From Planctomycetota bacterium (lineage in GTDB: Bacteria; Planctomycetota; Phycisphaerae; SM23-33), in contig DAOVZK010000006.1 in assembly GCA_030635145.1 (NCBI GenBank), forward strand, positions 1 to 64,000: a DNA stretch of 64,000 nucleotides. The letters run 5' to 3'. A program made the position numbers and the translations under genes. Numbering within the stretch: position 1 is the stretch's first letter; every line of letters starts with the position of its first letter. Below, in pieces: positions 1 to 64,000 of the stretch. A model generated the notes under the pieces. That model searched no databases. It was not told where the DNA came from and saw only the letters and a list, made by a program, of their open reading frames with translations.

Positions 1-4
1 CTAT

Positions 5-67
5 GGTTTGGGGTATCGATATGGGGCGACGGCCTGTCCGCCGACCCCGTCCTATCGTACCCCAACC
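5..67. repeat. Long imperfect inverted repeat
   Basis: GGTT (5-8) pairs with AACC (64-67), GGGGTA (10-15) with TACCCC (58-63), CGATA (17-21) with TATCG (53-57), GGGG (23-26) with CCCC (45-48), and GGC (31-33) with GCC (40-42). That is more than 20 paired positions around a short loop. No T-run follows, so it is more likely a repeat element or RNA hairpin than an intrinsic terminator. Confidence 0.6.
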
Positions 68-308
68 TCTTTTAACGGGATACGATTCTCCCGATAGGAT
101 TGCTCATAGTTTCATTGAATGCCCAAATACCAAGGCAAGAGAACCACGGATAAACACATATAGACACGGATTTTTTCTGGTAGGCGGGTGCCGTTTTTTC
201 TTTGTGTCATCCTCGCGAACGCGGGGATCCAGTGGATTTCCCCGCGACAACCGTAAAAACTGAACATCCAATATCCAACACGGAATTTCCAACCGATGAA
301 GGTAAAAC

Positions 309-338
309 GTGGTTGCAAAAACCGCAACCACGGCACCC
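309..338. repeat. GTGGTTGC hairpin repeat, copy 1
   Basis: GTGGTTGC, a seven-base loop AAAAACC, then GCAACCAC make a perfect 8-bp stem, followed by GGCACCCG. A 30-base stretch covering loop, stem and tail is repeated exactly at 25711-25740. It is a small dispersed palindromic element of unknown origin. Confidence 0.75.
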
Positions 339-560
339 GGCGACGAACTGTCACAACTCAAAAAAGTCGACTAATCTCGCAGGCTCATGCTGCAGCTATC
401 CGGGGAAGAAAAAATCGTGAAAATTTCCATACACCCCTTAAGTTGTCAGGATTTACACCGACAATACCCGTGGAGGCAGCAGTGATAAGTACGTACTGGG
501 TTGTACGAACCAGCCGCTGCCGGAGGATTTTTACTTTGTTTCGCCAATGCAGGTAAGTAT

Positions 561-1301
561 ATGCAAGAACTAGACATAAGACAAATCGATGATGCCGTCA
601 ACGACGCTGTTGACAAGAGCATCCCCTTGACTGTAACGTTTGAATCCGGGGGCTGGGTGAATCTTCACAGTCGTTTTTTGGCAATCGAGGGCGAAAATTT
701 GCTCGTCGAAATACCCATAGATCGTGACGGGTCGGCGAGGGAGTTGGCCCCGGCACAAAAGGTCGATTTGAGCTTCAAACTTAAGCATCACAAGTATCTC
801 ACCCAGGCACGCGTGGCGGGATACGTGCATCGTACCGACAAGGACAATCACGAAACCGAGACACTCTCGCTATGCCTCCCGCTGCACATGCAACGCATCC
901 AGCGGCGCAGCTATTCGCGCGTGACTGTCCCGGTGGGCAAGGTCATTCGCGTGAGCGTTTGGCGAGGCGGGAAGGATTGCGAACCGACCGGGCCGGAAGG
1001 TAAGGTTTGGTCGGGCACGCTGGGCGATTTCAGCGCGGGCGGATTCCGCGTCATCATCTCCGCCGACACCGGTTTCGATTTGAACGACGGTGACAGCGCC
1101 GGAGTGCGAATCGCCTTCGACAACGGCAGCGAGTCTATCTACAGCGACGCCGAATTCCGGCACTGCGACCATGAAGGCCGAACGCTTTCGCTGGGGTTCC
1201 AGTTCGTCGGGTTGGCACACACCATGCAAGGCCGCGAAACCCTGCGAACCATCGCACAGCGGATGGCACAGATAATGCGGTCGGTCAAACGCGTCGGATA
1301 A
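561..1301 (+). CDS. PilZ domain protein (probable c-di-GMP receptor)
   Basis: This 246-residue protein has a YcgR-like layout: an N-terminal beta-rich half, then a PilZ domain from about residue 110. The visible c-di-GMP-binding signatures are RRSYSR (the RxxxR motif) and DFSAGGF (the D/NxSxxG motif). PilZ proteins bind cyclic di-GMP and pass the signal to flagellar, exopolysaccharide or other targets; which one applies here cannot be told from the sequence. The track start at 501 gives an unlikely N-terminus, so the ATG at 561 (MQELDIRQ) is preferred. The gene stands alone, 61 bp ahead of ogt on the same strand. No diguanylate cyclase or motility gene is nearby. Confidence 0.85.
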   Translation: MQELDIRQIDDAVNDAVDKSIPLTVTFESGGWVNLHSRFLAIEGENLLVEIPIDRDGSARELAPAQKVDLSFKLKHHKYLTQARVAGYVHRTDKDNHETETLSLCLPLHMQRIQRRSYSRVTVPVGKVIRVSVWRGGKDCEPTGPEGKVWSGTLGDFSAGGFRVIISADTGFDLNDGDSAGVRIAFDNGSESIYSDAEFRHCDHEGRTLSLGFQFVGLAHTMQGRETLRTIAQRMAQIMRSVKRVG

Positions 1302-1362
1302 CCGCAGGTGTTACGCAGCTTTTTCTTTCGCAATTGCTGCACGAATTATCTAGTATGCCCGG

Positions 1363-1890
1363 ATGGCTAAATCAAAAAGTACCGCAACCGTTTTCACTGT
1401 TTTTCCGACTGCATGGGGTGCGATGGGCGCAGCTGGGGGCGACGCCGGCTTGTCTCGCGTGATTCTTCCGCATTATCAGCGCGACGACCTGCTGGAGCTG
1501 ATGCAATGGGATCATCCCGGCGCGCGGCGCGACGATGCATATTTCGAGGGGTTCGCAGCTGCGTGTCGAAGCTACTTTAACGGCCAGGCCCCGGATTTCA
1601 GCGGCGCGGTTTGCGAATTACCAAGTGCGGAAAGTTTTTCCGGTAAGGTTTACCGCGTAGTTCGTGAAATTCCGTGGGGCCAAACGATGAGCTATCGCGA
1701 AGTGGCTTTGGCCATCGGATCGGAGCAGGCTGCTCGGGCTGTGGCCACAACCATGAGCAAAAATCCACTACCGCTGATTGTTCCCTGCCATCGCGTGATC
1801 TACTCCAACGGTGGCGCGGGTGGGTTTTCGGCAGAAGGCGGGGCGGCCTTGAAATTGCGGCTAATCGCGCACGAGAAAAAACAATCGTAG
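1363..1890 (+). CDS. ogt: Methylated-DNA--protein-cysteine methyltransferase
   Basis: This is a 175-residue suicide DNA-repair protein that moves the methyl group from O6-methylguanine to its own cysteine. The active-site motif VPCHRVI is intact (the acceptor Cys lies in PCHR). The preceding helix-turn-helix region GQTMSYREVA and the following glycine-rich GGAGGFSAEGG loop match the DNA-binding domain of the Ogt/MGMT family. The N-terminal half is the weakly conserved ribonuclease-H-like domain, and the length is normal for Ogt. It converges on yebC, with only 37 bp between the two stops. Confidence 0.93.
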   Translation: MAKSKSTATVFTVFPTAWGAMGAAGGDAGLSRVILPHYQRDDLLELMQWDHPGARRDDAYFEGFAAACRSYFNGQAPDFSGAVCELPSAESFSGKVYRVVREIPWGQTMSYREVALAIGSEQAARAVATTMSKNPLPLIVPCHRVIYSNGGAGGFSAEGGAALKLRLIAHEKKQS

Positions 1891-1898
1891 CAAAAATT

Positions 1899-1916
1899 AT
1901 CGGCAGCTAAGCCGAC
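1899..1916. terminator. Weak hairpin between convergent ogt and yebC
   Basis: TCGGC, loop AGCTAA and GCCGA form a 5-bp stem in the 37-bp gap between the two convergent stop codons. It lacks a clear T-run, so a terminator role is only suggested by position. Confidence 0.3.
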
Positions 1917-1927
1917 ATCGCCGCCGC

Positions 1928-2674
1928 TTAGTTCATTTCGTTCATCAACGATTCGGGAATATCGAAGTTGGTGTACACCTTCTGCACGTCGTCGTGATCT
2001 TCGAGGTTTTCCATAAAGTTCAGCAGCTTGCGGGCCTTCTCGTCGTCGGGGGTGATGGTGTTGGCTGGGATCATCGCCAGCTCGCTCGATATAGTCTCGA
2101 TATTTTTTTCGGCCAGTGCGTCTTTGACAGCTGCAAACGTAGCGGGGTCGCATGAGATTTCGAAAAATTCGCCTTCAGTCGTCACGTCGTCGGCTCCGGC
2201 GTCGAGCGCGATTTCCATGAGCGTGTCTTCGTCGGTCTGGTCGGCGGCGATAACAAACGTGCCCTTCTGCTCAAACATGTACGCCACGCAATTGCTGGCC
2301 CCGAGCTGCCCGCCACCCTTCTCGAAAAGCTTGCGCATTTCCGGTGCCGTGCGATTTCGATTGTCCGTAAGCGTGTTGACCATAAACGCCACTCCGCCCG
2401 GGCCGTAACCTTCGTAAACGACATCTTCGTAGCTTACGCCCTCAAGGTCGCCGGTGCCTTTTTTGATGGCGTTGGCGATGGTGTCTTTGGGCATGTTCGC
2501 CGAGCGAGCTTCGTCGATGGCGTACCGCAGCGTAAGATTCGAATTGGGATCGCCGCCGCCAGATTTGGCCGCCACGATAATCTGCCGCGAAATCTTCGAC
2601 CATATCTTCCCGCGTTTAGCGTCCTGCCGGCCTTTGCGATGCTTGATATTTGCCCATTTACTATGTCCAGCCAT
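1928..2674 (-). CDS. yebC: YebC/PmpR family protein
   Basis: The 248-residue protein begins MAGHSKWANIKHRKG, the hallmark start of the YebC/TACO1 family, and keeps the family length and three-domain order throughout. Members have been described as transcriptional regulators and, for some, as translation factors that help ribosomes through difficult proline-rich stretches. Which role applies here cannot be read from sequence. The acidic middle region (DQTDEDTLMEIALDAGADD) is typical. It is a monocistronic gene on the minus strand with about 200 bp between it and the TPR gene upstream. Confidence 0.95.
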   Translation of the reverse strand: MAGHSKWANIKHRKGRQDAKRGKIWSKISRQIIVAAKSGGGDPNSNLTLRYAIDEARSANMPKDTIANAIKKGTGDLEGVSYEDVVYEGYGPGGVAFMVNTLTDNRNRTAPEMRKLFEKGGGQLGASNCVAYMFEQKGTFVIAADQTDEDTLMEIALDAGADDVTTEGEFFEISCDPATFAAVKDALAEKNIETISSELAMIPANTITPDDEKARKLLNFMENLEDHDDVQKVYTNFDIPESLMNEMN

Positions 2675-2881
2675 GTCTCTGCCTTCTCGCTTGTCTAAAA
2701 CCAGTCAACCAACGGATTATTTATTATAAAATCATAAAATTATTACACAACACAGCGCACATCCTAATCTATTTCGCGTCATTTGAGTAGCAAAACAAAT
2801 TTCGGCGGCAAAACCTCGTTTTTTCCTGTGCCGAAATGAACGTGAACGATTACGAAAATTTTCGGCAGCGGCAAAAGCTTA

Positions 2882-5800
2882 TCATTGCTGCTTATCGCCC
2901 GGGGTTATGGTGGGCGATTTTTTTACTTCACCCGGATTGGTTTTGACAGCTGCGGGCTTCGGGGCCCGGAAATGCCGAGTCTTTTTCCCGAGCGGGGCAA
3001 TCTCAGCGGGACGCCCTGCCTTGACGGCCTCGATTTTACCGGGCGTATTTGCCAATATCTCGCGAAATGCATACTGTGGGAATTCCTCGATTTTGACTTT
3101 CGCCTCTTTTACGGCAGCAGCCCAATACTCGACGGCATGTTTTTTCCAGCCGAGGCGGTAAAGAACATCGCCGGCATGATCCCACATCACAGGATCGGAC
3201 TCATCAACAAACGACAGCGATGATGAATTGTGGATTCGCTCCAAAATGTTTTCGAATACTTTACCGGCTTCGCTAAGTTTTCCCTGCTTGTACAACACCC
3301 AGCCAAGAGTATCCAGCGATGCCAGCGGAGCCTCGCCCTGCTTTGCTTCTGCTTGTTTTAACGACTTGCGTACGAGTTTTTCTGCGGTGCCTAAATTCAC
3401 ACCCAGCTCGGCGAGCTGATAAGCGTAATTGTTCTGCCATTCCGGATTGTTGCGATTTTGCTCGTAAATCTGTTTCGACAATTTCGTGGCCTGCAACATG
3501 TCGCCCTGCTCATTAAGAGCACGTAGCTTAAACCGCAACCAGAGCATGTTCTTCGGATCTTTCCCGAGATGTTCATCCGCAATTTTCACAGCCTCGGCGT
3601 ATTTTTGCTCCGCAATAAAAATATGATATTGCTGAAACTCACAAATCTTTAGCGCCTTGGCAAGCTTATCAGATTTCAGATACTTCGGCAGCTCATCATG
3701 ATACTCGGCGAGCAACTCACCGGCGAGGATGGGATTTTTTCTTATCATCGAACTGATTAATGCACGATGCACATCTCTGCCCAACTTGGAAGACATGGGA
3801 TACTGTTTGGCAAAAGCTTGGGCCTTGTCCAACTCCCCAGCCTCCACCAAAGCCCCTATGTACGTGCCCAGCAACATCTCCAAAGATTCGTCATCGGATT
3901 TTTGCTTCGCGGGTTTTGTGGCTGGCTCGGTAGTAGGCTTGCTGGTCGGTTGCGTGGTAGGCTTAGTGGTTGGAGGCGGGGGTAGCATTTTTTCGAGCAT
4001 AGCAACTGCAGCTTCGGGGTGCTTTTCCTTTATAAGGAAGCATGCCGCCAGGGTGAGGGCATTGGGCGAGTCGGCCTCTGCGACTATCTTAATGAGTTTG
4101 TCGTAGCTTTTGGCCTTGGCCAAAAATTCCATCTCGAAACCCTGCAGGGACTCCAGCGAGAAAAATCTGTTCCCGGCGTAGTCGCGAAGCTTGTGGACGA
4201 ACTTTGCGCCGTCCGCAAATCGCTGCGACTCAGTGTAAATATTAAACAGCAGCCCAACGTATGCGAAGTTTCTCTTGTCTCGCTTCCACCATGCGCTAGC
4301 CAGCTTAATGGCCTCGTCTACCTGCCCATTTTTCAGCAGTGCCTCGGTAAGCATGGTTCGCATGGTTTCGTTTCGGGGCATTTGCTTAACGAGCTTGCGC
4401 GCCACCGGTACCAATCGCTTGTACTGCCCCGCCTTGAACAGCGCAACCCCCAACGCCTTCCCATAATTGACATCCTGCGGATGCTGCTGCCACAGCTTTT
4501 CCCAAATGTCGGCAGCGGCGCCATGCCAACCGGGTACGGACATATCGTACAGCTGTGCCAAAACTCGCTGCACGCGAACATTGTTGGGATGCTTTTTGTA
4601 CAGACCTTCAAGTTGCGCGGCGAGCTTCTCGTAAGTGGTTTTCGGCAGCACCCCGGGATGCCGCGACAGCTGATTGCGAACCTGCAATACCCCAACATCT
4701 GGGTCGTTTGGATATTGCTGTTTGAGGTTTTGAATAATTTTGGCAGCCGTTTTATTTTCACCGGCCAGCATGTAGGCCTCGGCAGCGAGTTGGCGGCCTA
4801 GTGGTTTTTTTGGCAGCTCACGAACTGCCCGCCCTGCTACCCGCCGGGCTGATTTGACATCTCCCTGCCGCACGTAGCAATCAAACAGCAACCGGTAAAT
4901 GTCCTCTCGCCTTGGGTCTAACCCCAGCGACAGACGCAGCGTTTCCGAGGCCGACTGCAGCAGTTGAGAGTCATCATTCTTTCGCGCCGCGGCGAGCTGA
5001 TAAGCCCCAGCCAGCTTCAACAGCGTTGGAATGTGCGACTCGTTTTGCTGCTGTGCCGTTTCCAGAGCTTTGACCGCTTCGCTAAGTTTGCCTTGCTCAA
5101 GGCGAACCTTACCGAGCATGAAATGATAGTAAAACCCCTTGCGGGCCTGGTTCTGAATCTGATCGAGAATGGCGCTTACCTGCTGCGACTGCCCCCCATC
5201 CATCCGAATTCCCAGCAGCGCGTCATAGGCGGGGTAAAAATCCTTTTTGGCATCGATGGATCGCTTAAAGTGGTCGGCGGCGAGAAACTGATTTCCGCTA
5301 TGCTGGGCGAGTAGTCCGGCGACGTAGTGCAGGGCGTATTTTTCGTCGCTCATATCGCGATACGTCTCGGCCCCGAACTGTTGGGCGAGATCGGGGGGCG
5401 TTGCACTACCGGCCGAGATTATTTTCTTAATCACCGGAAGCAAATCCGGAGGGGCCTGCGATGTATTGGCGACCAATTTCCCTAAACGCCGCAAACCCTG
5501 CAGCGACTCGCCATTTTTAGCATCGATCACCGCCAGCATCGTCGCAGCCTGCAGATTCGACGGCGCCTCGCGCCATAAATTCTCGAGCAACTCGCGGGCA
5601 TCTTCGTCGGCACCCATTTTTAGCAGCGATTCGATCAGCGCGATTTTTAACTCCGGCGACACCGCCGAGCTTTGCTTGTGCAGCCGCTCCCAAATTCGCT
5701 TAACCGTCGCCGGATCCCCGGACGAAATGCACAACGACCGCGTCAGTGTCGGTAGAGAGTCGATGGGTGTATCCAGTTCGGCGAGGCTGACGACGAGATC

Positions 5801-6691
5801 TTCGCCTTCGGTGTGCTGCTTGTTGTGGATTCGCACCTGCAGCAAAAGCTCGGCAGTTTTTTCGTTGGACCTGTCACGTCGATACGCCTTGTCAAGCACA
5901 ACCGCAGCTTCGCGCGTCTTGTGCAGTTTCAAGAGCAGTCGGCTGCGATCGGTAAGCAAAACCTCGGGATTCATCAAAACATTTTGCAGCCCGGGTGTAT
6001 CGTAATAGTTTCTGGAATGCTCGCGAAGCAGCACGCTCAATCGTTCGTTGCATTCTGCCGCCGCCGTCCAGTAGCCCTGCGCATCTAACAGCCGATACAA
6101 AAACAAAAGCCCAATCGCATAATCGGATCCCAACTCCTTGGCGTTGCTGCAGACCAGGGCAGTGCGGAAATGCCGAATCGCCAAGTCGTATTTTTTCTGG
6201 ACGACACAGGTTCGTCCCAGCCCCAGCTGAAGTGCAATGTCATCGCTCAAATACTTCGATGCCAGCGTAAGATTCTCATAGGCTTTCGTAAAGTCGCCCA
6301 TGCTGAAGTACACCTCGCCCAACAGCCGATGAATCTGCGGATTGGCGGGGTCAAACCCCTGTGCCCGCTGCAGTTTTTCGATGGCACCGGGGAGGTCTTT
6401 TTTCTTTACGAGGACAGCGGCGGCGGCGATGGCTTTGGTGGCGTTGGGGTGCAGCTCGCGGGAGTACGGAATATTTTTCGGTGTCGCAATTGCCGGTTTC
6501 AGCTGCGCAAATTTCACCAGAGCCTTGGGCGGTAAGGGTTTTTGCTGCGAAACAATATCGGCGGTAAGAACACCAGGGGCGGGTTGTTGTACCGTGGAAG
6601 TTTCAGTGCATCCGGTTAGCCAAAACACCGCCCCCAAGGCGCCCAAACATATCGCGAAACGGATCGCTGAAATCGCTGAAATTTTTTTCAC
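2882..6691 (-). CDS. Giant TPR-repeat lipoprotein
   Basis: This 1269-residue protein starts with a lipoprotein signal (hydrophobic stretch, then LTGC, lipid-bearing Cys near residue 28). Almost all of the rest is tetratricopeptide-type helical repeats. Recognisable units include one with LLGEVYFSMGDFTKAYENL and one with LARTCVVQKK-like spacing. Around residues 905-935 a low-complexity Thr/Pro/Lys linker (PTTKPTTQPTSKPTTEPA) breaks the repeats, and the C-terminus is basic and Pro-rich. Such proteins usually scaffold envelope assemblies; PEP-CTERM/exopolysaccharide loci often carry a large TPR lipoprotein (PrsT type), but no such locus is adjacent. The start is GTG, 12 bp after the hisG stop, so co-transcription with hisG is likely. 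Confidence 0.85.
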   Translation of the reverse strand: MKKISAISAIRFAICLGALGAVFWLTGCTETSTVQQPAPGVLTADIVSQQKPLPPKALVKFAQLKPAIATPKNIPYSRELHPNATKAIAAAAVLVKKKDLPGAIEKLQRAQGFDPANPQIHRLLGEVYFSMGDFTKAYENLTLASKYLSDDIALQLGLGRTCVVQKKYDLAIRHFRTALVCSNAKELGSDYAIGLLFLYRLLDAQGYWTAAAECNERLSVLLREHSRNYYDTPGLQNVLMNPEVLLTDRSRLLLKLHKTREAAVVLDKAYRRDRSNEKTAELLLQVRIHNKQHTEGEDLVVSLAELDTPIDSLPTLTRSLCISSGDPATVKRIWERLHKQSSAVSPELKIALIESLLKMGADEDARELLENLWREAPSNLQAATMLAVIDAKNGESLQGLRRLGKLVANTSQAPPDLLPVIKKIISAGSATPPDLAQQFGAETYRDMSDEKYALHYVAGLLAQHSGNQFLAADHFKRSIDAKKDFYPAYDALLGIRMDGGQSQQVSAILDQIQNQARKGFYYHFMLGKVRLEQGKLSEAVKALETAQQQNESHIPTLLKLAGAYQLAAARKNDDSQLLQSASETLRLSLGLDPRREDIYRLLFDCYVRQGDVKSARRVAGRAVRELPKKPLGRQLAAEAYMLAGENKTAAKIIQNLKQQYPNDPDVGVLQVRNQLSRHPGVLPKTTYEKLAAQLEGLYKKHPNNVRVQRVLAQLYDMSVPGWHGAAADIWEKLWQQHPQDVNYGKALGVALFKAGQYKRLVPVARKLVKQMPRNETMRTMLTEALLKNGQVDEAIKLASAWWKRDKRNFAYVGLLFNIYTESQRFADGAKFVHKLRDYAGNRFFSLESLQGFEMEFLAKAKSYDKLIKIVAEADSPNALTLAACFLIKEKHPEAAVAMLEKMLPPPPTTKPTTQPTSKPTTEPATKPAKQKSDDESLEMLLGTYIGALVEAGELDKAQAFAKQYPMSSKLGRDVHRALISSMIRKNPILAGELLAEYHDELPKYLKSDKLAKALKICEFQQYHIFIAEQKYAEAVKIADEHLGKDPKNMLWLRFKLRALNEQGDMLQATKLSKQIYEQNRNNPEWQNNYAYQLAELGVNLGTAEKLVRKSLKQAEAKQGEAPLASLDTLGWVLYKQGKLSEAGKVFENILERIHNSSSLSFVDESDPVMWDHAGDVLYRLGWKKHAVEYWAAAVKEAKVKIEEFPQYAFREILANTPGKIEAVKAGRPAEIAPLGKKTRHFRAPKPAAVKTNPGEVKKSPTITPGDKQQ

Positions 6692-6703
6692 GGCACCACC
6701 CTG

Positions 6704-7591
6704 TTACGGAATCACCTTGCTTAATGGATAGGAAATAATCCCTGACGCACCAGCTGCCCGCAGCTGCGGTATCAAATCGCGCTCGGTGTGTTCCTCGATT
6801 ATGACTTCCAGCGCGACGTATTTTTCATCGGCAAGATGCGAAACGGTCGGGCTTTTTTCGGATGGAAGAATTTTCATAACCGCGTCGAGATTGTCGCGGG
6901 AGACGTTCATTTTTAATCCGCTTTTGGCACGGGCGGCGATGGCACCTTGCAGCAGCAGCGAGATGTTTTCGATTTTTTCGCGCTTCCAGTCGATTTCCAT
7001 CGCTTGTTTGTTGGCGATCAATCGCGGGGTCGACCACATCAGCGTGTCGATTACGCGAAGCTTGTTGGCGCGGAGGCTGCTGCCGGTTTCCGTTACATCG
7101 ACGATGCCGTCCAACAGGCGGGCCTTGACTTCTGTCGCGCCCCAACTGAACTCCACCTTTACGTTAACGCCCTTCTCGGCGAAATACTTTTTCGTAACGT
7201 TCATCAGCTCGGTGGCGACGATTCCGCCTTCGAGCTGCTCGACCTTGGTGACCCCGCCTTCTTCGGGAACGGCGAGCACCCATTGCGCGGGCTTGGCTGA
7301 GACCTTCGAGTAAACCAACTCGGTAATCTCGACGACGTCGGAATCGTTTTCACGAATCCAATCATATCCCGTCAACCCGAGGTCGACGATGCCTTCTTCG
7401 ACGTAGCGGCTCATTTCCTGGGCACGAAACATCACACCTGACATCTGGTCGTCATCAATTGTGGGAAAATAGCTGCGCGAGGGAACATGAATGTTGTATC
7501 CCGCCTGCGCAAAAAGATCCAACGTGCTCTGCTGAAGCGATCCCTTCGGAATGCCCAGTACCAATTTGTCTTGCGGTGTGGTGTGTTGCAT
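6704..7591 (-). CDS. hisG: ATP phosphoribosyltransferase (long form)
   Basis: HisG catalyses the first step of histidine synthesis, joining ATP and PRPP. The protein opens with LGIPKGSLQQ and contains the PRPP-loop-type segment DVTETGSSLRANKL seen in the family. At about 295 residues it is the long, self-sufficient form: the last 80 residues (ALEVIIEEHTERDLIPQL and after) match the C-terminal regulatory domain that binds histidine, so no HisZ partner is required. The track start at 7636 adds 15 poorly fitting residues; the ATG at 7591 after AAGG fits the family. No other his gene is present in the window. Confidence 0.93.
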   Translation of the reverse strand: MQHTTPQDKLVLGIPKGSLQQSTLDLFAQAGYNIHVPSRSYFPTIDDDQMSGVMFRAQEMSRYVEEGIVDLGLTGYDWIRENDSDVVEITELVYSKVSAKPAQWVLAVPEEGGVTKVEQLEGGIVATELMNVTKKYFAEKGVNVKVEFSWGATEVKARLLDGIVDVTETGSSLRANKLRVIDTLMWSTPRLIANKQAMEIDWKREKIENISLLLQGAIAARAKSGLKMNVSRDNLDAVMKILPSEKSPTVSHLADEKYVALEVIIEEHTERDLIPQLRAAGASGIISYPLSKVIP

Positions 7592-7636
7592 AACCTTGTG
7601 TCTTTCGTCTACTTTCTGTGTGCCCGCGGGGGGCAT

Positions 7637-8614
7637 TTACTTCTTTTTCGATTTAGTTTTCTTGGCCGTTTTCTTCGCAACTTTTTTTACAGCCTTCTTT
7701 GTTGTTTTTTTCGCCGCTTTCTTAACTGTCTTTTTCGTGGTTTTTTTTGCCACTTTCTTGACAGTTTTTTTCTTTGCCGCTTTTGCCTTAGCCCTCTCGG
7801 CGGCTTTTTTCTTTTTGGCTGCTTCTTTTTTCTTGGCGGCGGCCTTTTCAGCTTTTTCCTGTTCCTTGGCTTCGCGAGCAGCTTGGCGCTCGTCGGCTTT
7901 GCGTTGTTTTTCTTCGTCGGCCAGGCGTTTGGCCTCGGCCTTGGCTTCGCGTTCTGCCTGCTCCACCGCCAGCCGCTTGGCGTCTTCCTTGCGCTTCTTC
8001 TCAAGGGCAGTGGCGTTTTGGGCAATGTAACCGCGGAAAAATTCATGCGCCGCCATATCGTGCTTCTGCAAAACAATCCGCTCCAAAAACGATTGCGTAT
8101 CGTCAATGTCGGCACCGGGATGAATCATCTCATTCATTTCGAGCACTTCCAGTAGCGATTTGTCTATCGGAACGGCGTGGATGTCGAAAATTCGTCGTGC
8201 GACGAGGGCCTCGGCAAAATTCGGGAACCCCAGTTCGCGCAAGTGTCGCCGGATATCACGATTGGATTTTTCGCGAATGTACGCCACATCAAGCGTGTTG
8301 GAGATCGTGAAAATCGCGTTGAGAACAACCGAAATCGTCGTCGCTTTTTCGTGTTGCTCGGTAACGTTTTTGTCGAAGCAGTCGGAAATTTCTTTTTCCG
8401 GGGCAGCCCGCAGCTCGTTGAAATCTACGAACACATTGGTAAACGTGGAGATAGATTTGTTAACGTGCTTGATATCCGTACCATCACCCAGCAGTACCGA
8501 CTCCAAGATCACCGCGATAGATTCGCTTTCATCAGCAAGCTCTACTTTGACGGTCTTTTTCATCCCGCTGAGCAGTTTCTTGATTTTACGTTCATATAAT
8601 TTTGCGTTTTTCAT
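7637..8614 (-). CDS. Degenerate HhH-GPD-like protein with histone-H1-like tail
   Basis: This 325-residue protein has two parts. Residues 1-185 resemble the endonuclease III fold by eye: VLLGDGTDIKHVNKSI lines up with the LLSAQATDVSVNKA helix pair of EndoIII, and HAVPIDKSLLEVL with its IAVDTHIFRV region, keeping the Asp. The helix-hairpin-helix LPGVGRKTA appears as LGFPNFAEALVA, without the catalytic Lys, and the FeS cysteines are absent. Residues 190-325 are a coiled Glu/Lys/Ala stretch that passes into lysine-rich KKAAKK/KKTVKK repeats like bacterial histone H1 (Hc1-type) tails. A structural DNA-binding role is inferred; no enzyme activity is expected. It lies between rbfA and hisG on the same strand. 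Confidence 0.6.
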   Translation of the reverse strand: MKNAKLYERKIKKLLSGMKKTVKVELADESESIAVILESVLLGDGTDIKHVNKSISTFTNVFVDFNELRAAPEKEISDCFDKNVTEQHEKATTISVVLNAIFTISNTLDVAYIREKSNRDIRRHLRELGFPNFAEALVARRIFDIHAVPIDKSLLEVLEMNEMIHPGADIDDTQSFLERIVLQKHDMAAHEFFRGYIAQNATALEKKRKEDAKRLAVEQAEREAKAEAKRLADEEKQRKADERQAAREAKEQEKAEKAAAKKKEAAKKKKAAERAKAKAAKKKTVKKVAKKTTKKTVKKAAKKTTKKAVKKVAKKTAKKTKSKKK

Positions 8615-8772
8615 AATCCCTTTCGTCTTGGGTCACGAATTTTCGGGGTTTATAGCACTTTCCGAAAGTCCTGTCGCATGTTCATGTCTGTTGTGCCCTG
8701 TCATTTGAATCTTTTAAAAAACATATAAAAGACAGAGGCGAAACGTAATGAACGACTACGACATCTCATTTG

Positions 8773-9210
8773 TTAATGCTCTATTGTTTCGTCGGCTTCC
8801 CCTTGGGAAACCTGATTCAGATTTTCGTCGTCTTGCTGTTGTCGGGCTTGTTCTTTTGCTTCGCGTTCTGCGGATATCTCCGAGAGCAGGCTCAACGTTT
8901 CCAATGTCTTTTTGAATTTCACATCGATTTCAAAACTTAGTCGCGGTGTATTTCGCAGGCGAACCTCTCGGCCGAGCCGTTCCTGCAAATATCCAACAGC
9001 GTGCTTCAAGGCAGCGATAGTTTTGTGCTGGTCTTCCGCGCTGCCGGTTACCGACACAAATACGCGCGCCGTCAACAGATCCTCGGGAACCTCCACGCGG
9101 GTAATCGACGTCCGGGCGGAGTCAAAACGCGGGTCCGACATCTTTGACAGCAGAAGCTGCCCCAGCGTATTACGTATCAGATTACCAACTCTCTCTGTTC
9201 TTCGTGACAT
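8773..9210 (-). CDS. rbfA: Ribosome-binding factor A
   Basis: RbfA is a small KH-fold protein that binds the immature 30S subunit and helps 16S rRNA 5'-end maturation. The true start is the ATG at 9210 (MSRRTERVGNLIRNTL); the track version adds a shadow of infB. SDPRFDSARTSITRVEV and the following strand pattern fit the family, and the 145-residue length includes a short charged tail (EREAKEQARQQQDDE) often seen in RbfA. It begins 4 bp after the infB stop, so the two are translationally close and belong to the nusA-infB-rbfA operon. Confidence 0.92.
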   Translation of the reverse strand: MSRRTERVGNLIRNTLGQLLLSKMSDPRFDSARTSITRVEVPEDLLTARVFVSVTGSAEDQHKTIAALKHAVGYLQERLGREVRLRNTPRLSFEIDVKFKKTLETLSLLSEISAEREAKEQARQQQDDENLNQVSQGEADETIEH

Positions 9211-9214
9211 TTTG

Positions 9215-11890
9215 CTATAACTTCCGTGCAACTTCTGAGGTTGTATAGAATTCGAGGATATCGCCTTCCTTGATGTCGTCGTAGCCGCTGATCTTAAGGC
9301 CGCACTCAAGCCCGGCCTTGACTTCGCGGGCATCGTCCTTGACACGTTTGAGGCTGTCCAGCGATCGCTCGTCTTCGACAACGACATTGTTGCGAATGAT
9401 GCGAACTTTGGCGTTGCGATTGACGAGGCCTTCGGTGACGTAGCAACCGGCGATAGTACCGAGCTTCGATGCCTTGAAAGTCTGGCGAATTTCCGCACGG
9501 CCGAGGGTTTCTTCGCGAATTTCCGGTGTCAACTCGCCTTCCATCACACGCTGCATGTCTTCGGTAATCTCGTAAATAACACGATACGCGCGGATGTCGA
9601 CGTTCTTCGCTTCGGCAAGCTTCCTGGCCGGGGCGGCGGCGACAACATTAAACCCGATGATAATCGCACCGGACGCTTCGGCGAGCGTGACGTCGCCCAT
9701 CGTAATCCCCCCGACACCGGTGTGGAGAATGTTGAGCTTAACTTCATCGTTGCCGAGCTTGTTGAGTGTTCCGGTGATCGCTTCAATGGAACCCTGGACG
9801 TCGGCTTTGAGAATAAGCGGGATGGCCATAGTTTGGCCTTCCTCGATTTTCCCGATGAGTTCTTCGAGACTCTTGGGGGCATTGGATGCGGCGTTGAGTG
9901 CTTTGGCGCGATTTTCGCTGCGACGGTGTTCGGCCACGGCGCGGGCTTCGTCGATATCCGAAACGATGTAGAATTTGTCGCCGGCTTCGGGGACGGTGTC
10001 GAGGCCCGTTACAGAAACGGGTGTTGCCGGGCCTGCCTCGGTGATAACCTTGCCCTTGTCGTCGTAGATTTGTCGCACACGGCCGAAACCTTGACCGGCC
10101 AACAACACGTCGCCAACTTTTAATGTACCATCGCGAACCAGCAGCGTCGCCAACGTGCCCCGCCCCGGGTCTATTCGCGATTCGATTACGAACCCGCTTG
10201 CAGGTGCGTCAGGCTCGGCTTTGAGTTCCAGAATTTCAGCCTCCAACGACAGCAGCTCGACGAGTTCGTCAACGCCTTGGCCGGTTTCGGCAGAAGTTTC
10301 GATGACTTCGGTATCACCGCCCCACTGGCGAGGCTGAAGGCCGTACTCGGCAAGCTGGCCCAGAGCACGCTGGACGTTGGCGTTGGAAACGTCAACTTTA
10401 TTCAGCGCGACAACGATAGGAACCTCGGCGGCCTTAGCGTGCGAGATGGCTTCGACGGTTTGCGGCATCACGCCGTCATCGGCAGCAACTACGAGCACGA
10501 CAACGTCGGTCATATTTGCACCGCGGGCGCGCATTTCGGTAAACGCCTCGTGCCCGGGAGTGTCAAGGAACACAACGTGCGCATCGCCTTGGTCGTGGCG
10601 GTAGGAACCGACGGCCTGAGTAATTCCCCCAGCCTCACCACCAGCGACACTGGTGTTGCGGATGCGGTCAAGCAGCGAAGTTTTACCGTGGTCGACGTGG
10701 CCGAGGAAAGTTACTACCGGCGCTCGCGTGGCGATTGTACCTTTTTCGCGTGTGGAGAGTTTCTCGACGAGAAGATCTTCGGGGGTTTGCTCAGTCTGGA
10801 CATCAAGCTCGATGTCGTAGTCGGCGACAACCATTTCGGCCTCGGAAGTTTTGATGACCTGATTGACGGTGGCCATCAAGCCTTCTTCCATGAGCCTCCG
10901 AATAATTATCGCCGCTTTAAGTCCCGTCGCAGCAGAGAGGCTTTTGACGGTGATTGGTTCTTCAATCGGAATTTTGCCCTGTTTCGTGTGTGGGACAATC
11001 CCGCCACCGGAAATAGCTGCGCGGTGCCGTCGCGACGACGACCCGGCGCCTTTGATGCGTTCTGCACGTTCGGCGAGGTCGGCATCGCGCCATTCTTTGA
11101 GTTTTTCACCGACTTCTCGCAATCCGGTTCGCCCGCCTTTGCGGCGTGGGCTGCGGCGGGTGGTTTTCTTGTCGCCGGGTCCGCCTTTTCCGCCAGCGCC
11201 TTTAGCTCCAACACCCGGAGGGGGTACAACACCACCGGTACGATTGCGTTCGTCGGCGAGGCTTACCGGGCCACGCATTCCGCGGCGCGGGGGTCCACCG
11301 GCACCGGCATATCCGCCTTCGCGAGGTCGGGGTCGCGGGATGTAGTCGGGTTTTTCGACGCGAATAACTCGCGGGCCTTTCAGCTGGGCGGGCTTGGGTA
11401 CTACCTGAGGCCCGGCGGGAACGACTGGTTTCGGTTTCGGGTCAGGTTCTGGTTCGGGCGCCGGTTTTTCGGCGACGGGTTCGACAACAGATTCGGTGGG
11501 CGACTCGTCGGTCGCAGCCGGTGGTTCAGTCTCAGCTTCAGGAGCCTTTACTTCAGCGGCCGGTGCCAGTTGCTCGTCTGTCGACTCGGAGGCGGGCGTT
11601 TCAGCATCTTCGGTAACCGCCGCTTCGTCTACCTTCTTCGCAGCGGTTTTGCGTTTGCGAGTTTTCTGCGCCCGCTGGCGAGCTTCGTCAAGATCGACGT
11701 GCTTGGTTAATTCAACGGCAGTGTGATGTGCACTGTCTTCGCTGAACCATTCGCGAATGGTTTCTTCCAGACCGGCGGAAAGCGATGCCATGTGGTTTTT
11801 GACCTCGATTTCCTCGGCGCGACATTTCACAAGAATGTCTTTGCTTTTTACACCCAGTTCTCGAGCTAATTCAAATACACGTGTTGCCAA
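9215..11890 (-). CDS. infB: Translation initiation factor IF-2
   Basis: IF-2 is the GTPase that brings fMet-tRNA to the 30S subunit and promotes subunit joining. The 891-residue protein has an IF2_N module at residues 1-50, a long Ala/Glu/Pro then Arg/Gly-rich linker, and a second IF2_N-like module near 315. The GTPase domain follows near 395, with GHVDHGKTS (G1), DTPGHEAF (G3) and NKVD (G4). The C-terminal beta-barrel domains end in the usual [18 protein letters not shown] segment. The start codon is TTG, preceded four bases away by GGAGGT, which decides the start. It lies 71 bp after nusA and 4 bp before rbfA. Confidence 0.97.
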
Positions 11891-11961
11891 AAGAACCTCC
11901 GGTCACTAGTTGGCGTTTTCAAAATTTTAAAACTACGACTTACCACTTACCGCCGGATACG

Positions 11962-13416
11962 TTACGCCTCGTCGGTTTGTGGTTTGGTTTCATCGGAAAC
12001 CGATGTTTGCTCGGCGGATTCGTCCGCGGGAGCATCTTGCACTTGTTCGTCCGGCGATTCGCCCGCCGCTTCTTCGGTTGGCGCGTCGGTAGTCTCATCC
12101 GCAGCAACTTCTTCTGCTGGTGCGTCGTCGGTTGGCGCGTCGGGAGCAACTTCTTCGGCTGCGACTTCTTCCGTTGCAACCTGCTCATCTGCAACCACAT
12201 CCGGGGCCTTGGCGGTCTTGGTATCATCCGGGGCTTTGGCGCTTTGATCTTTTTTGGCCTGTGCCTGAGCCTCAGCTACCCGTTTTGCTTCTTCGGCACA
12301 ACGGATGACGATTTTCTGCGCCATTTCCTGTTCCATGTTCAGTTCGTTGACCAGCGGTTCGGGGCCGACCTCTTCAACATCCATAACCGAAACCATGCCC
12401 ATCGCCACGATCTGATCGACAACCGTCGAATCGACACCGTCAATCGACCGCAGGGCCTTTTCGAGGATGTCCAAACCGTTATTGAATTCCACGGGGGTAA
12501 GGATATCGATGTCCCAGCCGGTCAGCCTTGCTGCCAGCCGCACGTTTTGTCCGCGTTTTCCGATTGCCAGCGACAGCTGATCGTCGGTAACTACGACGGT
12601 GGCACGGCTGAGTTCGAAACCGAGCGAAATTTCCGCGACCTCGGCCGGTTTGAGAGAATTGGCGATCAGCAATTTCGACGATTCATTCCAGCGAACGATG
12701 TCAATTTTCTCACCGCCGAGTTCGTCGACGATATTCTTGATACGGCTGCCGCGAATTCCAACGCAGGCACCGACGGCATCGACTTTTGGGTCGAGCGACG
12801 TGACAGCTACCTTGGTGCGGTAACCCGCCTCGCGGGCCAGCATCTTGATGTCGATAATCTGCTCGGAAACTTCGGGAACTTCCAGCTCGAACAACGCGCG
12901 AATGAAATCCGGGTGCGTTCGCGACAAGATAATTTTAACGTTACCCGGTGCCTCGCGTACATCCAGCACCATCGCGCGAATTCTCTCTTCGGGCTTGTGC
13001 GAATCACCGGGAATCTGTTCGCCTTTTGGCAGCAGCGCTTCGCAGCGGTCAAGCTCGACGACCAGCGATCCGCCTTCCCAGCGAGCGACGCGGCCGGTAA
13101 CGATCTGGCCCTTGCGCTCGAGGTATTCGTCGTAAATGCTTCCGCGTTCGGCTTCGCGGATTCGTTGGATCATTACCTGCTTGGCGGTTTGGGCGGCAAT
13201 GCGGCCGAGATCGCGCACGGACATCGACTCGCCGTTAACCATCGCGATAATGCTGCCGTTAGAGCGGTCAATGACAACTGAAATCTCGTCGTCAACGTCG
13301 TTGGCCTTGCGAATAGCCGAACACATCGCCACTTCAAGATCCTCGAACACGGTCTCGGGATCAATATTCTTCTCCCGGCCGATGCTTTCCACTATGCGAA
13401 GCAGTTCTTGATTCAT
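11962..13416 (-). CDS. nusA: Transcription termination/antitermination factor NusA
   Basis: NusA binds RNA polymerase and controls pausing, termination and antitermination. The 484-residue protein has the N-terminal polymerase-binding domain (MNQELLRIVESIGREKNIDP), an S1 domain near residues 135-200 (VTGRVARWEGGSLVVELD), and two KH domains with VGACVGIRGSRIKNI and LAIGKRGQNVRLAARL. A helical segment around 370-410 (SIDGVDSTVVDQI) is followed by an Ala/Glu/Thr-rich acidic tail. The track start at 13647 runs through non-coding leader; the ATG at 13416 fits the family. It heads nusA-infB-rbfA. The gene rimP, which precedes nusA in many bacteria, is not upstream. Confidence 0.95.
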   Translation of the reverse strand: MNQELLRIVESIGREKNIDPETVFEDLEVAMCSAIRKANDVDDEISVVIDRSNGSIIAMVNGESMSVRDLGRIAAQTAKQVMIQRIREAERGSIYDEYLERKGQIVTGRVARWEGGSLVVELDRCEALLPKGEQIPGDSHKPEERIRAMVLDVREAPGNVKIILSRTHPDFIRALFELEVPEVSEQIIDIKMLAREAGYRTKVAVTSLDPKVDAVGACVGIRGSRIKNIVDELGGEKIDIVRWNESSKLLIANSLKPAEVAEISLGFELSRATVVVTDDQLSLAIGKRGQNVRLAARLTGWDIDILTPVEFNNGLDILEKALRSIDGVDSTVVDQIVAMGMVSVMDVEEVGPEPLVNELNMEQEMAQKIVIRCAEEAKRVAEAQAQAKKDQSAKAPDDTKTAKAPDVVADEQVATEEVAAEEVAPDAPTDDAPAEEVAADETTDAPTEEAAGESPDEQVQDAPADESAEQTSVSDETKPQTDEA

Positions 13417-13523
13417 GTTTCTTATTTCCCGTCTATAAACTTCTGCAGGCCTTACCGCCGATCCCGGCAACACCCGACAACTGCCAAATAAATCCGTATC
13501 AATCCGTACATCCCTATAAACAC

Positions 13524-13551
13524 AAAAAAAGCGGGTTGTTATGCCCACTTT
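13524..13551 (-). terminator. Terminator-like hairpin in the nusA leader
   Basis: On the minus strand AAAGTGGG, the eight-base loop CATAACAA and CCCGCTTT form an 8-bp stem (one G-T pair) followed directly by a run of T. It lies about 110 bp before the nusA ATG, so it would stop transcription entering nusA unless bypassed. That makes it an attenuator candidate, or the end of a small RNA. Confidence 0.55.
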
Positions 13552-13634
13552 CAAAAGCGTCAAGCTCCGACTGTCAGACGACCCACCGCCAAACGCGACA
13601 AGTGCGCGCAGACGACAGACCGCCCACAATCTAT

Positions 13635-13697
13635 CCGGGTGGACCAAGCAAACACGCTGCTCCTGTCCGCCCGATGGGCGATATCAACCTGACCCGA
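13635..13697 (-). ncRNA. Candidate structured RNA in the nusA leader
   Basis: Read on the minus strand, TCGGGT and ACCCGG can close a junction that contains two further hairpins. One is CGCCC-ATC-GGGCG. The other is GGAC ... GTCC enclosing AGCA ... TGCT. The pairings are seen directly; the fold and its conservation were not computed. It sits about 220 bases upstream of the nusA start, ahead of a terminator-like hairpin, so a leader or attenuator role is inferred. It does not match any RNA family I can name. Confidence 0.35.
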
Positions 13698-13935
13698 GAC
13701 CGCATCACCGGTTCGAGCCCTTTACAAACAGGCTTTTTGTCACGACAGTGACTCCATGCCCGGTTACCTCTTACAAAAGTCCAATTCCAATAGAGCAGCT
13801 CCAGTTACCCGCACCGCAAAGCACGAATTCCAGAAAGCTGCACAAACCCTACCTCGGGTACTGCAACATCCAGGCAGCACTCAACGATAAGAACAACCGG
13901 AGAATTTTACGACACTAACCCGAAGTGGTCAATAC

Positions 13936-13957
13936 AAAAGCGGTAGTTCTCGCTTTT
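13936..13957 (+). terminator. Short hairpin with T-run ahead of miaA
   Basis: AAAAGCG, loop GTAGTTCT and CGCTTTT make a 7-bp stem continuing into TTTTTT on the plus strand. It could end plus-strand transcription from an unseen upstream source, or work on the opposite strand, because the 5' arm starts with an A-run. Confidence 0.4.
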
Positions 13958-14063
13958 TTATCCACTTGCGAATAAAAATGTTATCGGACCCAAAGACGTT
14001 TTTTCTGCATCTGGATTGGGATTTATCACTGTCATAATTCGCGTGGTTGGATAAAATCGGGGC

Positions 14064-14990
14064 GTGGAAAAGTTATACTTCATTTTGGGCTGCACCGCAT
14101 GCGGTAAAGCTGCGGTCGGGCGACAGCTTGCCCGCCAACTAGGTGCGCACATTCTAAGTGTAGATTCCATGAAAATTTACCGGCGAATGAACATCGGCAC
14201 AGCTACTCCTTCGCAGGCTGCGCAGCAGGAAATTCCGCATCACGGAATCGACCTCGTCGAACCCAGCGAACCATTCTCCGTCGCCCAGTACATAACCGCC
14301 GCCGACACCGCTATCGCCGCCATCCGCCAGCAAGGTGCAATTCCCCTAGCTATTGGCGGCACAAGCCTTTATATCAAGGCTCTGTCTGAGGGGCTGTTCG
14401 AGGGGCCTCCCGGTGACCCGCAATATCGCGAGGAACTCAAGCGGCGGATCGAGGCCGAGACTGCTACCGGGTTGCACGAGGAATTGGCCCGCGTCGACCC
14501 CGTATCAGCAGAGCGGATTCATCCGAACGACGAAAAACGCCTGATTCGTGCGTTGGAGGTGTTTCACCAGACCGGAACCCCTATCAGCCAGCTGCAAACG
14601 CAGTGGGACTCCGCTGAAAAACGCTACGAATGTGTGATGATCGCCCTGCGGCGCGAAAAAGAGTCGCAGTCGCGGCGCATAAATGCCCGCGTTAAGAAAA
14701 TGGTCGAAATGGGCCTGCTCGACGAAGTCAAATCGCTGCTGGCAGAGCCCCCACCGCTCAGCCGTCAAGCCGCACAAGCCGTTGGCTACGCGGAAGTTAT
14801 ATCGCACTTAAGGGGCGAGCTTACCTTCGACAAGGCTGTCGAGAAAATCAAGATCAACACCCGCCGCCTCGCCAAAAAGCAGCGAACCTGGCACCGCCGC
14901 TGGGCCACCGTGCAATGGTTCGATATTCCCGACGACGAATCGCCCCAAGTCACAGCTGGGCGCATCCTAAAAGAGGTGAATTTTGAGTGA
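14064..14990 (+). CDS. miaA: tRNA dimethylallyltransferase
   Basis: MiaA adds a dimethylallyl group to N6 of A37 in tRNAs that read codons starting with U. The 308-residue protein has the family order: a P-loop, VDSMKIYRRMNIGTA (substrate-binding DSxQ-like region), IAIGGTSLYIKAL-type segment, ALEVFHQTGTPIS, and the late QAVGYAEV and NTRRLAKKQRTWHRR segments. The P-loop is odd: GCTACGKAA where GPTASGKT/S is usual, so the residue after the Lys is Ala instead of Ser/Thr. The rest of the enzyme is normal. Its last eight bases overlap tadA, so two tRNA-modification genes form one unit. Confidence 0.93.
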   Translation: MEKLYFILGCTACGKAAVGRQLARQLGAHILSVDSMKIYRRMNIGTATPSQAAQQEIPHHGIDLVEPSEPFSVAQYITAADTAIAAIRQQGAIPLAIGGTSLYIKALSEGLFEGPPGDPQYREELKRRIEAETATGLHEELARVDPVSAERIHPNDEKRLIRALEVFHQTGTPISQLQTQWDSAEKRYECVMIALRREKESQSRRINARVKKMVEMGLLDEVKSLLAEPPPLSRQAAQAVGYAEVISHLRGELTFDKAVEKIKINTRRLAKKQRTWHRRWATVQWFDIPDDESPQVTAGRILKEVNFE

Positions 14991-15468
14991 CCGCAACGAC
15001 ATTTCGCACCAGGACGCCGAATTCATGGCTGCGGCGCTGTCGCAAGCCCAGACGGCCGCGGAAATTGGCGAGGTTCCGATCGGGGCCGTCATCGTTCGCG
15101 ACGGAAAAATCATCGCCGCCGGGCACAATACGCGAATTATCGACACCGACCCGACCGGCCACGCCGAAATCGTCGCGATCCGCCGCGCCGCCGACACCTT
15201 GGGCGACTGGCGACTCAGCGGCTGTACGCTCTACGTCACACTGGAACCCTGCTGCATGTGCGCCGGGGCGATCGTGTTGTCGCGAATTGACCGACTGGTT
15301 TACGGAACCCCCGACCCCAAGGCCGGGGCCGTCGATACGTTGTTTAAACTTTGCACCGACGAACGACTGAACCATCGCGTGGAAATTACCCGCAGTGTGA
15401 TGCAGCAGCAGTGCGCCGAAATCCTCACAGCCTTCTTCAAAGCCCAACGCGCACTGGGGAAAAAGTAA
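14983..15468 (+). CDS. tadA: tRNA-specific adenosine deaminase
   Basis: TadA converts A34 to inosine in the tRNA-Arg(ACG) anticodon and is normally essential. The zinc-deaminase motifs are intact: HAEIVAI (zinc His and proton-shuttle Glu) and PCCMCAGAI (two zinc Cys). RIDRLVYGTPDPKAGA is typical of the family. Length is 161 residues. The start is TTG at 14983, just after AAGAGGTGA, and overlaps the end of miaA by eight bases, pointing to translational coupling. Confidence 0.94.
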   Translation: MSDRNDISHQDAEFMAAALSQAQTAAEIGEVPIGAVIVRDGKIIAAGHNTRIIDTDPTGHAEIVAIRRAADTLGDWRLSGCTLYVTLEPCCMCAGAIVLSRIDRLVYGTPDPKAGAVDTLFKLCTDERLNHRVEITRSVMQQQCAEILTAFFKAQRALGKK

Positions 15469-15519
15469 AAATCTTCACCACAAAAGAACGCATGAACACA
15501 AAGATAAATTTTGTAGGTT

Positions 15520-18500
15520 TCATTCGCCTCGTTCGGGATTTTTTGCTTTTGGCGTCTTGAAGTGGCGGTTGTATAACCAGCTGGCGGCAACGAGCAGCAT
15601 CCCAAGCCCGAGGAATGACAATATGCGGTAGGCTGCGTCTACCCCGCGCATATCGACGACGAATACTTTTCCGAGCGTGATGAGGAAAACGCAAATCGCA
15701 AAATATCGCAGCCCCGGAAAATTGCGAACGAAACCCCACACCAGCATCGCTGTCGCACAAAGCGCCCACCACAAACTCAGGCCCATTTGCAGCGCCTTAC
15801 CCGAGTCTGCCAGCTGTGATGATCGCATCAGCACAACGCGGTCGATTTCGAAGCTTCCGCCCCACAGCACAACGAACCACGCACCAAGCCCAAGCGCGAT
15901 TGCTATCGCGGGTAACATGAATATCTCGCGCCACTTGCTCAGGACATTCAGCGAGCCCATGAGCACCGCGATTACCAACCCACCGACTATCGACCAGTTG
16001 AAAATCACCGCCGACTCCAGGTCGCACCCGTATTCAACTTTGCAGAACAGCAGATCGTGGAACATCCATTTGACAGCTCCGACTACAAGCAGTAGCGCCG
16101 CCAGCTGTATTGCCATGCGTTGCCGCAACACCAGCGCCAAAACGACCACGATTTTTGCTGCCACCAGCACGCACCACGTCGACGGGATCGATGGAAGCTC
16201 GATGATGCAGCGAACACAAAACATCGCCGCCGCTACATAAAAGAATCCCATTCCCAGCGTGTCTTCAATGTCGTGATTTTTCACGGGGCGGCCGACCTGC
16301 AGTATTGTTCCGATTGCAAGCATGCTCAGGGCAAGCCCGGTGGCGATTACCAGTGCGTTTGATATCCCCACGCCCCCGACGGAGAAGCACGTGTCGAAGA
16401 CGGCGGGGTTGTATTGCAGTTCGTAACCGAGGAAATGAATCACAGCTGCGCCGGTGGCAACGACGGGCATGAGCAGCAGCAGGATGTTATTCCATTTTTT
16501 CGCGAGCAACATCATCGCCAACCCGATTCCCGCCCAGGAGACAGTCGTAGCGGTGTTGTCGAATTGAATTCCCGCGGCGAACATCAGCAACGCAAGCCCT
16601 TGGATGAAATACGCGGTGGCGAGCACAGTCAATCCGCGCCGCTGCAAAATCAGCGACAGCACCGCAGCCCCCGCAGACAGTCCAAATGTATAGATCCCCA
16701 TCCCGCGGCCGATGAATTCCAAACCGAGAAAATACGTCGACGCAAACATTCCGCCCGTCAGCAAAAACGACATCGCGGTGTCGACGTGCAAGTTGCTCCA
16801 TGACATTTTCCGCAGCGAACGAAGCAAAACGTCGCACGTGAAAATGGCAAAGTAAATCCATATCCAGACGCTGTACTGAATCGTCAACTCAACTGTCAAC
16901 GGTTTATAAGTAGTCCACCAAGTGGTCATCATCGTCAGGATAATTCCAAGGGCTGTCCACAGCAGTGCGACAACTCTCGTTTCGTTGAGTTTCAGCAGCA
17001 AGTACAACCCCAGGACGATTACGTTCAGGGCGCAGAGCTGCGGTAGAATTTCGGCGGCGGGAATTTGCAGCACCAGCGACCACATCAGTACCATCAGCAG
17101 ACCCGGTGCGAGAATGCAAACGGCGGGGAGGTATCGTTGAGTGATTTTTCGCGACAGCTGTCCGTAGAGAACGTACCCCACGAACAGGCCCATTGACACC
17201 CATCCCAGAACGACGATCATCACATGCGATTCGTTGCCCATCTGATTGCAGGCTGCGGTAAATCCCATCATCGTTGTGACAATCGCAAACAGCGATAGAT
17301 TTTTGTACCGCGTACCCCACAGCGAAATCCCCAGCAGGGCGGCCTGCAGAACCAGCGTGAAGCTCAGCAACACGGGATTGCTAAAACCAACAGAGTTCCA
17401 CAGCACCATTCCCAAAATCGCCGGTACGCCGATTAGATAGTATGCAGCACCGCGTGCAGAACGGCCGAGCTTTTCGGCGATGCATGTAATCGAGAAGCAT
17501 GCAACCAACGACGCCCACGAGAAAATGCCCAGCTCGGTTAAGGTCGGTTCGCTATAGGCGATAGCAGCGAAGAACGCATAAGTGGTGAGAATAAATCCAA
17601 TCGCGGCGAAGCCCCGCCATCGCTTGTGCAGCAGCGAAAGCGGCTGCAGGATAATTTGCAACACCAGTGCGAAACTCAGCAATGTCACCACCGAGTACTC
17701 GGCTCTGATCCAAAGGGTCATCGCCAGAAGACTTGTAATTCGCATCAATATATCCGCATATAAGAAGTTTGCTTTGGTCAGCCGCGTTGACAGCACGGCG
17801 TATGCGATGAAGGCAGCGAGATACAGCCAGCTGAAGACGGCCGTTACCGGCAGGGACGAGTCGGCGGCTCCGAGAAACTGCGCTGCCCATCCGCCGATCA
17901 GCACGATCGTTCCGCCAAGCGCGATGGCACTTAGCGGGAACCATTTTTTCAGCAATCCAAGCCCCAGAAAACCAAGGTCGACGGCGAGGATGTACACCAT
18001 CAGTTCCCGCTGGCGGTTTACACCACTGGACAGCAGTATGGGCGTGGCAAGCGCACCGACAAGCGCGATGACTGCGCAGAATATCATGCCCGTTCGCAGC
18101 GAAAGCGCAATACCAAGAATTGTAACGGCGATCATCGCGGCGAAGGCGACATTCTCGCTGATGATATTGTAGTCCGGGAACAACCCATTGGGACTTGCCG
18201 CCCAACTCGTCAGGTATAATCCCACAACACCAAGGGCGAACATGCCCCCAGCGAAAAATCGCAGCCCGCGGCGCAAAGTTATTTCGCCGATCGCGAGTAC
18301 GATGAATCCGGCGATTGCTCCGACGAGGCATCGCATCGGCGGGGTTGGGACGATCCACCCTTTGTCATATGCCAGCTTGAAGAAAAACACACCAGCCAAA
18401 AGCGACACGATAATCCCCGCTACGAGGAACCATTTTTGCCCGATCTGTTGCTCAAAACTCTTTTCAGGTTCATCGCTGCGTTTGGGCTTTGCGACGGGCG

Positions 18501-18837
18501 GTTCAGGGATTTTTACTTCGGGTTTGGCGGCGACGAATTTCTCCGCCTCGAGTTCGGGTGGAATAAACGCAGGCGTTTCGATCTTGCGCGGTTTCTCGAC
18601 TTGAGGTTGTGGTTCGGGAGCCTTTACCTTCGTTGGAGCTGCCGGAGCCACTGGCGCCGCCGGAATCGCGGGAGCTTTCGGTGGGGCCGGTGGAGTTTGC
18701 GGCAGCGGTGGTGGCGTGACCACCGGTTTACCGGTAATCGAATTTATCATCTGCTCCAAACGTTCCAGCCGCTGTTGCATGTCCTGCAGGGTTTTCAAAA
18801 AATCCTGCCCGCCGCTATCACCGCTCTGCTGATTCAT
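15520..18837 (-). CDS. DUF2339 multi-span membrane protein
   Basis: This 1105-residue protein has a coiled N-terminus (LQDMQQRLERLEQMINSI) and a Pro/Ala-rich linker. EQQIGQKWFLVAGIIVSL follows at about residue 130, the characteristic entry to the DUF2339 membrane domain. From there to the end it is a long run of roughly 25-30 hydrophobic segments, finishing with the basic tail FKTPKAKNPERGE. The family is widespread and of unknown function; some members have been linked to cell-surface polymer or stress phenotypes, but nothing here supports a specific job. Start ATG at 18837 follows GATGAGGT. It converges on tadA and diverges from nothing obvious; it is probably monocistronic. Confidence 0.88.
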   Translation of the reverse strand: MNQQSGDSGGQDFLKTLQDMQQRLERLEQMINSITGKPVVTPPPLPQTPPAPPKAPAIPAAPVAPAAPTKVKAPEPQPQVEKPRKIETPAFIPPELEAEKFVAAKPEVKIPEPPVAKPKRSDEPEKSFEQQIGQKWFLVAGIIVSLLAGVFFFKLAYDKGWIVPTPPMRCLVGAIAGFIVLAIGEITLRRGLRFFAGGMFALGVVGLYLTSWAASPNGLFPDYNIISENVAFAAMIAVTILGIALSLRTGMIFCAVIALVGALATPILLSSGVNRQRELMVYILAVDLGFLGLGLLKKWFPLSAIALGGTIVLIGGWAAQFLGAADSSLPVTAVFSWLYLAAFIAYAVLSTRLTKANFLYADILMRITSLLAMTLWIRAEYSVVTLLSFALVLQIILQPLSLLHKRWRGFAAIGFILTTYAFFAAIAYSEPTLTELGIFSWASLVACFSITCIAEKLGRSARGAAYYLIGVPAILGMVLWNSVGFSNPVLLSFTLVLQAALLGISLWGTRYKNLSLFAIVTTMMGFTAACNQMGNESHVMIVVLGWVSMGLFVGYVLYGQLSRKITQRYLPAVCILAPGLLMVLMWSLVLQIPAAEILPQLCALNVIVLGLYLLLKLNETRVVALLWTALGIILTMMTTWWTTYKPLTVELTIQYSVWIWIYFAIFTCDVLLRSLRKMSWSNLHVDTAMSFLLTGGMFASTYFLGLEFIGRGMGIYTFGLSAGAAVLSLILQRRGLTVLATAYFIQGLALLMFAAGIQFDNTATTVSWAGIGLAMMLLAKKWNNILLLLMPVVATGAAVIHFLGYELQYNPAVFDTCFSVGGVGISNALVIATGLALSMLAIGTILQVGRPVKNHDIEDTLGMGFFYVAAAMFCVRCIIELPSIPSTWCVLVAAKIVVVLALVLRQRMAIQLAALLLVVGAVKWMFHDLLFCKVEYGCDLESAVIFNWSIVGGLVIAVLMGSLNVLSKWREIFMLPAIAIALGLGAWFVVLWGGSFEIDRVVLMRSSQLADSGKALQMGLSLWWALCATAMLVWGFVRNFPGLRYFAICVFLITLGKVFVVDMRGVDAAYRILSFLGLGMLLVAASWLYNRHFKTPKAKNPERGE

Positions 18838-18955
18838 ACACCAACCTCATCAAAAAAGTTTTCTTGCTGCATGGTTGGGTTTTAGAAAACCCCGAACGTA
18901 AACATTGTACGCATCACGATAGTTACATACCAGAATGCTTTGGATGTGCGCGGGA

Positions 18956-20383
18956 TTATTTTCCGACGCAGAATCGCGCGAAGATTCGCCCGAGAATATC
19001 TTCGGTGACAACCTCCCCGCTGATGGCACCGAGTTGTGCGAGCGATTCGCGAAGTTCGACGGCGACGAATTCGGCGCTGTCGGTTACAGACTCGCATTGC
19101 AGCAGCATGTCGCGAGCTTGTTGGATTGCCGCGATTGCCCCCAGCAAACATCTGCGCTGCCGCGCGTGCAGCCCGATTCCAAATCCGCTGCGAACCGTGC
19201 GCAAATGCAGCGTCTCTGTCAGCAGTTGTTTGAGTTCGTCCAGTCCTGCACCCGTCACCGCCGACGTGCGGATAATTTTAACTTTCGCATCGGGTGACAG
19301 CTGTAAGCTTTCAGCTGCGCGCGCAGCTGCGTCGTCGTCGCAGGCGTCGCACTTGTTGACTATCACCATCAGCGGGGCGGAGGGGTTTGTGCTGCGGACG
19401 CTTGCGCGTAACTCCCCGGCCGCGGAGGTATCGTCGTCGCCAGGGTCGATCACCAGCAGAATCATATCTGCTTGGGCGATTGCGTTATGGGCAGCGATGT
19501 TGGCTTCGGATTCGATGGCGTTTTTGGCGGGGGCGAACCCGGCGACGTCCAGCAGCGTGACGACCGACCCGCAGGGTAGTAGCAGCGACCCGCGAAGCAC
19601 GTCGCGCGTCGTTCCGGCTAACCCCGAGGTTATCGCCCGGTTTGTGCCGGTCAGCGCATTGAGCAGCGAACTTTTTCCGACGTTCGCGTTACCGGCGATC
19701 ACGACGGTGGGGGTTTCGCTGGTGTCGGGTAGCTCGATGGATTGCTCGGTGGTTTCGGCCAGCAGCTGCGCCACGCTTTGCAACTCGTCGGTGGCGTCGG
19801 GGACTGAGCAGATGGTGATATCTTCGTCGGCGAAGTCGATTGACGCTTCGATGGCAGCGAGCACTTCGGTTACGCGAATGGCGGTGGTGCTGCAAAGGTT
19901 GTGCAACTTTCCGCCCAGTGCCGCCATGCCCGCTCGCAGCTGCGCGTCGTCGTCGGAGTTACTGATGTCCGCCACGCCCTCAGCTGCCGACAAGTCGATG
20001 CGTCCGCTGAGAAATGCCCGCGCGGTAAACTCACCAGGCTCGGCCAGCCGTGCACCGGCGTCGATCAACACCGACACAAGCTCACTGCATAGCGACGCCG
20101 ACCCGGGAATGTGCAACTCCACTACGTCCTGACGCGTGTAGCTGCGCGGTGAGCGAAACACGTACACCTTCCCCGGAAGTTCGAGATCCCCACCTGCGGT
20201 TAGTAGCGATAAGATTCCGTCGCAGCAGGAGAATCCCGGTGCGTCGGTGAGTGATCCGGTGGCGGGGCGGAAAATTTTCGCGGCGATCGGCACCGCGTCG
20301 TTGCCTGACAGGCGCACAATTCCGCGCGGGGCAGAACCACCCGCCGTCGAAATCGCCGTAATTGTATCGTCAGTCCGAAACAT
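18956..20383 (-). CDS. mnmE: tRNA modification GTPase MnmE
   Basis: MnmE works with MnmG to install the cmnm5 group on wobble U34 of tRNAs. The 475-residue protein has the N-terminal folate-binding domain (DDTITAISTAGGSAPRGIVR) and the helical domain. The inserted G domain has GNANVGKSS (G1), a DVAGF (G3-type) segment and NKCD (G4). The C-terminus is FARFCVGK, where the FC(I/V)GK cysteine is essential in the family. G3 reads DVAG instead of the usual DTAG. The track start at 20458 adds 25 residues; the ATG at 20383 matches family N-termini. Lone gene on the minus strand, divergent from the zinc-ribbon gene. Confidence 0.95.
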   Translation of the reverse strand: MFRTDDTITAISTAGGSAPRGIVRLSGNDAVPIAAKIFRPATGSLTDAPGFSCCDGILSLLTAGGDLELPGKVYVFRSPRSYTRQDVVELHIPGSASLCSELVSVLIDAGARLAEPGEFTARAFLSGRIDLSAAEGVADISNSDDDAQLRAGMAALGGKLHNLCSTTAIRVTEVLAAIEASIDFADEDITICSVPDATDELQSVAQLLAETTEQSIELPDTSETPTVVIAGNANVGKSSLLNALTGTNRAITSGLAGTTRDVLRGSLLLPCGSVVTLLDVAGFAPAKNAIESEANIAAHNAIAQADMILLVIDPGDDDTSAAGELRASVRSTNPSAPLMVIVNKCDACDDDAAARAAESLQLSPDAKVKIIRTSAVTGAGLDELKQLLTETLHLRTVRSGFGIGLHARQRRCLLGAIAAIQQARDMLLQCESVTDSAEFVAVELRESLAQLGAISGEVVTEDILGRIFARFCVGK

Positions 20384-20559
20384 CCCCAGAATTCTACCGC
20401 ATCGGCGGGTGATTTGGAATCCTGCAGGGAAAATTCGACGTATTTGCAGTTTATGCAAAAAAAACGCGAATGGCGGTTGTTTTTCGCATTAACTTTCGGC
20501 ATAATGAAGTGTTCGTGTGAAATTACCAATCGAATAGCCTCGTTCACAAGGATCTCTTC

Positions 20560-21294
20560 ATGGGACCGCTTATTTCTGCACTCGTGCAATTACAATCAAT
20601 AGAACTGGATTTAACGAACCTGCGGCGGCGCAAACGCGTCAAGGATAACGCCGTTAACGCTCAGCAGGCCAAGATCAATCAGCACACCGAGCAGCTCGAA
20701 TCTGTGCGAGCTAACTCTATGGAGCGGCGAAAACGTTCCGACGAACTGGATCTGGATCTTCGCGCGAGCGAAGAGCATGTCGAAAAACTGCGAGTTGATC
20801 TCAACAGCGCCAAGACCAATAAAGAATACGCCACTCTGCTGACGCAAATCAATTCGCTCCGCGCCGACAACGCCAAAGTCGAAGACGAGGGGCTGAAAGT
20901 TATTGCTGAGATCGAAGCCCTCAAGCAGCAGATAACCGAACTCGAAGCCCTTATCGCCGAAGAGGGAAAAAAGCTCACGATTGTTCAGGATTCCAGCAAA
21001 GACGAAATCGCGAAGCTCGATACGATGATTGCGGATTTGACAGTCAAACGTGACGACTCGGCGGGAAAGATTCCACCTAAGTCGCTGGCGATTTTCGATC
21101 GCATTGCGAGTAATTACGATGGGGAGGCGATGGCGCAGGTCGAAGTTAGCGGCCGAAAGCAACCCTACTCGTATTCGTGCGGTGGATGTTACATGTCGCT
21201 TAACGCCGAACACGCAAACGCATTAAAATCGCACGACGCCATCCGCCAGTGCGATAATTGCAAACGCATCCTCTATATGGACGAGACGGCGTAG
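20560..21294 (+). CDS. C4-type zinc-ribbon coiled-coil protein (DUF164/COG1579)
   Basis: This 244-residue protein is mostly a long antiparallel coiled coil (about residues 10-170) with the signature segment SAKTNKEYATLLTQI. A C-terminal zinc ribbon with two CxxC pairs follows: CGGC near 205 and CDNC near 232. Family members are found across bacteria, often beside an RNase H gene as here, and probably bind nucleic acid or protein through the ribbon; the exact function is not settled. The RNase H gene starts 12 bp downstream, so the two form an operon. Confidence 0.9.
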   Translation: MGPLISALVQLQSIELDLTNLRRRKRVKDNAVNAQQAKINQHTEQLESVRANSMERRKRSDELDLDLRASEEHVEKLRVDLNSAKTNKEYATLLTQINSLRADNAKVEDEGLKVIAEIEALKQQITELEALIAEEGKKLTIVQDSSKDEIAKLDTMIADLTVKRDDSAGKIPPKSLAIFDRIASNYDGEAMAQVEVSGRKQPYSYSCGGCYMSLNAEHANALKSHDAIRQCDNCKRILYMDETA

Positions 21295-21305
21295 AGGATC
21301 GTGAG

Positions 21306-21722
21306 ATGCAGGTAGTAATCAACATCGATGGTGGTTCGCGAGGAAATCCCGGCATCGCCGCCGCGGGCGTCGTCATCAAATCTGCAGACGATGGAACCGT
21401 GCTGCATTTGGCGGGAGTCTATCTGGGTGAGGCGACGAATAACGTTGCCGAGTATCAGGGGCTGATCGAAGGGCTGCGACGGGCGAAAAAACTCGCAGCT
21501 ACCGAGGTTGTGGTTTTCAGCGATTCGCAGCTGTTGGTGCGGCAGATGAATGGGCAGTACCGCGTCAAAAACGCAGGATTAAAACCGCTATTCGAAAAAG
21601 CCAATTCCCTCACCGCGGATTTCGAGAAGTTTGCCATTTCCCACGTGCCCCGCGAGCAAAATACCGAAGCCGACGAGATGGCCAATAAGGCAATGAACCT
21701 TAAACGCACTATCGAAGAATAG
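21306..21722 (+). CDS. RNase H-like ribonuclease
   Basis: This 138-residue type I RNase H has all four acidic metal ligands: Asp in INIDGGSRGNPG, Glu in NVAEYQGL, Asp in FSDSQLLV and Asp in TEADEMANKAM. It should cut the RNA strand of RNA:DNA hybrids. It lacks the basic protrusion of E. coli RNase HI and so belongs to the shorter RnhA-like group. The track start at 21258 lies inside the zinc-ribbon gene; the ATG at 21306 follows GAGGATCGTGAG and is preferred. The pairing with the upstream COG1579 protein is a recurrent gene pair. Confidence 0.93.
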   Translation: MQVVINIDGGSRGNPGIAAAGVVIKSADDGTVLHLAGVYLGEATNNVAEYQGLIEGLRRAKKLAATEVVVFSDSQLLVRQMNGQYRVKNAGLKPLFEKANSLTADFEKFAISHVPREQNTEADEMANKAMNLKRTIEE

Positions 21723-21776
21723 ATCGCCTGCTTTTTGGCGGTGCGATGTGCCGGGACGCAAAAAAGCGAGGTAACC

Positions 21777-23243
21777 ATGTGGAAACTTAACGCCAGACTT
21801 TTTTTGGCATTTGCCGCAGCCGTCTGTGTGTTGCTGCCATCGGCCGTTGCCGGTGAACCGTCGGATGCGACCAAAAAACCGAAGTACATTTTCCTGATGA
21901 TCGGCGACGGGATGGGCTTGGTTCATCGCGAGTCGGCGGAAATGTATAAACGCCTTAACACAGGCGCAGCGGGCGGAGAAAAAAAAGGGAAATTGGTAAT
22001 GAATCAGTTTCCCGTACAGGGGCTTACGACTACCTATCCTCACGACAGGGCAGAGGTGACAGATTCTGCGGCGGCGGGTACTGCACTGGCCTGTGGTGAA
22101 AAAACCAACAACGGAGTCATCAGCATGTCGCCCGACCTGAAAACGAAGTTCAAGTCGGTAGCCTACCACGCCAAAGCCGCCGGTATGAAAATCGGTATCG
22201 TCAGTAGTGTTCCCATCGACAAGGATACCCCCGCGGTTTTTTACGCCAACGAACCAAACCGGAAAAATTATTACAATATCGCCCTGCAGATTCCTGAGTC
22301 AGGTTTCAATTATTTTGCCGGAGATTCACTTCGGGGTTCAAGGCCTAAGTGCATGAAGGGACGTAAGAGTCCATATGACTTCGCCAGGGGCGCGGGCTAT
22401 AATATCTATAAAAACCGGGAAGGATTAAAAAAAACCAAACCCGGTGACGATAAAATCATTTGGGAGGTGGACATTCCATTTGTCGTCGACTCCAACCCAG
22501 AAACGGTTACGCTCGCCGAACTCACCAGCAAGGGAATCGAGGTTCTCGACAATCCCGACGGATTTTTCATGATGATCGAGGGTGGTAAGATCGATTGGGC
22601 ATGCCATAACAATGACTTTGCCACGCAGATTCACGAAACCCTCGCATTCGACGCCGCCGTCGCGGTGGTGTACGAGTTCTATAAAAAGCATCCGAGCGAA
22701 ACGCTGATTATTGTGACGGCCGACCACGAAACCGGCGGATTAAAAATGGATACTGACGCCGCGTTTGAACCGGAAAAATTCCTCGCCGCGGTAAAGGCAC
22801 AGAAAATTTCCGGCCGTGAACTCAAAAAGAAAATCAAAGGATGGAACACCGACAACATCACCAAAGATCAGGCGATGAAAAAAACGATGGTGTATTTCGG
22901 ACTGTCGAAGCTGAAGAATTTGACTCCGCAGGAAAAAGCGGAACTGTCCCGTGCGATAGAAAAGACCCTTAAAAACAAAACCCCCAAGGATCAGCCAGCT
23001 AAATTAAAACAGAAATACGGCAGCAGAAATCTGATTGTGCTCGCGTGCCAAAGAATTATTGCCGATAGATGCCGAGCCAGCTGGGGTACTTTTGAGCATA
23101 CCGGCGTTTCTGTCCCGACGACTGCTATCGGCGTGGGGGCGAAACGTTTTGGCGGCGACACCGATAACACCGACATCGGCAAAAAACTCATCGAGCTGAT
23201 TTCTCAGCCCTGCCGCGATATTCGAAAAAAACTTGCATTTTAG
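21777..23243 (+). CDS. Secreted alkaline phosphatase
   Basis: This 488-residue protein has a Sec signal peptide (LFLAFAAAVCVLLPSAVAG). Alkaline phosphatase motifs follow: MIGDGMGL (metal-binding Asp), DSAAAGTALA (Ser nucleophile), MMIEGGKIDWACHNND (metal ligands) and VTADHETGG (metal ligands). HTGVSVPTTAIG near the C-terminus supplies the last His. It would release phosphate from organic esters outside the cytoplasm. A lysine-rich insert (ELKKKIKGW... to KLKQKYGS) comes before the C-terminal metal site. Start ATG 21777 follows GCGAGGT; the track start would delete the signal peptide logic. It may be read through from the RNase H gene 54 bp upstream, but the function differs. Confidence 0.93.
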   Translation: MWKLNARLFLAFAAAVCVLLPSAVAGEPSDATKKPKYIFLMIGDGMGLVHRESAEMYKRLNTGAAGGEKKGKLVMNQFPVQGLTTTYPHDRAEVTDSAAAGTALACGEKTNNGVISMSPDLKTKFKSVAYHAKAAGMKIGIVSSVPIDKDTPAVFYANEPNRKNYYNIALQIPESGFNYFAGDSLRGSRPKCMKGRKSPYDFARGAGYNIYKNREGLKKTKPGDDKIIWEVDIPFVVDSNPETVTLAELTSKGIEVLDNPDGFFMMIEGGKIDWACHNNDFATQIHETLAFDAAVAVVYEFYKKHPSETLIIVTADHETGGLKMDTDAAFEPEKFLAAVKAQKISGRELKKKIKGWNTDNITKDQAMKKTMVYFGLSKLKNLTPQEKAELSRAIEKTLKNKTPKDQPAKLKQKYGSRNLIVLACQRIIADRCRASWGTFEHTGVSVPTTAIGVGAKRFGGDTDNTDIGKKLIELISQPCRDIRKKLAF

Positions 23244-23293
23244 TCCGATTTTGGTACTCTGTGCGGCCGTTTTACACCGACTGGAGACACGCA

Positions 23294-24148
23294 ATGTTTG
23301 AAGTTATATCCAATGAAGTGCTGACCGACAATGTGCATCGCATGGTCATCAAGGCCCCGCGAATCGCCAAATCTCGCCAGGCCGGTCAGTTCGTAATCGT
23401 CCGCAGCGACGCCGACGCCGAGCGCATCCCCCTTACCATCGCCGACGCCGACGTCGCAGCTGGCACCGTTACGCTGATTATTCAGGCGTTGGGAGACGGC
23501 ACGCGGCGAATCGTCGGTATAGAACCGCCCGACGGGTTGAAGGATGTCGCCGGGCCGCTCGGGCTTCCCACGCACATCGAAAAATGGGGCAAAGTTGCCT
23601 GCGTGGGTGGTGGTGTCGGGACAGCAGTGCTGTATCCGCTTGCCGCTGCCGCCGCCGAGGCCGGGAACGAAGTCACCGCTGTAATTGGCGGACGAACCGA
23701 ACCGCTGGTTATCCTTCGCAACGAACTCGCGGAATTTTGCGACGACGTTCTCGTAGCCACCGAGGACGGATCGCTCGGAACCAAGGGTTTCGTCACAGCT
23801 GTTCTGCAAGAGCTGCTCGACGACGAGGCCAAACGTCCCGCCGCCGTGTTTGCCGTCGGGCCAGTCGGCATGATGAAAGCTGTGGCTGAGCAGACGCGCC
23901 CCTATGGCATCAAAACGCTGGTGTCGCTAAACCCGATTATGGTCGACGGAACAGGAATGTGCGGTGGATGCCGGGTGACTGTCGGTGGTGAGGCGAAATT
24001 TGCCTGCGTTGACGGGCCGGAATTCGACGGGCACTTGGTAGACTTCGACGAGCTTGCCTCGCGGCAGGCCACGTATGAAAAACACGAAAAGCACGAAGCC
24101 TGCCGTCTCGCACAGCAGCTCAACGAAATGAAACGAGGACAAAAGTGA
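23294..24148 (+). CDS. nfnA: NADH-dependent reduced ferredoxin:NADP+ oxidoreductase subunit A
   Basis: This 284-residue ferredoxin-NADP reductase-like protein has an FAD domain (RQAGQFVIVRSDADAERIPL) and an NAD-binding domain with VGGGVGTAVLYPLA. The [2Fe-2S] cluster loop is GTGMCGGCRV ... KFACVDGPEFDGH. With the glutamate-synthase-like subunit encoded directly downstream it forms NfnAB, an electron-bifurcating transhydrogenase that couples NADH, reduced ferredoxin and NADP+. Such pairs were formerly annotated as sulfide dehydrogenase. The ATG at 23294 is preferred over the track start. The TGA overlaps the next GTG start (GTGA), so the two are translationally coupled. Confidence 0.92.
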   Translation: MFEVISNEVLTDNVHRMVIKAPRIAKSRQAGQFVIVRSDADAERIPLTIADADVAAGTVTLIIQALGDGTRRIVGIEPPDGLKDVAGPLGLPTHIEKWGKVACVGGGVGTAVLYPLAAAAAEAGNEVTAVIGGRTEPLVILRNELAEFCDDVLVATEDGSLGTKGFVTAVLQELLDDEAKRPAAVFAVGPVGMMKAVAEQTRPYGIKTLVSLNPIMVDGTGMCGGCRVTVGGEAKFACVDGPEFDGHLVDFDELASRQATYEKHEKHEACRLAQQLNEMKRGQK

Positions 24149-25563
24149 GCTCCAACGACCTTACACCCAAGCAGCGGCTGGCTATCGAGCGGGCTAAGAT
24201 GACCGAACAAGCCCCCGAGCGGCGCGTGACGAATTTCGAGGAAGTCAACCAAGGCCTACCCGAAGCCGTTGCCGTTAAAGAAGCACAACGCTGCCTCGAC
24301 TGCAAAAATAAACCATGCATCGAAGGATGCCCCGTTGGCGTTCGTATTCCGGAATTTATTACCGCGCTGGCCGAGGACGATTTGCCAAAAGCCGCCGAAA
24401 TTCTGCTGACCGACAACGCGCTGCCCTGCACCACCGGCCGCGTTTGTCCGCAGGAAGTGCAGTGCGAGGCGCTGTGCATTCGCGGTAAAAAGGGCGAACC
24501 AGTAGCCATCGGCTGGCTGGAACGATTCGTTGCCGATTGGGCAGCCCAACACGCTGACACGCCGAAACTTTTCGGTAACAAACCTGCGAAAAAAACCGGC
24601 AAGACCGTTTGCGTTGTTGGTAGCGGCCCCGGTGGGTTGACCGCAGCTGGTGAACTGGCACGCATGGGCCACGACGTTACGATTTTTGAAGCCCTGCACG
24701 CCACCGGCGGTGTGTTGCGATACGGCATTCCCGAGTTTCGTTTGCCGAAAGCCATCGTCGACCGCGAAGTGGCAAACCTCGAATCGCTCGGTGTGAAAAT
24801 CGAATGCAACGTAATCGTCGGTAAAACGATCACCGTCGAGGAGATCATGGAAGAATTCGACGCGTGCTTTGTCGCCAACGGCGCGGGGCTGCCGATGTTC
24901 ATGAACATCCCGGGCGAAAACTTCCGCGGTGTGTACTCGGCTAACGAATATCTCACCCGCGTAAACCTGATGGGCGCGTATCGCGACGATGCCCGCACGC
25001 CGGTCGTCCGCGGGAAAAAGGCCGTCATTTTCGGTGGTGGCAACACGGCGATGGACAGCGTGCGGACGGCAATGCGGCTGGGGGCAGACCCGGCCATCAT
25101 CGCATATCGCCGATCACGTGCGGAAATGCCCGCGCGAATCGAAGAAATCCAGCACGCCGAAGAAGAAGGCATACAGTTTGACTTCCTCGTTGCCCCGCTG
25201 GAAATTCTCGGTGACGAAGACGGGTCAGTCCGGGCTGTGAAAATGCAACGCATGGAACTTGGCGAACCCGACGCTTCCGGCCGACGCCGCCCAGTACCGA
25301 TCGAAGGCAGCGAATTCGAACTCGAAGCCGACGTTATCATCGTAGCCATCGGCGTACTGGCCAACCCGATTCTAACCAACGCCTGCCCCGCCCTTGACCT
25401 CAACAAATGGGGCAACATCATCGTCGACGAAAACACGATGACGAGTATCTCGGGTGTCTTTGCTGGTGGTGATATCGTGCGCGGCGGCGCGACGGTTATC
25501 CTGGCGATGGGCGACGGTAAACACGCAGCAAATCAAATCGACGTCTTTTTAAAAAATATTTGA
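24145..25563 (+). CDS. nfnB: NfnB / GltA-like flavoprotein subunit
   Basis: This 472-residue NADPH-dependent glutamate-synthase small-chain homologue has two N-terminal [4Fe-4S]-type cysteine groups: CLDCKNKPCIEGCP, and CTTGRVCPQEVQCEALC. An FAD fold follows (GSGPGGLTAAGELARMG) and an NADPH fold (GGGNTAMDSVRTAMRLG), ending with the family's IFAGGDIVRGGATVI-like motif. No glutamate synthase large chain is nearby; the partner is the upstream nfnA, which supports the bifurcating transhydrogenase call. This suggests anaerobic or ferredoxin-using metabolism (inference). Start is GTG, overlapping nfnA by four bases. Confidence 0.92.
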   Translation: MSSNDLTPKQRLAIERAKMTEQAPERRVTNFEEVNQGLPEAVAVKEAQRCLDCKNKPCIEGCPVGVRIPEFITALAEDDLPKAAEILLTDNALPCTTGRVCPQEVQCEALCIRGKKGEPVAIGWLERFVADWAAQHADTPKLFGNKPAKKTGKTVCVVGSGPGGLTAAGELARMGHDVTIFEALHATGGVLRYGIPEFRLPKAIVDREVANLESLGVKIECNVIVGKTITVEEIMEEFDACFVANGAGLPMFMNIPGENFRGVYSANEYLTRVNLMGAYRDDARTPVVRGKKAVIFGGGNTAMDSVRTAMRLGADPAIIAYRRSRAEMPARIEEIQHAEEEGIQFDFLVAPLEILGDEDGSVRAVKMQRMELGEPDASGRRRPVPIEGSEFELEADVIIVAIGVLANPILTNACPALDLNKWGNIIVDENTMTSISGVFAGGDIVRGGATVILAMGDGKHAANQIDVFLKNI

Positions 25564-25614
25564 AGAAGATTTAAGCGGCAGTCTCGATTAAAATTGGAAC
25601 AGCGGACATCCACA

Positions 25615-25636
25615 GTAGGGTCGGCCATTGCCGACC
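25615..25636. repeat. GTAGGGTCGGCC palindromic repeat, solo arm
   Basis: The 22-base sequence is itself a hairpin (GGTCGGC-CATT-GCCGACC). It is identical to the left terminal repeat of the element at 55739-55899. Only one arm is present here. Confidence 0.75.
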
Positions 25637-25709
25637 AATTTTCGGCGCGTTGTCATTCTCGCGCATGCGGGAATCCAGTTCTTAACCAGCGGCATGGTCA
25701 GTGCCAAAC

Positions 25710-25740
25710 ATGGTTGCAAAAACCGCAACCACGGCACCCG
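25710..25740. repeat. GTGGTTGC hairpin repeat, copy 2
   Basis: TGGTTGC, loop AAAAACC and GCAACCA with the tail CGGCACCCG match the copy at 309-338 over 30 bases. Confidence 0.75.
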
Positions 25741-25766
25741 CCATTAATACATCTGGCGTTGCCGGT

Positions 25767-25839
25767 GTCATTGCGAGGAGCATCGCGACGCGGCAATCTT
25801 TAGCGGCATACGAGATTGCTTCGCTACGCTCGCAATGAC
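25767..25839. repeat. GTCATTGCGAG inverted-repeat element, copy 1
   Basis: GTCATTGCGAG at the left is mirrored by CTCGCAATGAC at the right, a perfect 11-bp terminal inverted repeat around a 51-bp core containing CGGCAATC and GATTGCTTCGCTACG. A second copy lies at 55791-55865. Elements with this sequence are known to be scattered through intergenic DNA of many bacterial genomes. Confidence 0.8.
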
Positions 25840-25845
25840 AAAAGT

Positions 25846-25916
25846 TGTAGGCCGGGTCTTGACCCGGCAATTTAAAGCTTGCGAGACATACGCGCCGGGT
25901 CAAGACCCGGCCTACA
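25846..25916. repeat. TGTAGGCCGGGTC inverted-repeat element, copy 1
   Basis: The 23-base left arm (TGTAGGCCGGGTCTTGACCC and on) has a perfect inverted copy at the right end; each arm is also an internal hairpin. Related arms occur at 52135-52156 and at 60957-60978 with 61146-61168. Confidence 0.8.
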
Positions 25917-25919
25917 AAC

Positions 25920-26342
25920 TTAGGACGCCGCCTCCGTCGCTTTGTTGAAGTCAAAGATCCTTCGTTTTAGCTCCGCAACAAAACGCCCGGCTTCACCCAG
26001 CACTGTTATCACGATCCCGAGTATCAGGATGGGCAGGATTGCGTCAGGTAGAAACCCTGCCTCATATGACTTGTTAAAGCTGGGCATGTGCAGCCTTGAC
26101 ATTGCGAAGACGAAAACCTCCAGGAACAACGCGATGCCGAACGCATGGATGCAAATTGATTTGTGAGACCTCCTAATGCCTAATGCCGTGAGAACGATGA
26201 TGAATCCAACAACTGTTGTCCAGGTGATCCAGGGTGGAATCTGACGCCACCCCTCAAGCCTTGGCACGATGCAGGGCAGATAGATTGTAAAATAGAGCAG
26301 TGGACAGTACACATATCCCAAGATTAGTGTTATCAGTTTCAT
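25920..26342 (-). CDS. Hypothetical four-span membrane protein
   Basis: This 140-residue protein shows four hydrophobic segments: LITLILGYVYCPLLYFTIYL, WITWTTVVGFIIVLTALGI, AFGIALFLEVFVFAM and AILPILILGIVITVLG. It ends in a charged tail (ELKRRIFDFNKATEAAS). I do not recognise a family. The ATG at 26342 is chosen over the track start because AGGAG lies five bases before it. It begins 29 bp after the aminotransferase stop on the same strand and may be co-transcribed. The stop codon abuts the repeat cluster at 25846-25916. Confidence 0.6.
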   Translation of the reverse strand: MKLITLILGYVYCPLLYFTIYLPCIVPRLEGWRQIPPWITWTTVVGFIIVLTALGIRRSHKSICIHAFGIALFLEVFVFAMSRLHMPSFNKSYEAGFLPDAILPILILGIVITVLGEAGRFVAELKRRIFDFNKATEAAS

Positions 26343-26371
26343 TCTGACTCCTAGCATAGATGGATAACGGC

Positions 26372-27241
26372 CTACTTCGTCTTGCATTCTTCGTCGAGGA
26401 GTTTGGCGTAGGCGGTCATGAGTTTTTTGGTTATCGGCCCGGGTGTGGTTTCGTCATCTTCGGCAACGTCGTGCCGTTCGATGGTCGCTACCGGCCGAAT
26501 GCCCATACACGAACTCGTCAAAAAGCATTCGTCGGCGGCGAGCATTTCTTTTACCGTCAGCGGGGTGTCGTCTTTGACGGGAATCTCTAGCCCCCGGCAA
26601 AGCTCAATCGTCGCATCGCGAACCACACCCGGTAACACAGGCGTATCGCGAGGTGGGGTATACACCACACCATCCAGCACCAAAAATATATTGGAAAAGC
26701 ACGACTCGGCCAGGTGCCCCTCGGTGGTGTACCACAGTGCATCTTCTGCGCCCTTTGCGGCAGCCTCCTGGCGGGCGAGAATTCGTGGAAGGTAGCACCC
26801 GGTTTTGAAACCGAAAATCGGATCGCCGGGAATTTGCTTCAAGGCCGTCACGATAACCTTGATTCCCTTCGTGTACCATTCGGCGGGATACTCCGGCAGC
26901 GGTGCAGCTGTGATAAGCGTCACCGGGGCCCCATCAGGCGGCCCGGGTGTTAGCGTTATGCGGCATCGCGCTTCGGTTAGGGCGTTGGCCTCCAGCACCG
27001 CGTCCATTCCGTCGGCCAGTTGCCCCGTAGTCGGTGCGACGCTTAACCCCAGCACGCGAACCGTCTCGGCTAACCGCTCTAAATGCTGCTGAAACCGAAA
27101 CACCACACTGTTGTGCGCAAGCATTGTCGTAAACACGCTGGCCCCGTGCAGAAACGCCGGGTCGGCGACGCTGATTTTGGCATCGCCGGCGGGAATAATG
27201 TTACCGTTTAGATAAACTTTTAATTCGTTTGTGTTGCTCAT
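26372..27241 (-). CDS. Class IV PLP aminotransferase / aminodeoxychorismate lyase-like
   Basis: This 289-residue fold-type IV PLP protein starts with the typical VYLNGNIIPAGDAKISV, then DPAFLHGASVFTTM. The PLP lysine lies in FGFKTGCYLPR, and HLAESCFSNIFLV is the phosphate-binding region. Class IV includes branched-chain aminotransferase, D-amino-acid transaminase and PabC. The short length and HGASVFTTM favour a D-amino-acid transaminase or PabC-like activity over IlvE, but motif reading cannot separate these. The ATG at 27241 is preferred. A structured intergenic region separates it from the divergent dnaK. Confidence 0.82.
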   Translation of the reverse strand: MSNTNELKVYLNGNIIPAGDAKISVADPAFLHGASVFTTMLAHNSVVFRFQQHLERLAETVRVLGLSVAPTTGQLADGMDAVLEANALTEARCRITLTPGPPDGAPVTLITAAPLPEYPAEWYTKGIKVIVTALKQIPGDPIFGFKTGCYLPRILARQEAAAKGAEDALWYTTEGHLAESCFSNIFLVLDGVVYTPPRDTPVLPGVVRDATIELCRGLEIPVKDDTPLTVKEMLAADECFLTSSCMGIRPVATIERHDVAEDDETTPGPITKKLMTAYAKLLDEECKTK

Positions 27242-27340
27242 GCCCCACAGCATAGCTGCCCCCGCCGAAACGTCCAAAATTATTTTCCACCGAGAGCGAA
27301 AAATATCTCCCGCCCGATCCGATAAAACCTATAATCCCGG

Positions 27341-27428
27341 GTGAATTGGGTCTGAGAGCTGGGACGCAGCCGACAGGGGCCACGACTGCCAATCTGTCAA
27401 TTGTGTCGCACAAGCCCCCAATTCAGCC
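27341..27428. ncRNA. Candidate cloverleaf-like structured RNA element
   Basis: TGAATTGGG (27342-27350) pairs with CCCAATTCA (27417-27425) and encloses three hairpins: GCTG-GGACG-CAGC, GACAG ... CTGTC, and TTGTG-TCG-CACAA. All four helices are read directly from the sequence. The element lies between the divergent aminotransferase and dnaK genes and could belong to either transcript or be an independent small RNA. It lacks tRNA invariant bases and matches no riboswitch consensus that I can recall. The fold was not computed. Confidence 0.4.
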
Positions 27429-27493
27429 GATTTGACAGTTGTTCAAATAGGGTTATTTGAGATAACTACCTTTTTGTGCGGTAGTTAAAAATT

Positions 27494-27510
27494 TGGCACG
27501 GGTGTTGCAA
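27494..27510 (+). promoter_or_regulatory. Sigma-54-type promoter of dnaK
   Basis: TGGCACG, four bases, then TTGCAA is an exact match to the -24/-12 consensus (TGGCACG-N4-TTGCW). It ends 72 bp before the dnaK ATG. Just upstream are two short inverted repeats, CAAATA-GGG-TTATTTG-like and AACTACC ... GGTAGTT, possible activator sites. The sigma-54 gene itself is at 42691-44229. Confidence 0.75.
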
Positions 27511-27582
27511 ATATAGTCTGGAGCTGAGTATGTTTTGGGGAAATTGGTTAAATAAAAGCTCAGCGGAAAGAAGGATAAAATT

Positions 27583-29496
27583 ATGGCAAGTAACAAAGTA
27601 ATTGGAATTGATTTAGGTACAACCAACAGTGTTGTCGCGGTGATGGAAGGTTCGGAGCCCAAGGTGCTGATCAATCAGCAGGGCGCCCGGATTACTCCGA
27701 GTGTTGTGGGGTTTACCGATAAGGGCGAGCGTCTCATCGGCCAACCGGCCCGCCACCAGCAGGTAACCAACCCCGAGAACACCGTGTTTTCGATCAAGCG
27801 TTTCATGGGCCGACGTCACGCAGAAGTGGCCGCCGAAGAAAAAATGGTGCCGTACGGTGTCATTGGCGGGGCGCAAGATCTCGTGAAGGTTCACGCCCAC
27901 GGTAAAGACTACACACCGCAGGAAGTTTCCGCGATGATTCTCGGCGATCTGAAAAAGACAGCCGAAGACTATCTCGGTGACACGGTGACGAAGGCAGTCA
28001 TTACGGTTCCGGCGTATTTTAACGACTCGCAACGAACGGCTACGAAAGAGGCTGGCGAAATCGCGGGGCTTAAAGTCGAGCGAATTATCAACGAACCCAC
28101 AGCTGCCGCTTTGGCGTACGGGCTTGAGACCGGGAAAAACGAAAAAGTAGCCGTCTTCGACTTCGGCGGTGGAACGTTTGATATTTCGATTTTGGATATC
28201 GGCGATAATGTTTTCGAGGTGTTGGCTACTAACGGCGACACGCATCTCGGCGGTGATGATCTCGACGAACTGCTGATCAACTATCTCGCCGACGAATTCA
28301 AACGTACCGAGGGTATCGATCTGCGGACCGACGCGATGGCCCTTCAGCGGTTGAAAGAAGCCGCCGAAAAAGCCAAATGCGAACTGTCGACGGCGATGGA
28401 AGCGAACATCAATCTTCCGTTTATCACCGCCACAGCCGACGGGCCTAAGCACCTGACGATGACTCTCACGCGGGCGAAGTTCGAACAGCTCTGCGAGCCG
28501 ATTTTCGACAAGCTCGTTGGGCCTTGCAAAAACTGTCTCAAAGACTCTAAGCTGCCTGTTGGCGAAATTGACGAAATTTTGCTCGTTGGCGGATCGACGC
28601 GAATTCCTCGCGTCCGCGAAATCACCAAGAGCATCTTCGGGAAAGAACCCAACAAATCGGTCAACCCCGACGAAGTCGTCGCCATCGGCGCAGCCATCCA
28701 GGGTGCGATCATGGCCGGTGAGGTCGAAGAGCAAATGGTTCTGCTCGACGTTACCCCGCTGTCACTCGGCGTCGAAACGCTTGGTGGTGTGATGACGAAA
28801 CTCATCGAACGAAACACGACGATTCCGACCGAGAAGACCGAAACGTTTTCGACGGCGGCGGACAATCAGGCGGAAGTAACTATCCACGTGCTGCAGGGCG
28901 AGCGAGAATTTGCCGCCGACAACCGCACGCTGGGCCAGTTCAACTTAACGGGCATGCCACCGGCACCGCGCGGCGTGCCGCAAATCGAAGTGGCGTTTAA
29001 CATCGATGCAAACGGCATTTTGAACGTTACCGCCACCGACAAGGCGTCCGGCAAGTCGCACAAGATCGAAATCAAAGGCTCCAGCGGCCTGGATCAGGGC
29101 GAAATCGACAAGATGAAAACCGACGCCGAATCGCACGCCGAAGATGACAAGACACGACGCGAACTGGTAGACCTCAAAAACCAGGGCGACTCGATGGCGT
29201 ACAACGCCGAGAAGATGCTGAAAGATTCCGGTGAGAAAGTTTCAGCTGAAGATCGAGGTAATATCGAGTCGGCTGTTTCGGGTTTGAAAGAAGCAGTCAA
29301 GGGCGACGACGGCGAGGCCATCAAGCGTGCCTTGGAAAGTTTGGAGCAGGCCTCGCACAAAGTTGCCGAAGAAATGTACAAGGCTGCCGCCGCCGAACAA
29401 CCCGCCGCTGACGGAGCTGCTCCCGAAGCTGCAGCTGATGATTCGGCCAAGGGTGACGACGACGTCATCGACGCCGAATACGAAGTAAAAGACTAA
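27583..29496 (+). CDS. dnaK: Molecular chaperone DnaK (Hsp70)
   Basis: DnaK is the ATP-driven Hsp70 chaperone. The 637-residue protein has all signatures: [31 protein letters not shown] (phosphate 2), and [12 protein letters not shown]. The substrate-binding domain ([17 protein letters not shown]) follows from about residue 385, and the C-terminal Ala/Pro/Asp-rich tail ends [20 protein letters not shown] precedes the ATG. It stands alone, with no grpE or dnaJ adjacent, behind a sigma-54-type promoter, and is followed by a strong intrinsic terminator. Confidence 0.98.
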
Positions 29497-29556
29497 CTCG
29501 TAGCACGAGTGGCAAACCATTTTAAGGCCTAGGCCTTGTGCATATAAGTATAAAAG

Positions 29557-29596
29557 ACCCCGTGGGATTTGGAATAAAAATTTCGCGGGGTTTTTT
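29557..29596 (+). terminator. Intrinsic terminator of dnaK
   Basis: ACCCCGTG and CGCGGGGT form an 8-bp stem with one G-T pair, followed by TTTTTT. It lies 60 bp after the dnaK stop and overlaps the last two codons' end of the convergent zinc-ribbon gene by a base or two. Confidence 0.85.
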
Positions 29597-29867
29597 ACTG
29601 CGCGGCGGAAAAGGCCCACAGCTCAGCTACTCCGCCGGGGGATCTATTAGTCGTGGTTGATTGCGAGGGGCGTTTTTCGATGGCGTGGCAGCAGAGGCGC
29701 TTGCATCGTTGGCAGCGGGCGAGGGTGAATTTTCGACCGGCCGCGAACTTGCGGACACCATATTTACCCCAAGGTTCGCTGAATCCGCATCGCAAACAAC
29801 GCACCACCCATCCCGGTGCCCTGCGCTCGTAAGATGATAATGTTGCGTCATCGTCCATAAGTTGCAT
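29595..29867 (-). CDS. Small double-CxxC protein
   Basis: This 90-residue protein has two CxxC pairs, VRCLRCGF and ARCQRCKRLCC, about 26 residues apart with basic residues between (GKYGVRKFAAGRKF), a plausible zinc-ribbon core. The first ten residues are acidic and the tail after KRPSQ is low in features, so the true end of the fold is near residue 65. I do not recognise a family. It converges on dnaK, and its stop lies in the dnaK terminator. Start could also be Met4; no clear SD is seen. Confidence 0.5.
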   Translation of the reverse strand: MQLMDDDATLSSYERRAPGWVVRCLRCGFSEPWGKYGVRKFAAGRKFTLARCQRCKRLCCHAIEKRPSQSTTTNRSPGGVAELWAFSAAQ

Positions 29868-29997
29868 TGTATCGTATATTTGTGCCGGGAAATATCAAAA
29901 GGCAGAATGTAAAAAACCTTTATGATTGCTCAATGGTTAGTTCGATTGTATAATCCAGCGGCGGCGGGGGCTGCCTATGCGTAATTTTGGCACTGGG

Positions 29998-30013
29998 TGG
30001 CACGGTTACTGCC
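29998..30013 (+). promoter_or_regulatory. Possible second sigma-54 promoter
   Basis: TGGCACG, four bases GTTA, then CTGCC keeps the -24 element and the GC of the -12 element, with GG-to-GC spacing as in the consensus. It lies about 80 bp before the ATG of the membrane protein at 30094. The -12 half is not perfect. Confidence 0.4.
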
Positions 30014-30093
30014 TCGATAATTTTGAGTTCCAGTCCGGCGGGCTAAACGCATCATGCTGAATTCCCCCGGATTTTACCGACAGGAGAAAAACA

Positions 30094-30930
30094 ATGCTTG
30101 CAGCAGGTTTAGTTCAAATTTGGATGATTCCCCCCATGTTGATTCTGCTGGGAGGTTGGATATTTTTTGGTGGCTACCTATTTCAAAAATCCCTGCTGAA
30201 ACATACCGACAAGCGGCGGGTGAGTTATGGATCGGGTGTGCTGACATCGTTTCTATGCGGTTCGGTGGGTGGAGTTCCCGCTGTACTGGCGTTGTTTATG
30301 GGCATGAATCTTGGTAGTGGCACGGGGCGGATGGTGTCTATTATTCTCAGTGCTGTTGCTGGGCTGATATGCTTTGCTGTGATCGCATATCTGGTTGTCT
30401 GGACGATGCTCAAAAAAGAATCAGCCAAAACCTCCTTCCGCGTAGCCCTGGTTCCCATTGTTGTGATCATCGCCCTCGGAGGCGTTATTGGTGTCGGCTG
30501 TGGAATACCCGCGTATTTTCAGGCACAACACCGAGGCTTCCTGAACAGCCAAGTTGCCCCGACGCAGATGAAACTAGTGCAAATTTACAAAGCACTGCTC
30601 CGCAATTTTCCGACCGATCCGCCCCAGACACTCGACGTGCTGATTGAAAAGAAACTCATACCTGAAGATGGATTGACCAGCTCCGCCAAACCGGATGGAA
30701 AAGGATTTTTCTATCATCCCCCGAATAAACTCCTCACTCGACTTGATCCAGAGCATCAAGATCAGTTGTTGGCGTGTGACTTCGCCGAAAATTTCGATGG
30801 CGAGTTTTACTGTGTCATCTACACCTATGGTGCACCCGCCGTTCTTGGTGAGCAGGCTTTCAAGGTGGTGTTGGATGAGCCGATCAATAAGGAATTTGCT
30901 GAGGCATTTCGCAAGGCAGACGAGAAATAG
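30094..30930 (+). CDS. Hypothetical membrane protein with soluble C-terminal domain
   Basis: This 278-residue protein has four hydrophobic spans in the first 155 residues: MLILLGGWIFFGGYLF, VLTSFLCGSVGGVPAVLAL, SIILSAVAGLICFAVIAYLV and VALVPIVVIIALGGVIGVG. A soluble domain of about 120 residues follows (MKLVQIYKALLRNFPTDPP to the end). The last span plus QAQHRGFLNS and the helix KLVQIYKAL resemble the pseudopilin-like layout seen in planctomycete proteins, but no true prepilin motif is visible. SD GACAGGAG lies ahead of the ATG. Function unknown. A possible sigma-54 promoter is upstream and asnB follows 58 bp later. Confidence 0.65.
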   Translation: MLAAGLVQIWMIPPMLILLGGWIFFGGYLFQKSLLKHTDKRRVSYGSGVLTSFLCGSVGGVPAVLALFMGMNLGSGTGRMVSIILSAVAGLICFAVIAYLVVWTMLKKESAKTSFRVALVPIVVIIALGGVIGVGCGIPAYFQAQHRGFLNSQVAPTQMKLVQIYKALLRNFPTDPPQTLDVLIEKKLIPEDGLTSSAKPDGKGFFYHPPNKLLTRLDPEHQDQLLACDFAENFDGEFYCVIYTYGAPAVLGEQAFKVVLDEPINKEFAEAFRKADEK

Positions 30931-30988
30931 CGGAAGACCCGGGTGCGACATTTCATCTTGCCACAGCTGAGATAACCGTTAGGAGATT

Positions 30989-32890
30989 ATGTGCGGTTTC
31001 GCCGGTGAATTCGTTTTCGGTGCTGGTGAAGCAGACCAGCTGATAGTGGGACGCATGGGCGCGACGCTTACCCATCGCGGCCCCGATGAAGAGGGAACGT
31101 TCGTGTCGGGCGACCGGCGATGTGCGATTGCATTTCGGCGGTTAAGCGTAATCGATCCCCCCGAATCACATCAGCCGATGACCTCCTCCGACGGAAAAAC
31201 CAGCATCGCCTTCAATGGTGAGATCTACAATTTTCGTCAGCTCCGCGAAAAACTCTCCGCTGCCGGGGCAAGATTCCGCACCCATGGCGATACCGAGGTT
31301 CTGCTGGAATTATTCCGCGCCAAAGGCATCGGCGCCTTGGAAGAGCTGGTGGGCATGTTCGCATTCGCCGCCTACGATGCCAACGTTCATACGCTGACGC
31401 TCGCTCGCGACCGCCTCGGGCAAAAACCACTATGGTACTCAACGCTGCCCGACAGAATCGTCTTTGCCTCCGAGCCCAAAGCCCTGCTGTTGCATCCGGG
31501 TATCGACAAAACTCCCGACCGCAGCGCGATCGCAGCATTTTGCACAATCGGATACGTACCTGCCCCGAGTTCGGCATGGAGCGGAATCCGAAAGTTGGCA
31601 CCGGGGTCGTCGCTGGTTTGCTCGGCAGCTGGGCCCGCCGAACCAGTACGATACTGGACGCCGAAAATCGCATCTCCATCTGCGGGTTTGTCCATGAGCG
31701 ACGCGGTCGACAAAGTTCGCGACCAGCTCGAGCAGGCTGTTAATATGCGAATGGTCTCCGACGTTCCGCTCGGTGCGCTGCTGTCTGGCGGGGTCGACTC
31801 TGCTGTTGTCGTTGCGCTCATGAGCGCAGCTGCTGGCAAAACCGGCGGCGTCAAAACCTTCACCGCCTGCTTCGACGACCCCCGCTACAATGAAGGTCCC
31901 ATCGCCAAACGCGTAGCCGAACACTGCAACACCGACCACACCGAATTGCGGATTGCGCCCGACCCTCGCGGAATGCTCGACTGGGTTGTCGACCACTACG
32001 ACGAACCGTTTGCCGACTCCAGCGCGATACCGACGCATCTGATTTCCCGCGCCGCCCGCGAGCATGTCACCGTCGCACTTACCGGAGACGGCGGAGACGA
32101 AGCCTTCGCCGGGTACGACCGCTATCGCGCCATGCACATGACGCAAAACATGTCCGTCGCAAAGTACATCGCAATCACAATCGCTGCCGCCGTTGCTCGG
32201 CGCTTCGCGAGCAAAAACGAACGCTCACGCCGCGCCCGTCTCGTGCGTTTTGCCGCCGCCATCGATCTGCCCCCAGCTGTGCAGTACTTCAAGTACCGAC
32301 GACTTTTCGGCCCCGACGAATTGCTCGAAATTTTCAGCAACGATTTTCTCGCTAGTGGGAATGTCGACGTCGATGCCCCAGCTGAGTGGTTCTGCGACTT
32401 GTACGAATCCGGCGGGCAGGATGACGAAGTTGCAAATGCGCAGCTGTGCGATTTGGCGACGTATCTTCCCGACGATCTGCTCGTAAAATCCGACATTGCA
32501 TCGATGGCAGCCTCGCTTGAACTTCGCGCACCGATGCTGGACCATCGCGTTATCGAACTCGCCCTGAATCTCCCGACCGAAACCAAACTCAACTCCCACC
32601 GCGGAAAGCTGGTGCTCCGCGAAGCCTTCGCGCACATGCTACCACCAGGTGCTTTCGATCATCCCAAACGCGGGTTCGGGGTTCCGCTGGGCGATTGGCT
32701 GCGAAATGAACTTCGCGACGAGATGGCCGAGACTTTAAACGACCCCGCCCTGGAAAAAATGGGCCTCTTTGATAAAAGCGCGATGAACAATCTTATGAAC
32801 GCACATCTTGCAGGGCGGCGCGATTATTCGCATCAGCTTTGGGCGATGATGGTTCTGGGGCGGTGGTTTGCAAAATTCGGGGGCGTGTGA
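30989..32890 (+). CDS. asnB: Asparagine synthase (glutamine-hydrolysing)
   Basis: The 633-residue protein starts MCGFAGEF, with the catalytic Cys2 of the class II glutaminase domain (HRGPDEEG, SIAFNGEIYNFRQLR). The ATP-pyrophosphatase domain follows with ALLSGGVDSAVVV and ALTGDGGDEAFAGY. It makes asparagine from aspartate using glutamine as nitrogen donor. Longer AsnB forms like this also amidate cell-surface sugars or peptides in exopolysaccharide clusters; the radical SAM gene downstream on the opposite strand does not settle this. SD TAGGAG precedes the ATG. A repeat element follows the stop. Confidence 0.94.
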   Translation: MCGFAGEFVFGAGEADQLIVGRMGATLTHRGPDEEGTFVSGDRRCAIAFRRLSVIDPPESHQPMTSSDGKTSIAFNGEIYNFRQLREKLSAAGARFRTHGDTEVLLELFRAKGIGALEELVGMFAFAAYDANVHTLTLARDRLGQKPLWYSTLPDRIVFASEPKALLLHPGIDKTPDRSAIAAFCTIGYVPAPSSAWSGIRKLAPGSSLVCSAAGPAEPVRYWTPKIASPSAGLSMSDAVDKVRDQLEQAVNMRMVSDVPLGALLSGGVDSAVVVALMSAAAGKTGGVKTFTACFDDPRYNEGPIAKRVAEHCNTDHTELRIAPDPRGMLDWVVDHYDEPFADSSAIPTHLISRAAREHVTVALTGDGGDEAFAGYDRYRAMHMTQNMSVAKYIAITIAAAVARRFASKNERSRRARLVRFAAAIDLPPAVQYFKYRRLFGPDELLEIFSNDFLASGNVDVDAPAEWFCDLYESGGQDDEVANAQLCDLATYLPDDLLVKSDIASMAASLELRAPMLDHRVIELALNLPTETKLNSHRGKLVLREAFAHMLPPGAFDHPKRGFGVPLGDWLRNELRDEMAETLNDPALEKMGLFDKSAMNNLMNAHLAGRRDYSHQLWAMMVLGRWFAKFGGV

Positions 32891-32926
32891 TTTTGGTGCG
32901 AGTAGAGTATTTATAACCGTTCGCAT

Positions 32927-33139
32927 AATTTTGGACAGGATAACAAGATCGGATATTAGGTTAAAAAATCCTGTTAATCATAATTAAAAATGTTACACAT
33001 CTGATGGTATTCAACATTACCCCGTCGCAATTAGATTTACTGTTCATAGTTTTTGTTTTCTTTTCAATAATTTAGATTTTATCCTGTGATCCTGTCAAAA
33101 AAGAAAAATTAGTTGGATTGACAGGAAGAAGAGAGGGGC
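32927..33139. repeat. GACAGGATAACAAGAT inverted-repeat element, copy 1
   Basis: The left end, AATTTTGGACAGGATAACAA, and the right end, ATCCTGTGATCCTGTCAAAA then GACAGGAAGAAGAG, both reappear in inverted orientation at 58474-58628. The AT-rich core differs between the copies. It fills the space between asnB and the radical SAM gene; no gene is seen. Confidence 0.75.
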
Positions 33140-33165
33140 GATGGGGAGTTTGCGATTATGAATTG

Positions 33166-34236
33166 CTATGACAGCCGTTTGAAAAGGTTGAGGTAGTCCC
33201 GCAGCGATTTGCGAACCGTACTCGTGCCGGTGCAGAATTTGTCGCACTGTTTCGTGATCCGCCGTCGCTCCGATTTGCCCAGCTGCGACCGCCACATTTG
33301 CCCCACATCATCCGTCGCGATATTTCCGAGCGGGGTTAAGTGCGATTGGCACAGCAGCACGTCGCCGTTTGAAAGGATCGACAGGTTTCGCAACGGCACG
33401 CGGCAGATACCGAGATTCGATGGAATCTGCCCACTGAAATGTTCCGTCCACAGCTGCATTGAGGCGGGGGAGTTCATTATTGGATCACCGGCGCGTTTCA
33501 TTTCCGTCAGGCGTTCCACGAGATTCAGCACCGCAGACAGCGGAATCCGCATGAGTTTTTCGCTTTCGGGCGACCATTTGACCATCGGCTGAAAATTTAC
33601 ACCGGCTGCCTCGACGCTCTTTGCGAATTCGACAACTTCGTGTACGCTGTCGATATTTGTTGTGCACACCAGCGGGCGAATGATAATCCGCGCAGAGCTG
33701 CCGCTACGCTTGATCGCGCTGGCGAGATTTTCGACGTTGCGTTTTACTTTTTCCAGCAGCCCGGGCACCCCGCGCAGCGAGTCGTGAATTTCCGGGTTCA
33801 TGCTGTCGATCGAAACATTGATGTTGAATATCCCAGCACCCAGCAGCTTCTCGATATTCCCGTCGTTCAGCAGTAATCCGTTGGTGGTGATGCCGCTGGT
33901 TACACCCATCGCGCGGGTGGCGTGGAGAATTTCGAACAGGTCGTTTCGCATCAGCGCCTCAGCTGCGCAGAACTGCACGTGATATGAGCCAGAAAGATGT
34001 TTCAGCGAGCGTAGCGCCCGAATCCAGTCAGCTGCGGGTAGTTCAGATTCAACCGGGTCGCGCCAGTACGTGCACATTTCGCAGCGTGCGTTGCAGCGGG
34101 TGGTGAGTATCGCGTATATCTGCACCGGGCGAGTGAAGTCTAACCCCGTGCGGACGAACAGTTGCTCCGCAAATTTGCTTCGCAGATTCGCCAACGCCAA
34201 TCGCACTAACCGAGATTTTTCGTCGCCGTTTGTCAT
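33166..34236 (-). CDS. Radical SAM / SPASM-type protein
   Basis: This roughly 356-residue radical SAM protein has the cluster motif CNARCEMC (CxxxCxxC) inside YAILTTRCNARCEMCTYW. Core strands include SGITTNGLLL (GGE-type region replaced by CAAEALM) and INVSIDS. The C-terminal region holds extra cysteines: GICRVPLRNLSILSNGD, LLCQSH and QCDKFCTG, a SPASM-like auxiliary cluster site (GD-x-xxC pattern). Substrate unknown; relatives modify peptides or sugars. The glycine-rich motif that usually reads GGEP is CAAE here, which is unusual. The start at 34236 (MTNGDEKSRL) is likely but has no strong SD. Confidence 0.8.
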   Translation of the reverse strand: MTNGDEKSRLVRLALANLRSKFAEQLFVRTGLDFTRPVQIYAILTTRCNARCEMCTYWRDPVESELPAADWIRALRSLKHLSGSYHVQFCAAEALMRNDLFEILHATRAMGVTSGITTNGLLLNDGNIEKLLGAGIFNINVSIDSMNPEIHDSLRGVPGLLEKVKRNVENLASAIKRSGSSARIIIRPLVCTTNIDSVHEVVEFAKSVEAAGVNFQPMVKWSPESEKLMRIPLSAVLNLVERLTEMKRAGDPIMNSPASMQLWTEHFSGQIPSNLGICRVPLRNLSILSNGDVLLCQSHLTPLGNIATDDVGQMWRSQLGKSERRRITKQCDKFCTGTSTVRKSLRDYLNLFKRLS

Positions 34237-34672
34237 CACCGCCACATGATAACACCGCACCCGGGCGTTTTCGCCATGAAATTTCGATATCTTTTGGTTA
34301 CCTCTAAAATTTCGATTTTTTACTACGTACGCCGCCTTAAAGTCCAATGTTTGTTGTCCGCTGTGGGAGGCGGTTTAGTAGATTGTCAAATAATTAGCGG
34401 TACTCTTTCGTTTTGCAAATGCGAAAATTCCTCAGAAATATCCGCCAAATCGTGCGAACATCATTAATTTATACATTTTCTCAAAATACCACTTAACGCC
34501 GCCGCGACTGACTCCGATTATCTAATGTCAGACGGAAATCTTTCCATCGCCCTCGGGCGAAACGGAGGATATTGCCACGGAATAACGAGGTTTTGCGCGC
34601 ATTTGGCGAGGGGCCTCACAGGCGAAAAAAGAGTTATGAATGTCCGAATCGAAAGTTTTAAGGAGCGCGGAA
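34237..34672. other. Divergent intergenic region without recognised elements
   Basis: The 436 bp between the radical SAM gene and the B12-like gene contain AT-rich stretches (CATTAATTTATACATTTTC) but no ORF with family features, no repeat shared with the other intergenic regions, and no promoter that I can support. It must hold two divergent promoters. Confidence 0.5.
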
Positions 34673-35443
34673 ATGCAAACCGTGGAAATATTCAAGCAGT
34701 ATCTGGAGCATCTTTTTTCGGGGAACCGATCAAGTGCCCGCGAGCTTCTTTTTGATGCCAACGATCGCGGGTTTGGTGCGGAGCGATTGCTTACGCACAT
34801 CATTTGGCCGGCGATGGAACAAATCGAACGACTGTACCGTAAGGATCGCATCTCGAAAATCAGCGAACATATCGCCACGCGAATCAACCGCATGTTGGCG
34901 AATCAGCTTCAGCGGGTATTACGAAAGAATCCCCAGAACGGCCGACGAATTGTCGTGCTGTGCGGAGATGACGAGCGAGCTGAACTTGGGGCGCAGATTA
35001 TGAGCGACATGTTCGAGGCACAGGGATGGAACGTGTGGTTTATCGGTGGCGGAGTAGCTAACGACGAAATTCTAAAATTTGTCGGGCAGACCAAGCCCGA
35101 TATCCTGATGGTGCATGCGTCACTGCCTCCGGAGGTGCCCGAGGTTCGCAAGCTCATCAAAATGATTCGCGAAGTGGGAATTTGCGAAGAAATGCAGGTT
35201 ATGGTTTGTGGAGGAATCTACAACCGGGCAGAAGACCTCGCCGAAGAGATCAACGCCGACCTGTTTGCTCATGATCCGACAGAAGCCCTTTGCCTAGTGG
35301 AGAGCAGCCCGCAGAGGATTATTCGCGAGGATAAACCTGAACCCGGACGGCGCCGAAAACGTAAGAAGAAACAGCAGTTGGTGCAAATCCAAGAGCTCAG
35401 AGATCGACTTGGCGTACCAGCGGACACCACCGAGGAAGCTTAG
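34673..35443 (+). CDS. B12-binding-domain-like protein lacking the cobalt-ligand His
   Basis: This 256-residue protein has the cap-plus-Rossmann layout of cobalamin-binding regulators such as CarH. The helical cap ends YRKDRISKISEH, matching the Wx9EH motif with Tyr for Trp. The Rossmann domain has RRIVVLCGDDERAELG where a DxHxxG-type motif is expected; the His position is Ala. SLP and CGG of the later loops are present. A basic tail (GRRRKRKKKQQ) ends the protein, and there is no DNA-binding HTH. Start is ATG 34673 because AAGGAG lies seven bases before it; the track start at 34640 lacks this. It may sense something other than B12, or bind it in a base-on form. Confidence 0.72.
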   Translation: MQTVEIFKQYLEHLFSGNRSSARELLFDANDRGFGAERLLTHIIWPAMEQIERLYRKDRISKISEHIATRINRMLANQLQRVLRKNPQNGRRIVVLCGDDERAELGAQIMSDMFEAQGWNVWFIGGGVANDEILKFVGQTKPDILMVHASLPPEVPEVRKLIKMIREVGICEEMQVMVCGGIYNRAEDLAEEINADLFAHDPTEALCLVESSPQRIIREDKPEPGRRRKRKKKQQLVQIQELRDRLGVPADTTEEA

Positions 35444-35501
35444 GCCAAAGCGGACTTGGCGCTGTGCGGGTGTGGAGGTTTTTTTATAGGGAGGCACCCG
35501 C

Positions 35502-35600
35502 ATGGCTGACAATTTAGATTTAGACCGCACAAAATCTCGGATTTACGGGGTTTTGGTTGGGTTCTTCACTCGTCAATGGGACCAAAATTGTCTCAGCTGA
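35502..35600 (+). CDS. Possible 32-residue ORF
   Basis: An ATG preceded by AGGGAGG opens MADNLDLDRTKSRIYGVLVG and runs to TGA after 32 codons. It is too short for the ORF track. The good ribosome site is its only support. Its second half lies in the 5' arm and loop of the long hairpin at 35545-35651, so it could be a leader peptide or chance. Confidence 0.25.
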   Translation: MADNLDLDRTKSRIYGVLVGFFTRQWDQNCLS

Positions 35601-35651
35601 AGAGTATCGTCCAAAATGGCCTTGAAGAACCAGACCGAGACCCCGTTTTTT
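35545..35651 (+). terminator. Long inverted repeat with T-run (terminator or structured RNA)
   Basis: The 23 bases from 35545 (ACGGGGTTTTGGTTGGG and on) pair with the 23 bases ending at 35646. Nineteen of 23 positions match as inverted repeat and G-T pairs help further. The loop is 56 bases. TTTTTT follows the right arm. It lies between convergent genes. Confidence 0.6.
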
Positions 35652-35700
35652 ATGCCTCCGCGGCCACTGGTGCCTAGTCCCTAATCCCTATTGCCTACCC

Positions 35701-36354
35701 TTAGCGGTTTTGCATTTTCGCGCAGAAATTTTCGGCGTTACGGAACATTTTTTCCAATTCGTCGGGGGTGAGTCCTGCGCCGGTGGCCACCTTCTCGGCG
35801 TAGCTGCGCGTCGGCATCTGGTCGGGTGTGTGTGCGTCGGATCCGAAAATCAGCTTCGCGCCGGTTTGTCGCGCGGCAGCTACCACATGTCCGTTGCACA
35901 GCGAGTGCCCCGCCTTGGACGAAATTTCCAGCATCACACCGCGCTGCTCTGCCAGCTGTGCGTCTTCGAGCGATATCAGCCCCGGGTGCGCGAGAATATC
36001 CGCCCCGGCCTCAATGGCAGCCCGGTTCGTACCCGCCTCGACCGGTTCGCAGATCGTCTCACCGTGAACGATCACATACTGTGCCCCCAGTTCGCGGGCG
36101 TAGTTGGTGGCAGCTGCGATTTGCACGGGGCGAACGTGCGTAAGTTCCACACCGCAGAAGACGATGATGCGGTTGAGTTTGTTTTCGCTGAGGGCAGCCT
36201 TGTTGGCAATCGAGATCATATGCTCCAGCGTGGCGGGCCCGGCGTGGTCGCTGATGCCCAGCACGCGATAACCGGCGACTTCGGCGCGGCGGATATGCTC
36301 AGCTGGTTCCAACGCCCCGTCAGACAAAAACGTATGTGTGTGAAAATCTATCAT
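35701..36354 (-). CDS. PHP-domain phosphoesterase
   Basis: This 217-residue PHP protein has the metal-site motifs DFHTHTFLSDG, GISDHAGP, GVELTHVRP, IVHGE, LAHPG and FGSDAHTP. PHP enzymes hydrolyse phosphoesters such as histidinol phosphate or nucleotides; small stand-alone members like this are usually annotated as histidinol-phosphatase-like or hypothetical. Histidinol phosphatase is possible, since hisG is in the window but 28 kb away. The ATG at 36354 follows AAGGATTAAAC and is preferred to the track start. An inverted-repeat element follows upstream. Confidence 0.85.
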   Translation of the reverse strand: MIDFHTHTFLSDGALEPAEHIRRAEVAGYRVLGISDHAGPATLEHMISIANKAALSENKLNRIIVFCGVELTHVRPVQIAAATNYARELGAQYVIVHGETICEPVEAGTNRAAIEAGADILAHPGLISLEDAQLAEQRGVMLEISSKAGHSLCNGHVVAAARQTGAKLIFGSDAHTPDQMPTRSYAEKVATGAGLTPDELEKMFRNAENFCAKMQNR

Positions 36355-36420
36355 GTTTAATCCTTGTCGAGTACCAACTGGAACCATGTTAATAAATTCC
36401 GCGACAAAATTCACTTCAAT

Positions 36421-36533
36421 TAAGTTGTTAGTAATTAGTTTTCAGGTGTCAGTAAGAGAATGTCAAAGCTCCAGATCGAATTTATCTTGTCGTTTTTCTT
36501 GCTGAGAGCTGATTACTGATAACTGAAAACTTT
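36421..36533. repeat. TTATCAGT-type dispersed repeat, copy 1
   Basis: The left side TTAGTAATTAGTTTTCAGGT and the right side GCTGATTACTGATAACTGAA form an imperfect inverted repeat around a unique core containing CTTGCTGA. A related element fills the gap between the two transketolase genes (50775-50903). Confidence 0.65.
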
Positions 36534-36583
36534 TTCCAGCTTTTTTCTCTTGAGGACTGGGCAGGAACGGTGAAAATAGCGGC

Positions 36584-37561
36584 ATGCAGGTAATTTTTTG
36601 TGGAAGTGGTGATTTCGCCTTACCGTCGTTTCAGGCGGTGGTGGCAGCTGGTTACGATGTGACAGCTGTGGTGACCCCTCCTGCGCGCAAGGCTGGCCGC
36701 GGCGGAAAGCTGCAATCCACACCCGTCGCCATCGCGGCTCGCGAGGCGAATCTCGAACTTCACGAAACCGCGAACATCAATTCGCCGGAATCGGTCGCGT
36801 ATCTAAAGTCGCGCGGTGCCGACGCCATCTGCGTAATCGAGTTCGGGCAACTCGTGAAAAAGCCCGTCCGCGACATCGCCAAGATCGACGCGTTTAATTT
36901 GCACGGTTCGCTCTTACCGCAGCTTCGCGGGGCGGGGCCGGTGAATTGGGCGATTATCAACGGGCTGACCGAAACGGGCGTGACGTCGTTTTCGCTCGTC
37001 GACAAAATGGACGCCGGGGACGTTTACATAAAATCGCGAGCGATAAAAATCGGCGAAACCATGCGCAGCGACGAGTTGCGCGCGACTTTGGCACAGCTGG
37101 GCGCGGAGGTGGTGCTGGAAACCCTCGCACTGCTGGAAAGCGGCAAGGCCGTACCCGAACCGCAAGACGACGCAAAAGCGACGCTGGCACCGAAGCTGAA
37201 AAAAAGCGACGGTTTTGTCGACTTCACCGCACCGGCGGAGCAAATCACACGATTAGTGCGTGGGGCATGGAATTGGCCTGGCGCGCAGGCAGACTTCCGC
37301 CGTGCCGACGGAAAAATTATCCCCGTGACAATCGCCAACGCTCGCACTGTTGAAATTCACAGCTACAATGGCGACGGCTGCGCGGACAAAACGCCCGGAA
37401 GCATCGACGGTGATCTTTACATACAAACCGGCGCGGGGCGGATCGAAATTCTGGAAATCAAACCAGCCGGCAAGCGGCTTATGCTATGGGACGACTTCGT
37501 AAACGGATATCGCGTCCATACAGGTGACGCTTTTTTAAGCAGGGATGCAAACGGAAAATGA
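36584..37561 (+). CDS. fmt: Methionyl-tRNA formyltransferase
   Basis: Fmt formylates initiator Met-tRNA using 10-formyl-THF. The 325-residue protein starts MQVIFCGSGDFALPSF and carries the catalytic block NLHGSLLPQLRGAGPVNWAI with HGSLLP, followed by TGVTSFSLVDKMDAGDV. The C-terminal OB-fold tRNA-binding domain is present (LVRGAWNWPGAQ...). The usual SD is weak. Its TGA overlaps the ATG of rsmB by four bases (ATGA), so formylation and rRNA methylation genes are coupled, a common arrangement. Confidence 0.95.
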   Translation: MQVIFCGSGDFALPSFQAVVAAGYDVTAVVTPPARKAGRGGKLQSTPVAIAAREANLELHETANINSPESVAYLKSRGADAICVIEFGQLVKKPVRDIAKIDAFNLHGSLLPQLRGAGPVNWAIINGLTETGVTSFSLVDKMDAGDVYIKSRAIKIGETMRSDELRATLAQLGAEVVLETLALLESGKAVPEPQDDAKATLAPKLKKSDGFVDFTAPAEQITRLVRGAWNWPGAQADFRRADGKIIPVTIANARTVEIHSYNGDGCADKTPGSIDGDLYIQTGAGRIEILEIKPAGKRLMLWDDFVNGYRVHTGDAFLSRDANGK

Positions 37562-38952
37562 CAAACGGTATCGATAATAATTTTAGGACAAAGCGGTTTC
37601 CTCGCGAGATGGCAACGGATGCTCTGCGCGACAAAAACCAAAACGTGTCGGGGCGATTGAAACGGCTTTTATCGCAGGCGTCGCTTTCACCAGCCGACCG
37701 CGGCCTGGCGCGCGAGCTGACGATGGGAGTTGTGCGAACTCGCGGGGCACTCGATGCCGTCATCAACGCGTATCTCAACCAGCCCAACAAAAAAGTTCCT
37801 ATGCCGGTTCGCAACATCCTTCGCGTTGCGTTGTATCAGATTCTCTATCTCGACCGTATCCCAACGTTTGCCGCCATCGACGAGGCGGTCAATCAGACCA
37901 AGCAGTTTCACAAACGCCAAAGCGGAATGGTTAACGGGCTGCTGCGATCCGTCGACCGCGAAATTGCCCGCGTGGATATCGACCCTGCCGCCATGCCGCC
38001 CGAACCGGATGTCGTTACAACTTCGCAAAACCAGGCGTGGAAATTTCCGAAGGCGATTTTTCCTGATCCGCAATCCGACCCCGCAGAATATGTCGCAGCT
38101 GCGTGGTCGATGTCATTACCGCTGGCGCAAAAATGGGCAGAGCGTTTCGATCCGCAGCAACTCATGCGAATTGCGCGGGGTACCTGCTGCACGCCCCCGC
38201 TGACACTTCGTGTCAACACGCTCAAGGCCACCATGCAGCAAGCACTAGATGGATTTCAGGCGGCGGGGATTTCGGCATCGGTTCACAATAATGGCAAAAG
38301 CATCGTGCTGAATTCCGGCGACCTGTTCGGAAAGCTTCCCGACTTTGCCGCCGGGTTCTATCAACCCCAAGACCCGACGGCCACCGCGGTGGTAGCCGAC
38401 ATGGATCTGCAACCAGGAATGCGAGTGCTGGATTTTTGCGCAGCCCCGGGCACTAAGACAACACATATGGCAGAGCGAATGCAAAACGAAGGCACCGTCA
38501 TCGCCGCCGACGTTGACGAATACAAAATCGAAAAAATTTCCAGCAACGCACAACGCCTCGGAATCGACATTATCACAACAATGCTCGCCGAGCAGGTCGG
38601 GCAGCTGGACCCGGGAAGTTTCGACATTGTATTGGCCGACGCACCTTGCAGTAACACGGGCGTTTTGGCACGGCGGCCTGAGGCGAAATGGCGGTTCGAG
38701 GCAGACACGATCGGCCCGGTCGTAAACACACAGCAGCAGATTCTCGATATGGCGTCGATTTTTGTCAAACCCGGCGGCCAGCTGGTCTACAGTATCTGCA
38801 GCATCGAACCGGAAGAAGGACCGCACGTGGCGAAATCTTTCGCGCAACGCAGCGGGATGAAATTGTGCGGCGAGAAGCCAACACTCCCAGCTGGTGCGGA
38901 CAACCCACAAGCGTGGTGCGACGGTGGATACGTCGCGACATTTAAGAAATAA
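37558..38952 (+). CDS. rsmB: 16S rRNA m5C967 methyltransferase
   Basis: RsmB/Sun methylates C5 of a cytosine in 16S rRNA. The 464-residue protein has an N-terminal NusB-like RNA-binding domain (about 1-140; LARELTMGVVRTRGALD, ILYLDRIPTFAAIDEAV). The SAM-dependent domain has VLDFCAAPGTKTTHMAE, the catalytic loop ADAPCSNTGVLARRPEAKW, and YSICSIEPEEG. The final motif usually reads YSTCS; here Thr is Ile, but both cysteines remain. It overlaps fmt by four bases and smpB follows 27 bp later on the same strand. Confidence 0.94.
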   Translation: MTNGIDNNFRTKRFPREMATDALRDKNQNVSGRLKRLLSQASLSPADRGLARELTMGVVRTRGALDAVINAYLNQPNKKVPMPVRNILRVALYQILYLDRIPTFAAIDEAVNQTKQFHKRQSGMVNGLLRSVDREIARVDIDPAAMPPEPDVVTTSQNQAWKFPKAIFPDPQSDPAEYVAAAWSMSLPLAQKWAERFDPQQLMRIARGTCCTPPLTLRVNTLKATMQQALDGFQAAGISASVHNNGKSIVLNSGDLFGKLPDFAAGFYQPQDPTATAVVADMDLQPGMRVLDFCAAPGTKTTHMAERMQNEGTVIAADVDEYKIEKISSNAQRLGIDIITTMLAEQVGQLDPGSFDIVLADAPCSNTGVLARRPEAKWRFEADTIGPVVNTQQQILDMASIFVKPGGQLVYSICSIEPEEGPHVAKSFAQRSGMKLCGEKPTLPAGADNPQAWCDGGYVATFKK

Positions 38953-38979
38953 TACGAAGCAACAAAAGCGGAAATAAGC

Positions 38980-39462
38980 GTGGCCAAAAAGAAAGAACAA
39001 TCTAAACCCAAGGGTGTGCGAATTACAAATCGCAGAGGCCGGCGGGATTTTCACGTTCTCGAAGTGCTCGAGTGCGGTGTTGAGCTGCTCGGGACGGAAG
39101 TAAAAAGCCTGCGCGCCGGGCAAGCCAAAATCGACGAGGCCTACATCCGCATCGACAACAACCAGCTGTTTCTCGTCGGAGCAAATATCGCCCTATACCC
39201 CCTTGCCGGTGAAAGTATGCAGCATGTTACGACCCGCAAGCGAAAATTGCTGGTGCATCGGCGGCAAATCGAAAAACTACAGATGCACGTCAATCAAAAG
39301 GGCAAAACGCTGATTCCGCTTGTGATATATTTCCATCACGGGTGGGCGAAAGTCGAAATCGGCGTCGCCGAAGGCAAGCGGCAATACGACAAGCGAGACT
39401 CCCTACGCAAAAAAGATCAGCAACGCGATATGGATCGGGCCATACGGCAACGGCGGCGATAA
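38980..39462 (+). CDS. smpB: SsrA-binding protein SmpB
   Basis: SmpB binds tmRNA and is required for ribosome rescue by trans-translation. The 160-residue protein shows ITNRRGRRDFHVLEVLECGVEL-type family N-terminus, GTEVKSLRAGQAKI, and the C-terminal basic tail that reads DKRDSLRKKDQQRDMDRAI, which enters the decoding centre. Start codon is GTG. The partner ssrA gene is in the same window at 58809-59158 but 19 kb away. The AT-rich island starts just downstream of this gene. Confidence 0.95.
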   Translation: MAKKKEQSKPKGVRITNRRGRRDFHVLEVLECGVELLGTEVKSLRAGQAKIDEAYIRIDNNQLFLVGANIALYPLAGESMQHVTTRKRKLLVHRRQIEKLQMHVNQKGKTLIPLVIYFHHGWAKVEIGVAEGKRQYDKRDSLRKKDQQRDMDRAIRQRRR

Positions 39463-39583
39463 CGCAGGTGTCTTTCATGCACGACGTGATATTCTTCAAA
39501 ACGACAATTAACAATTAAAAAAATGTATAAAAACATATTGTGATTACCCCTCGATCTGGTTATGTCTTAGAAGATCACTGCTA

Positions 39584-39600
39584 TATGATACTATATCATA
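39584..39600. promoter_or_regulatory. Perfect inverted repeat upstream of the R-M genes
   Basis: TATGATA-CTA-TATCATA is a perfect 7+7 palindrome with a 3-bp spacer, 50 bp before the first R-M start. It could be an operator or a controller-type site, but no controller protein gene is present in the island. Confidence 0.45.
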
Positions 39601-39650
39601 CAGCAAGACTAAGCGTTATGGATAAAATTGCAAAAGGATGATTATAAATA

Positions 39651-41543
39651 ATGGGAAATGAAAAAAAGACAGATTTATTTATTGGCAAATTGCTTGATTT
39701 GGCAAAAATTAAATTTGAACCAAATGGAAGTAATATAAAAGAAATTCAGGACGCATTGAAAACTGCTTCTAAAAAAGGAACAGGAAAAATTGGTTTCCCA
39801 GAATTTACCGCAAAATCAAAAGATTTTATAATCGTAATTGAAAATAAAGCAGATATTGAGAAACAGGCAGAATATAAAGATGACGAAAAGATTGAATTGT
39901 CAACCAAGACAAAATCAATTACAGATTATGCTGAAAATGGAGCATTGCATTATGCTAACGAAATAATAAAAAAGACTTCGTTTAAAAAAGTTTTTGCCTT
40001 TGGATGTTCGGGAGATGAAAAACACCACATAATCAGACCAATTTTCGTTGACGAAAAAGATTATAAATTACTGCAACCCATTGAAAATTTTGAAAATTTC
40101 TTTGAAGACAATATTGAAAAATATTACAGTGAGCAAGTGTTGGAGGAAACACCAACGGAAACGCTTGAACTCGAAGATATAATCAAAAAATCATCTGAAC
40201 TGCACGAATATTTAAGAAACTATGGGCAGTTGGGCGATAGTGAAAAACCGCTTGTTGTTTCAGCAATTCTTCTCGCCTTAAGAGAAAAATCCTTTGATAT
40301 AAATTCATTAACAGGTGATGACGTAAAAACGGACGGACAGAAAATATACAATGCTCTTTCAACTCATATGAAAAGGGTAAAAGTAAAACCTGAAACCAAG
40401 AAAGAGCAAGTTTTAAGTCAGTTTAATGTTGTAAAAGACCGAACAACATTAAATCAAGTGGATGAGCGACTTGCGAAAACACCTTTGAAATATTTTGCCG
40501 ATTTTCTGCAAAAAAATGTTTATGCAACTATTGTTGAAAATTCGCCCGAGGATGTTTTAGGTCGTTTTTACGGCGAATTTATTCGTTACAGCGGTGGAGA
40601 TGGACAAACTTTGGGAGTTGTACTAACACCAAGCCACATTACAGAATTGTTTTGCGATTTAATAGATTTGAAACCAACAGACACTGTATTTGACCCCTGT
40701 TGTGGAACAGGCGGTTTTTTAATTACCGCTATGAATAAAATGCTTGAACAAGCTAAACCAACAGAAAAAGAAATCATAAGAGCAGAAAAAATACATGGAA
40801 TTGAAATAAGAGAAGATATGTTTTCTATTGCCACCACGAATATGATTTTCAGGGGCGATGGAAAAAGTAATTTGATAAAAAATAATTTTTTAAAGCGAGA
40901 AACAGAAAAAATTAGAGCCAATAATTATTCTGTTGGTTTTATGAATCCGCCTTATTCGCAAGGAAAGGGGAAAGATACCGCTCATTTATCCGAAATTAAT
41001 TTTATCAAACACCTGCTAGATGGCTTGGCAGACGGTGGTAGATGTGTTGTTATTGTGCCACAATCTACAATGGTTGGTAATAAAAAAGAAGATAAGCAGG
41101 TAAAAAAACAAATTCTTAAAAATCATACACTTGAAGGAGTAATTACATTAAACAAAGAAACTTTTTACGGAGTAGGAACAAATCCGTGTATTGCAGTTTT
41201 TACTACTCATAAGCCACATCCAGAAAAAAAGTATTGCAAATTTGTAAACTTCGAGAATGATGGTTTTGAAGTGCATAAACACGTTGGATTAGTAGAAACA
41301 GAAAGAGCAAAAGAGAGAAAAGCCCACTTGCTTAATTGTTGGTTACACGATGCACCAGCCGAAAGTAAATTTATGGTAAAAGCTACCATATCAGCCCAAG
41401 ACGAATGGCTGCACTCGTTCTATTATTTTAACGATGAAATACCCAAAGAAGAAGATTTTGAAAACACAATTGCCAATTATCTCTCTTTTGAGTTTAATAT
41501 GCTTATACAAGGCAGAGAATATTTATTTGAAAATGCGGAATAA
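39651..41543 (+). CDS. Fused restriction nuclease / N6-adenine methyltransferase subunit
   Basis: This 630-residue protein combines a nuclease and a methyltransferase. At the N-terminus (about 40-75) FPEFTAKSKDFIIVIENKAD has the spacing of a PD-(D/E)xK nuclease (Asp ... ENK), as in HsdR_N-type or type IIG/BcgI-like enzymes. After a helical linker the N6-adenine methylase domain carries VFDPCCGTGGFLI (SAM binding) and MNPPYSQ (catalytic NPPY). The C-terminus (LIQGREYLFENAE) is helical. A separate specificity gene follows at once, so the complex resembles a BcgI-like type IIB or type I-like system without a translocase gene. AT-rich, clearly acquired. Confidence 0.85.
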   Translation: MGNEKKTDLFIGKLLDLAKIKFEPNGSNIKEIQDALKTASKKGTGKIGFPEFTAKSKDFIIVIENKADIEKQAEYKDDEKIELSTKTKSITDYAENGALHYANEIIKKTSFKKVFAFGCSGDEKHHIIRPIFVDEKDYKLLQPIENFENFFEDNIEKYYSEQVLEETPTETLELEDIIKKSSELHEYLRNYGQLGDSEKPLVVSAILLALREKSFDINSLTGDDVKTDGQKIYNALSTHMKRVKVKPETKKEQVLSQFNVVKDRTTLNQVDERLAKTPLKYFADFLQKNVYATIVENSPEDVLGRFYGEFIRYSGGDGQTLGVVLTPSHITELFCDLIDLKPTDTVFDPCCGTGGFLITAMNKMLEQAKPTEKEIIRAEKIHGIEIREDMFSIATTNMIFRGDGKSNLIKNNFLKRETEKIRANNYSVGFMNPPYSQGKGKDTAHLSEINFIKHLLDGLADGGRCVVIVPQSTMVGNKKEDKQVKKQILKNHTLEGVITLNKETFYGVGTNPCIAVFTTHKPHPEKKYCKFVNFENDGFEVHKHVGLVETERAKERKAHLLNCWLHDAPAESKFMVKATISAQDEWLHSFYYFNDEIPKEEDFENTIANYLSFEFNMLIQGREYLFENAE

Positions 41544-41544
41544 T

Positions 41545-42621
41545 ATGAAATTGTTATTGAAAAATAGAGAGTGGAAAGAGTTTTTTATTAGTGATATCTT
41601 TTCAAATATTCAAAGGGGGAAAAGACTAAAAAAAGGAGACCACAAAGCAGGTAGAACACCTTATGTTTCTTCCACTTCGATGAATAATGGAATTGATAAT
41701 TTTATTGGAAATAAAGAAAATGTTCGCGTATTTTCAAGCTGTTTGAGCCTTGCAAATAGTGGTAGTGTTGGGGCTTGTTTTTATCAACCGTTTAAATTTA
41801 TAGCAAGCGACCACGTAACAAAATTAGCGAATGACGAATTTAATAAATACATTTTACAATTTCTTTCAACAATAATTTCAAGGTTAGGTGAAAAATATAG
41901 TTTTAACAGAGAAATTAATGATACAAGAATAAAAAGAGAAAAAATTCATCTTCCTACTACACGCGAAGGAAAACCCGATTACGCATTTATGGAAGCCTAT
42001 ATGCGAGAAAAAGAACAAAAAAAAATAAAAGCATATAAAAACTATGTTTCAAAAAGAATAAGCAAATTAGAAAAGACTAAAAAGGTTGTTTCGATTGCAG
42101 AGAAAGAATGGGAAGAGTTTGAACTTGGAAAGATGTTTGAATTAATTCAAGGTAAATCAAAAGGTTTAAATCACTTAATTAAAACTAAAGCAGGGGTCAA
42201 TTATTTAGGTGCAACAAATCTTAACAATGGCGTTCTATGTCAGGTAAAAGAAGAACCAAGTTTAATCCAGAAAGGAAATTCAATAGCGTTCATTAGAAAT
42301 GGTGAGGGGTCTATGGGGTATTCTGTTTACAAAACTGAAAATTTTATTGCTACTTCTGATATATCTGTTGGTTATAATCCTAAACTAAATAGATATGTAG
42401 GGACATTTATTACAACAGTAGCCGACAAAGTTAGGGGAAAATATAATTTTGGCTACAAACGAAGCGGTAAAAGATTGGTAAAAGAAAAAATCTTACTTCC
42501 AATCGATGAAAATAAAGAGCCTGATTATAATTTTATGGAAAGTTATATGAAATGGATTGAATTGAATAAGTTGAAAGAGTATTTGAAGTATAAAAAATGC
42601 ACAATAAATCGTTGCACCTAA
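41545..42621 (+). CDS. Restriction-modification specificity subunit (HsdS-like)
   Basis: This 358-residue protein has two target-recognition halves. Each starts with a similar segment (KNREWKEFFISDIFSNIQRGKRL near 5; EKEWEEFELGKMFELIQGKSKGL near 190) and each ends with a similar signature (KREKIHLPTTREGKPDYAFME; VKEKILLPIDENKEPDYNFME) leading into a helical stretch with KKIKAYKNYV and KWIELNKLKEY. The duplicate layout is typical of S subunits that read bipartite sites. The ATG at 41545 lies one base after the stop of the previous gene; the track start is far inside it. The C-terminus reaches the island edge intact. Confidence 0.85.
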   Translation: MKLLLKNREWKEFFISDIFSNIQRGKRLKKGDHKAGRTPYVSSTSMNNGIDNFIGNKENVRVFSSCLSLANSGSVGACFYQPFKFIASDHVTKLANDEFNKYILQFLSTIISRLGEKYSFNREINDTRIKREKIHLPTTREGKPDYAFMEAYMREKEQKKIKAYKNYVSKRISKLEKTKKVVSIAEKEWEEFELGKMFELIQGKSKGLNHLIKTKAGVNYLGATNLNNGVLCQVKEEPSLIQKGNSIAFIRNGEGSMGYSVYKTENFIATSDISVGYNPKLNRYVGTFITTVADKVRGKYNFGYKRSGKRLVKEKILLPIDENKEPDYNFMESYMKWIELNKLKEYLKYKKCTINRCT

Positions 42622-42690
42622 TTTTTTCACTGTCGCTTCAAAATGCAGGTGAACTCCGGCGTTCGATTCAATCTGGACACTACCTTCCAC

Positions 42691-44229
42691 TTAGTATTCT
42701 TTTCGTTTTCGGGCCGGGGGGATGTCCAAAATTCCGCGATACTTCGCGACGGTGCGGCGGGCAATGTCGATGCCGTGCTTGGCGAGGGCTTCGGAGAGTT
42801 GGTCATCGTTCAGCGGGGCAGCCTTGTCTTCGTTGTTTACGATTTCGCGCATCTTTTCCTTCACGGCGTCCCAGCTCATATCTTCGCCGGCTGCGTTTTT
42901 CGTACCGCCGGAAAAGAACATCCTCAGCGGAAAGATTCCCTGCGGGGTCTGCACGTATTTTCCAGACACTGCTCTGCTGACGGTGGCGATATGCACGCCG
43001 ACTTTCCCGGCGATGTCAGCCATCGGTAGCGGCTTGAGTGCCTCTTTGCCATGAAACAGAAAATTATGCTGCACTTTGAAAACTTCCTCGCTGACTCGCA
43101 AAATCGTGTGCCGCCGTTGGGCAATGGCACTGATTAACCACTCGGCCGAGCGAATGTTTTTACGTAAAAACTGCTTGGCGTTCTTGTCGGTGTTGCGGTC
43201 GCGGGCAGCGGTACTGTAGTAGTCGTTAATTCCGAGCCGCGGTGAATTCTTGTCAGCCATCGTTACGATAACCTCATCGTTTTCGCCGATGGTCACCATC
43301 ACGTCGGGATTGATAATCGGCGCCGACTGTTGGCCGATAAGCAGGCCCGGCCGCGGTGAAAGCTTCGAGATATATTTTATGCCCTGCTTTATGTCGTCGA
43401 GGTTTCGCCCGAGACGCTTGGCGATGTCGGGGAGGCGGTTCATTTCGATTTCGCGAAGGAAGTTCGTCACCAGCGTGCGCGGTAGTCCGACATCCTCACC
43501 TGCATCGGATTTAACTTGCAGCTGGATCAACAGACATTCCTTCAGGTCGCGTGCACCGATGCCGGTCGGTTCGAGCGTCTGAACATATTTCAACGCCTCG
43601 CGCATCGCAGCTACCGACGAGTCTTTCTCCTGCGCCGTCATCCCAGCAGTGCCGGAATCCTGCAGATACTGATTGACCTTCTCGGCGAGTTGCTCGAGCG
43701 ACACTCGCAGGTAACCGTCAGGGTCGAGCGAATCGATAATCAAAAGCCCGGCAGCCTGCAGCGATTCTGGCACCTCCACGAACCGCCACTGATCACGCAA
43801 GTAGTCGCTGAGCGACCCCTGCTGCGCGGGTGTGTTCGCCATCGCTTCCATTTTCCGGTCGGTTTCGCCGTAGTCGGAAGATTTTCGCGGCATCGGCGCG
43901 TCGGAGTTGGCAAAGTCCGAACCATACTCGCTGGTCATGCTGTCGAGTCGCTGAAAATCTTCGGTGTTGCTGTCGTCGTCGCGGACAACCATGTCGGTTT
44001 CCCCGCGGTCGAAAGTTTCGTCGGTTTCCGGTGTGGTGTCGGGCGGATTTTCGTCGGGCGTTTCGCGCATCTCCAGCACCGGATTCGATTCCATCTCGGT
44101 TTCGATCCGTTCCTGCAGATTCAGCATCGGCAGCTGAAGAATTTCCATCGCCTGGATGATCCTCGGTGAGAGTTTCATCTCCTGCGACATGCGAAGTTGT
44201 TGTGAAGTATCGAGCCTCATTTGAGCCAA
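42691..44229 (-). CDS. rpoN: RNA polymerase sigma-54 factor
   Basis: The 512-residue protein has the Gln-rich activator-responsive region I (MRLDTSQQLRMSQEMKLSPR ... ILQLPMLNLQERI). An acidic region II follows (ETDETFDRGETD...), then the core-binding domain (GIGARDLKECL, LSPRPGL). DNA-binding elements follow, including the HTH DIAGKVGVHIATVSRAVSGK and the RpoN box ARRTVAKYRGILDIPPARKRK. The box usually reads ARRTVAKYRE; here the Glu is Gly. Sigma-54 needs an AAA+ activator, none of which is encoded in this window. Two candidate -24/-12 promoters lie at 27494 and 29998. Confidence 0.96.
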   Translation of the reverse strand: MAQMRLDTSQQLRMSQEMKLSPRIIQAMEILQLPMLNLQERIETEMESNPVLEMRETPDENPPDTTPETDETFDRGETDMVVRDDDSNTEDFQRLDSMTSEYGSDFANSDAPMPRKSSDYGETDRKMEAMANTPAQQGSLSDYLRDQWRFVEVPESLQAAGLLIIDSLDPDGYLRVSLEQLAEKVNQYLQDSGTAGMTAQEKDSSVAAMREALKYVQTLEPTGIGARDLKECLLIQLQVKSDAGEDVGLPRTLVTNFLREIEMNRLPDIAKRLGRNLDDIKQGIKYISKLSPRPGLLIGQQSAPIINPDVMVTIGENDEVIVTMADKNSPRLGINDYYSTAARDRNTDKNAKQFLRKNIRSAEWLISAIAQRRHTILRVSEEVFKVQHNFLFHGKEALKPLPMADIAGKVGVHIATVSRAVSGKYVQTPQGIFPLRMFFSGGTKNAAGEDMSWDAVKEKMREIVNNEDKAAPLNDDQLSEALAKHGIDIARRTVAKYRGILDIPPARKRKEY

Positions 44230-44371
44230 ACCACTAACGTAACATTTTCCTCAAAAACATCTTACAATCCTCTCCGCCGAGCACGGCCGAGAGGTGACAC
44301 CACTGTATCGGACTTAAGTATAGCAAATTGTATGCCGAAATGGCTTATTTTTGTAATTATTTTTCGACGAT

Positions 44372-44532
44372 TTAGAGCGATTAACGATTAAGATGCGGGA
44401 TGCAGGCGCCAGCGAGGACAAGGCTGATAAGGACGCTGAAGCAGGCATAGTAAGCTATGCCGATGCAAGCGGACGCAATCAGCCGACGCCGCAGCCAGCA
44501 TGAACCCCGCAGGTTAAGCGTTAGTTGCTCTA
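44372..44532. repeat. TTAGAGC-family structured repeat, copy 1
   Basis: It begins TTAGAGCGATTAACG and ends CGTTAGTTGCTCTA, terminal inverted repeats that pair. The core is GGACGCTGAAGCAGGCATAG-type: GGCATAG ... CTATGCC forms an apical hairpin flanked by GCGCCAGC and CAGCCAGC-like arms. Copies 2 and 3 lie at 46761-46906 (opposite orientation) and 49566-49726. It fills most of the 383-bp gap between rpoN and thiL. Confidence 0.75.
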
Positions 44533-44612
44533 GCCGGTTCCCCAAAAATTCCGCATTTTTCCGACGATCTCGGTGGTATTTGGGCGAATTTGGAGCTATC
44601 GTAAACTTGATC

Positions 44613-45557
44613 ATGAAAGAGTCAGACTTTTTAACGTGGATTTACTCCCAAAACGGCTTCGACCCCGAAAAGGTTCCCGTCGGCCCGGGTGACGACATGG
44701 GCATTGTGAATCTAGACGCCGATACGCCGCTGCTGGTGGGGGTCGATCAGGTTCTCGACGGGGTGCATTTTAATCTGGCGTTGCATGGGGCGGAGGCAGC
44801 TGGGCGCAAAGCAATGGCACGCAATCTTTCCGACGTAGCTGCGATGGCGGCCTTGCCGGTCGGAGCTGTCGCGTCGGTGGCCTTGCCGAAAGGTTTTTCG
44901 CAAAACGACGCGCAGCAAATTTACGCGGGGCTGCGAAAACTTGGTGACGAATTCGCTTGTCCCTTAGTCGGGGGCGACGTAAGCACGTGGGCAGGGCCGT
45001 TGGGTATAAGCGTTACGATTTTCGCCAAGCCCGCCGGTGCCACAGGTGGCATCAAACCCGTGCTTCGCAGCGGTGCCCGCAGCGGAAACGCAATTCTCGT
45101 AACCGGACAGCTGGGCGGGTCGTGGTACGGGAAGCATCATCTCGAATTCGTTCCGCGTGTTCGCGAGGCGATACTGTTGGGGTTGAAGTATCGGCTGCGG
45201 GCGATGATCGATATTTCCGACGGGCTGACCAAAGACCTTGGGCGAATCTGCAAGGCCTCAAACGTCGGTGCCGAAATCTGGGAAGACGCAATCCCCATCC
45301 GGCCGGGTGCGGGTAAGGATCGCGACCCGAAAGCCTCGCCGCTGGACGCTGCCCTAAACGATGGCGAAGATTACGAGCTGCTGTTTACGGTTCCCAAGGG
45401 TCAGGTCGAAAAAATTATGCAAGATGTCGCGGATGGAAAAATTCCCGTAGCGATTTCCCACATCGGAACGATCACCAAGCAACAAACCCTGACGCTGGTT
45501 TCACCCGACGGTTCGCAGTGCCCACTTACGGATGGGGGTTGGGATCACGAGACGTAG
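44613..45557 (+). CDS. thiL: Thiamine-monophosphate kinase
   Basis: ThiL phosphorylates thiamine phosphate to the cofactor TPP. The 314-residue protein has the PurM-like motifs VGPGDDMGIV, VGVDQVLDGVHF, ARNLSDVAAMAA, CPLVGGDVS, MIDISDGLTKDL and LNDGEDYELLF. GDD(M/A) and NDGEDYELL are diagnostic of ThiL. The ATG at 44613 is used; the track start at 44457 runs through a repeat element. TPP made here would serve transketolase and the decarboxylase-type enzyme encoded in the same window. Convergent with the CPBP protease gene. Confidence 0.94.
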   Translation: MKESDFLTWIYSQNGFDPEKVPVGPGDDMGIVNLDADTPLLVGVDQVLDGVHFNLALHGAEAAGRKAMARNLSDVAAMAALPVGAVASVALPKGFSQNDAQQIYAGLRKLGDEFACPLVGGDVSTWAGPLGISVTIFAKPAGATGGIKPVLRSGARSGNAILVTGQLGGSWYGKHHLEFVPRVREAILLGLKYRLRAMIDISDGLTKDLGRICKASNVGAEIWEDAIPIRPGAGKDRDPKASPLDAALNDGEDYELLFTVPKGQVEKIMQDVADGKIPVAISHIGTITKQQTLTLVSPDGSQCPLTDGGWDHET

Positions 45558-45584
45558 GGATTGGGTGTCACTTACCGCGGTTGT

Positions 45585-46337
45585 TTAATGTCCGTTAAAA
45601 AATACGACGAGCAGGTCCCAGCAGATGTGCGAGCAGACAGCTACGCCGAATCCGCGCCAGGCAAACAGTACGCCCCACCACATTCCCGCCAGCGCCAAAA
45701 ATACGACACTGCCCCACCGAATCGCCGCCGCCCCGTGCAGCTGCGCGCCGGACAAATGGCATAGCGCGAACAAAATTCCCGAAACCACAATCGCCCCCAC
45801 CACCACGCGGTTTTCTTTGCGTTTCATCGCGTCGGTGAAGATCAAAAGCGCGATGCTGATGAAGACCATGCGGAACAGAAATTCTTCGTATACCCCTGCC
45901 CCGACAGATTCCAGCACGCCGCGCAGCATGGGGTGACTTTGCTCGCGGATTTGCGCCGGTACGGGAATTTTGCCCGTCATCCAGTTTGCTGCGATCAGCG
46001 GAAGAATCGAAATCGCGCCTTCGACGACCATTCCGATTATGGCGGTGAAGCTGATGTGATGTTTGTGTTTCCCTCGCCCGAGATGCATGAGATGCTGCGC
46101 GAACAGCACGACGAGTATGACGATGGCGGGGAGAAATTTGCCAGCCACGCCCATCATCGAAAAGACGTAACGCAGATATTCCGGCACCAGCAGCGCGCTG
46201 CCGAGCTTTGCCGAAAACGCATGAAAAAACAGCAGCAACCCCGCCACCAGCACCAGTTGATTCAACGGCCGATGAACCTCAGCCCCATAGCTGTGGTCGT
46301 CGGGTGCGAAAACGCATTGGTCTTTTTCTCGTTTCAT
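45585..46337 (-). CDS. CPBP-family intramembrane metalloprotease
   Basis: This 250-residue membrane protein has the CPBP/Rce1-type signatures: VYEEFLFRMV (EExxxR), a downstream FALCHLSG (FxxxH), and HICWD near the C-terminus. Hydrophobic spans are visible from residue 25 on. Such proteases act in prenyl-protein or bacteriocin processing, or as self-immunity proteins, and the substrate here is unknown. The ATG overlaps the stop of the ComEA-like gene by four bases (ATGA), so the two are coupled. Confidence 0.85.
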   Translation of the reverse strand: MKREKDQCVFAPDDHSYGAEVHRPLNQLVLVAGLLLFFHAFSAKLGSALLVPEYLRYVFSMMGVAGKFLPAIVILVVLFAQHLMHLGRGKHKHHISFTAIIGMVVEGAISILPLIAANWMTGKIPVPAQIREQSHPMLRGVLESVGAGVYEEFLFRMVFISIALLIFTDAMKRKENRVVVGAIVVSGILFALCHLSGAQLHGAAAIRWGSVVFLALAGMWWGVLFAWRGFGVAVCSHICWDLLVVFFNGH

Positions 46338-46735
46338 TGGCGGGGGCTTTCTTTTCGTTCTGACGGGAAAATCAGATACTCGCGATTTTTCTTCACCGTT
46401 TTCGGCCCGATCCCGTGGATTTTTTCCAGGTCGGCTGGAACGTCAAACGCACCCACACCGTGCTGCTGGCGATATGCGATGATCGCTTCTGCCCTAGTCG
46501 GTCCGATTCCGCTTAGTCGCTGAAGTGCCGCCGCCGCCGCCGTGTTGGGATCGATAAATTCGCGAGCCGCCCGAACTTTGGCAGCGTCTGCATTTGGGTA
46601 TTTCTCAAACCAGCAACGATCAGATAGTCCAACCGCGGCGATCCCGATCCACGCTGCTCCGACAATCGCAATCACCGCACAGAGATTGGGCTTTGATAAC
46701 CCAACATCCAAGTATGTGTGCATTCGGTTTGCCAT
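46334..46735 (-). CDS. ComEA-like helix-hairpin-helix protein
   Basis: This 133-residue protein has an N-terminal membrane span (NLCAVIAIVGAAWIGIAAVGL), a short linker, then two HhH motifs: LQRLSGIGPTRAEAIIAYRQ and LEKIHGIGPKTVKKNREYL. IDPNTAAAAALQRL is the usual lead-in (IDLNTAS...). This is the layout of ComEA, the double-strand DNA receptor of natural transformation, though short HhH proteins of this kind also occur in hosts without competence. It lacks an SLBB domain. It overlaps the CPBP protease gene downstream by four bases. A copy of the TTAGAGC repeat lies upstream. Confidence 0.82.
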   Translation of the reverse strand: MANRMHTYLDVGLSKPNLCAVIAIVGAAWIGIAAVGLSDRCWFEKYPNADAAKVRAAREFIDPNTAAAAALQRLSGIGPTRAEAIIAYRQQHGVGAFDVPADLEKIHGIGPKTVKKNREYLIFPSERKESPRQ

Positions 46736-46760
46736 TATAGTTATGTTTCCGCGGTCTATC

Positions 46761-46906
46761 TAGAGCAGTTACGATTAGCTGGCTGCGTCCGCTTGCATCG
46801 GCCCGTACGGGTCTGCTTCGGCGTCCTTACAAGCCTCACATTTTGCCGCCCCCGTTGGGGGTCACTGACGCAGAAACTGTAAAATTGCAATCTTAAAATG
46901 CTCTAA
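46761..46906. repeat. TTAGAGC-family structured repeat, copy 2 (inverted)
   Basis: TAGAGCAGTTACGATTAG opens and GCAATCTTAAAATGCTCTAA closes the element. Read on the minus strand the core is GGACGCCGAAGCAGACCCGT-ACGGGCCGATGCAAGCGGACGC. The apical stem is ACCCGT/ACGGGC(C) in place of GGCATAG/CTATGCC in the other copies, so pairing is kept while sequence changes. The element ends directly at the stop codon of the GH10-like gene. Confidence 0.72.
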
Positions 46907-48412
46907 TCATACAAACTTGTTGCGTGCAGCCTTGAGAGTTTGCATTTCCGTCAGTGCCATTTTTGGTGTCATGTCACTCGCGCAAAGCCCGCCGTTAGGA
47001 AGATGATGCGGTGATCCGTCGCTTAAGTCGCGCCAGCAGAGGCTGTCGACGAACGGTTTGCTGGCGGCTACCTTGTATACCGCGTGCAGCCATTCTGCCT
47101 GTAGCCGCTGCGACCACATAGCGTGCCAGGCCCCGGCGTTTCGCGCATGGGCTGCGCCGCTCCAGGCGTCGTTGCGATTTCCGCGCACGCTTGACGGCAC
47201 TTGGCAGGCCGTCAAATGCAGCGTCTTGCCTTGTACCAAAAATTCGTCCATCAACGAACTGATCTGCATCAGATCGCGAGCATAGTACCCGTCGCAGGCG
47301 GCACCCATTTGCAGATGGATTCCGAACGCGTCGCATTGGACGTCGTTCTGGAAGGCCATGTCGGCGTAGAGCATCGGTGGGATGGTGCGTTGGTTTCGCG
47401 CGTAGTATTCGCCCCATGGATGCGCCAGGTCGATCAGCACGGTGCTGTCGGGTGCGAGTTTTTTGACGAACCGGCAGCACGTTCGGGTCAGTTCGGTGAT
47501 CTGCTCAAAGTTCAGATTGTACGAGTTAATCGCCGCCAGTCCGGAAACGACTTTCCACAGCTGCACCTTGCCGTCGTAACGCTCGATGACGCCCCGCAGG
47601 TGGTGGAAGATTCGTTTTTGCAGTTCGTCGAAATCGTTCCGCCAAAACGCCAGCCATTCCGGTAGAAACCCGTCCTCGAAGCTAAGCAGCGGCCCGGCGT
47701 GAACGGGAACGTTTTTTTCCGTCGCCCAATCAATCCAGCTGTCGACTTCTTCGAAGCGAAATTGCGTTTCGGCCGGTTCGACGTTGGCCCAGATTATTGG
47801 AACCGAAACGAAATTTGCCGACTCGCTGATAATTTCACCCCCGGTCGTGATATCCGCGCTTGGGTTGACCATGATTCCGAGTGTCGGCTTTGGTTTTCCT
47901 AACCGCACGCGTTTTTTTGTCAGCAGCTCGGCGTGGAACAGCGCCATTTTTTCACCGAACAGCATTGCTTTGTTCAAGACGTCGTCGGCGATGACCGACC
48001 CGGCCGCGGGGTCGGCGGCGCTGGTGTTTAATGCCTCTATGAACCCCGCCGTGATCGCGCGAAATTCGTTATTCAACCCCTCGGATGTTTTGGTGTCGAA
48101 CAGGCCCCAGTCTTCGCGCTTTTGATAGAGTCGCATGATTTGCCCGCGGGCGAGTTCGAGGTTCAGCGAGTATGGTTTGGCTCGCGGAGTTAACCGCGTC
48201 GTCGATAGCAAGTACACCCCGCAGCTGTTTGTCGCCCACAGCACCGCCAACCCGCTGGGCCCGCTGGTGTTTTTTACGCAGGTAATTTCGTTGCCCTCGC
48301 AAAGCAGGTCGGCACGCAGGGGGATTGCGTCCTGTCCGAACACATACGATCCAGACAGGTCGACACTTTTGGCGGGGGCACCGTGTTTATAAGCTTCAAA
48401 CTTCAACATCAT
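46907..48412 (-). CDS. GH10-fold protein without catalytic glutamates
   Basis: This 501-residue protein has an N-terminal beta domain of about 170 residues, then a TIM barrel that follows family 10 xylanases strand by strand. VPIIWANVEPAETQFRFEEVD matches the ENEMKWE...EP...F.F...D region, VPVHAGPLLSFEDGFLPEWL the GHTLVWH...P.W region, and CDAFGIHLQMG the DAIGIQ.H region. In strand 4, where WDVVNE carries the acid/base Glu, it reads LWKVVSG. In strand 7, where TELD carries the nucleophile, it reads LTACQV. Both catalytic Glu are missing, so it should not hydrolyse glycans by the retaining mechanism; a binding or altered role is inferred. No signal peptide is visible. Confidence 0.68.
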   Translation of the reverse strand: MMLKFEAYKHGAPAKSVDLSGSYVFGQDAIPLRADLLCEGNEITCVKNTSGPSGLAVLWATNSCGVYLLSTTRLTPRAKPYSLNLELARGQIMRLYQKREDWGLFDTKTSEGLNNEFRAITAGFIEALNTSAADPAAGSVIADDVLNKAMLFGEKMALFHAELLTKKRVRLGKPKPTLGIMVNPSADITTGGEIISESANFVSVPIIWANVEPAETQFRFEEVDSWIDWATEKNVPVHAGPLLSFEDGFLPEWLAFWRNDFDELQKRIFHHLRGVIERYDGKVQLWKVVSGLAAINSYNLNFEQITELTRTCCRFVKKLAPDSTVLIDLAHPWGEYYARNQRTIPPMLYADMAFQNDVQCDAFGIHLQMGAACDGYYARDLMQISSLMDEFLVQGKTLHLTACQVPSSVRGNRNDAWSGAAHARNAGAWHAMWSQRLQAEWLHAVYKVAASKPFVDSLCWRDLSDGSPHHLPNGGLCASDMTPKMALTEMQTLKAARNKFV

Positions 48413-48839
48413 AAAATCCAGGGCATAATTTTGCGTGATTGTAAACGCTAACGCCGTTTCGCCGCTCGATCTTTCGCGCTTTGACTATTCGGCCGCTGCA
48501 TTATAACTACAACTCGCCCCAAAAAGACACCCGCAACTCAAAACGAGGAAATTTTTCGTCGCCTTGCCAGAAAAAATCTGAGCGCAACCAAACCGGGCGT
48601 TAACACACATGGTTTATGTAGGGGAATTAGTCCTCACCGATTAAGGTAAAAAATTTATATATTTGTTCTTGACAATCTGAGCGATATTTGCGATGCTCGA
48701 TCTCAGGTATACCCGTTGTAAGCGCGTTATGTTTGTTCTTAGAGTCTACAGTTAGGGTTGACTTCACTTCACCAGATGTCGAAGTAGGGGCTTCCACCTT
48801 TTATCGTAACTTTCCGCAAGGAAGGGAAGGAGAATTTCT
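48413..48839. other. Divergent promoter region of the GH10-like and PEP-CTERM genes
   Basis: The 427 bp hold no gene. A TTGACA at 48669-48674 could be a -35 element for the PEP-CTERM gene, but no good -10 follows at the right distance. SD AAGGAG lies ahead of that gene. No dispersed repeat of the listed families is present. Confidence 0.4.
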
Positions 48840-49556
48840 ATGCAAAAGACAAGAACTTTTCTCGTTACGTTGTTTGTTGTATGTGCTTTAACTACCGTGT
48901 CTTGGGGCTGGACGCCCCTGCCAGCCGTCACTCATTATAACATGGCCACAAGAGTTTTGGACTACTCAACAATGGACGACTATGTCGATCAATTTGACGA
49001 TATGGGCTTGAATTACAACAGCATAGTTTCTTATGCTGCCAACGAACCGTCGGATCCACACATCGGGTATTCCGGGTTGTCCAATCAGTCCTATCTATCC
49101 TGGGACCTGAATAACGAACAGGTCGGGCGACTGATTCACTGCGCCAGCGACAACAGTGTCTCATCGCACTGGGGCATTGGTCCGTGGTGGAGTGAATTTG
49201 CCATTGAGGGCAAAGCGGCTACAATGTCGGGACCGGCAATGAGTTCCCCGTTTACTGGGACATATTCACAGAAAATGTCGGCGTTCTATTCCGCCCAGGT
49301 GTCACTTAACAACACCTATACCGCCTGGTTTAACACCCAGTGGTGGCCAACCTTTGCCCCAACCAGTTACGTAAACACGGGTTTGTTAAATGGGATGCGA
49401 ATGACCGAAGCTGTACTCATCGCATTTTTCGATTATCACCTGCAGGAAAGTGCAATGGCACCGGCGGGTTCGCCTGTTCCGGAACCGGCAACGCTTGCGT
49501 TGCTTGGTGTTGGACTGGGAGCCTTGGCTGCCAAACGACGAAAACGTAAGAAGTAA
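48840..49556 (+). CDS. PEP-CTERM protein with zinc-phospholipase-C-like pattern
   Basis: This 238-residue exported protein has a signal peptide (TFLVTLFVVCALTTVSWGW) and a C-terminal sorting signal: VPEPATLALLGVGLGALAA, then RRKRKK. The middle carries a spaced His/Asp/His pattern, LIHCASDNSVSSHWG, followed by WWSEFAIEG. This is the HxxxDxxxxxH...E arrangement of zinc-dependent phospholipase C and S1/P1 nucleases. THYNMATRVLD at residue 31 fits the other N-terminal zinc His, right after the probable mature Trp (WTPL). The fold is an inference from spacing. The exosortase system that anchors it is not in this window. SD AAGGAG precedes the ATG. Confidence 0.75.
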   Translation: MQKTRTFLVTLFVVCALTTVSWGWTPLPAVTHYNMATRVLDYSTMDDYVDQFDDMGLNYNSIVSYAANEPSDPHIGYSGLSNQSYLSWDLNNEQVGRLIHCASDNSVSSHWGIGPWWSEFAIEGKAATMSGPAMSSPFTGTYSQKMSAFYSAQVSLNNTYTAWFNTQWWPTFAPTSYVNTGLLNGMRMTEAVLIAFFDYHLQESAMAPAGSPVPEPATLALLGVGLGALAAKRRKRKK

Positions 49557-49565
49557 TTCAGTAGC

Positions 49566-49726
49566 TAGAGTGGTTCTTGAAAGTTCTTTCGTTTTAGGCG
49601 CCAGCGAGAGCGTCGCTGACAAGGACGGCGAAACAGGCATAGTGAGCTATGCCGATGCAGCCGGACGCTGTCAGGGTCGCTCGCAGCCAGCATCAAACGG
49701 AAAAGACTTTTGAGAATCGCTCTAAA
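49566..49726. repeat. TTAGAGC-family structured repeat, copy 3
   Basis: The left end, TAGAGTGGTTCTTGAAAGT, and the right end, ACTTTTGAGAATCGCTCTAA, match as inverted repeats at about 14 of 18 positions. The core has GGACGGCGAAACAGGCATAG-TGAG-CTATGCCGATGCAGCCGGACGC. It lies in the same orientation as copy 1 and sits between the PEP-CTERM gene and its terminator. Confidence 0.75.
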
Positions 49727-49744
49727 CTGAATACGTGAATAAAA

Positions 49745-49792
49745 AACCGGGGACAGTCATCCGCAATGGAAGGCTGTCCCCGGTTGTTTTTT
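49745..49792. terminator. Strong bidirectional terminator
   Basis: AACCGGGGACAG and CTGTCCCCGGTT are a perfect 12-bp stem around a 17-base loop, with TTTTTT after and AAAAAA before. It sits between the convergent PEP-CTERM and transketolase genes and would serve both. Confidence 0.92.
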
Positions 49793-49807
49793 GATATCTT
49801 GTAGCGT

Positions 49808-50761
49808 CTACGCTTTGCGTTTTAGGATTGCTTGGCAGGCTTCGGTGATGTGTTTCGGCCCGAAGCAGTGCTTGTCGAACAAGTAACCCTCGGTGGCCAC
49901 TTCACCGAACTGGTCGTTGATGCCCAATCGCTGAATCGGAACCGGATAATTCTCGCCGAGCGCTTCGCATACCGCGCTGCCCAGCCCACCGACGATGTTC
50001 TGGTTTTCGACCGTTACGACCGCGCCGGTTTTCTTCGCCGATGCGACTAGCGCTTCGATATCCAGCGGTTTTACCGACGGGCAGTGCAGCAGATCCACAC
50101 CCACACCGTTGGCGGACAGTTCGTCGGCGACATCGCGTGCGAACTTCGTCATGAAACCCGTCGACACGAGCGTCACGTCGGAACCTTCGCGAAGCACGAC
50201 AGCCTTACCCGGTGTGAAGGTGGCGTTGTCGTCGAAAATTTTGGGCAGTTTCGGGCGAACCAACTGCATGTAGGCCGGCTGATCGGAAGACGCCATCTGG
50301 CGCAACATCGCCCGCAATTCGTAAACGTCGCAGGGTGAGTACACGTGCATATTCGGCATGGCCCGCATGATCGCCAAATCCTGGAAGCACATGTGCGTTC
50401 CCCCGTTGGGGCCTTGCGTAATGCCCGGGGCAGTGCCGACGATTTTGACGTTGTTGTTCGCGTACGCCACCGAGATGGTGATCTGATCGTATACTCGCCG
50501 CGAGGCAAAGCAGCTGAAACTTGCACAGAAGGGAATCTTGCCTTCCAGCGCGAGGCCTGCACCGACGCAGATCATGTTAGCCTCGGCCACGCCGCACTCG
50601 ACGAAGTTGTCGGGATGCGCGTCGGAAACTTTCGGGACAGTGCCGGATGCTCTACCGAGGTCGGCTTCGAGGCACATCACGGCGGGGTTGGTTTCCATCA
50701 GTTCGTTGAGGGTTTGAGCGTAAACTGCTCGCATTTCCATTTCGTGTAATTCAGCCATCAT
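49808..50761 (-). CDS. Transketolase, C-terminal subunit
   Basis: This 317-residue protein corresponds to the pyrimidine-binding and C-terminal domains of transketolase: CLEADLGRASGTVPK, CGVAEANMICVGAGLALEG (the catalytic Glu of the PYR domain) and GPNGGTHMCFQDLAIMRA. The TPP-binding GDG domain is encoded separately by the gene at 50905, 143 bp upstream. Split transketolases of this type are common in anaerobes, archaea and many planctomycetes. Together the two subunits move two-carbon units in the pentose phosphate pathway. Start is ATG 50761 or 50758. Confidence 0.92.
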   Translation of the reverse strand: MMAELHEMEMRAVYAQTLNELMETNPAVMCLEADLGRASGTVPKVSDAHPDNFVECGVAEANMICVGAGLALEGKIPFCASFSCFASRRVYDQITISVAYANNNVKIVGTAPGITQGPNGGTHMCFQDLAIMRAMPNMHVYSPCDVYELRAMLRQMASSDQPAYMQLVRPKLPKIFDDNATFTPGKAVVLREGSDVTLVSTGFMTKFARDVADELSANGVGVDLLHCPSVKPLDIEALVASAKKTGAVVTVENQNIVGGLGSAVCEALGENYPVPIQRLGINDQFGEVATEGYLFDKHCFGPKHITEACQAILKRKA

Positions 50762-50774
50762 TCTACCTTTTTTT

Positions 50775-50903
50775 CAAGTTATCAGTTGTCAGTCATCAGT
50801 TATCAGTAAAACAAGAATGCTTCCTTGTAAGTGTCTTGTGTCAGCAATCTGTGGTGTAGCCTTTTCTTGCTGATCACTGACTACTGATAGCTGACAACTT
50901 CGT
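50775..50903. repeat. TTATCAGT-type dispersed repeat, copy 2
   Basis: CAAGTTATCAGTTGTCAGTC on one side and GACTACTGATAGCTGACAAC on the other form an imperfect inverted repeat around a core with CTTGCTGATCACTGA. The ends match the element at 36421-36533. It separates the two transketolase genes. Confidence 0.7.
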
Positions 50904-50904
50904 T

Positions 50905-51756
50905 TTAGTACGGAAGTTCGATGTCTGCGTTGCTCATCGCGCTGAGATATTTTTCGCGGGCGGCTTCGTCAGGAACTTTAATATTATGGCTGCCGATGGT
51001 GTTCTCGATTTCGCTGCAGCCTTTACCTTTAATCGTGTGTGCGATAATCATCGCCGGTTTGCCGGTGACGTTTTTTGCGGCGGTAAGCTTTTCGTACAGG
51101 TCGTCCCGGTTGTGTCCGTCCATTTCGAAGACTTCCCAGCCGAACGACTGCCATTTTTCCACCAACGGTTCCAGCCCTAGAATATCGTCGGTGAACCCGT
51201 CGATCTGCAGCTTGTTGTAGTCGGTGATGGCTACGAGGTTGTCGAGATTCTTGTGGGCGGCGAACATGGCGGCTTCCCAGTTTTGTCCTTCGTTGGTTTC
51301 GCCGTCGCCGATGATGCAGAAAACGGTGTGATTCTGCTTGTCGAGCTTGGCGGCCAGCGCCATTCCGCACGCCACGCTAAGGCCCTGCCCGAGCGAACCG
51401 GTCGTCGCATCGATACCGGGAACGGTGCGTTCATCGGCATGCGAGGGGAGTTTTGTACCGTCGGCGTTGAGCGTTGGGAGCCAGTCTTTCGGGAAATATC
51501 CCTTATACGCCAGGGCTGCGTACCACACCGGGGCACCGTGGCCCTTGGACATCACCAAACGGTCGCGGTTTGCCCACTTGGGGTTGCTCGGGTCGACGTT
51601 CATTACGCGGTAGTACAGCGTGATGAAGGTTTCAACGAGGCTCAGTGCCCCGCCGAGGTGGCCGGACCCTGCACAGCAGACCATGTCGGTGATCACGTAC
51701 CGCAGTTCTTCCGTCAGTAAATCGAATTTTTTCGCGTCAAATGCTTCGTTGTTCAT
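50905..51756 (-). CDS. Transketolase, N-terminal subunit
   Basis: This 283-residue protein carries the TPP pyrophosphate-binding domain: SGHLGGALSLVETFITLYY, DRLVMSKGHGAPVWY, GSLGQGLSVACGMALA and the TPP motif IIGDGETNEGQNWEAAM (GDG ... N). It pairs with the C-terminal subunit encoded downstream. The ATG at 51756 is chosen because AAGGAAAGG precedes it; the track start is nine residues longer. The 143-bp repeat-filled gap between the halves is unusually long for two subunits of one enzyme. Confidence 0.93.
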   Translation of the reverse strand: MNNEAFDAKKFDLLTEELRYVITDMVCCAGSGHLGGALSLVETFITLYYRVMNVDPSNPKWANRDRLVMSKGHGAPVWYAALAYKGYFPKDWLPTLNADGTKLPSHADERTVPGIDATTGSLGQGLSVACGMALAAKLDKQNHTVFCIIGDGETNEGQNWEAAMFAAHKNLDNLVAITDYNKLQIDGFTDDILGLEPLVEKWQSFGWEVFEMDGHNRDDLYEKLTAAKNVTGKPAMIIAHTIKGKGCSEIENTIGSHNIKVPDEAAREKYLSAMSNADIELPY

Positions 51757-51967
51757 CTTGCCTTTCCTTATGGAATTTTTCACTCATTCATGTTGATATC
51801 CTTGCTCTAGCAAGCCGAGCATTCTAACACGTAACCCCGCCAAATGACTACCCAAAATTTACGAGATTCCCGCGATTGATGTTCTGCGAAGCGCGGCGGG
51901 GATGTTGAGGAATATCCGGCAGAGCTTGCGGATTTTGTCGATTGCGACTACAATCCCCCGGATATTA

Positions 51968-52127
51968 AAATCGAAATCCGAATATCGCAATCCTAAACAA
52001 ATATGAAATTCGAATAGTAAAAATTCAAAACTATGGCAGAGAACGAATTGGTGTTTTCGTTTTGAATATTCAAAATTAGAACATTCGATATTGTTTCGCT
52101 TTTAGGATTTAAAGTTTCGGATTTAGA
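51968..52127. repeat. AT-rich dispersed repeat, copy 1
   Basis: The element, running from GAAATCCGAATATCGCAATC to TTTAGGATTTAAAGTTTCGG, aligns by eye with 60985-61137. Shared blocks include ATCCTAAACAAATA and GAACATTCGATATTGTTTCGC. Its ends are inverted relative to each other (AATCCTAAACA / TTTAGGATT). Confidence 0.75.
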
Positions 52128-52134
52128 TAGACCC

Positions 52135-52156
52135 GTAGGCCGGGTCTTGACCCGGC
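52135..52156. repeat. GTAGGCCGGGTC repeat, solo arm
   Basis: This 22-base hairpin arm is identical to the left arm of the element at 25846-25916 except for its first base. It follows the AT-rich repeat directly. Confidence 0.7.
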
Positions 52157-52182
52157 GGTCCCTTTTTTAGTTACGGAATTAT

Positions 52183-53250
52183 TTGATGATCGAAACGAAA
52201 GACACAATCATTGTCGGTATCGAAAGCAGCTGCGACGAAACCGCCTGCGCCGTTGTCGCCAACGGTTCGCGCGTGATGAGCAATGTCGTGGCGACGCAAA
52301 TTGACATGCACGCCCGCTTTGGTGGGGTGGTGCCGGAAATCGCATCGCGCGCCCACATCGAGGCCGTCAATACTGTCATTCGCGAAGCACTTGATACCGC
52401 GAATATAACGTCCAACGACGTTTCGAGTGTCGCGGTCACCCACCAGCCCGGGCTTATCGGGTCGCTGCTGGTTGGGTTGATGGCGGCAAAAACGCTTTCC
52501 TGGGTCTGGGACGTTCCGATTATCGGGGTCAATCACGTTTATGCCCATGCCTACGCGGCGGCGCTGGATTCGCAGCCCATCGAGTACCCAGCTGTCGCGC
52601 TGATTTGCAGCGGGGGCCATACAGCCCTGTACCATTGCGACGCCCCAACCGAAATGCAGCTGCTGGGTTCCACAATCGACGACGCAGCCGGCGAGGCATT
52701 CGACAAAGTCGCGTCGATTCTGGGGTTAAGTTACCCCGGTGGGCCGATAATCGACAAAACCGCTCGCGACGGGAATCCCGCAGCTGTGGCGTTTCCGCGG
52801 ACGCTGCTGAAAGGCCAATCGCTCGATTTTTCGTTCAGCGGGTTAAAGACGGCTGTGCTGTACCATATAAACGGTATCCCGGGGATGAAATCCACCGGCG
52901 CACCCGACGAGGCCCCGCGCGGGATCGAAAACTTCACCCCGCAGCAAATCGCCGATGTCGCCGCAAGTTTCCAGGCTGCCGTCGTCGATGTGCTGACGAT
53001 CAAAATTCGGCGCGGTGTGCAGCAGACCGGCGCGAAAACGATTATCCTCGGTGGTGGGGTGGCCGCGAATTCTGCCCTTCGCGACGGTGCGGAAAAACTC
53101 GCCGCCAAGCTATCGGCCCAGCTGCGAACCGCCCCGCTGAAATACTGCACCGACAACGCCGCCATGATCGCCGGGTTAGGATATCACTACCTTGCGAAAA
53201 ATCAGATTTCCGATCTTACCCTCAAGGCCACGCCCACCGTGCACATGTAA
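52183..53250 (+). CDS. tsaD: tRNA N6-threonylcarbamoyladenosine transferase TsaD
   Basis: TsaD transfers the threonylcarbamoyl group to A37 of ANN-decoding tRNAs, with TsaB, TsaC and TsaE encoded elsewhere. The 355-residue protein shows VGIESSCDETACAVV, GVVPEIASRAHIE, the metal-binding HVYAHAYAA, CSGGHTAL, the G-rich nucleotide site GLSYPGGPIID and LGGGVAANSALRD, all in the family order. Start ATG 52183 or the next ATG. A GC hairpin follows the stop. Confidence 0.96.
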   Translation: MMIETKDTIIVGIESSCDETACAVVANGSRVMSNVVATQIDMHARFGGVVPEIASRAHIEAVNTVIREALDTANITSNDVSSVAVTHQPGLIGSLLVGLMAAKTLSWVWDVPIIGVNHVYAHAYAAALDSQPIEYPAVALICSGGHTALYHCDAPTEMQLLGSTIDDAAGEAFDKVASILGLSYPGGPIIDKTARDGNPAAVAFPRTLLKGQSLDFSFSGLKTAVLYHINGIPGMKSTGAPDEAPRGIENFTPQQIADVAASFQAAVVDVLTIKIRRGVQQTGAKTIILGGGVAANSALRDGAEKLAAKLSAQLRTAPLKYCTDNAAMIAGLGYHYLAKNQISDLTLKATPTVHM

Positions 53251-53254
53251 TTTG

Positions 53255-53279
53255 CCCCGCATACGCCCGTTCGGCGGGG
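53255..53279 (+). terminator. Hairpin after tsaD
   Basis: CCCCGC and GCGGGG form a 6-bp stem five bases after the stop. The following ATTATTTG is only moderately T-rich, so termination is plausible but not certain. Confidence 0.45.
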
Positions 53280-53366
53280 ATTATTTGATTGAAACCGCGT
53301 GGGTTTGCTGCTAGTCTGCTCTGGTCAGATTTTTCGTAACGATTACGCCTGCGAGGAGATATGAAC

Positions 53367-54296
53367 ATGCGACTTTTGAACGTTTTGCTTTTTTCGGTTT
53401 TGCTTGGGGTTGTTTTTACCAGCGTGGGGTGCAGCTCCAGACCCACCAAGCCCGTCGAAGACCCGGCCGATAGCAGCGTCGGTGCCGAAGTATGTATCTA
53501 TGAAGACGAGGAATTCTTCGAAATTGATGAGCGAGAGCGCAAGACCTCGACAGCAACGGTGGCGGCACCTGTCCCTGCGTCCGAAACCCAAACTCCTGCC
53601 ACGCCCAAACGCCCGGCGCCTGCTGGTGCGGTAGCATCCGTCAGCAAAGCCAAGCCTCTCCCCGCGGTATCTTCCAAGAAACCCCCGGCGACAAAAGTAA
53701 ACCCCACACCTGCGGCCAAACCCACACCACCTGTTGACGTCGCGGTTACTGACAAAGACGCCATCAAAACCGTAATGAACACTCTCGTCGAGGCCATAAC
53801 CAGCAACGACAAGGCAACCTTCATGCAAAACGTCGTGGCCACTTCCAAAACCAAGCCCAATATCGAATCGATGTTCGACGCCATAGTCACCCTCCAACAA
53901 TTCACCGACGCAATGACCGAAGCCTACGGTGACAACGCGATGAAGTCGCTCCCGATCCCCGTTAAACTTCCAACTTTAAACGAGCAAATGATCAACACTG
54001 CCAAAATCAAGATCCTCAGAAACAAAAAGTCCGCCGTTGTCCCGATTAAAAAAAATCAGCGTCTGAATCTGATCAAAAAAGCCGGTGCGTGGAAATGGGA
54101 TATCCTGAAAATGTCTCCCCAAATGCGAAAGCCCATGTACGTGGCCATGATGAAAAAGGCCACCGCCGCCATCAAAAAAACAATGCCCAAAATCGGACAG
54201 GACGGATACACGGCGAAGAAGATCAATAACGAACTTATGCGGTCAGTAATGCCGGGGGGAATGCCGGCCGGAATGCCGAGGGGAATGCCACGCTAA
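53367..54296 (+). CDS. Hypothetical Pro/Ala-rich lipoprotein
   Basis: This roughly 309-residue protein has a lipoprotein signal (LLFSVLLGVVFTSVGC; lipid Cys), an acidic patch (YEDEEFFEIDERE), and a long Pro/Ala/Lys-rich linker. From about residue 130 a soluble domain follows (AIKTVMNTLVEAITSNDKATFMQNV) resembling small DUF-type ligand-binding folds such as NTF2-like, but this is a guess. The C-terminus is a short tandem of GMPxGMP units (GGMPAGMPRGMPR). Start: GAGGAG lies eight bases before ATG 53367 and only two before 53361, so the later ATG is preferred. Function unknown. The M20 gene starts five bases after the stop. Confidence 0.7.
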   Translation: MRLLNVLLFSVLLGVVFTSVGCSSRPTKPVEDPADSSVGAEVCIYEDEEFFEIDERERKTSTATVAAPVPASETQTPATPKRPAPAGAVASVSKAKPLPAVSSKKPPATKVNPTPAAKPTPPVDVAVTDKDAIKTVMNTLVEAITSNDKATFMQNVVATSKTKPNIESMFDAIVTLQQFTDAMTEAYGDNAMKSLPIPVKLPTLNEQMINTAKIKILRNKKSAVVPIKKNQRLNLIKKAGAWKWDILKMSPQMRKPMYVAMMKKATAAIKKTMPKIGQDGYTAKKINNELMRSVMPGGMPAGMPRGMPR

Positions 54297-54301
54297 CGCC
54301 T

Positions 54302-55666
54302 ATGCCTACCAACAAACCAAACGCGTATCTCGCAGCCCATCGCGACGAAAATCTCGCTGCCCTGTTCGAGCTGCTGCGGATACCGACGTCGATAAAAGAC
54401 GCACCGCAGGATTATAACCGCTGTGCCGAATGGCTGCGCGATCGGCTGGTGGCGAGCGGGTTTGCAGCGGAGATTCTGACAACCCCCGATGCACCCCCGT
54501 ACGTTTTCGCTGAGTATCACACCAGCGACACTGCCCCGACCGTGCTGCTGTACGGGCACTACGACGTTCAGCCGCCCGACCCGCTGGACGAATGGACGAC
54601 AGAACCGTACGATCCGCAGGTTCGCGACGGGAAAATCTTCGCCCGCGGCGCCGCCGACGACAAAGGCCCGCTGTTTGCGCACATAATTGGTATCGAGGCG
54701 CTGTTGCAAACCATCGGCTTGGGCGTGAACCTCAAGGTGCTGTTTGAGGGTGAGGAGGAGATCGGCTCACCGCACATCGAATCGTTTTTGACCGAGCATC
54801 GCGAAAAGCTCCGCGCCGACACATTGGTCATCAGCGACACCGCCTTTTACGCCAGCGACCTTCCGTCGATTTCCGTGGGGTTGCGAGGCATGATGGGTGT
54901 GGAGATCGTCTGCACCGGGGCGGATCGTGATGTGCACAGCGGGGTGTATGGCGGGTTGGTGGCGAATCCGGCAAACGCGCTGGCGAGGATCATCGCCGAC
55001 ATGACCGACGACACCGGGCGCGTGACCATCGACGGATTCTACGACGACATCATCCCCCCCAGCGAAGACGAACTTAACAGCTGGGCGCAGGTGGAATTTG
55101 ACGAACAAAAACGCGCTGCCGATCTCGGGCTAGACGGATTTCATGGCGGGCAGCGCGGCGTCGATCCGCTGCACCGCAACTGGGCACACCCGACGCTGGA
55201 TTGCTCGGGAATTTCCGGCGGCCATGCAGGCCCGGGCGTTAAGACCATTATCCCCGCCCGCGCAAATGCGATTATTACGATGAGGCTGGTGCCGGGTCAG
55301 AACCCCGACAAAATTTTCGCAGCACTGCAGCAGTTCGTTGCAGACCATACCCCGCGAGGAATTACGTCTGAGGTTACCCTCCACGCCGCCGGGCGAGCAG
55401 CGTTGTTTCCCACCGATTCACCGTACGCCCAGGCCGGTGCCGCCGCCATGCAGCAGGCCTTCGGGAAAGCTCCAGCCTGGGTGCGATGTGGTGCCTCGAT
55501 TCCGATTACGGAAGTCTTCCAACGGACGATGAATCTCGACCCCGTCATGCTCAGCATCGGCGCACCGGATGACAACGTCCATTCACCGAACGAAAAGCTT
55601 GACATCGATATGCTATACAAGGGCGCCGAGATGGCCGCGGCGTTCTACCAGATTCTCGCGGATTAA
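54302..55666 (+). CDS. M20-family metallopeptidase (dipeptidase-type)
   Basis: This 454-residue M20 peptidase has the di-zinc motifs LLYGHYDVQP, FARGAADDKGP, FEGEEEIGS (general-base Glu and zinc Glu), and a late HSPNEKLDIDMLYKG. The lid domain spans about 185-330. The pattern GHYDVQP...W...PF is typical of the CNDP/ArgE-DapE dipeptidase branch; the substrate is unknown. It follows the lipoprotein gene by five bases. The last 18 codons have a near copy 236 bp downstream (55902-55955) beyond a repeat element. Confidence 0.9.
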   Translation: MPTNKPNAYLAAHRDENLAALFELLRIPTSIKDAPQDYNRCAEWLRDRLVASGFAAEILTTPDAPPYVFAEYHTSDTAPTVLLYGHYDVQPPDPLDEWTTEPYDPQVRDGKIFARGAADDKGPLFAHIIGIEALLQTIGLGVNLKVLFEGEEEIGSPHIESFLTEHREKLRADTLVISDTAFYASDLPSISVGLRGMMGVEIVCTGADRDVHSGVYGGLVANPANALARIIADMTDDTGRVTIDGFYDDIIPPSEDELNSWAQVEFDEQKRAADLGLDGFHGGQRGVDPLHRNWAHPTLDCSGISGGHAGPGVKTIIPARANAIITMRLVPGQNPDKIFAALQQFVADHTPRGITSEVTLHAAGRAALFPTDSPYAQAGAAAMQQAFGKAPAWVRCGASIPITEVFQRTMNLDPVMLSIGAPDDNVHSPNEKLDIDMLYKGAEMAAAFYQILAD

Positions 55667-55738
55667 ATTTCCGACGGCGTCGATGATTTGTAGGGGGCAG
55701 GCATGGTCAGCCCGCAGGGATGGCCATGAACGAGTTTC

Positions 55739-55899
55739 GTAGGGTCGGCCATTGCCGACCATCGGCAGCGCCGAAGATAATATTAGCATTGTCATTGCGA
55801 GCAAAGCAAAACAATCTCATTTTTGGCAGTTTAGATTGCCGCGTCGCTACGCTCCTCGCAATGACACCATGAAAGGCGGTCGGCAATGGCCGACCCTAC
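55739..55899. repeat. Composite nested inverted-repeat element
   Basis: The outer ends are perfect 22-bp inverted repeats (GTAGGGTCGGCCATTGCCGA... and its complement ending at 55899). Inside is a second element, GTCATTGCGAG ... CTCGCAATGAC at 55791-55865, with its own perfect 11-bp ends. The outer arm also occurs alone at 25615 and the inner element at 25767. Confidence 0.85.
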
Positions 55900-55901
55900 A
55901 A

Positions 55902-55955
55902 CTATACAAGGGCGCCGAGATGGCCGCGGCGTTTTATGCAATCCTCGCGAGTTAG
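55902..55955 (+). pseudogene. Duplicated 3' end of the M20 peptidase gene
   Basis: The first 32 bases match 55613-55644 exactly; the rest codes for FYAILAS where the gene has FYQILAD, with several changes only at third positions. It reads LYKGAEMAAAFYAILAS and a stop in the same relative frame. It is either a remnant of a tandem M20 copy or a tail copied during insertion of the element between the two. Confidence 0.75.
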
Positions 55956-56050
55956 AGCATTTTTAAATTACAATTGCACAATTTCACAGTTCCCCCGTGC
56001 CAGCCTCGCCAACGCCCGCATCTACACAACATTATTCATGGGACAGAGTA

Positions 56051-57094
56051 CTAAGGTTTCCAGGTTTTTGGTTTGTCGGTGGGCTTGATGGGTTGTTTTT
56101 TCGAGGGTTTGGTTTTGTCCTGGATTATGATGATTTTAATTTTCTGGCCCGTACCTTTACAGATGTCGCATTTTAGTTTTCCGGCACCGCTGCACTTGTC
56201 GCACTTGACATAACCTTTATAGACGCTTTTACTGCAATGCGGACAAACCCACGTAACGTAAGTCTTAACACCGCGCTCGTCCATGATGCTGACGCAATCG
56301 GGGCAGGGTTCCCATTTTCTGACCAACTTTGTCCTGGTATGCCACTTGCCCTTGTACTTATACGGTATCTTTTTTTTGTAATCCTTCGGGAGCTTGCCTT
56401 TACCGTTACACTTGCGGCATTTGTCGTACCAGTTAGCGTGTTTTTGCTTCTTGTTGTCGATATGGGTGCACTTGACATATCCCGACCCTTTACACCTGGT
56501 GCACTTGGCCAGTCCAGCTCCATTGCAGACGGGGCAGGCGTTGAGATTTTTCTTTTTCGATTTGATTTTAATTTTGGGAGGCTTTGTGGGGGATCGCCCC
56601 GGGGCCTTTCCGAATTTTTTCGGAGCCGGTGGTTTCTTGGCCTGCGCTAACCGAAACTCGAACAGTTTTTTCGGCCATTTGGCTTTGGCGTTGCGGGCAA
56701 GCCGGTCGGCCTGCTCGGTTTTGTCATTCTTTCTGAGCTTGGCGCTTTTTTCGAGAAGTTTTTTTTGCCGCTCCTTAAGCCCCTTGATCGCATCTTCGTA
56801 AACCGGTACCGCATCTTTGTAGTTTCCGGAACTCGCCAATCGCTCCGCTGCCGAAAACAGCGGAAAATCCTGGAGTATCACCCGCCGCACACTCACCAGC
56901 GGTTTGGCGACGGTCTTTCCCGACAGCATGGTGAACTTGATGAAATCTTTGCTGACATTAACCACCTGCACTTTGGTGTACGGCAGGGCGAGAATTTTGA
57001 CTTCGTCGGTTATCCCCGTGGGGGCCACCGCAAGTACGCACAAAATCGTAACAAGTGTTCCTGTAAGAAGTTGTCTGGGATTGTAGTTAGGCAT
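56051..57094 (-). CDS. Exported protein with DnaJ-type cysteine repeats
   Basis: This 347-residue protein starts with a signal peptide (LLTGTLVTILCVLAVAPTG) and has an N-terminal domain of about 80 residues (VQVVNVSKDFIKFTMLSGKT) and a helical middle. The C-terminal half is built on CxxCxGxG-type units: CPVCNGAGLAKCTRCKGSG, CRKCNGKGK, then CPDC, CPHC and CDKCSGAGKLKCDICKGTG. This resembles the zinc-finger region of DnaJ but has no J domain, and it lies outside the cytoplasm if the signal works. Metal binding is likely, function unknown. The ATG at 57094 follows GCGAGGTGA. Confidence 0.78.
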   Translation of the reverse strand: MPNYNPRQLLTGTLVTILCVLAVAPTGITDEVKILALPYTKVQVVNVSKDFIKFTMLSGKTVAKPLVSVRRVILQDFPLFSAAERLASSGNYKDAVPVYEDAIKGLKERQKKLLEKSAKLRKNDKTEQADRLARNAKAKWPKKLFEFRLAQAKKPPAPKKFGKAPGRSPTKPPKIKIKSKKKNLNACPVCNGAGLAKCTRCKGSGYVKCTHIDNKKQKHANWYDKCRKCNGKGKLPKDYKKKIPYKYKGKWHTRTKLVRKWEPCPDCVSIMDERGVKTYVTWVCPHCSKSVYKGYVKCDKCSGAGKLKCDICKGTGQKIKIIIIQDKTKPSKKQPIKPTDKPKTWKP

Positions 57095-57415
57095 GGTCTT
57101 GTCACCTCGCAACTTTAAGTTTCGCACCACTGAATTTCCAGAATCGGCGAATTTCGCACTTTCGCTGCCTCCATTTAGACATTATTTGGAAAATTTGGCA
57201 AGGATAATTTAACACCGCAGCCCAAGTTTTGGGTCGCTGTCGTTGCCGGTTATGGCTAGAAATCACTTGCGAATTGCCTCGATTGCCCCGATAATGTTCC
57301 GGAATGATTGGCAGGAGCGCATAATTCGCTCCGCGGGCCTGTCGGCCGAATTGCCGGTAAGCTCTGATGTGCTGTCCAGGTGACCGGCCATAACTGCTGG
57401 TTGAGGATAATGTCG

Positions 57416-58441
57416 ATGGCGAAATCGAAGAAGAATAACGATATAGAATTGGGAATAGCCCTGCCGTTTGAGGCGCCCGTGGCCCGGCTGCAATCGCAAA
57501 TCAGCGAGCTTGAATCCGAGCAAATCCGCACCGGCCGCGATTTCTCCACCGAGATCCGCCAGCAGCGCGCACAGTACGTTTCGATGCTCCGCAAAATTTA
57601 TCAGAACCTGACCCCGTGGGAAACTGTACAAGTCGCGCGGCACCCGCATCGCCCGCTGGGCCGCGACTACATCGACCTGCTCGTGAAGAATTTTGTCGAG
57701 CTGCGCGGCGACCGTCGATTTGCCGACGACAAAGCCATCTTCGGAGGCTTCGGGCGAATCGGCACGGAAAAGGTCATGGTTATCGGCCAGCATAAAGGCC
57801 GCGACACCAAGGAAAAAATCGCTCACAATTTCGGCATGGCCCAGCCGGAAGGATATCGCAAGGCCCTGCGACTGATGAAGCTCGCCGAAAAATACAAACT
57901 TCCCGTCGTGACATTTATCGATACGTCGGGTGCGTATCCGGGGATTGGCTCGGAAGAGCGCGGCGTAGCCGAGGCCATCGCGCGCAACCTGCTCGAGATG
58001 AGCCGGCTGAAAACTCCCATCGTCTGCGTCGTGATTGGCGAGGGCGGAAGCGGCGGGGCACTTGGCATTGCCGTCGGGGACAAAGTCGCCATCATGGAAT
58101 ACGCCTACTACTCGGTCATCAGCCCCGAAGGCTGCGCTTCGATTTTGTGGCGCACGGCCGAGAAGGCATCCGAGGCCGCCGACGCACTCAAACTCACCGC
58201 TCCGCATTTGCAGGAACTCGGCGTCGTGGACGAAATCGTTCTCGAACCGCTCGGTGGTGCACATCGTAATCCCCAAGAAGCTGGGCACAATGTCGAGCAG
58301 TTCATCATCCGCAACATCCGCGCATTGAAAAGATTCAAGCTCGAGAATCTGCTCGACAAGCGATACGAAAGCTGGCGGAAAAAAGGTGCGGTTCTCGAAA
58401 ATCCGCCCAAGGCAAAACCGCAAAGCAAAACCATCGCCTGA
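57416..58441 (+). CDS. accA: Acetyl-CoA carboxylase carboxyltransferase subunit alpha
   Basis: AccA forms half of the carboxyltransferase that makes malonyl-CoA. The 341-residue protein shows the N-terminal helix (FEAPVARLQSQISELE), TPWETVQVARHPHRPLGRDY, and the crotonase-like core with GHQKGRDTKE-like segment, FIDTSGAYPGIGSEERG, IGEGGSGGALGI and YSVISPEGCASILW. AccD is not nearby. Start: GAGGAT lies seven bases before ATG 57416 and only one before 57410, so 57416 is chosen. The 321 bp upstream hold nothing recognisable. A dispersed repeat and tmRNA follow. Confidence 0.95.
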   Translation: MAKSKKNNDIELGIALPFEAPVARLQSQISELESEQIRTGRDFSTEIRQQRAQYVSMLRKIYQNLTPWETVQVARHPHRPLGRDYIDLLVKNFVELRGDRRFADDKAIFGGFGRIGTEKVMVIGQHKGRDTKEKIAHNFGMAQPEGYRKALRLMKLAEKYKLPVVTFIDTSGAYPGIGSEERGVAEAIARNLLEMSRLKTPIVCVVIGEGGSGGALGIAVGDKVAIMEYAYYSVISPEGCASILWRTAEKASEAADALKLTAPHLQELGVVDEIVLEPLGGAHRNPQEAGHNVEQFIIRNIRALKRFKLENLLDKRYESWRKKGAVLENPPKAKPQSKTIA

Positions 58442-58808
58442 TCTGCGGTCTATGATTTCGGGCGGCAAGCGTTCCCCTCTTCTTCCTGTCAATCAAACTA
58501 ATACCTTTTTTTGACAGGATCACAGGATAAAGCAAATTGCCAATTTCCCTTTTACGAATTTCAATTGTAAATTTGAAATGGGAAATTGAAAATCAGGTCA
58601 TCTTGTTATCCTGTCTAAAAATTTTGGCATGCGTTTCCGGCGCGCGGTTTATCGGCCGAAATCTACACGTTTGTGGAATTTCCACGAGGCCGTAGTTTCG
58701 CCATGCCAATGTACACGTTTGCGTAGAATCGAAAAGTAGTGTATAATCTTACAGATCAGCGATGCATTTTTCCGGCGATTGAAAAGCGATCGAAGCGGCC
58801 GGAAATCC
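58442..58808. other. Intergenic region between accA and ssrA
   Basis: The region holds the CCTGTC repeat at 58474-58628. The remaining 180 bp must contain the ssrA promoter; TTGCGT at 58709 and a TATAAT-like TGTATAATC at 58740-58748 could be its -35 and -10 regions, but the spacing is long. No gene is seen. Confidence 0.45.
58474..58628. repeat. GACAGGATAACAAGAT inverted-repeat element, copy 2
   Basis: CCTCTTCTTCCTGTCAAT on the left and ATCTTGTTATCCTGTCTA on the right are the inverted equivalents of the ends of the copy at 32927-33139. The core has its own inverted repeat, CAATTTCCC ... GGGAAATTG, not found in copy 1. Confidence 0.75.
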
Positions 58809-59158
58809 GGGGGCGAATTGGATTCGACCGGACGGTGTGATGCGTCGGTGGCGTGCCGAGGTTCCAGGTGGCCTCGTAAAACCCTGGACACTTTTAGTTG
58901 CCAAACCGCAACTTCAAATGGCTGCGTAGATTACGCAACCCGTTTTTGGCGTCTTTGCTCGTGGGACATCAACGACGACGCACAGCGAGCTTGCTGGTAG
59001 AGAGTTGTCCGGTTACTCTCCCGGGACATTTGTCGGGCTGGTGGAAACAGAATCCTGTCGATTGGAGTCTGTATCCGCGAGAAACAAATAATCGAATACG
59101 CACGTAGAAACCGGCGTTGATACGTCACGGGACGCGGGTTCGATCCCCGCCGCCTCCA
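58809..59158 (+). ncRNA. ssrA: Transfer-messenger RNA
   Basis: tmRNA rescues stalled ribosomes with SmpB. The 5' end GGGGGCGAATTGGATTCGACC and the 3' end GGGTTCGATCCCCGCCGCCTCCA are diagnostic. The acceptor stem GGGGGCG/CGCCTCC includes the G3-U70-type pair that alanyl-tRNA synthetase needs. The T arm is GCGGG-TTCGATC-CCCGC. CCA is not encoded. The tag reading frame after TAGTT is 58900-58929: GCC AAA CCG CAA CTT CAA ATG GCT GCG TAG, giving AKPQLQMAA, shorter than most and ending MAA, not LAA. It is a one-piece tmRNA. Confidence 0.95.
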
Positions 59159-59250
59159 GTGGGCTCGCGTAGTAAAATCTATGCGAGCCCAACGCGATAA
59201 TGGGGTTCGCGCGAAATCAGATTTTCTACAATCTACAAAAAGGGTCGCCC

Positions 59251-60888
59251 ATGAGCAAACAGCATACGATCGGCAGCTACCTCATCGACAAACTTTCTTC
59301 GCACGGGGTTGGCCATATTTTCGGCGTACCGGGCGATTACGTTTTGGGTTTGTACAAGCAGCTGGAAGACAGCAAGCTGAAAGTGATAAACACCTGCGAC
59401 GAACAAGGCGCCGGTTTCGCCGCCGACGCCTACGCCAGAGTCAACGGCCTTGGCGCCGTCTGCGTTACGTATTGCGTTGGCGGGTTGAAGGTCGCAAACA
59501 CAACCGCCCAGGCCTTCGCCGAAAAATCGCCCGTCGTCGTCATCAGCGGAGCGCCCGGGACAAACGAACGCACCAAAACCCCGCTGCTGCATCATCGGGT
59601 TCGCGATTTCGACACGCAGCTGAAAGTCTTCGAGCAACTCACCGTGGCCTCTACCGTACTCGACGATCCCCGCACGGCCTGCAGCGAAATCGACCGCGTG
59701 TTCGCCGCTGCCCTTCGATACAAGCGTCCCGTGTACATTGAACTCCCGCGCGACATGGTTTCCGCCCCCGCCGATCCGCCGCAGAAATCGAACGACACCG
59801 TGCGATCAAGCGACCCTGTCGCACTTGACGAAGCATTGCGAGAGGCTGTCGGTATTATCTCCGCCGCGAAAAAACCCGTGATCCTTGCCGGTGTGGAGAT
59901 GCACCGTTTCGGTTTGCAGGATGCGTTGCTGAAGCTGTTGGACAAAACCAAAATTCCGGTCGCCTCTACGATCCTGAGCAAGTCGGTCGTCGTGGAAAAT
60001 CATCCGCAATATCTTGGCGTGTACGAAGGCGCCATGGGCCGTGAGGAAGTTCGGGAGTATATCGAGTCCAGCGACTGCCTCATTCTTCTTGGCGTGTTTA
60101 TGAGCGATGTGAATCTCGGAATTTTTACCGCCCATCTCGATCAGGGCAAATCGATTTCCGTCACCAGCGAAAAGGTTTCGATTCAACATCACAGCTACGA
60201 TGGCGTGGAGATGGACGATTTCATCGCCGGGCTTATCGCCGCCGACATGGGTAAACGCAAGGTTCCCGATATTCCGAATCCGCCGCTTCCCGAACCCGCC
60301 AATCCTACCACTGGGAAACCGATGACCGTGCGATATTTGTTCCAGCGGCTGAATTCGTTTCTGGACGACAACACCATCGTGATCGCCGACCCCGGTGACG
60401 CCATGTTCGCCGCGATCGACATGAACATTCATTGCGCGACGGAGTTCCTATCCCCGGCCTACTACACGTCGCTCGGGTTTGCTGTTCCGGCAAGCATCGG
60501 TGCCCAGCTCGCCAACCCACAGCTGCGCCCGCTGGTGCTGGTGGGCGATGGTGCGTTTCAAATGACCGGCATGGAAGTCGCGTCGATTGCGAGGTTCGGG
60601 TTGACTCCGATAATCATTGTGCTGAACAACCAGGGATACGGCACCGAACGCCCGATGCTGGACGGTGCATTCAACGACATTCCATCATTAAACTACGCCC
60701 GCATTCCCGAGCTTCTCTCGGCCGGTAAGGGATACGACATCCACACGGAAGATCAGCTGGAATGTGCGTTGCAGGAAGCCCAAAAGCATACGGATAGCTT
60801 TTGCATTTTCGATGTTCACCTCGATCCGGCAGATCGGTCGATGGCACTTGAGCGATTGACTACTGTCTTGGGCAAGCGAGTGAAATAG
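59251..60888 (+). CDS. ThDP-dependent decarboxylase (pyruvate/indolepyruvate type)
   Basis: This 545-residue TPP enzyme has the PDC/IPDC layout: IFGVPGDYVLG (the Asp of the active site), CDEQGAGFAADAYAR (catalytic Glu), the HH pair in LLHHRVRDF, and the TPP/metal motif VGDGAFQMTGME ... LNNQGYGTER (GDG ... NN). The Asp plus HisHis set is what separates pyruvate, indolepyruvate and keto-acid decarboxylases from acetolactate synthase or oxalyl-CoA decarboxylase. Which 2-keto acid it prefers is not visible. The start is ATG 59251; the track start at 59200 lies just after tmRNA. Monocistronic. Confidence 0.86.
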   Translation: MSKQHTIGSYLIDKLSSHGVGHIFGVPGDYVLGLYKQLEDSKLKVINTCDEQGAGFAADAYARVNGLGAVCVTYCVGGLKVANTTAQAFAEKSPVVVISGAPGTNERTKTPLLHHRVRDFDTQLKVFEQLTVASTVLDDPRTACSEIDRVFAAALRYKRPVYIELPRDMVSAPADPPQKSNDTVRSSDPVALDEALREAVGIISAAKKPVILAGVEMHRFGLQDALLKLLDKTKIPVASTILSKSVVVENHPQYLGVYEGAMGREEVREYIESSDCLILLGVFMSDVNLGIFTAHLDQGKSISVTSEKVSIQHHSYDGVEMDDFIAGLIAADMGKRKVPDIPNPPLPEPANPTTGKPMTVRYLFQRLNSFLDDNTIVIADPGDAMFAAIDMNIHCATEFLSPAYYTSLGFAVPASIGAQLANPQLRPLVLVGDGAFQMTGMEVASIARFGLTPIIIVLNNQGYGTERPMLDGAFNDIPSLNYARIPELLSAGKGYDIHTEDQLECALQEAQKHTDSFCIFDVHLDPADRSMALERLTTVLGKRVK

Positions 60889-60956
60889 CTCAGTAGGGTG
60901 CATAACTCGTTACGCACCGATTGATGTGTATTGATTATTGGTGCGTAAGCAAGTCC

Positions 60957-61168
60957 GTAGGCCGGGTCTCGACCCGGCGAAAAGTAAACTCGAAATAAGA
61001 ATGTCGAAATCCTAAACAAATACAAATTTCGAAATTTAAAATAAATTCAGGCAACAATTCGGTATTTTTGTTTTGAAAATTATAATTTTGAACATTCGAT
61101 ATTGTTTCGCATTTAGGATTTCGCGATTCGGATTTAGCTTATGATGCCGGGTTAAAACCCGGCCTACA
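60957..61168. repeat. AT-rich repeat nested in a GTAGGCCGGGTC pair
   Basis: GTAGGCCGGGTCTCGACCCGGC (60957-60978) and GCCGGGTTAAAACCCGGCCTACA (61146-61168) form the outer inverted repeat. Between them lies the AT-rich element (about 60985-61137) homologous to 51968-52127. The arms differ from each other by two changes, one in each loop. Confidence 0.78.
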
Positions 61169-61191
61169 TCTCACGTACACAGAGACAACTT

Positions 61192-61485
61192 TTATCGTCG
61201 CCGACGCTTTTTGCTGTCGCGGGATTTCCTGTCACTCCGTTTGCCGTCACGCCGTTTTTCATGCCGCTTACGTTCCCATTTGTGGTGACGTTTTTCATGC
61301 TTCCATTCATCTTTTTCCCATCGGCGGTTGTGATTGTCCTTCTCGTAACGAACTACCACAACATCACGCTTTGTGCGCATACGCCTTCGGCCGTGATGCG
61401 AACGATCATCGCATCCGGCGAATAAAAGCGAGGCAAAACCTACCATCAGAATTACAACACTCAGCATGGTTATTGACTTTTTCAT
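61192..61485 (-). CDS. Small extremely basic lipoprotein
   Basis: This 97-residue protein has a lipoprotein signal (MLSVVILMVGFASLLFAGC). A mature part of about 70 residues follows, in which Arg, Lys and His make up well over half (EKRHHKWERKRHEKRRDGKR), alternating with Asp/Glu. A strong SD, AAAGGAG seven bases before the ATG, supports it as a real gene. I recognise no family. It could bind polyanions such as LPS, nucleic acid or metal, which is inference only. Confidence 0.6.
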   Translation of the reverse strand: MKKSITMLSVVILMVGFASLLFAGCDDRSHHGRRRMRTKRDVVVVRYEKDNHNRRWEKDEWKHEKRHHKWERKRHEKRRDGKRSDRKSRDSKKRRRR

Positions 61486-61709
61486 CGTATCGCTCCTTTC
61501 GCAAATTTTTCATTTTTCAACACACAATTTTTAATCGCTGGCAGCTTCGATCCGTCACTGGTACTAACGTTGACGGCGGCGGAATATTGCCAGATTTACG
61601 CAGATAATCGGGGTAAATTTTCGGCGCAGAATGCCGGGATAACAGTTGCCAAAGGTATTCTATCAACCTAAAATCGGCAGGTGGTATGATCTAAAACATG
61701 GAGAGCATG

Positions 61710-63479
61710 ATGGAAAAATTAATGTGTCTACTTATTGTTTCGATTAGCTTCGGGGTGTCTGGAATTTTAATCGCCGCCGAGGTCGATAAAAAGTTTCTGG
61801 CAACGCTCCCCAAAAAAGAGCAGGAAATGAAAGACGATGTGGACCACTGGGGGCTGCCGTTCGCTGATCAATTGCGACGTTTTATCAAGGCTCGTTCGCA
61901 GCTGCAAGATCAGCTCGGAGCAAAGGCGCCCAAAAATTTTCTTGTTGGCATCCAGCACGGCTTGGAGAAAGTTCCATTAAACAAGTACTGGTTCAAGGGA
62001 AAGTACACTAACGAAATTAATTTGACGGCGGCCAGGAACGAATACGAAAATTTTCAGGTTGCTGTCTTGCCCGAGATCGGAAAAACGCTGGATAACGTTA
62101 CGCTGTCTGCCGGGCCGTTAAAATCGGCGGACGGAAAACACAGGATCGCGGCGGCCAATATTCGCATTTATCGTGTTGGATATGTAAAAACGGTTCCGGC
62201 GCAGTATCCTTCATTATACACGGGGATGTGGCCGGACATATTGTTGCCCAACAAGCCGATCAAAATCACCGGCATCGATCTGGGCCTCTTCTGGGTGGAA
62301 ATCAAGGTTCCCAAAGATGCCCCAGCTGCTGACTACGAAGGAGAGTTAAAACTCCAGGCCGATGGCGAATCTCTGGGCGTCAAAGTTAAACTTCATGTCT
62401 ACAACTTTGCCTTGCCGGATCGAGTGCCGTTTCCCGTGGCGGTTTGGACTTCTCCCTCGCTGCCGTGGGGCGAAAAGATGTCGCCCGAACAATACCGCAA
62501 GCTTGCCAGTGAATTTTTGAAACATGGAATTGATCCAATATCTATTGGCGGAAATTTTGTTTCCTTAAAGGACAATGATTTTCAAACCCTTGATGAAAAT
62601 CTGCAGTATTGTCTCGATCGGGGCTTGCAGGCATTCCAGATTTCGTCAGCCGGGAAAGACCCTGAAAAGCTGAAAAAGTATGTGGCGCATCTGCGAGAAA
62701 AAGGCTGGGTTGATAGAGCGTTGATATACCTCGGCCCGGATGAGCCTGACGACAAAAAATTCAAAACCCAAAACATTCCCGCTTATCAGAAATTCCATGC
62801 GGCTTATCCCGACGTCAAGGCATTTTTGGCTAGTGAGTATCATGAGAATATGGATAAGGGTTGCGATATTTGGATGACGGATGTTTCTACGGGGAAGGGC
62901 CCAGCCTTCGCGGCGAAAAATAAGGGCAAGGCAAATCTTTGGCTGTACTTCTGTCACTTGCCTATAAGAATCGATTATTATCGCCCTCTGGTTCAGGCCC
63001 CGAATCTGCAAATTGACAATGAAGCCATCGAAAATCGTCTGACCCTTTGGCTGTGCTGGAAGTACGGAGCAGAGGGGATGTTTATATGGGCAGGTAATCG
63101 AGAGTGGGCAAAACCGGAAATAGATCGTCGCGACTGGAAAACCAAAGGCTGGGAACTTACGAAAAAGCCTTACGGTTTTCCTTATGCCGGTATTCACAAC
63201 GGTAATGGATACCTGATTTATCCCGGTGCCAACCCCAGTATCCGCATGAAAATTCTTCGCGACGGTTCGGAAGACTTGGGATACCTTTCGATTCTCAAAG
63301 AATTGCAGCAAAAGAGTTCGGACAACGCCTTCAAAAAAGAAGCAGAAGCCTTAATCTCTGTTCCGGCGAGCGTGTTGGTAGATGCTCATTATTTCAACAA
63401 AGACCCGGACGCACTATTAAAAGCCAGAAACCAAATCGCGGAACTTATTGAAAAAGGTTCCCAAAACGATAACGAATAA
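61710..63479 (+). CDS. DUF4091-type exported glycoside-hydrolase-like protein
   Basis: This roughly 589-residue protein has a signal peptide (LMCLLIVSISFGVSGILIAA). An N-terminal beta domain of about 230 residues follows (NLTAARNEYENFQVAVLP, VPKDAPAADYEGELKLQ), the usual partner of DUF4091. The (beta/alpha)8-type domain has ALIYLGPDEPDDKKF, whose DEP is the DUF4091 signature, and ends in WLCWKYGAEGMFIWAGN and SEDLGYLSILKEL. Such proteins occur in polysaccharide-degrading planctomycetes, activity undefined. GGAGAG at 61700 favours ATG 61710 over the track start 61698; spacing is short, so the start is uncertain. Confidence 0.8.
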   Translation: MEKLMCLLIVSISFGVSGILIAAEVDKKFLATLPKKEQEMKDDVDHWGLPFADQLRRFIKARSQLQDQLGAKAPKNFLVGIQHGLEKVPLNKYWFKGKYTNEINLTAARNEYENFQVAVLPEIGKTLDNVTLSAGPLKSADGKHRIAAANIRIYRVGYVKTVPAQYPSLYTGMWPDILLPNKPIKITGIDLGLFWVEIKVPKDAPAADYEGELKLQADGESLGVKVKLHVYNFALPDRVPFPVAVWTSPSLPWGEKMSPEQYRKLASEFLKHGIDPISIGGNFVSLKDNDFQTLDENLQYCLDRGLQAFQISSAGKDPEKLKKYVAHLREKGWVDRALIYLGPDEPDDKKFKTQNIPAYQKFHAAYPDVKAFLASEYHENMDKGCDIWMTDVSTGKGPAFAAKNKGKANLWLYFCHLPIRIDYYRPLVQAPNLQIDNEAIENRLTLWLCWKYGAEGMFIWAGNREWAKPEIDRRDWKTKGWELTKKPYGFPYAGIHNGNGYLIYPGANPSIRMKILRDGSEDLGYLSILKELQQKSSDNAFKKEAEALISVPASVLVDAHYFNKDPDALLKARNQIAELIEKGSQNDNE

Positions 63480-63501
63480 ATAAACCAGATGGCCGGTGGG
63501 C

Positions 63502-64000
63502 TTACACCTGCACGGTTTTGGCTTGATTGCGGAGGTGACGTTTGCGGTCGGCCTCTTTGAGGAACCGTTTTCGTAGCCGTATCGATCCGGGCGTGAGTTC
63601 CACGAGTTCGTCGCTTTCGATGTACTCCAGCGAGCCTTCGAGCGAGTATTTTCGCGGGGCCTTGAGCGTTACGGTCGCGTCTTTGTTGGCCGAGCGTACG
63701 TTTGTGAGGTTCTTCTTGCGAACGACATTGGCAGGGAGGTCGTTGTCGCGGCAATGCTCACCGACGAGCTGGCCTTCGTAAATCTGATCGCCCGGGGAGG
63801 TGAACATAATCCCGCGGCCGGCGAGTTGGTCGAGGGCATACGCGGTAACCTGCCCGGTTTCGGTGGCGATGAGCACCCCGTTTTGTCGGCTTGGAATTTC
63901 ACCGCGAAATTCTCCGTACTCGGCGAAGCGATGGTTCATTATGGCTTCCCCGGCGGTGGCGGTCAGCAGTCTGCTGCGCAGCCCGATTAATCCGCGCGAC
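63502..64000 (-). CDS. typA: GTP-binding protein TypA/BipA, C-terminal part
   Basis: The reading frame runs off the window's right edge and encodes the last 165 or so residues of TypA/BipA: RGLIGLRSRLLTATAGEAIM, then MNHRFAEYGEFRG, IPSRQNGVLIATETGQVTAYA, FTSPGDQIYEGQLVGEH and RKKNLTNVRSANKDATVTL. These are the signature segments of the family's unique C-terminal domain. TypA is a ribosome-binding GTPase needed for growth at low temperature or under stress. The track start at 63939 is internal. The GTPase domain lies outside the window. Confidence 0.93.
   Translation of the reverse strand, partial: SRGLIGLRSRLLTATAGEAIMNHRFAEYGEFRGEIPSRQNGVLIATETGQVTAYALDQLAGRGIMFTSPGDQIYEGQLVGEHCRDNDLPANVVRKKNLTNVRSANKDATVTLKAPRKYSLEGSLEYIESDELVELTPGSIRLRKRFLKEADRKRHLRNQAKTVQV

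Follow-up and report, generated by a model that had tools for sequence, protein, structure and literature searches.

The window, as we call the whole stretch of 64,000 nucleotides analysed here, encodes on its minus strand a xylanase-like protein of 501 amino acids, designated here pseudo-GH10, which is separated by a dispersed intergenic repeat from the next gene downstream, coding for a ComEA-like protein (Table 1). Divergent from the pseudo-GH10 gene, a PEP-CTERM sorted protein is encoded at 48840-49556 (matches to TIGR02595/PF07589), and two adjacent minus-strand open reading frames at 49808-51783 resemble, as judged from the reading frames only, the halves of a split transketolase. A block of low GC content (39651-42621; 33% versus about 54% around it) is likely horizontally acquired, and its open reading frames, again as read from the frames only, resemble a type I restriction-modification methylase and a specificity subunit.

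Table 1. Coordinates of the pseudo-GH10 gene, its parts, and adjacent features in the window.
Feature	Position	Strand	Evidence
GH10-fold pseudo-glycosidase, 501 aa, cytoplasmic	46907..48412	minus	ORF; Pfam GH10; AF2/Foldseek; 293/296 class genomes
N-terminal domain, residues 1-175: beta-sandwich, then three long helices	47888..48412	minus	AF2 pLDDT 96
Most conserved stretch, residues 71-107, TTRLPeRxxPYxLxxELARxxLMxxxxKxEDWxLFD	48092..48202	minus	87-member alignment
GH10-type TIM barrel, residues 176-494	46931..47887	minus	hhalign 172-494; strand/helix order in AF2 model
Acid/base site, lost: S290-G291 in place of the N-E of GH10	47540..47545	minus	alignment
Nucleophile site, lost: T401-A402 in place of the T-E of GH10	47207..47212	minus	alignment
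Intergenic dispersed repeat separating the pseudo-GH10 and ComEA-like genes, with ends of TTAGAGC / TAGAGC type	46760..46906	.	10 genomic places
ComEA-like protein, one apparent TM segment and helix-hairpin-helix, next gene downstream	46334..46735	minus	HHH_3 E 5.7e-18

The preliminary description of this locus had pointed to a TTAGAGC repeat ending at the stop codon of the gene. The heptamer (46900-46906, minus) is indeed immediately adjacent to the stop codon, but it is unrelated to the gene and is the end of the intergenic repeat. Seven copies are seen in the window versus 4.0 expected, a number reached in 12 of 100 shuffles and thus near chance, and a role as a gene-linked signal was rejected. 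The 2.38-Mb assembly contains this repeat, of approximately 150 bp, at 10 places, with several copies possessing the same TTAGAGC-like end, and further copies in the window are found at 44372-44483 and at about 55952-55990. It resembles a small non-autonomous mobile element or a REP-like one.

As to the fold of the protein, multiple lines of evidence place it with the GH10 enzymes. Its match to the Pfam GH10 profile (PF00331) scores 37.1 bits (cut-off 22.1 bits) and is confined to residues 208-290, while the profile-profile comparison (hhalign) of the family with the GH10 proteins of related genomes extends over residues 172-494 (E 1e-34, P 99.9). GH10 xylanases are also the best PDB matches by sequence. 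The AF2 model, built from an alignment with 87 relatives, has a pLDDT of 97 and a pTM of 0.94, and the best 50 Foldseek matches in the PDB are GH10 xylanases or designs on the GH10 fold (TM normalised to target 0.62-0.76). Pfam, hhalign, AF2 and Foldseek agree on a GH10 (beta/alpha)8 barrel, as the preliminary description had proposed. A better match to a different barrel family was looked for and not found: 81 of the 87 family members match Pfam GH10, and the matches to GH42 (12 members) and GH35 (two members) are weak, so both families are ruled out, the fold search also leading to GH10. A phage or defence protein was likewise ruled out (no PHROGs or PADLOC match), and no consistent fusion partner of the family was recognised. 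The open reading frame is intact, and no ATG, GTG or TTG precedes the annotated start in frame, which excludes a hidden signal peptide; the lack of a signal peptide, stated before for this one protein, extends to the entire family.

Inside the barrel, the catalytic apparatus is not recognisable. When the two profiles are aligned, the GH10 motif WDVVNE pairs with WKVVSG, and TELD pairs with TACQ, placing G291 and A402 opposite the catalytic glutamates, both of which are consequently gone, the motifs having been correctly read in the preliminary description. Among 81 class members, position 291 is occupied by Gly (74), Ser (6) or Ala (1), never by Glu. The question of whether homologues share the substitutions can be answered positively: SG is the class consensus (S290 in 63/81, G291 in 74/81), and TA is the commonest state (T401 in 60/81, A402 in 39/81). 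In most sequences outside the class, the nucleophile column is affected by a one-residue deletion. The loss also reaches further. Ten active-site columns were compared, through alignments and not superposed coordinates, comprising both catalytic glutamates, the Asn preceding the first of them, two His, one Gln, two Trp, and the Asn-Asp of strand 5 (in order H, W, N, E, N, D, Q, H, E, W), and the GH10 residues in these columns are retained in 0-12% of 51 pseudo-GH10 sequences, versus 88-100% for the scaffold residues G179, W208, W253, W286, and K484. Judged from these alignments, the entire GH10 catalytic site is lost, and the protein very probably performs no GH10 chemistry. Replacement of the missing residues by glutamates from elsewhere in the cleft had been considered as well, and, by alignment, no new invariant acid specific to the family is found in the barrel. 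Those residues of the barrel that are invariant also occur in active-like sister proteins or true GH10s, and they look structural. A comparison of conservation at the cleft and at the bottom of the barrel did not separate active from inactive GH10s; as the true GH10s also display no difference, it is uninformative with regard to a retained pocket.

The N-terminal part presents a different picture. Modelled alone, residues 1-174 also fold with high confidence (pLDDT 96); however, no PDB match was detected by Foldseek at E<=0.001, the beta-sandwich matches obtained being insignificant (best E 0.025), and Pfam matches to the protein are found only within residues 208-290. With no match in either Pfam or the PDB, this domain is novel. 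The family-specific near-invariant residues are located here, with residues 71-107 reaching a relative entropy of 2.85 bits in the class versus 2.2-2.4 bits for parts of the barrel, and T71, L83, E86, and R89 being invariant in the 87-member alignment. Such conservation points to the N-terminal part as the putative functional surface.

The distribution of the gene is remarkably dense in the class, which we take to be Phycisphaerae. It is present in 293 of the 296 class genomes with completeness of at least 90%, representing 211 of 211 genera, nearly always as a single full copy, additional matches being either split matches or weak matches to secreted GH10s. It is carried by 57 of 60 relatives, and a survey of 392 genomes from across the phylum Planctomycetota yields a family match in 92, the weakest of these matches being secreted GH10s. 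In one surveyed genome (G375, contig C1), the family member is located at 4947185-4948588 on the minus strand. A scan of genome contigs with peptide patterns gave a single locus. The frame is open and full-length in the genomes searched, and the dN/dS values for congeneric pairs (0.03-0.20) are indicative of purifying selection. Thus a homologue of an enzyme family devoid of the catalytic residues is maintained by selection, as befits a pseudoenzyme and not a pseudogene.

Relatives that look active are encoded by other planctomycetes. Two of these, L135 and L139, keep both the N-E and the T-E pairs (NEAHSW/ITELG and NEMHDW/ITEMG, respectively). They share with the pseudo-GH10 family the three-part layout (an N-terminal domain, long helices, and the barrel), as well as R379, D380, Q438, and D465, but differ from it, in addition to the catalytic pairs, in possessing an ADN/ADQ-G-GY motif in the N-terminal domain in place of TTRLPERxxPY. 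A third protein, L138 (L138:8607-10112), has an intact acid/base site (NEMHDW) and a Lys at the nucleophile position (ITKMG), possibly a half-way state or an independent loss. In the barrel tree, rooted on the true GH10s, these relatives together with the true GH10s are split from all the pseudo-GH10 members with 100% ultrafast bootstrap, and several inner branches of the pseudo-GH10 group are poorly supported. The split is consistent with one ancient loss of catalysis, and this loss fits a date before the class parted from the other planctomycete group, probably Planctomycetia. The shared layout and the well-supported split both suggest descent from an active ancestor.

Based on these data, we propose that pseudo-GH10 is a cytoplasmic protein combining the N-terminal domain with a GH10-type barrel that does not carry out GH10 chemistry, and that it would have originated from an intracellular GH10-like ancestor in which catalysis was lost once, prior to the split of the two main planctomycete groups. 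Its present role would be in binding instead of cutting, with a conserved partner mainly contacting the N-terminal domain and the hinge (residues 71-107), and with the barrel serving as a scaffold or a ligand pocket. Binding, as opposed to a new reaction, is the mode of action that we favour, with some reservation.

One alternative is a neo-functionalised enzyme, in which GH10 chemistry gave way to another reaction on an intracellular substrate, with the help of residues such as H/N293, E335, R379-D380, or the invariant E86/R89. The conservation of these residues in the class and their position after barrel strands speak for it, and retention in nearly every genome is typical of core enzymes. 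Several class-conserved polar residues are also found on the cleft-end loops (H/N293, E335, R379, D380, S407, W429, and W433), and these could serve a new reaction. However, E335 (as E or D), R379, D380, and D465 cannot be considered new, as they are also present in the active-like relatives, and the barrel offers no new invariant acid. We consider this scenario unlikely.

Another scenario, which appears quite improbable, is suggested by the gene neighbourhood, and it would have pseudo-GH10 act with the downstream ComEA-like protein in DNA uptake, for example as a cytoplasmic competence regulator. In 27 of 31 class loci, distributed over many families, the ComEA-like gene is found directly 3' and in the same orientation. 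No protein other than its product passes the HHH_3 cut-off in this genome, and another contig carries the gene for a ComEC-like protein. However, the pairing is found in none of the 30 loci outside the class, even though pseudo-GH10 is present there, and the two proteins would occupy different compartments. The neighbour with the wider distribution is purC (encoding SAICAR synthase, recognised from sequence), adjacent and divergent in 17 of the 30 loci outside the class and nearby on the opposite strand in 12 class loci, adjacency not being constant. This pattern suggests an old purC/pseudo-GH10 arrangement, to which comEA was added in the class. The linkage to ComEA is to be taken as a lead rather than as evidence of function.

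Persistence of glycosidase activity through an unusual mechanism, either substrate-assisted or employing one remaining acid, is very improbable: the barrel is kept, and one class member, L113 (L113:9372-10820), does possess a Glu at the nucleophile column (VSELKAP), along with Lys-Gly at the acid/base position, but the other conserved active-site residues are also lost, and in most sequences outside the class the nucleophile column itself is deleted. Finally, a decaying gene, to which the loss of catalytic residues might point, is refuted by the open, full-length frames, the low dN/dS values, and the presence in nearly all class genomes, in agreement with the original view of a maintained gene.

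Pseudoenzymes derived from glycosidases have precedents, such as the GH18 chi-lectins and narbonin. Another example is the GH28 pseudoenzymes of beetles (PMC6549527). In all of these, as in pseudo-GH10, the glycosidase scaffold has outlasted catalysis; however, they are mostly secreted and represent paralogues in multigene families, while pseudo-GH10 is encoded by a near-universal, mostly single-copy core gene and is cytoplasmic. Compared to the GH10 xylanases (PF00331), it shares the barrel fold, the scaffold residues, a highly significant profile-profile match, and the top PDB fold matches, but differs in the replacement of the catalytic glutamates and of the remaining active-site set, in the cytoplasmic location, and in the extra N-terminal domain of about 175 residues. 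We found no description of this family in the literature, and the main text of an extensive survey of carbohydrate enzymes in planctomycetes (PMC11131199) features GH10 only as xylanases in multi-module enzymes. What is added here to the preliminary description is the loss of the whole active site, the near-universality in the class, the active-looking relatives, and the N-terminal domain that holds the most conserved part. There is also a practical consequence: as pseudo-GH10 scores over the Pfam cut-off, it is automatically annotated as GH10, and counts of xylan-degradation genes are inflated. Pseudo-GH10 is the only GH10 match in the genome to which the window belongs, and 14 of the 20 related genomes with a PF00331 match possess none besides this family.

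In conclusion, the current evidence is best read as indicating a core pseudoenzyme of the whole class, mis-annotated as a xylanase, that resides in the cytoplasm and functions without catalysis, in binding or as a scaffold. More tentatively, and only as a possibility, a single ancient conversion may have made a core protein of xylanase fold, with its hitherto undescribed N-terminal domain, into an intracellular sensor, a scaffold, or a new enzyme, on which the whole class would depend for a conserved, planctomycete-specific cell process. Saturating transposon data exist for one planctomycete (PMC10632474). The family offers a clear example of glycosidase chemistry that was apparently lost only once, in the distant past, and active-looking relatives are at hand for comparison. 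Its distribution, nearly as universal as that of housekeeping genes, implies a core function in these bacteria.
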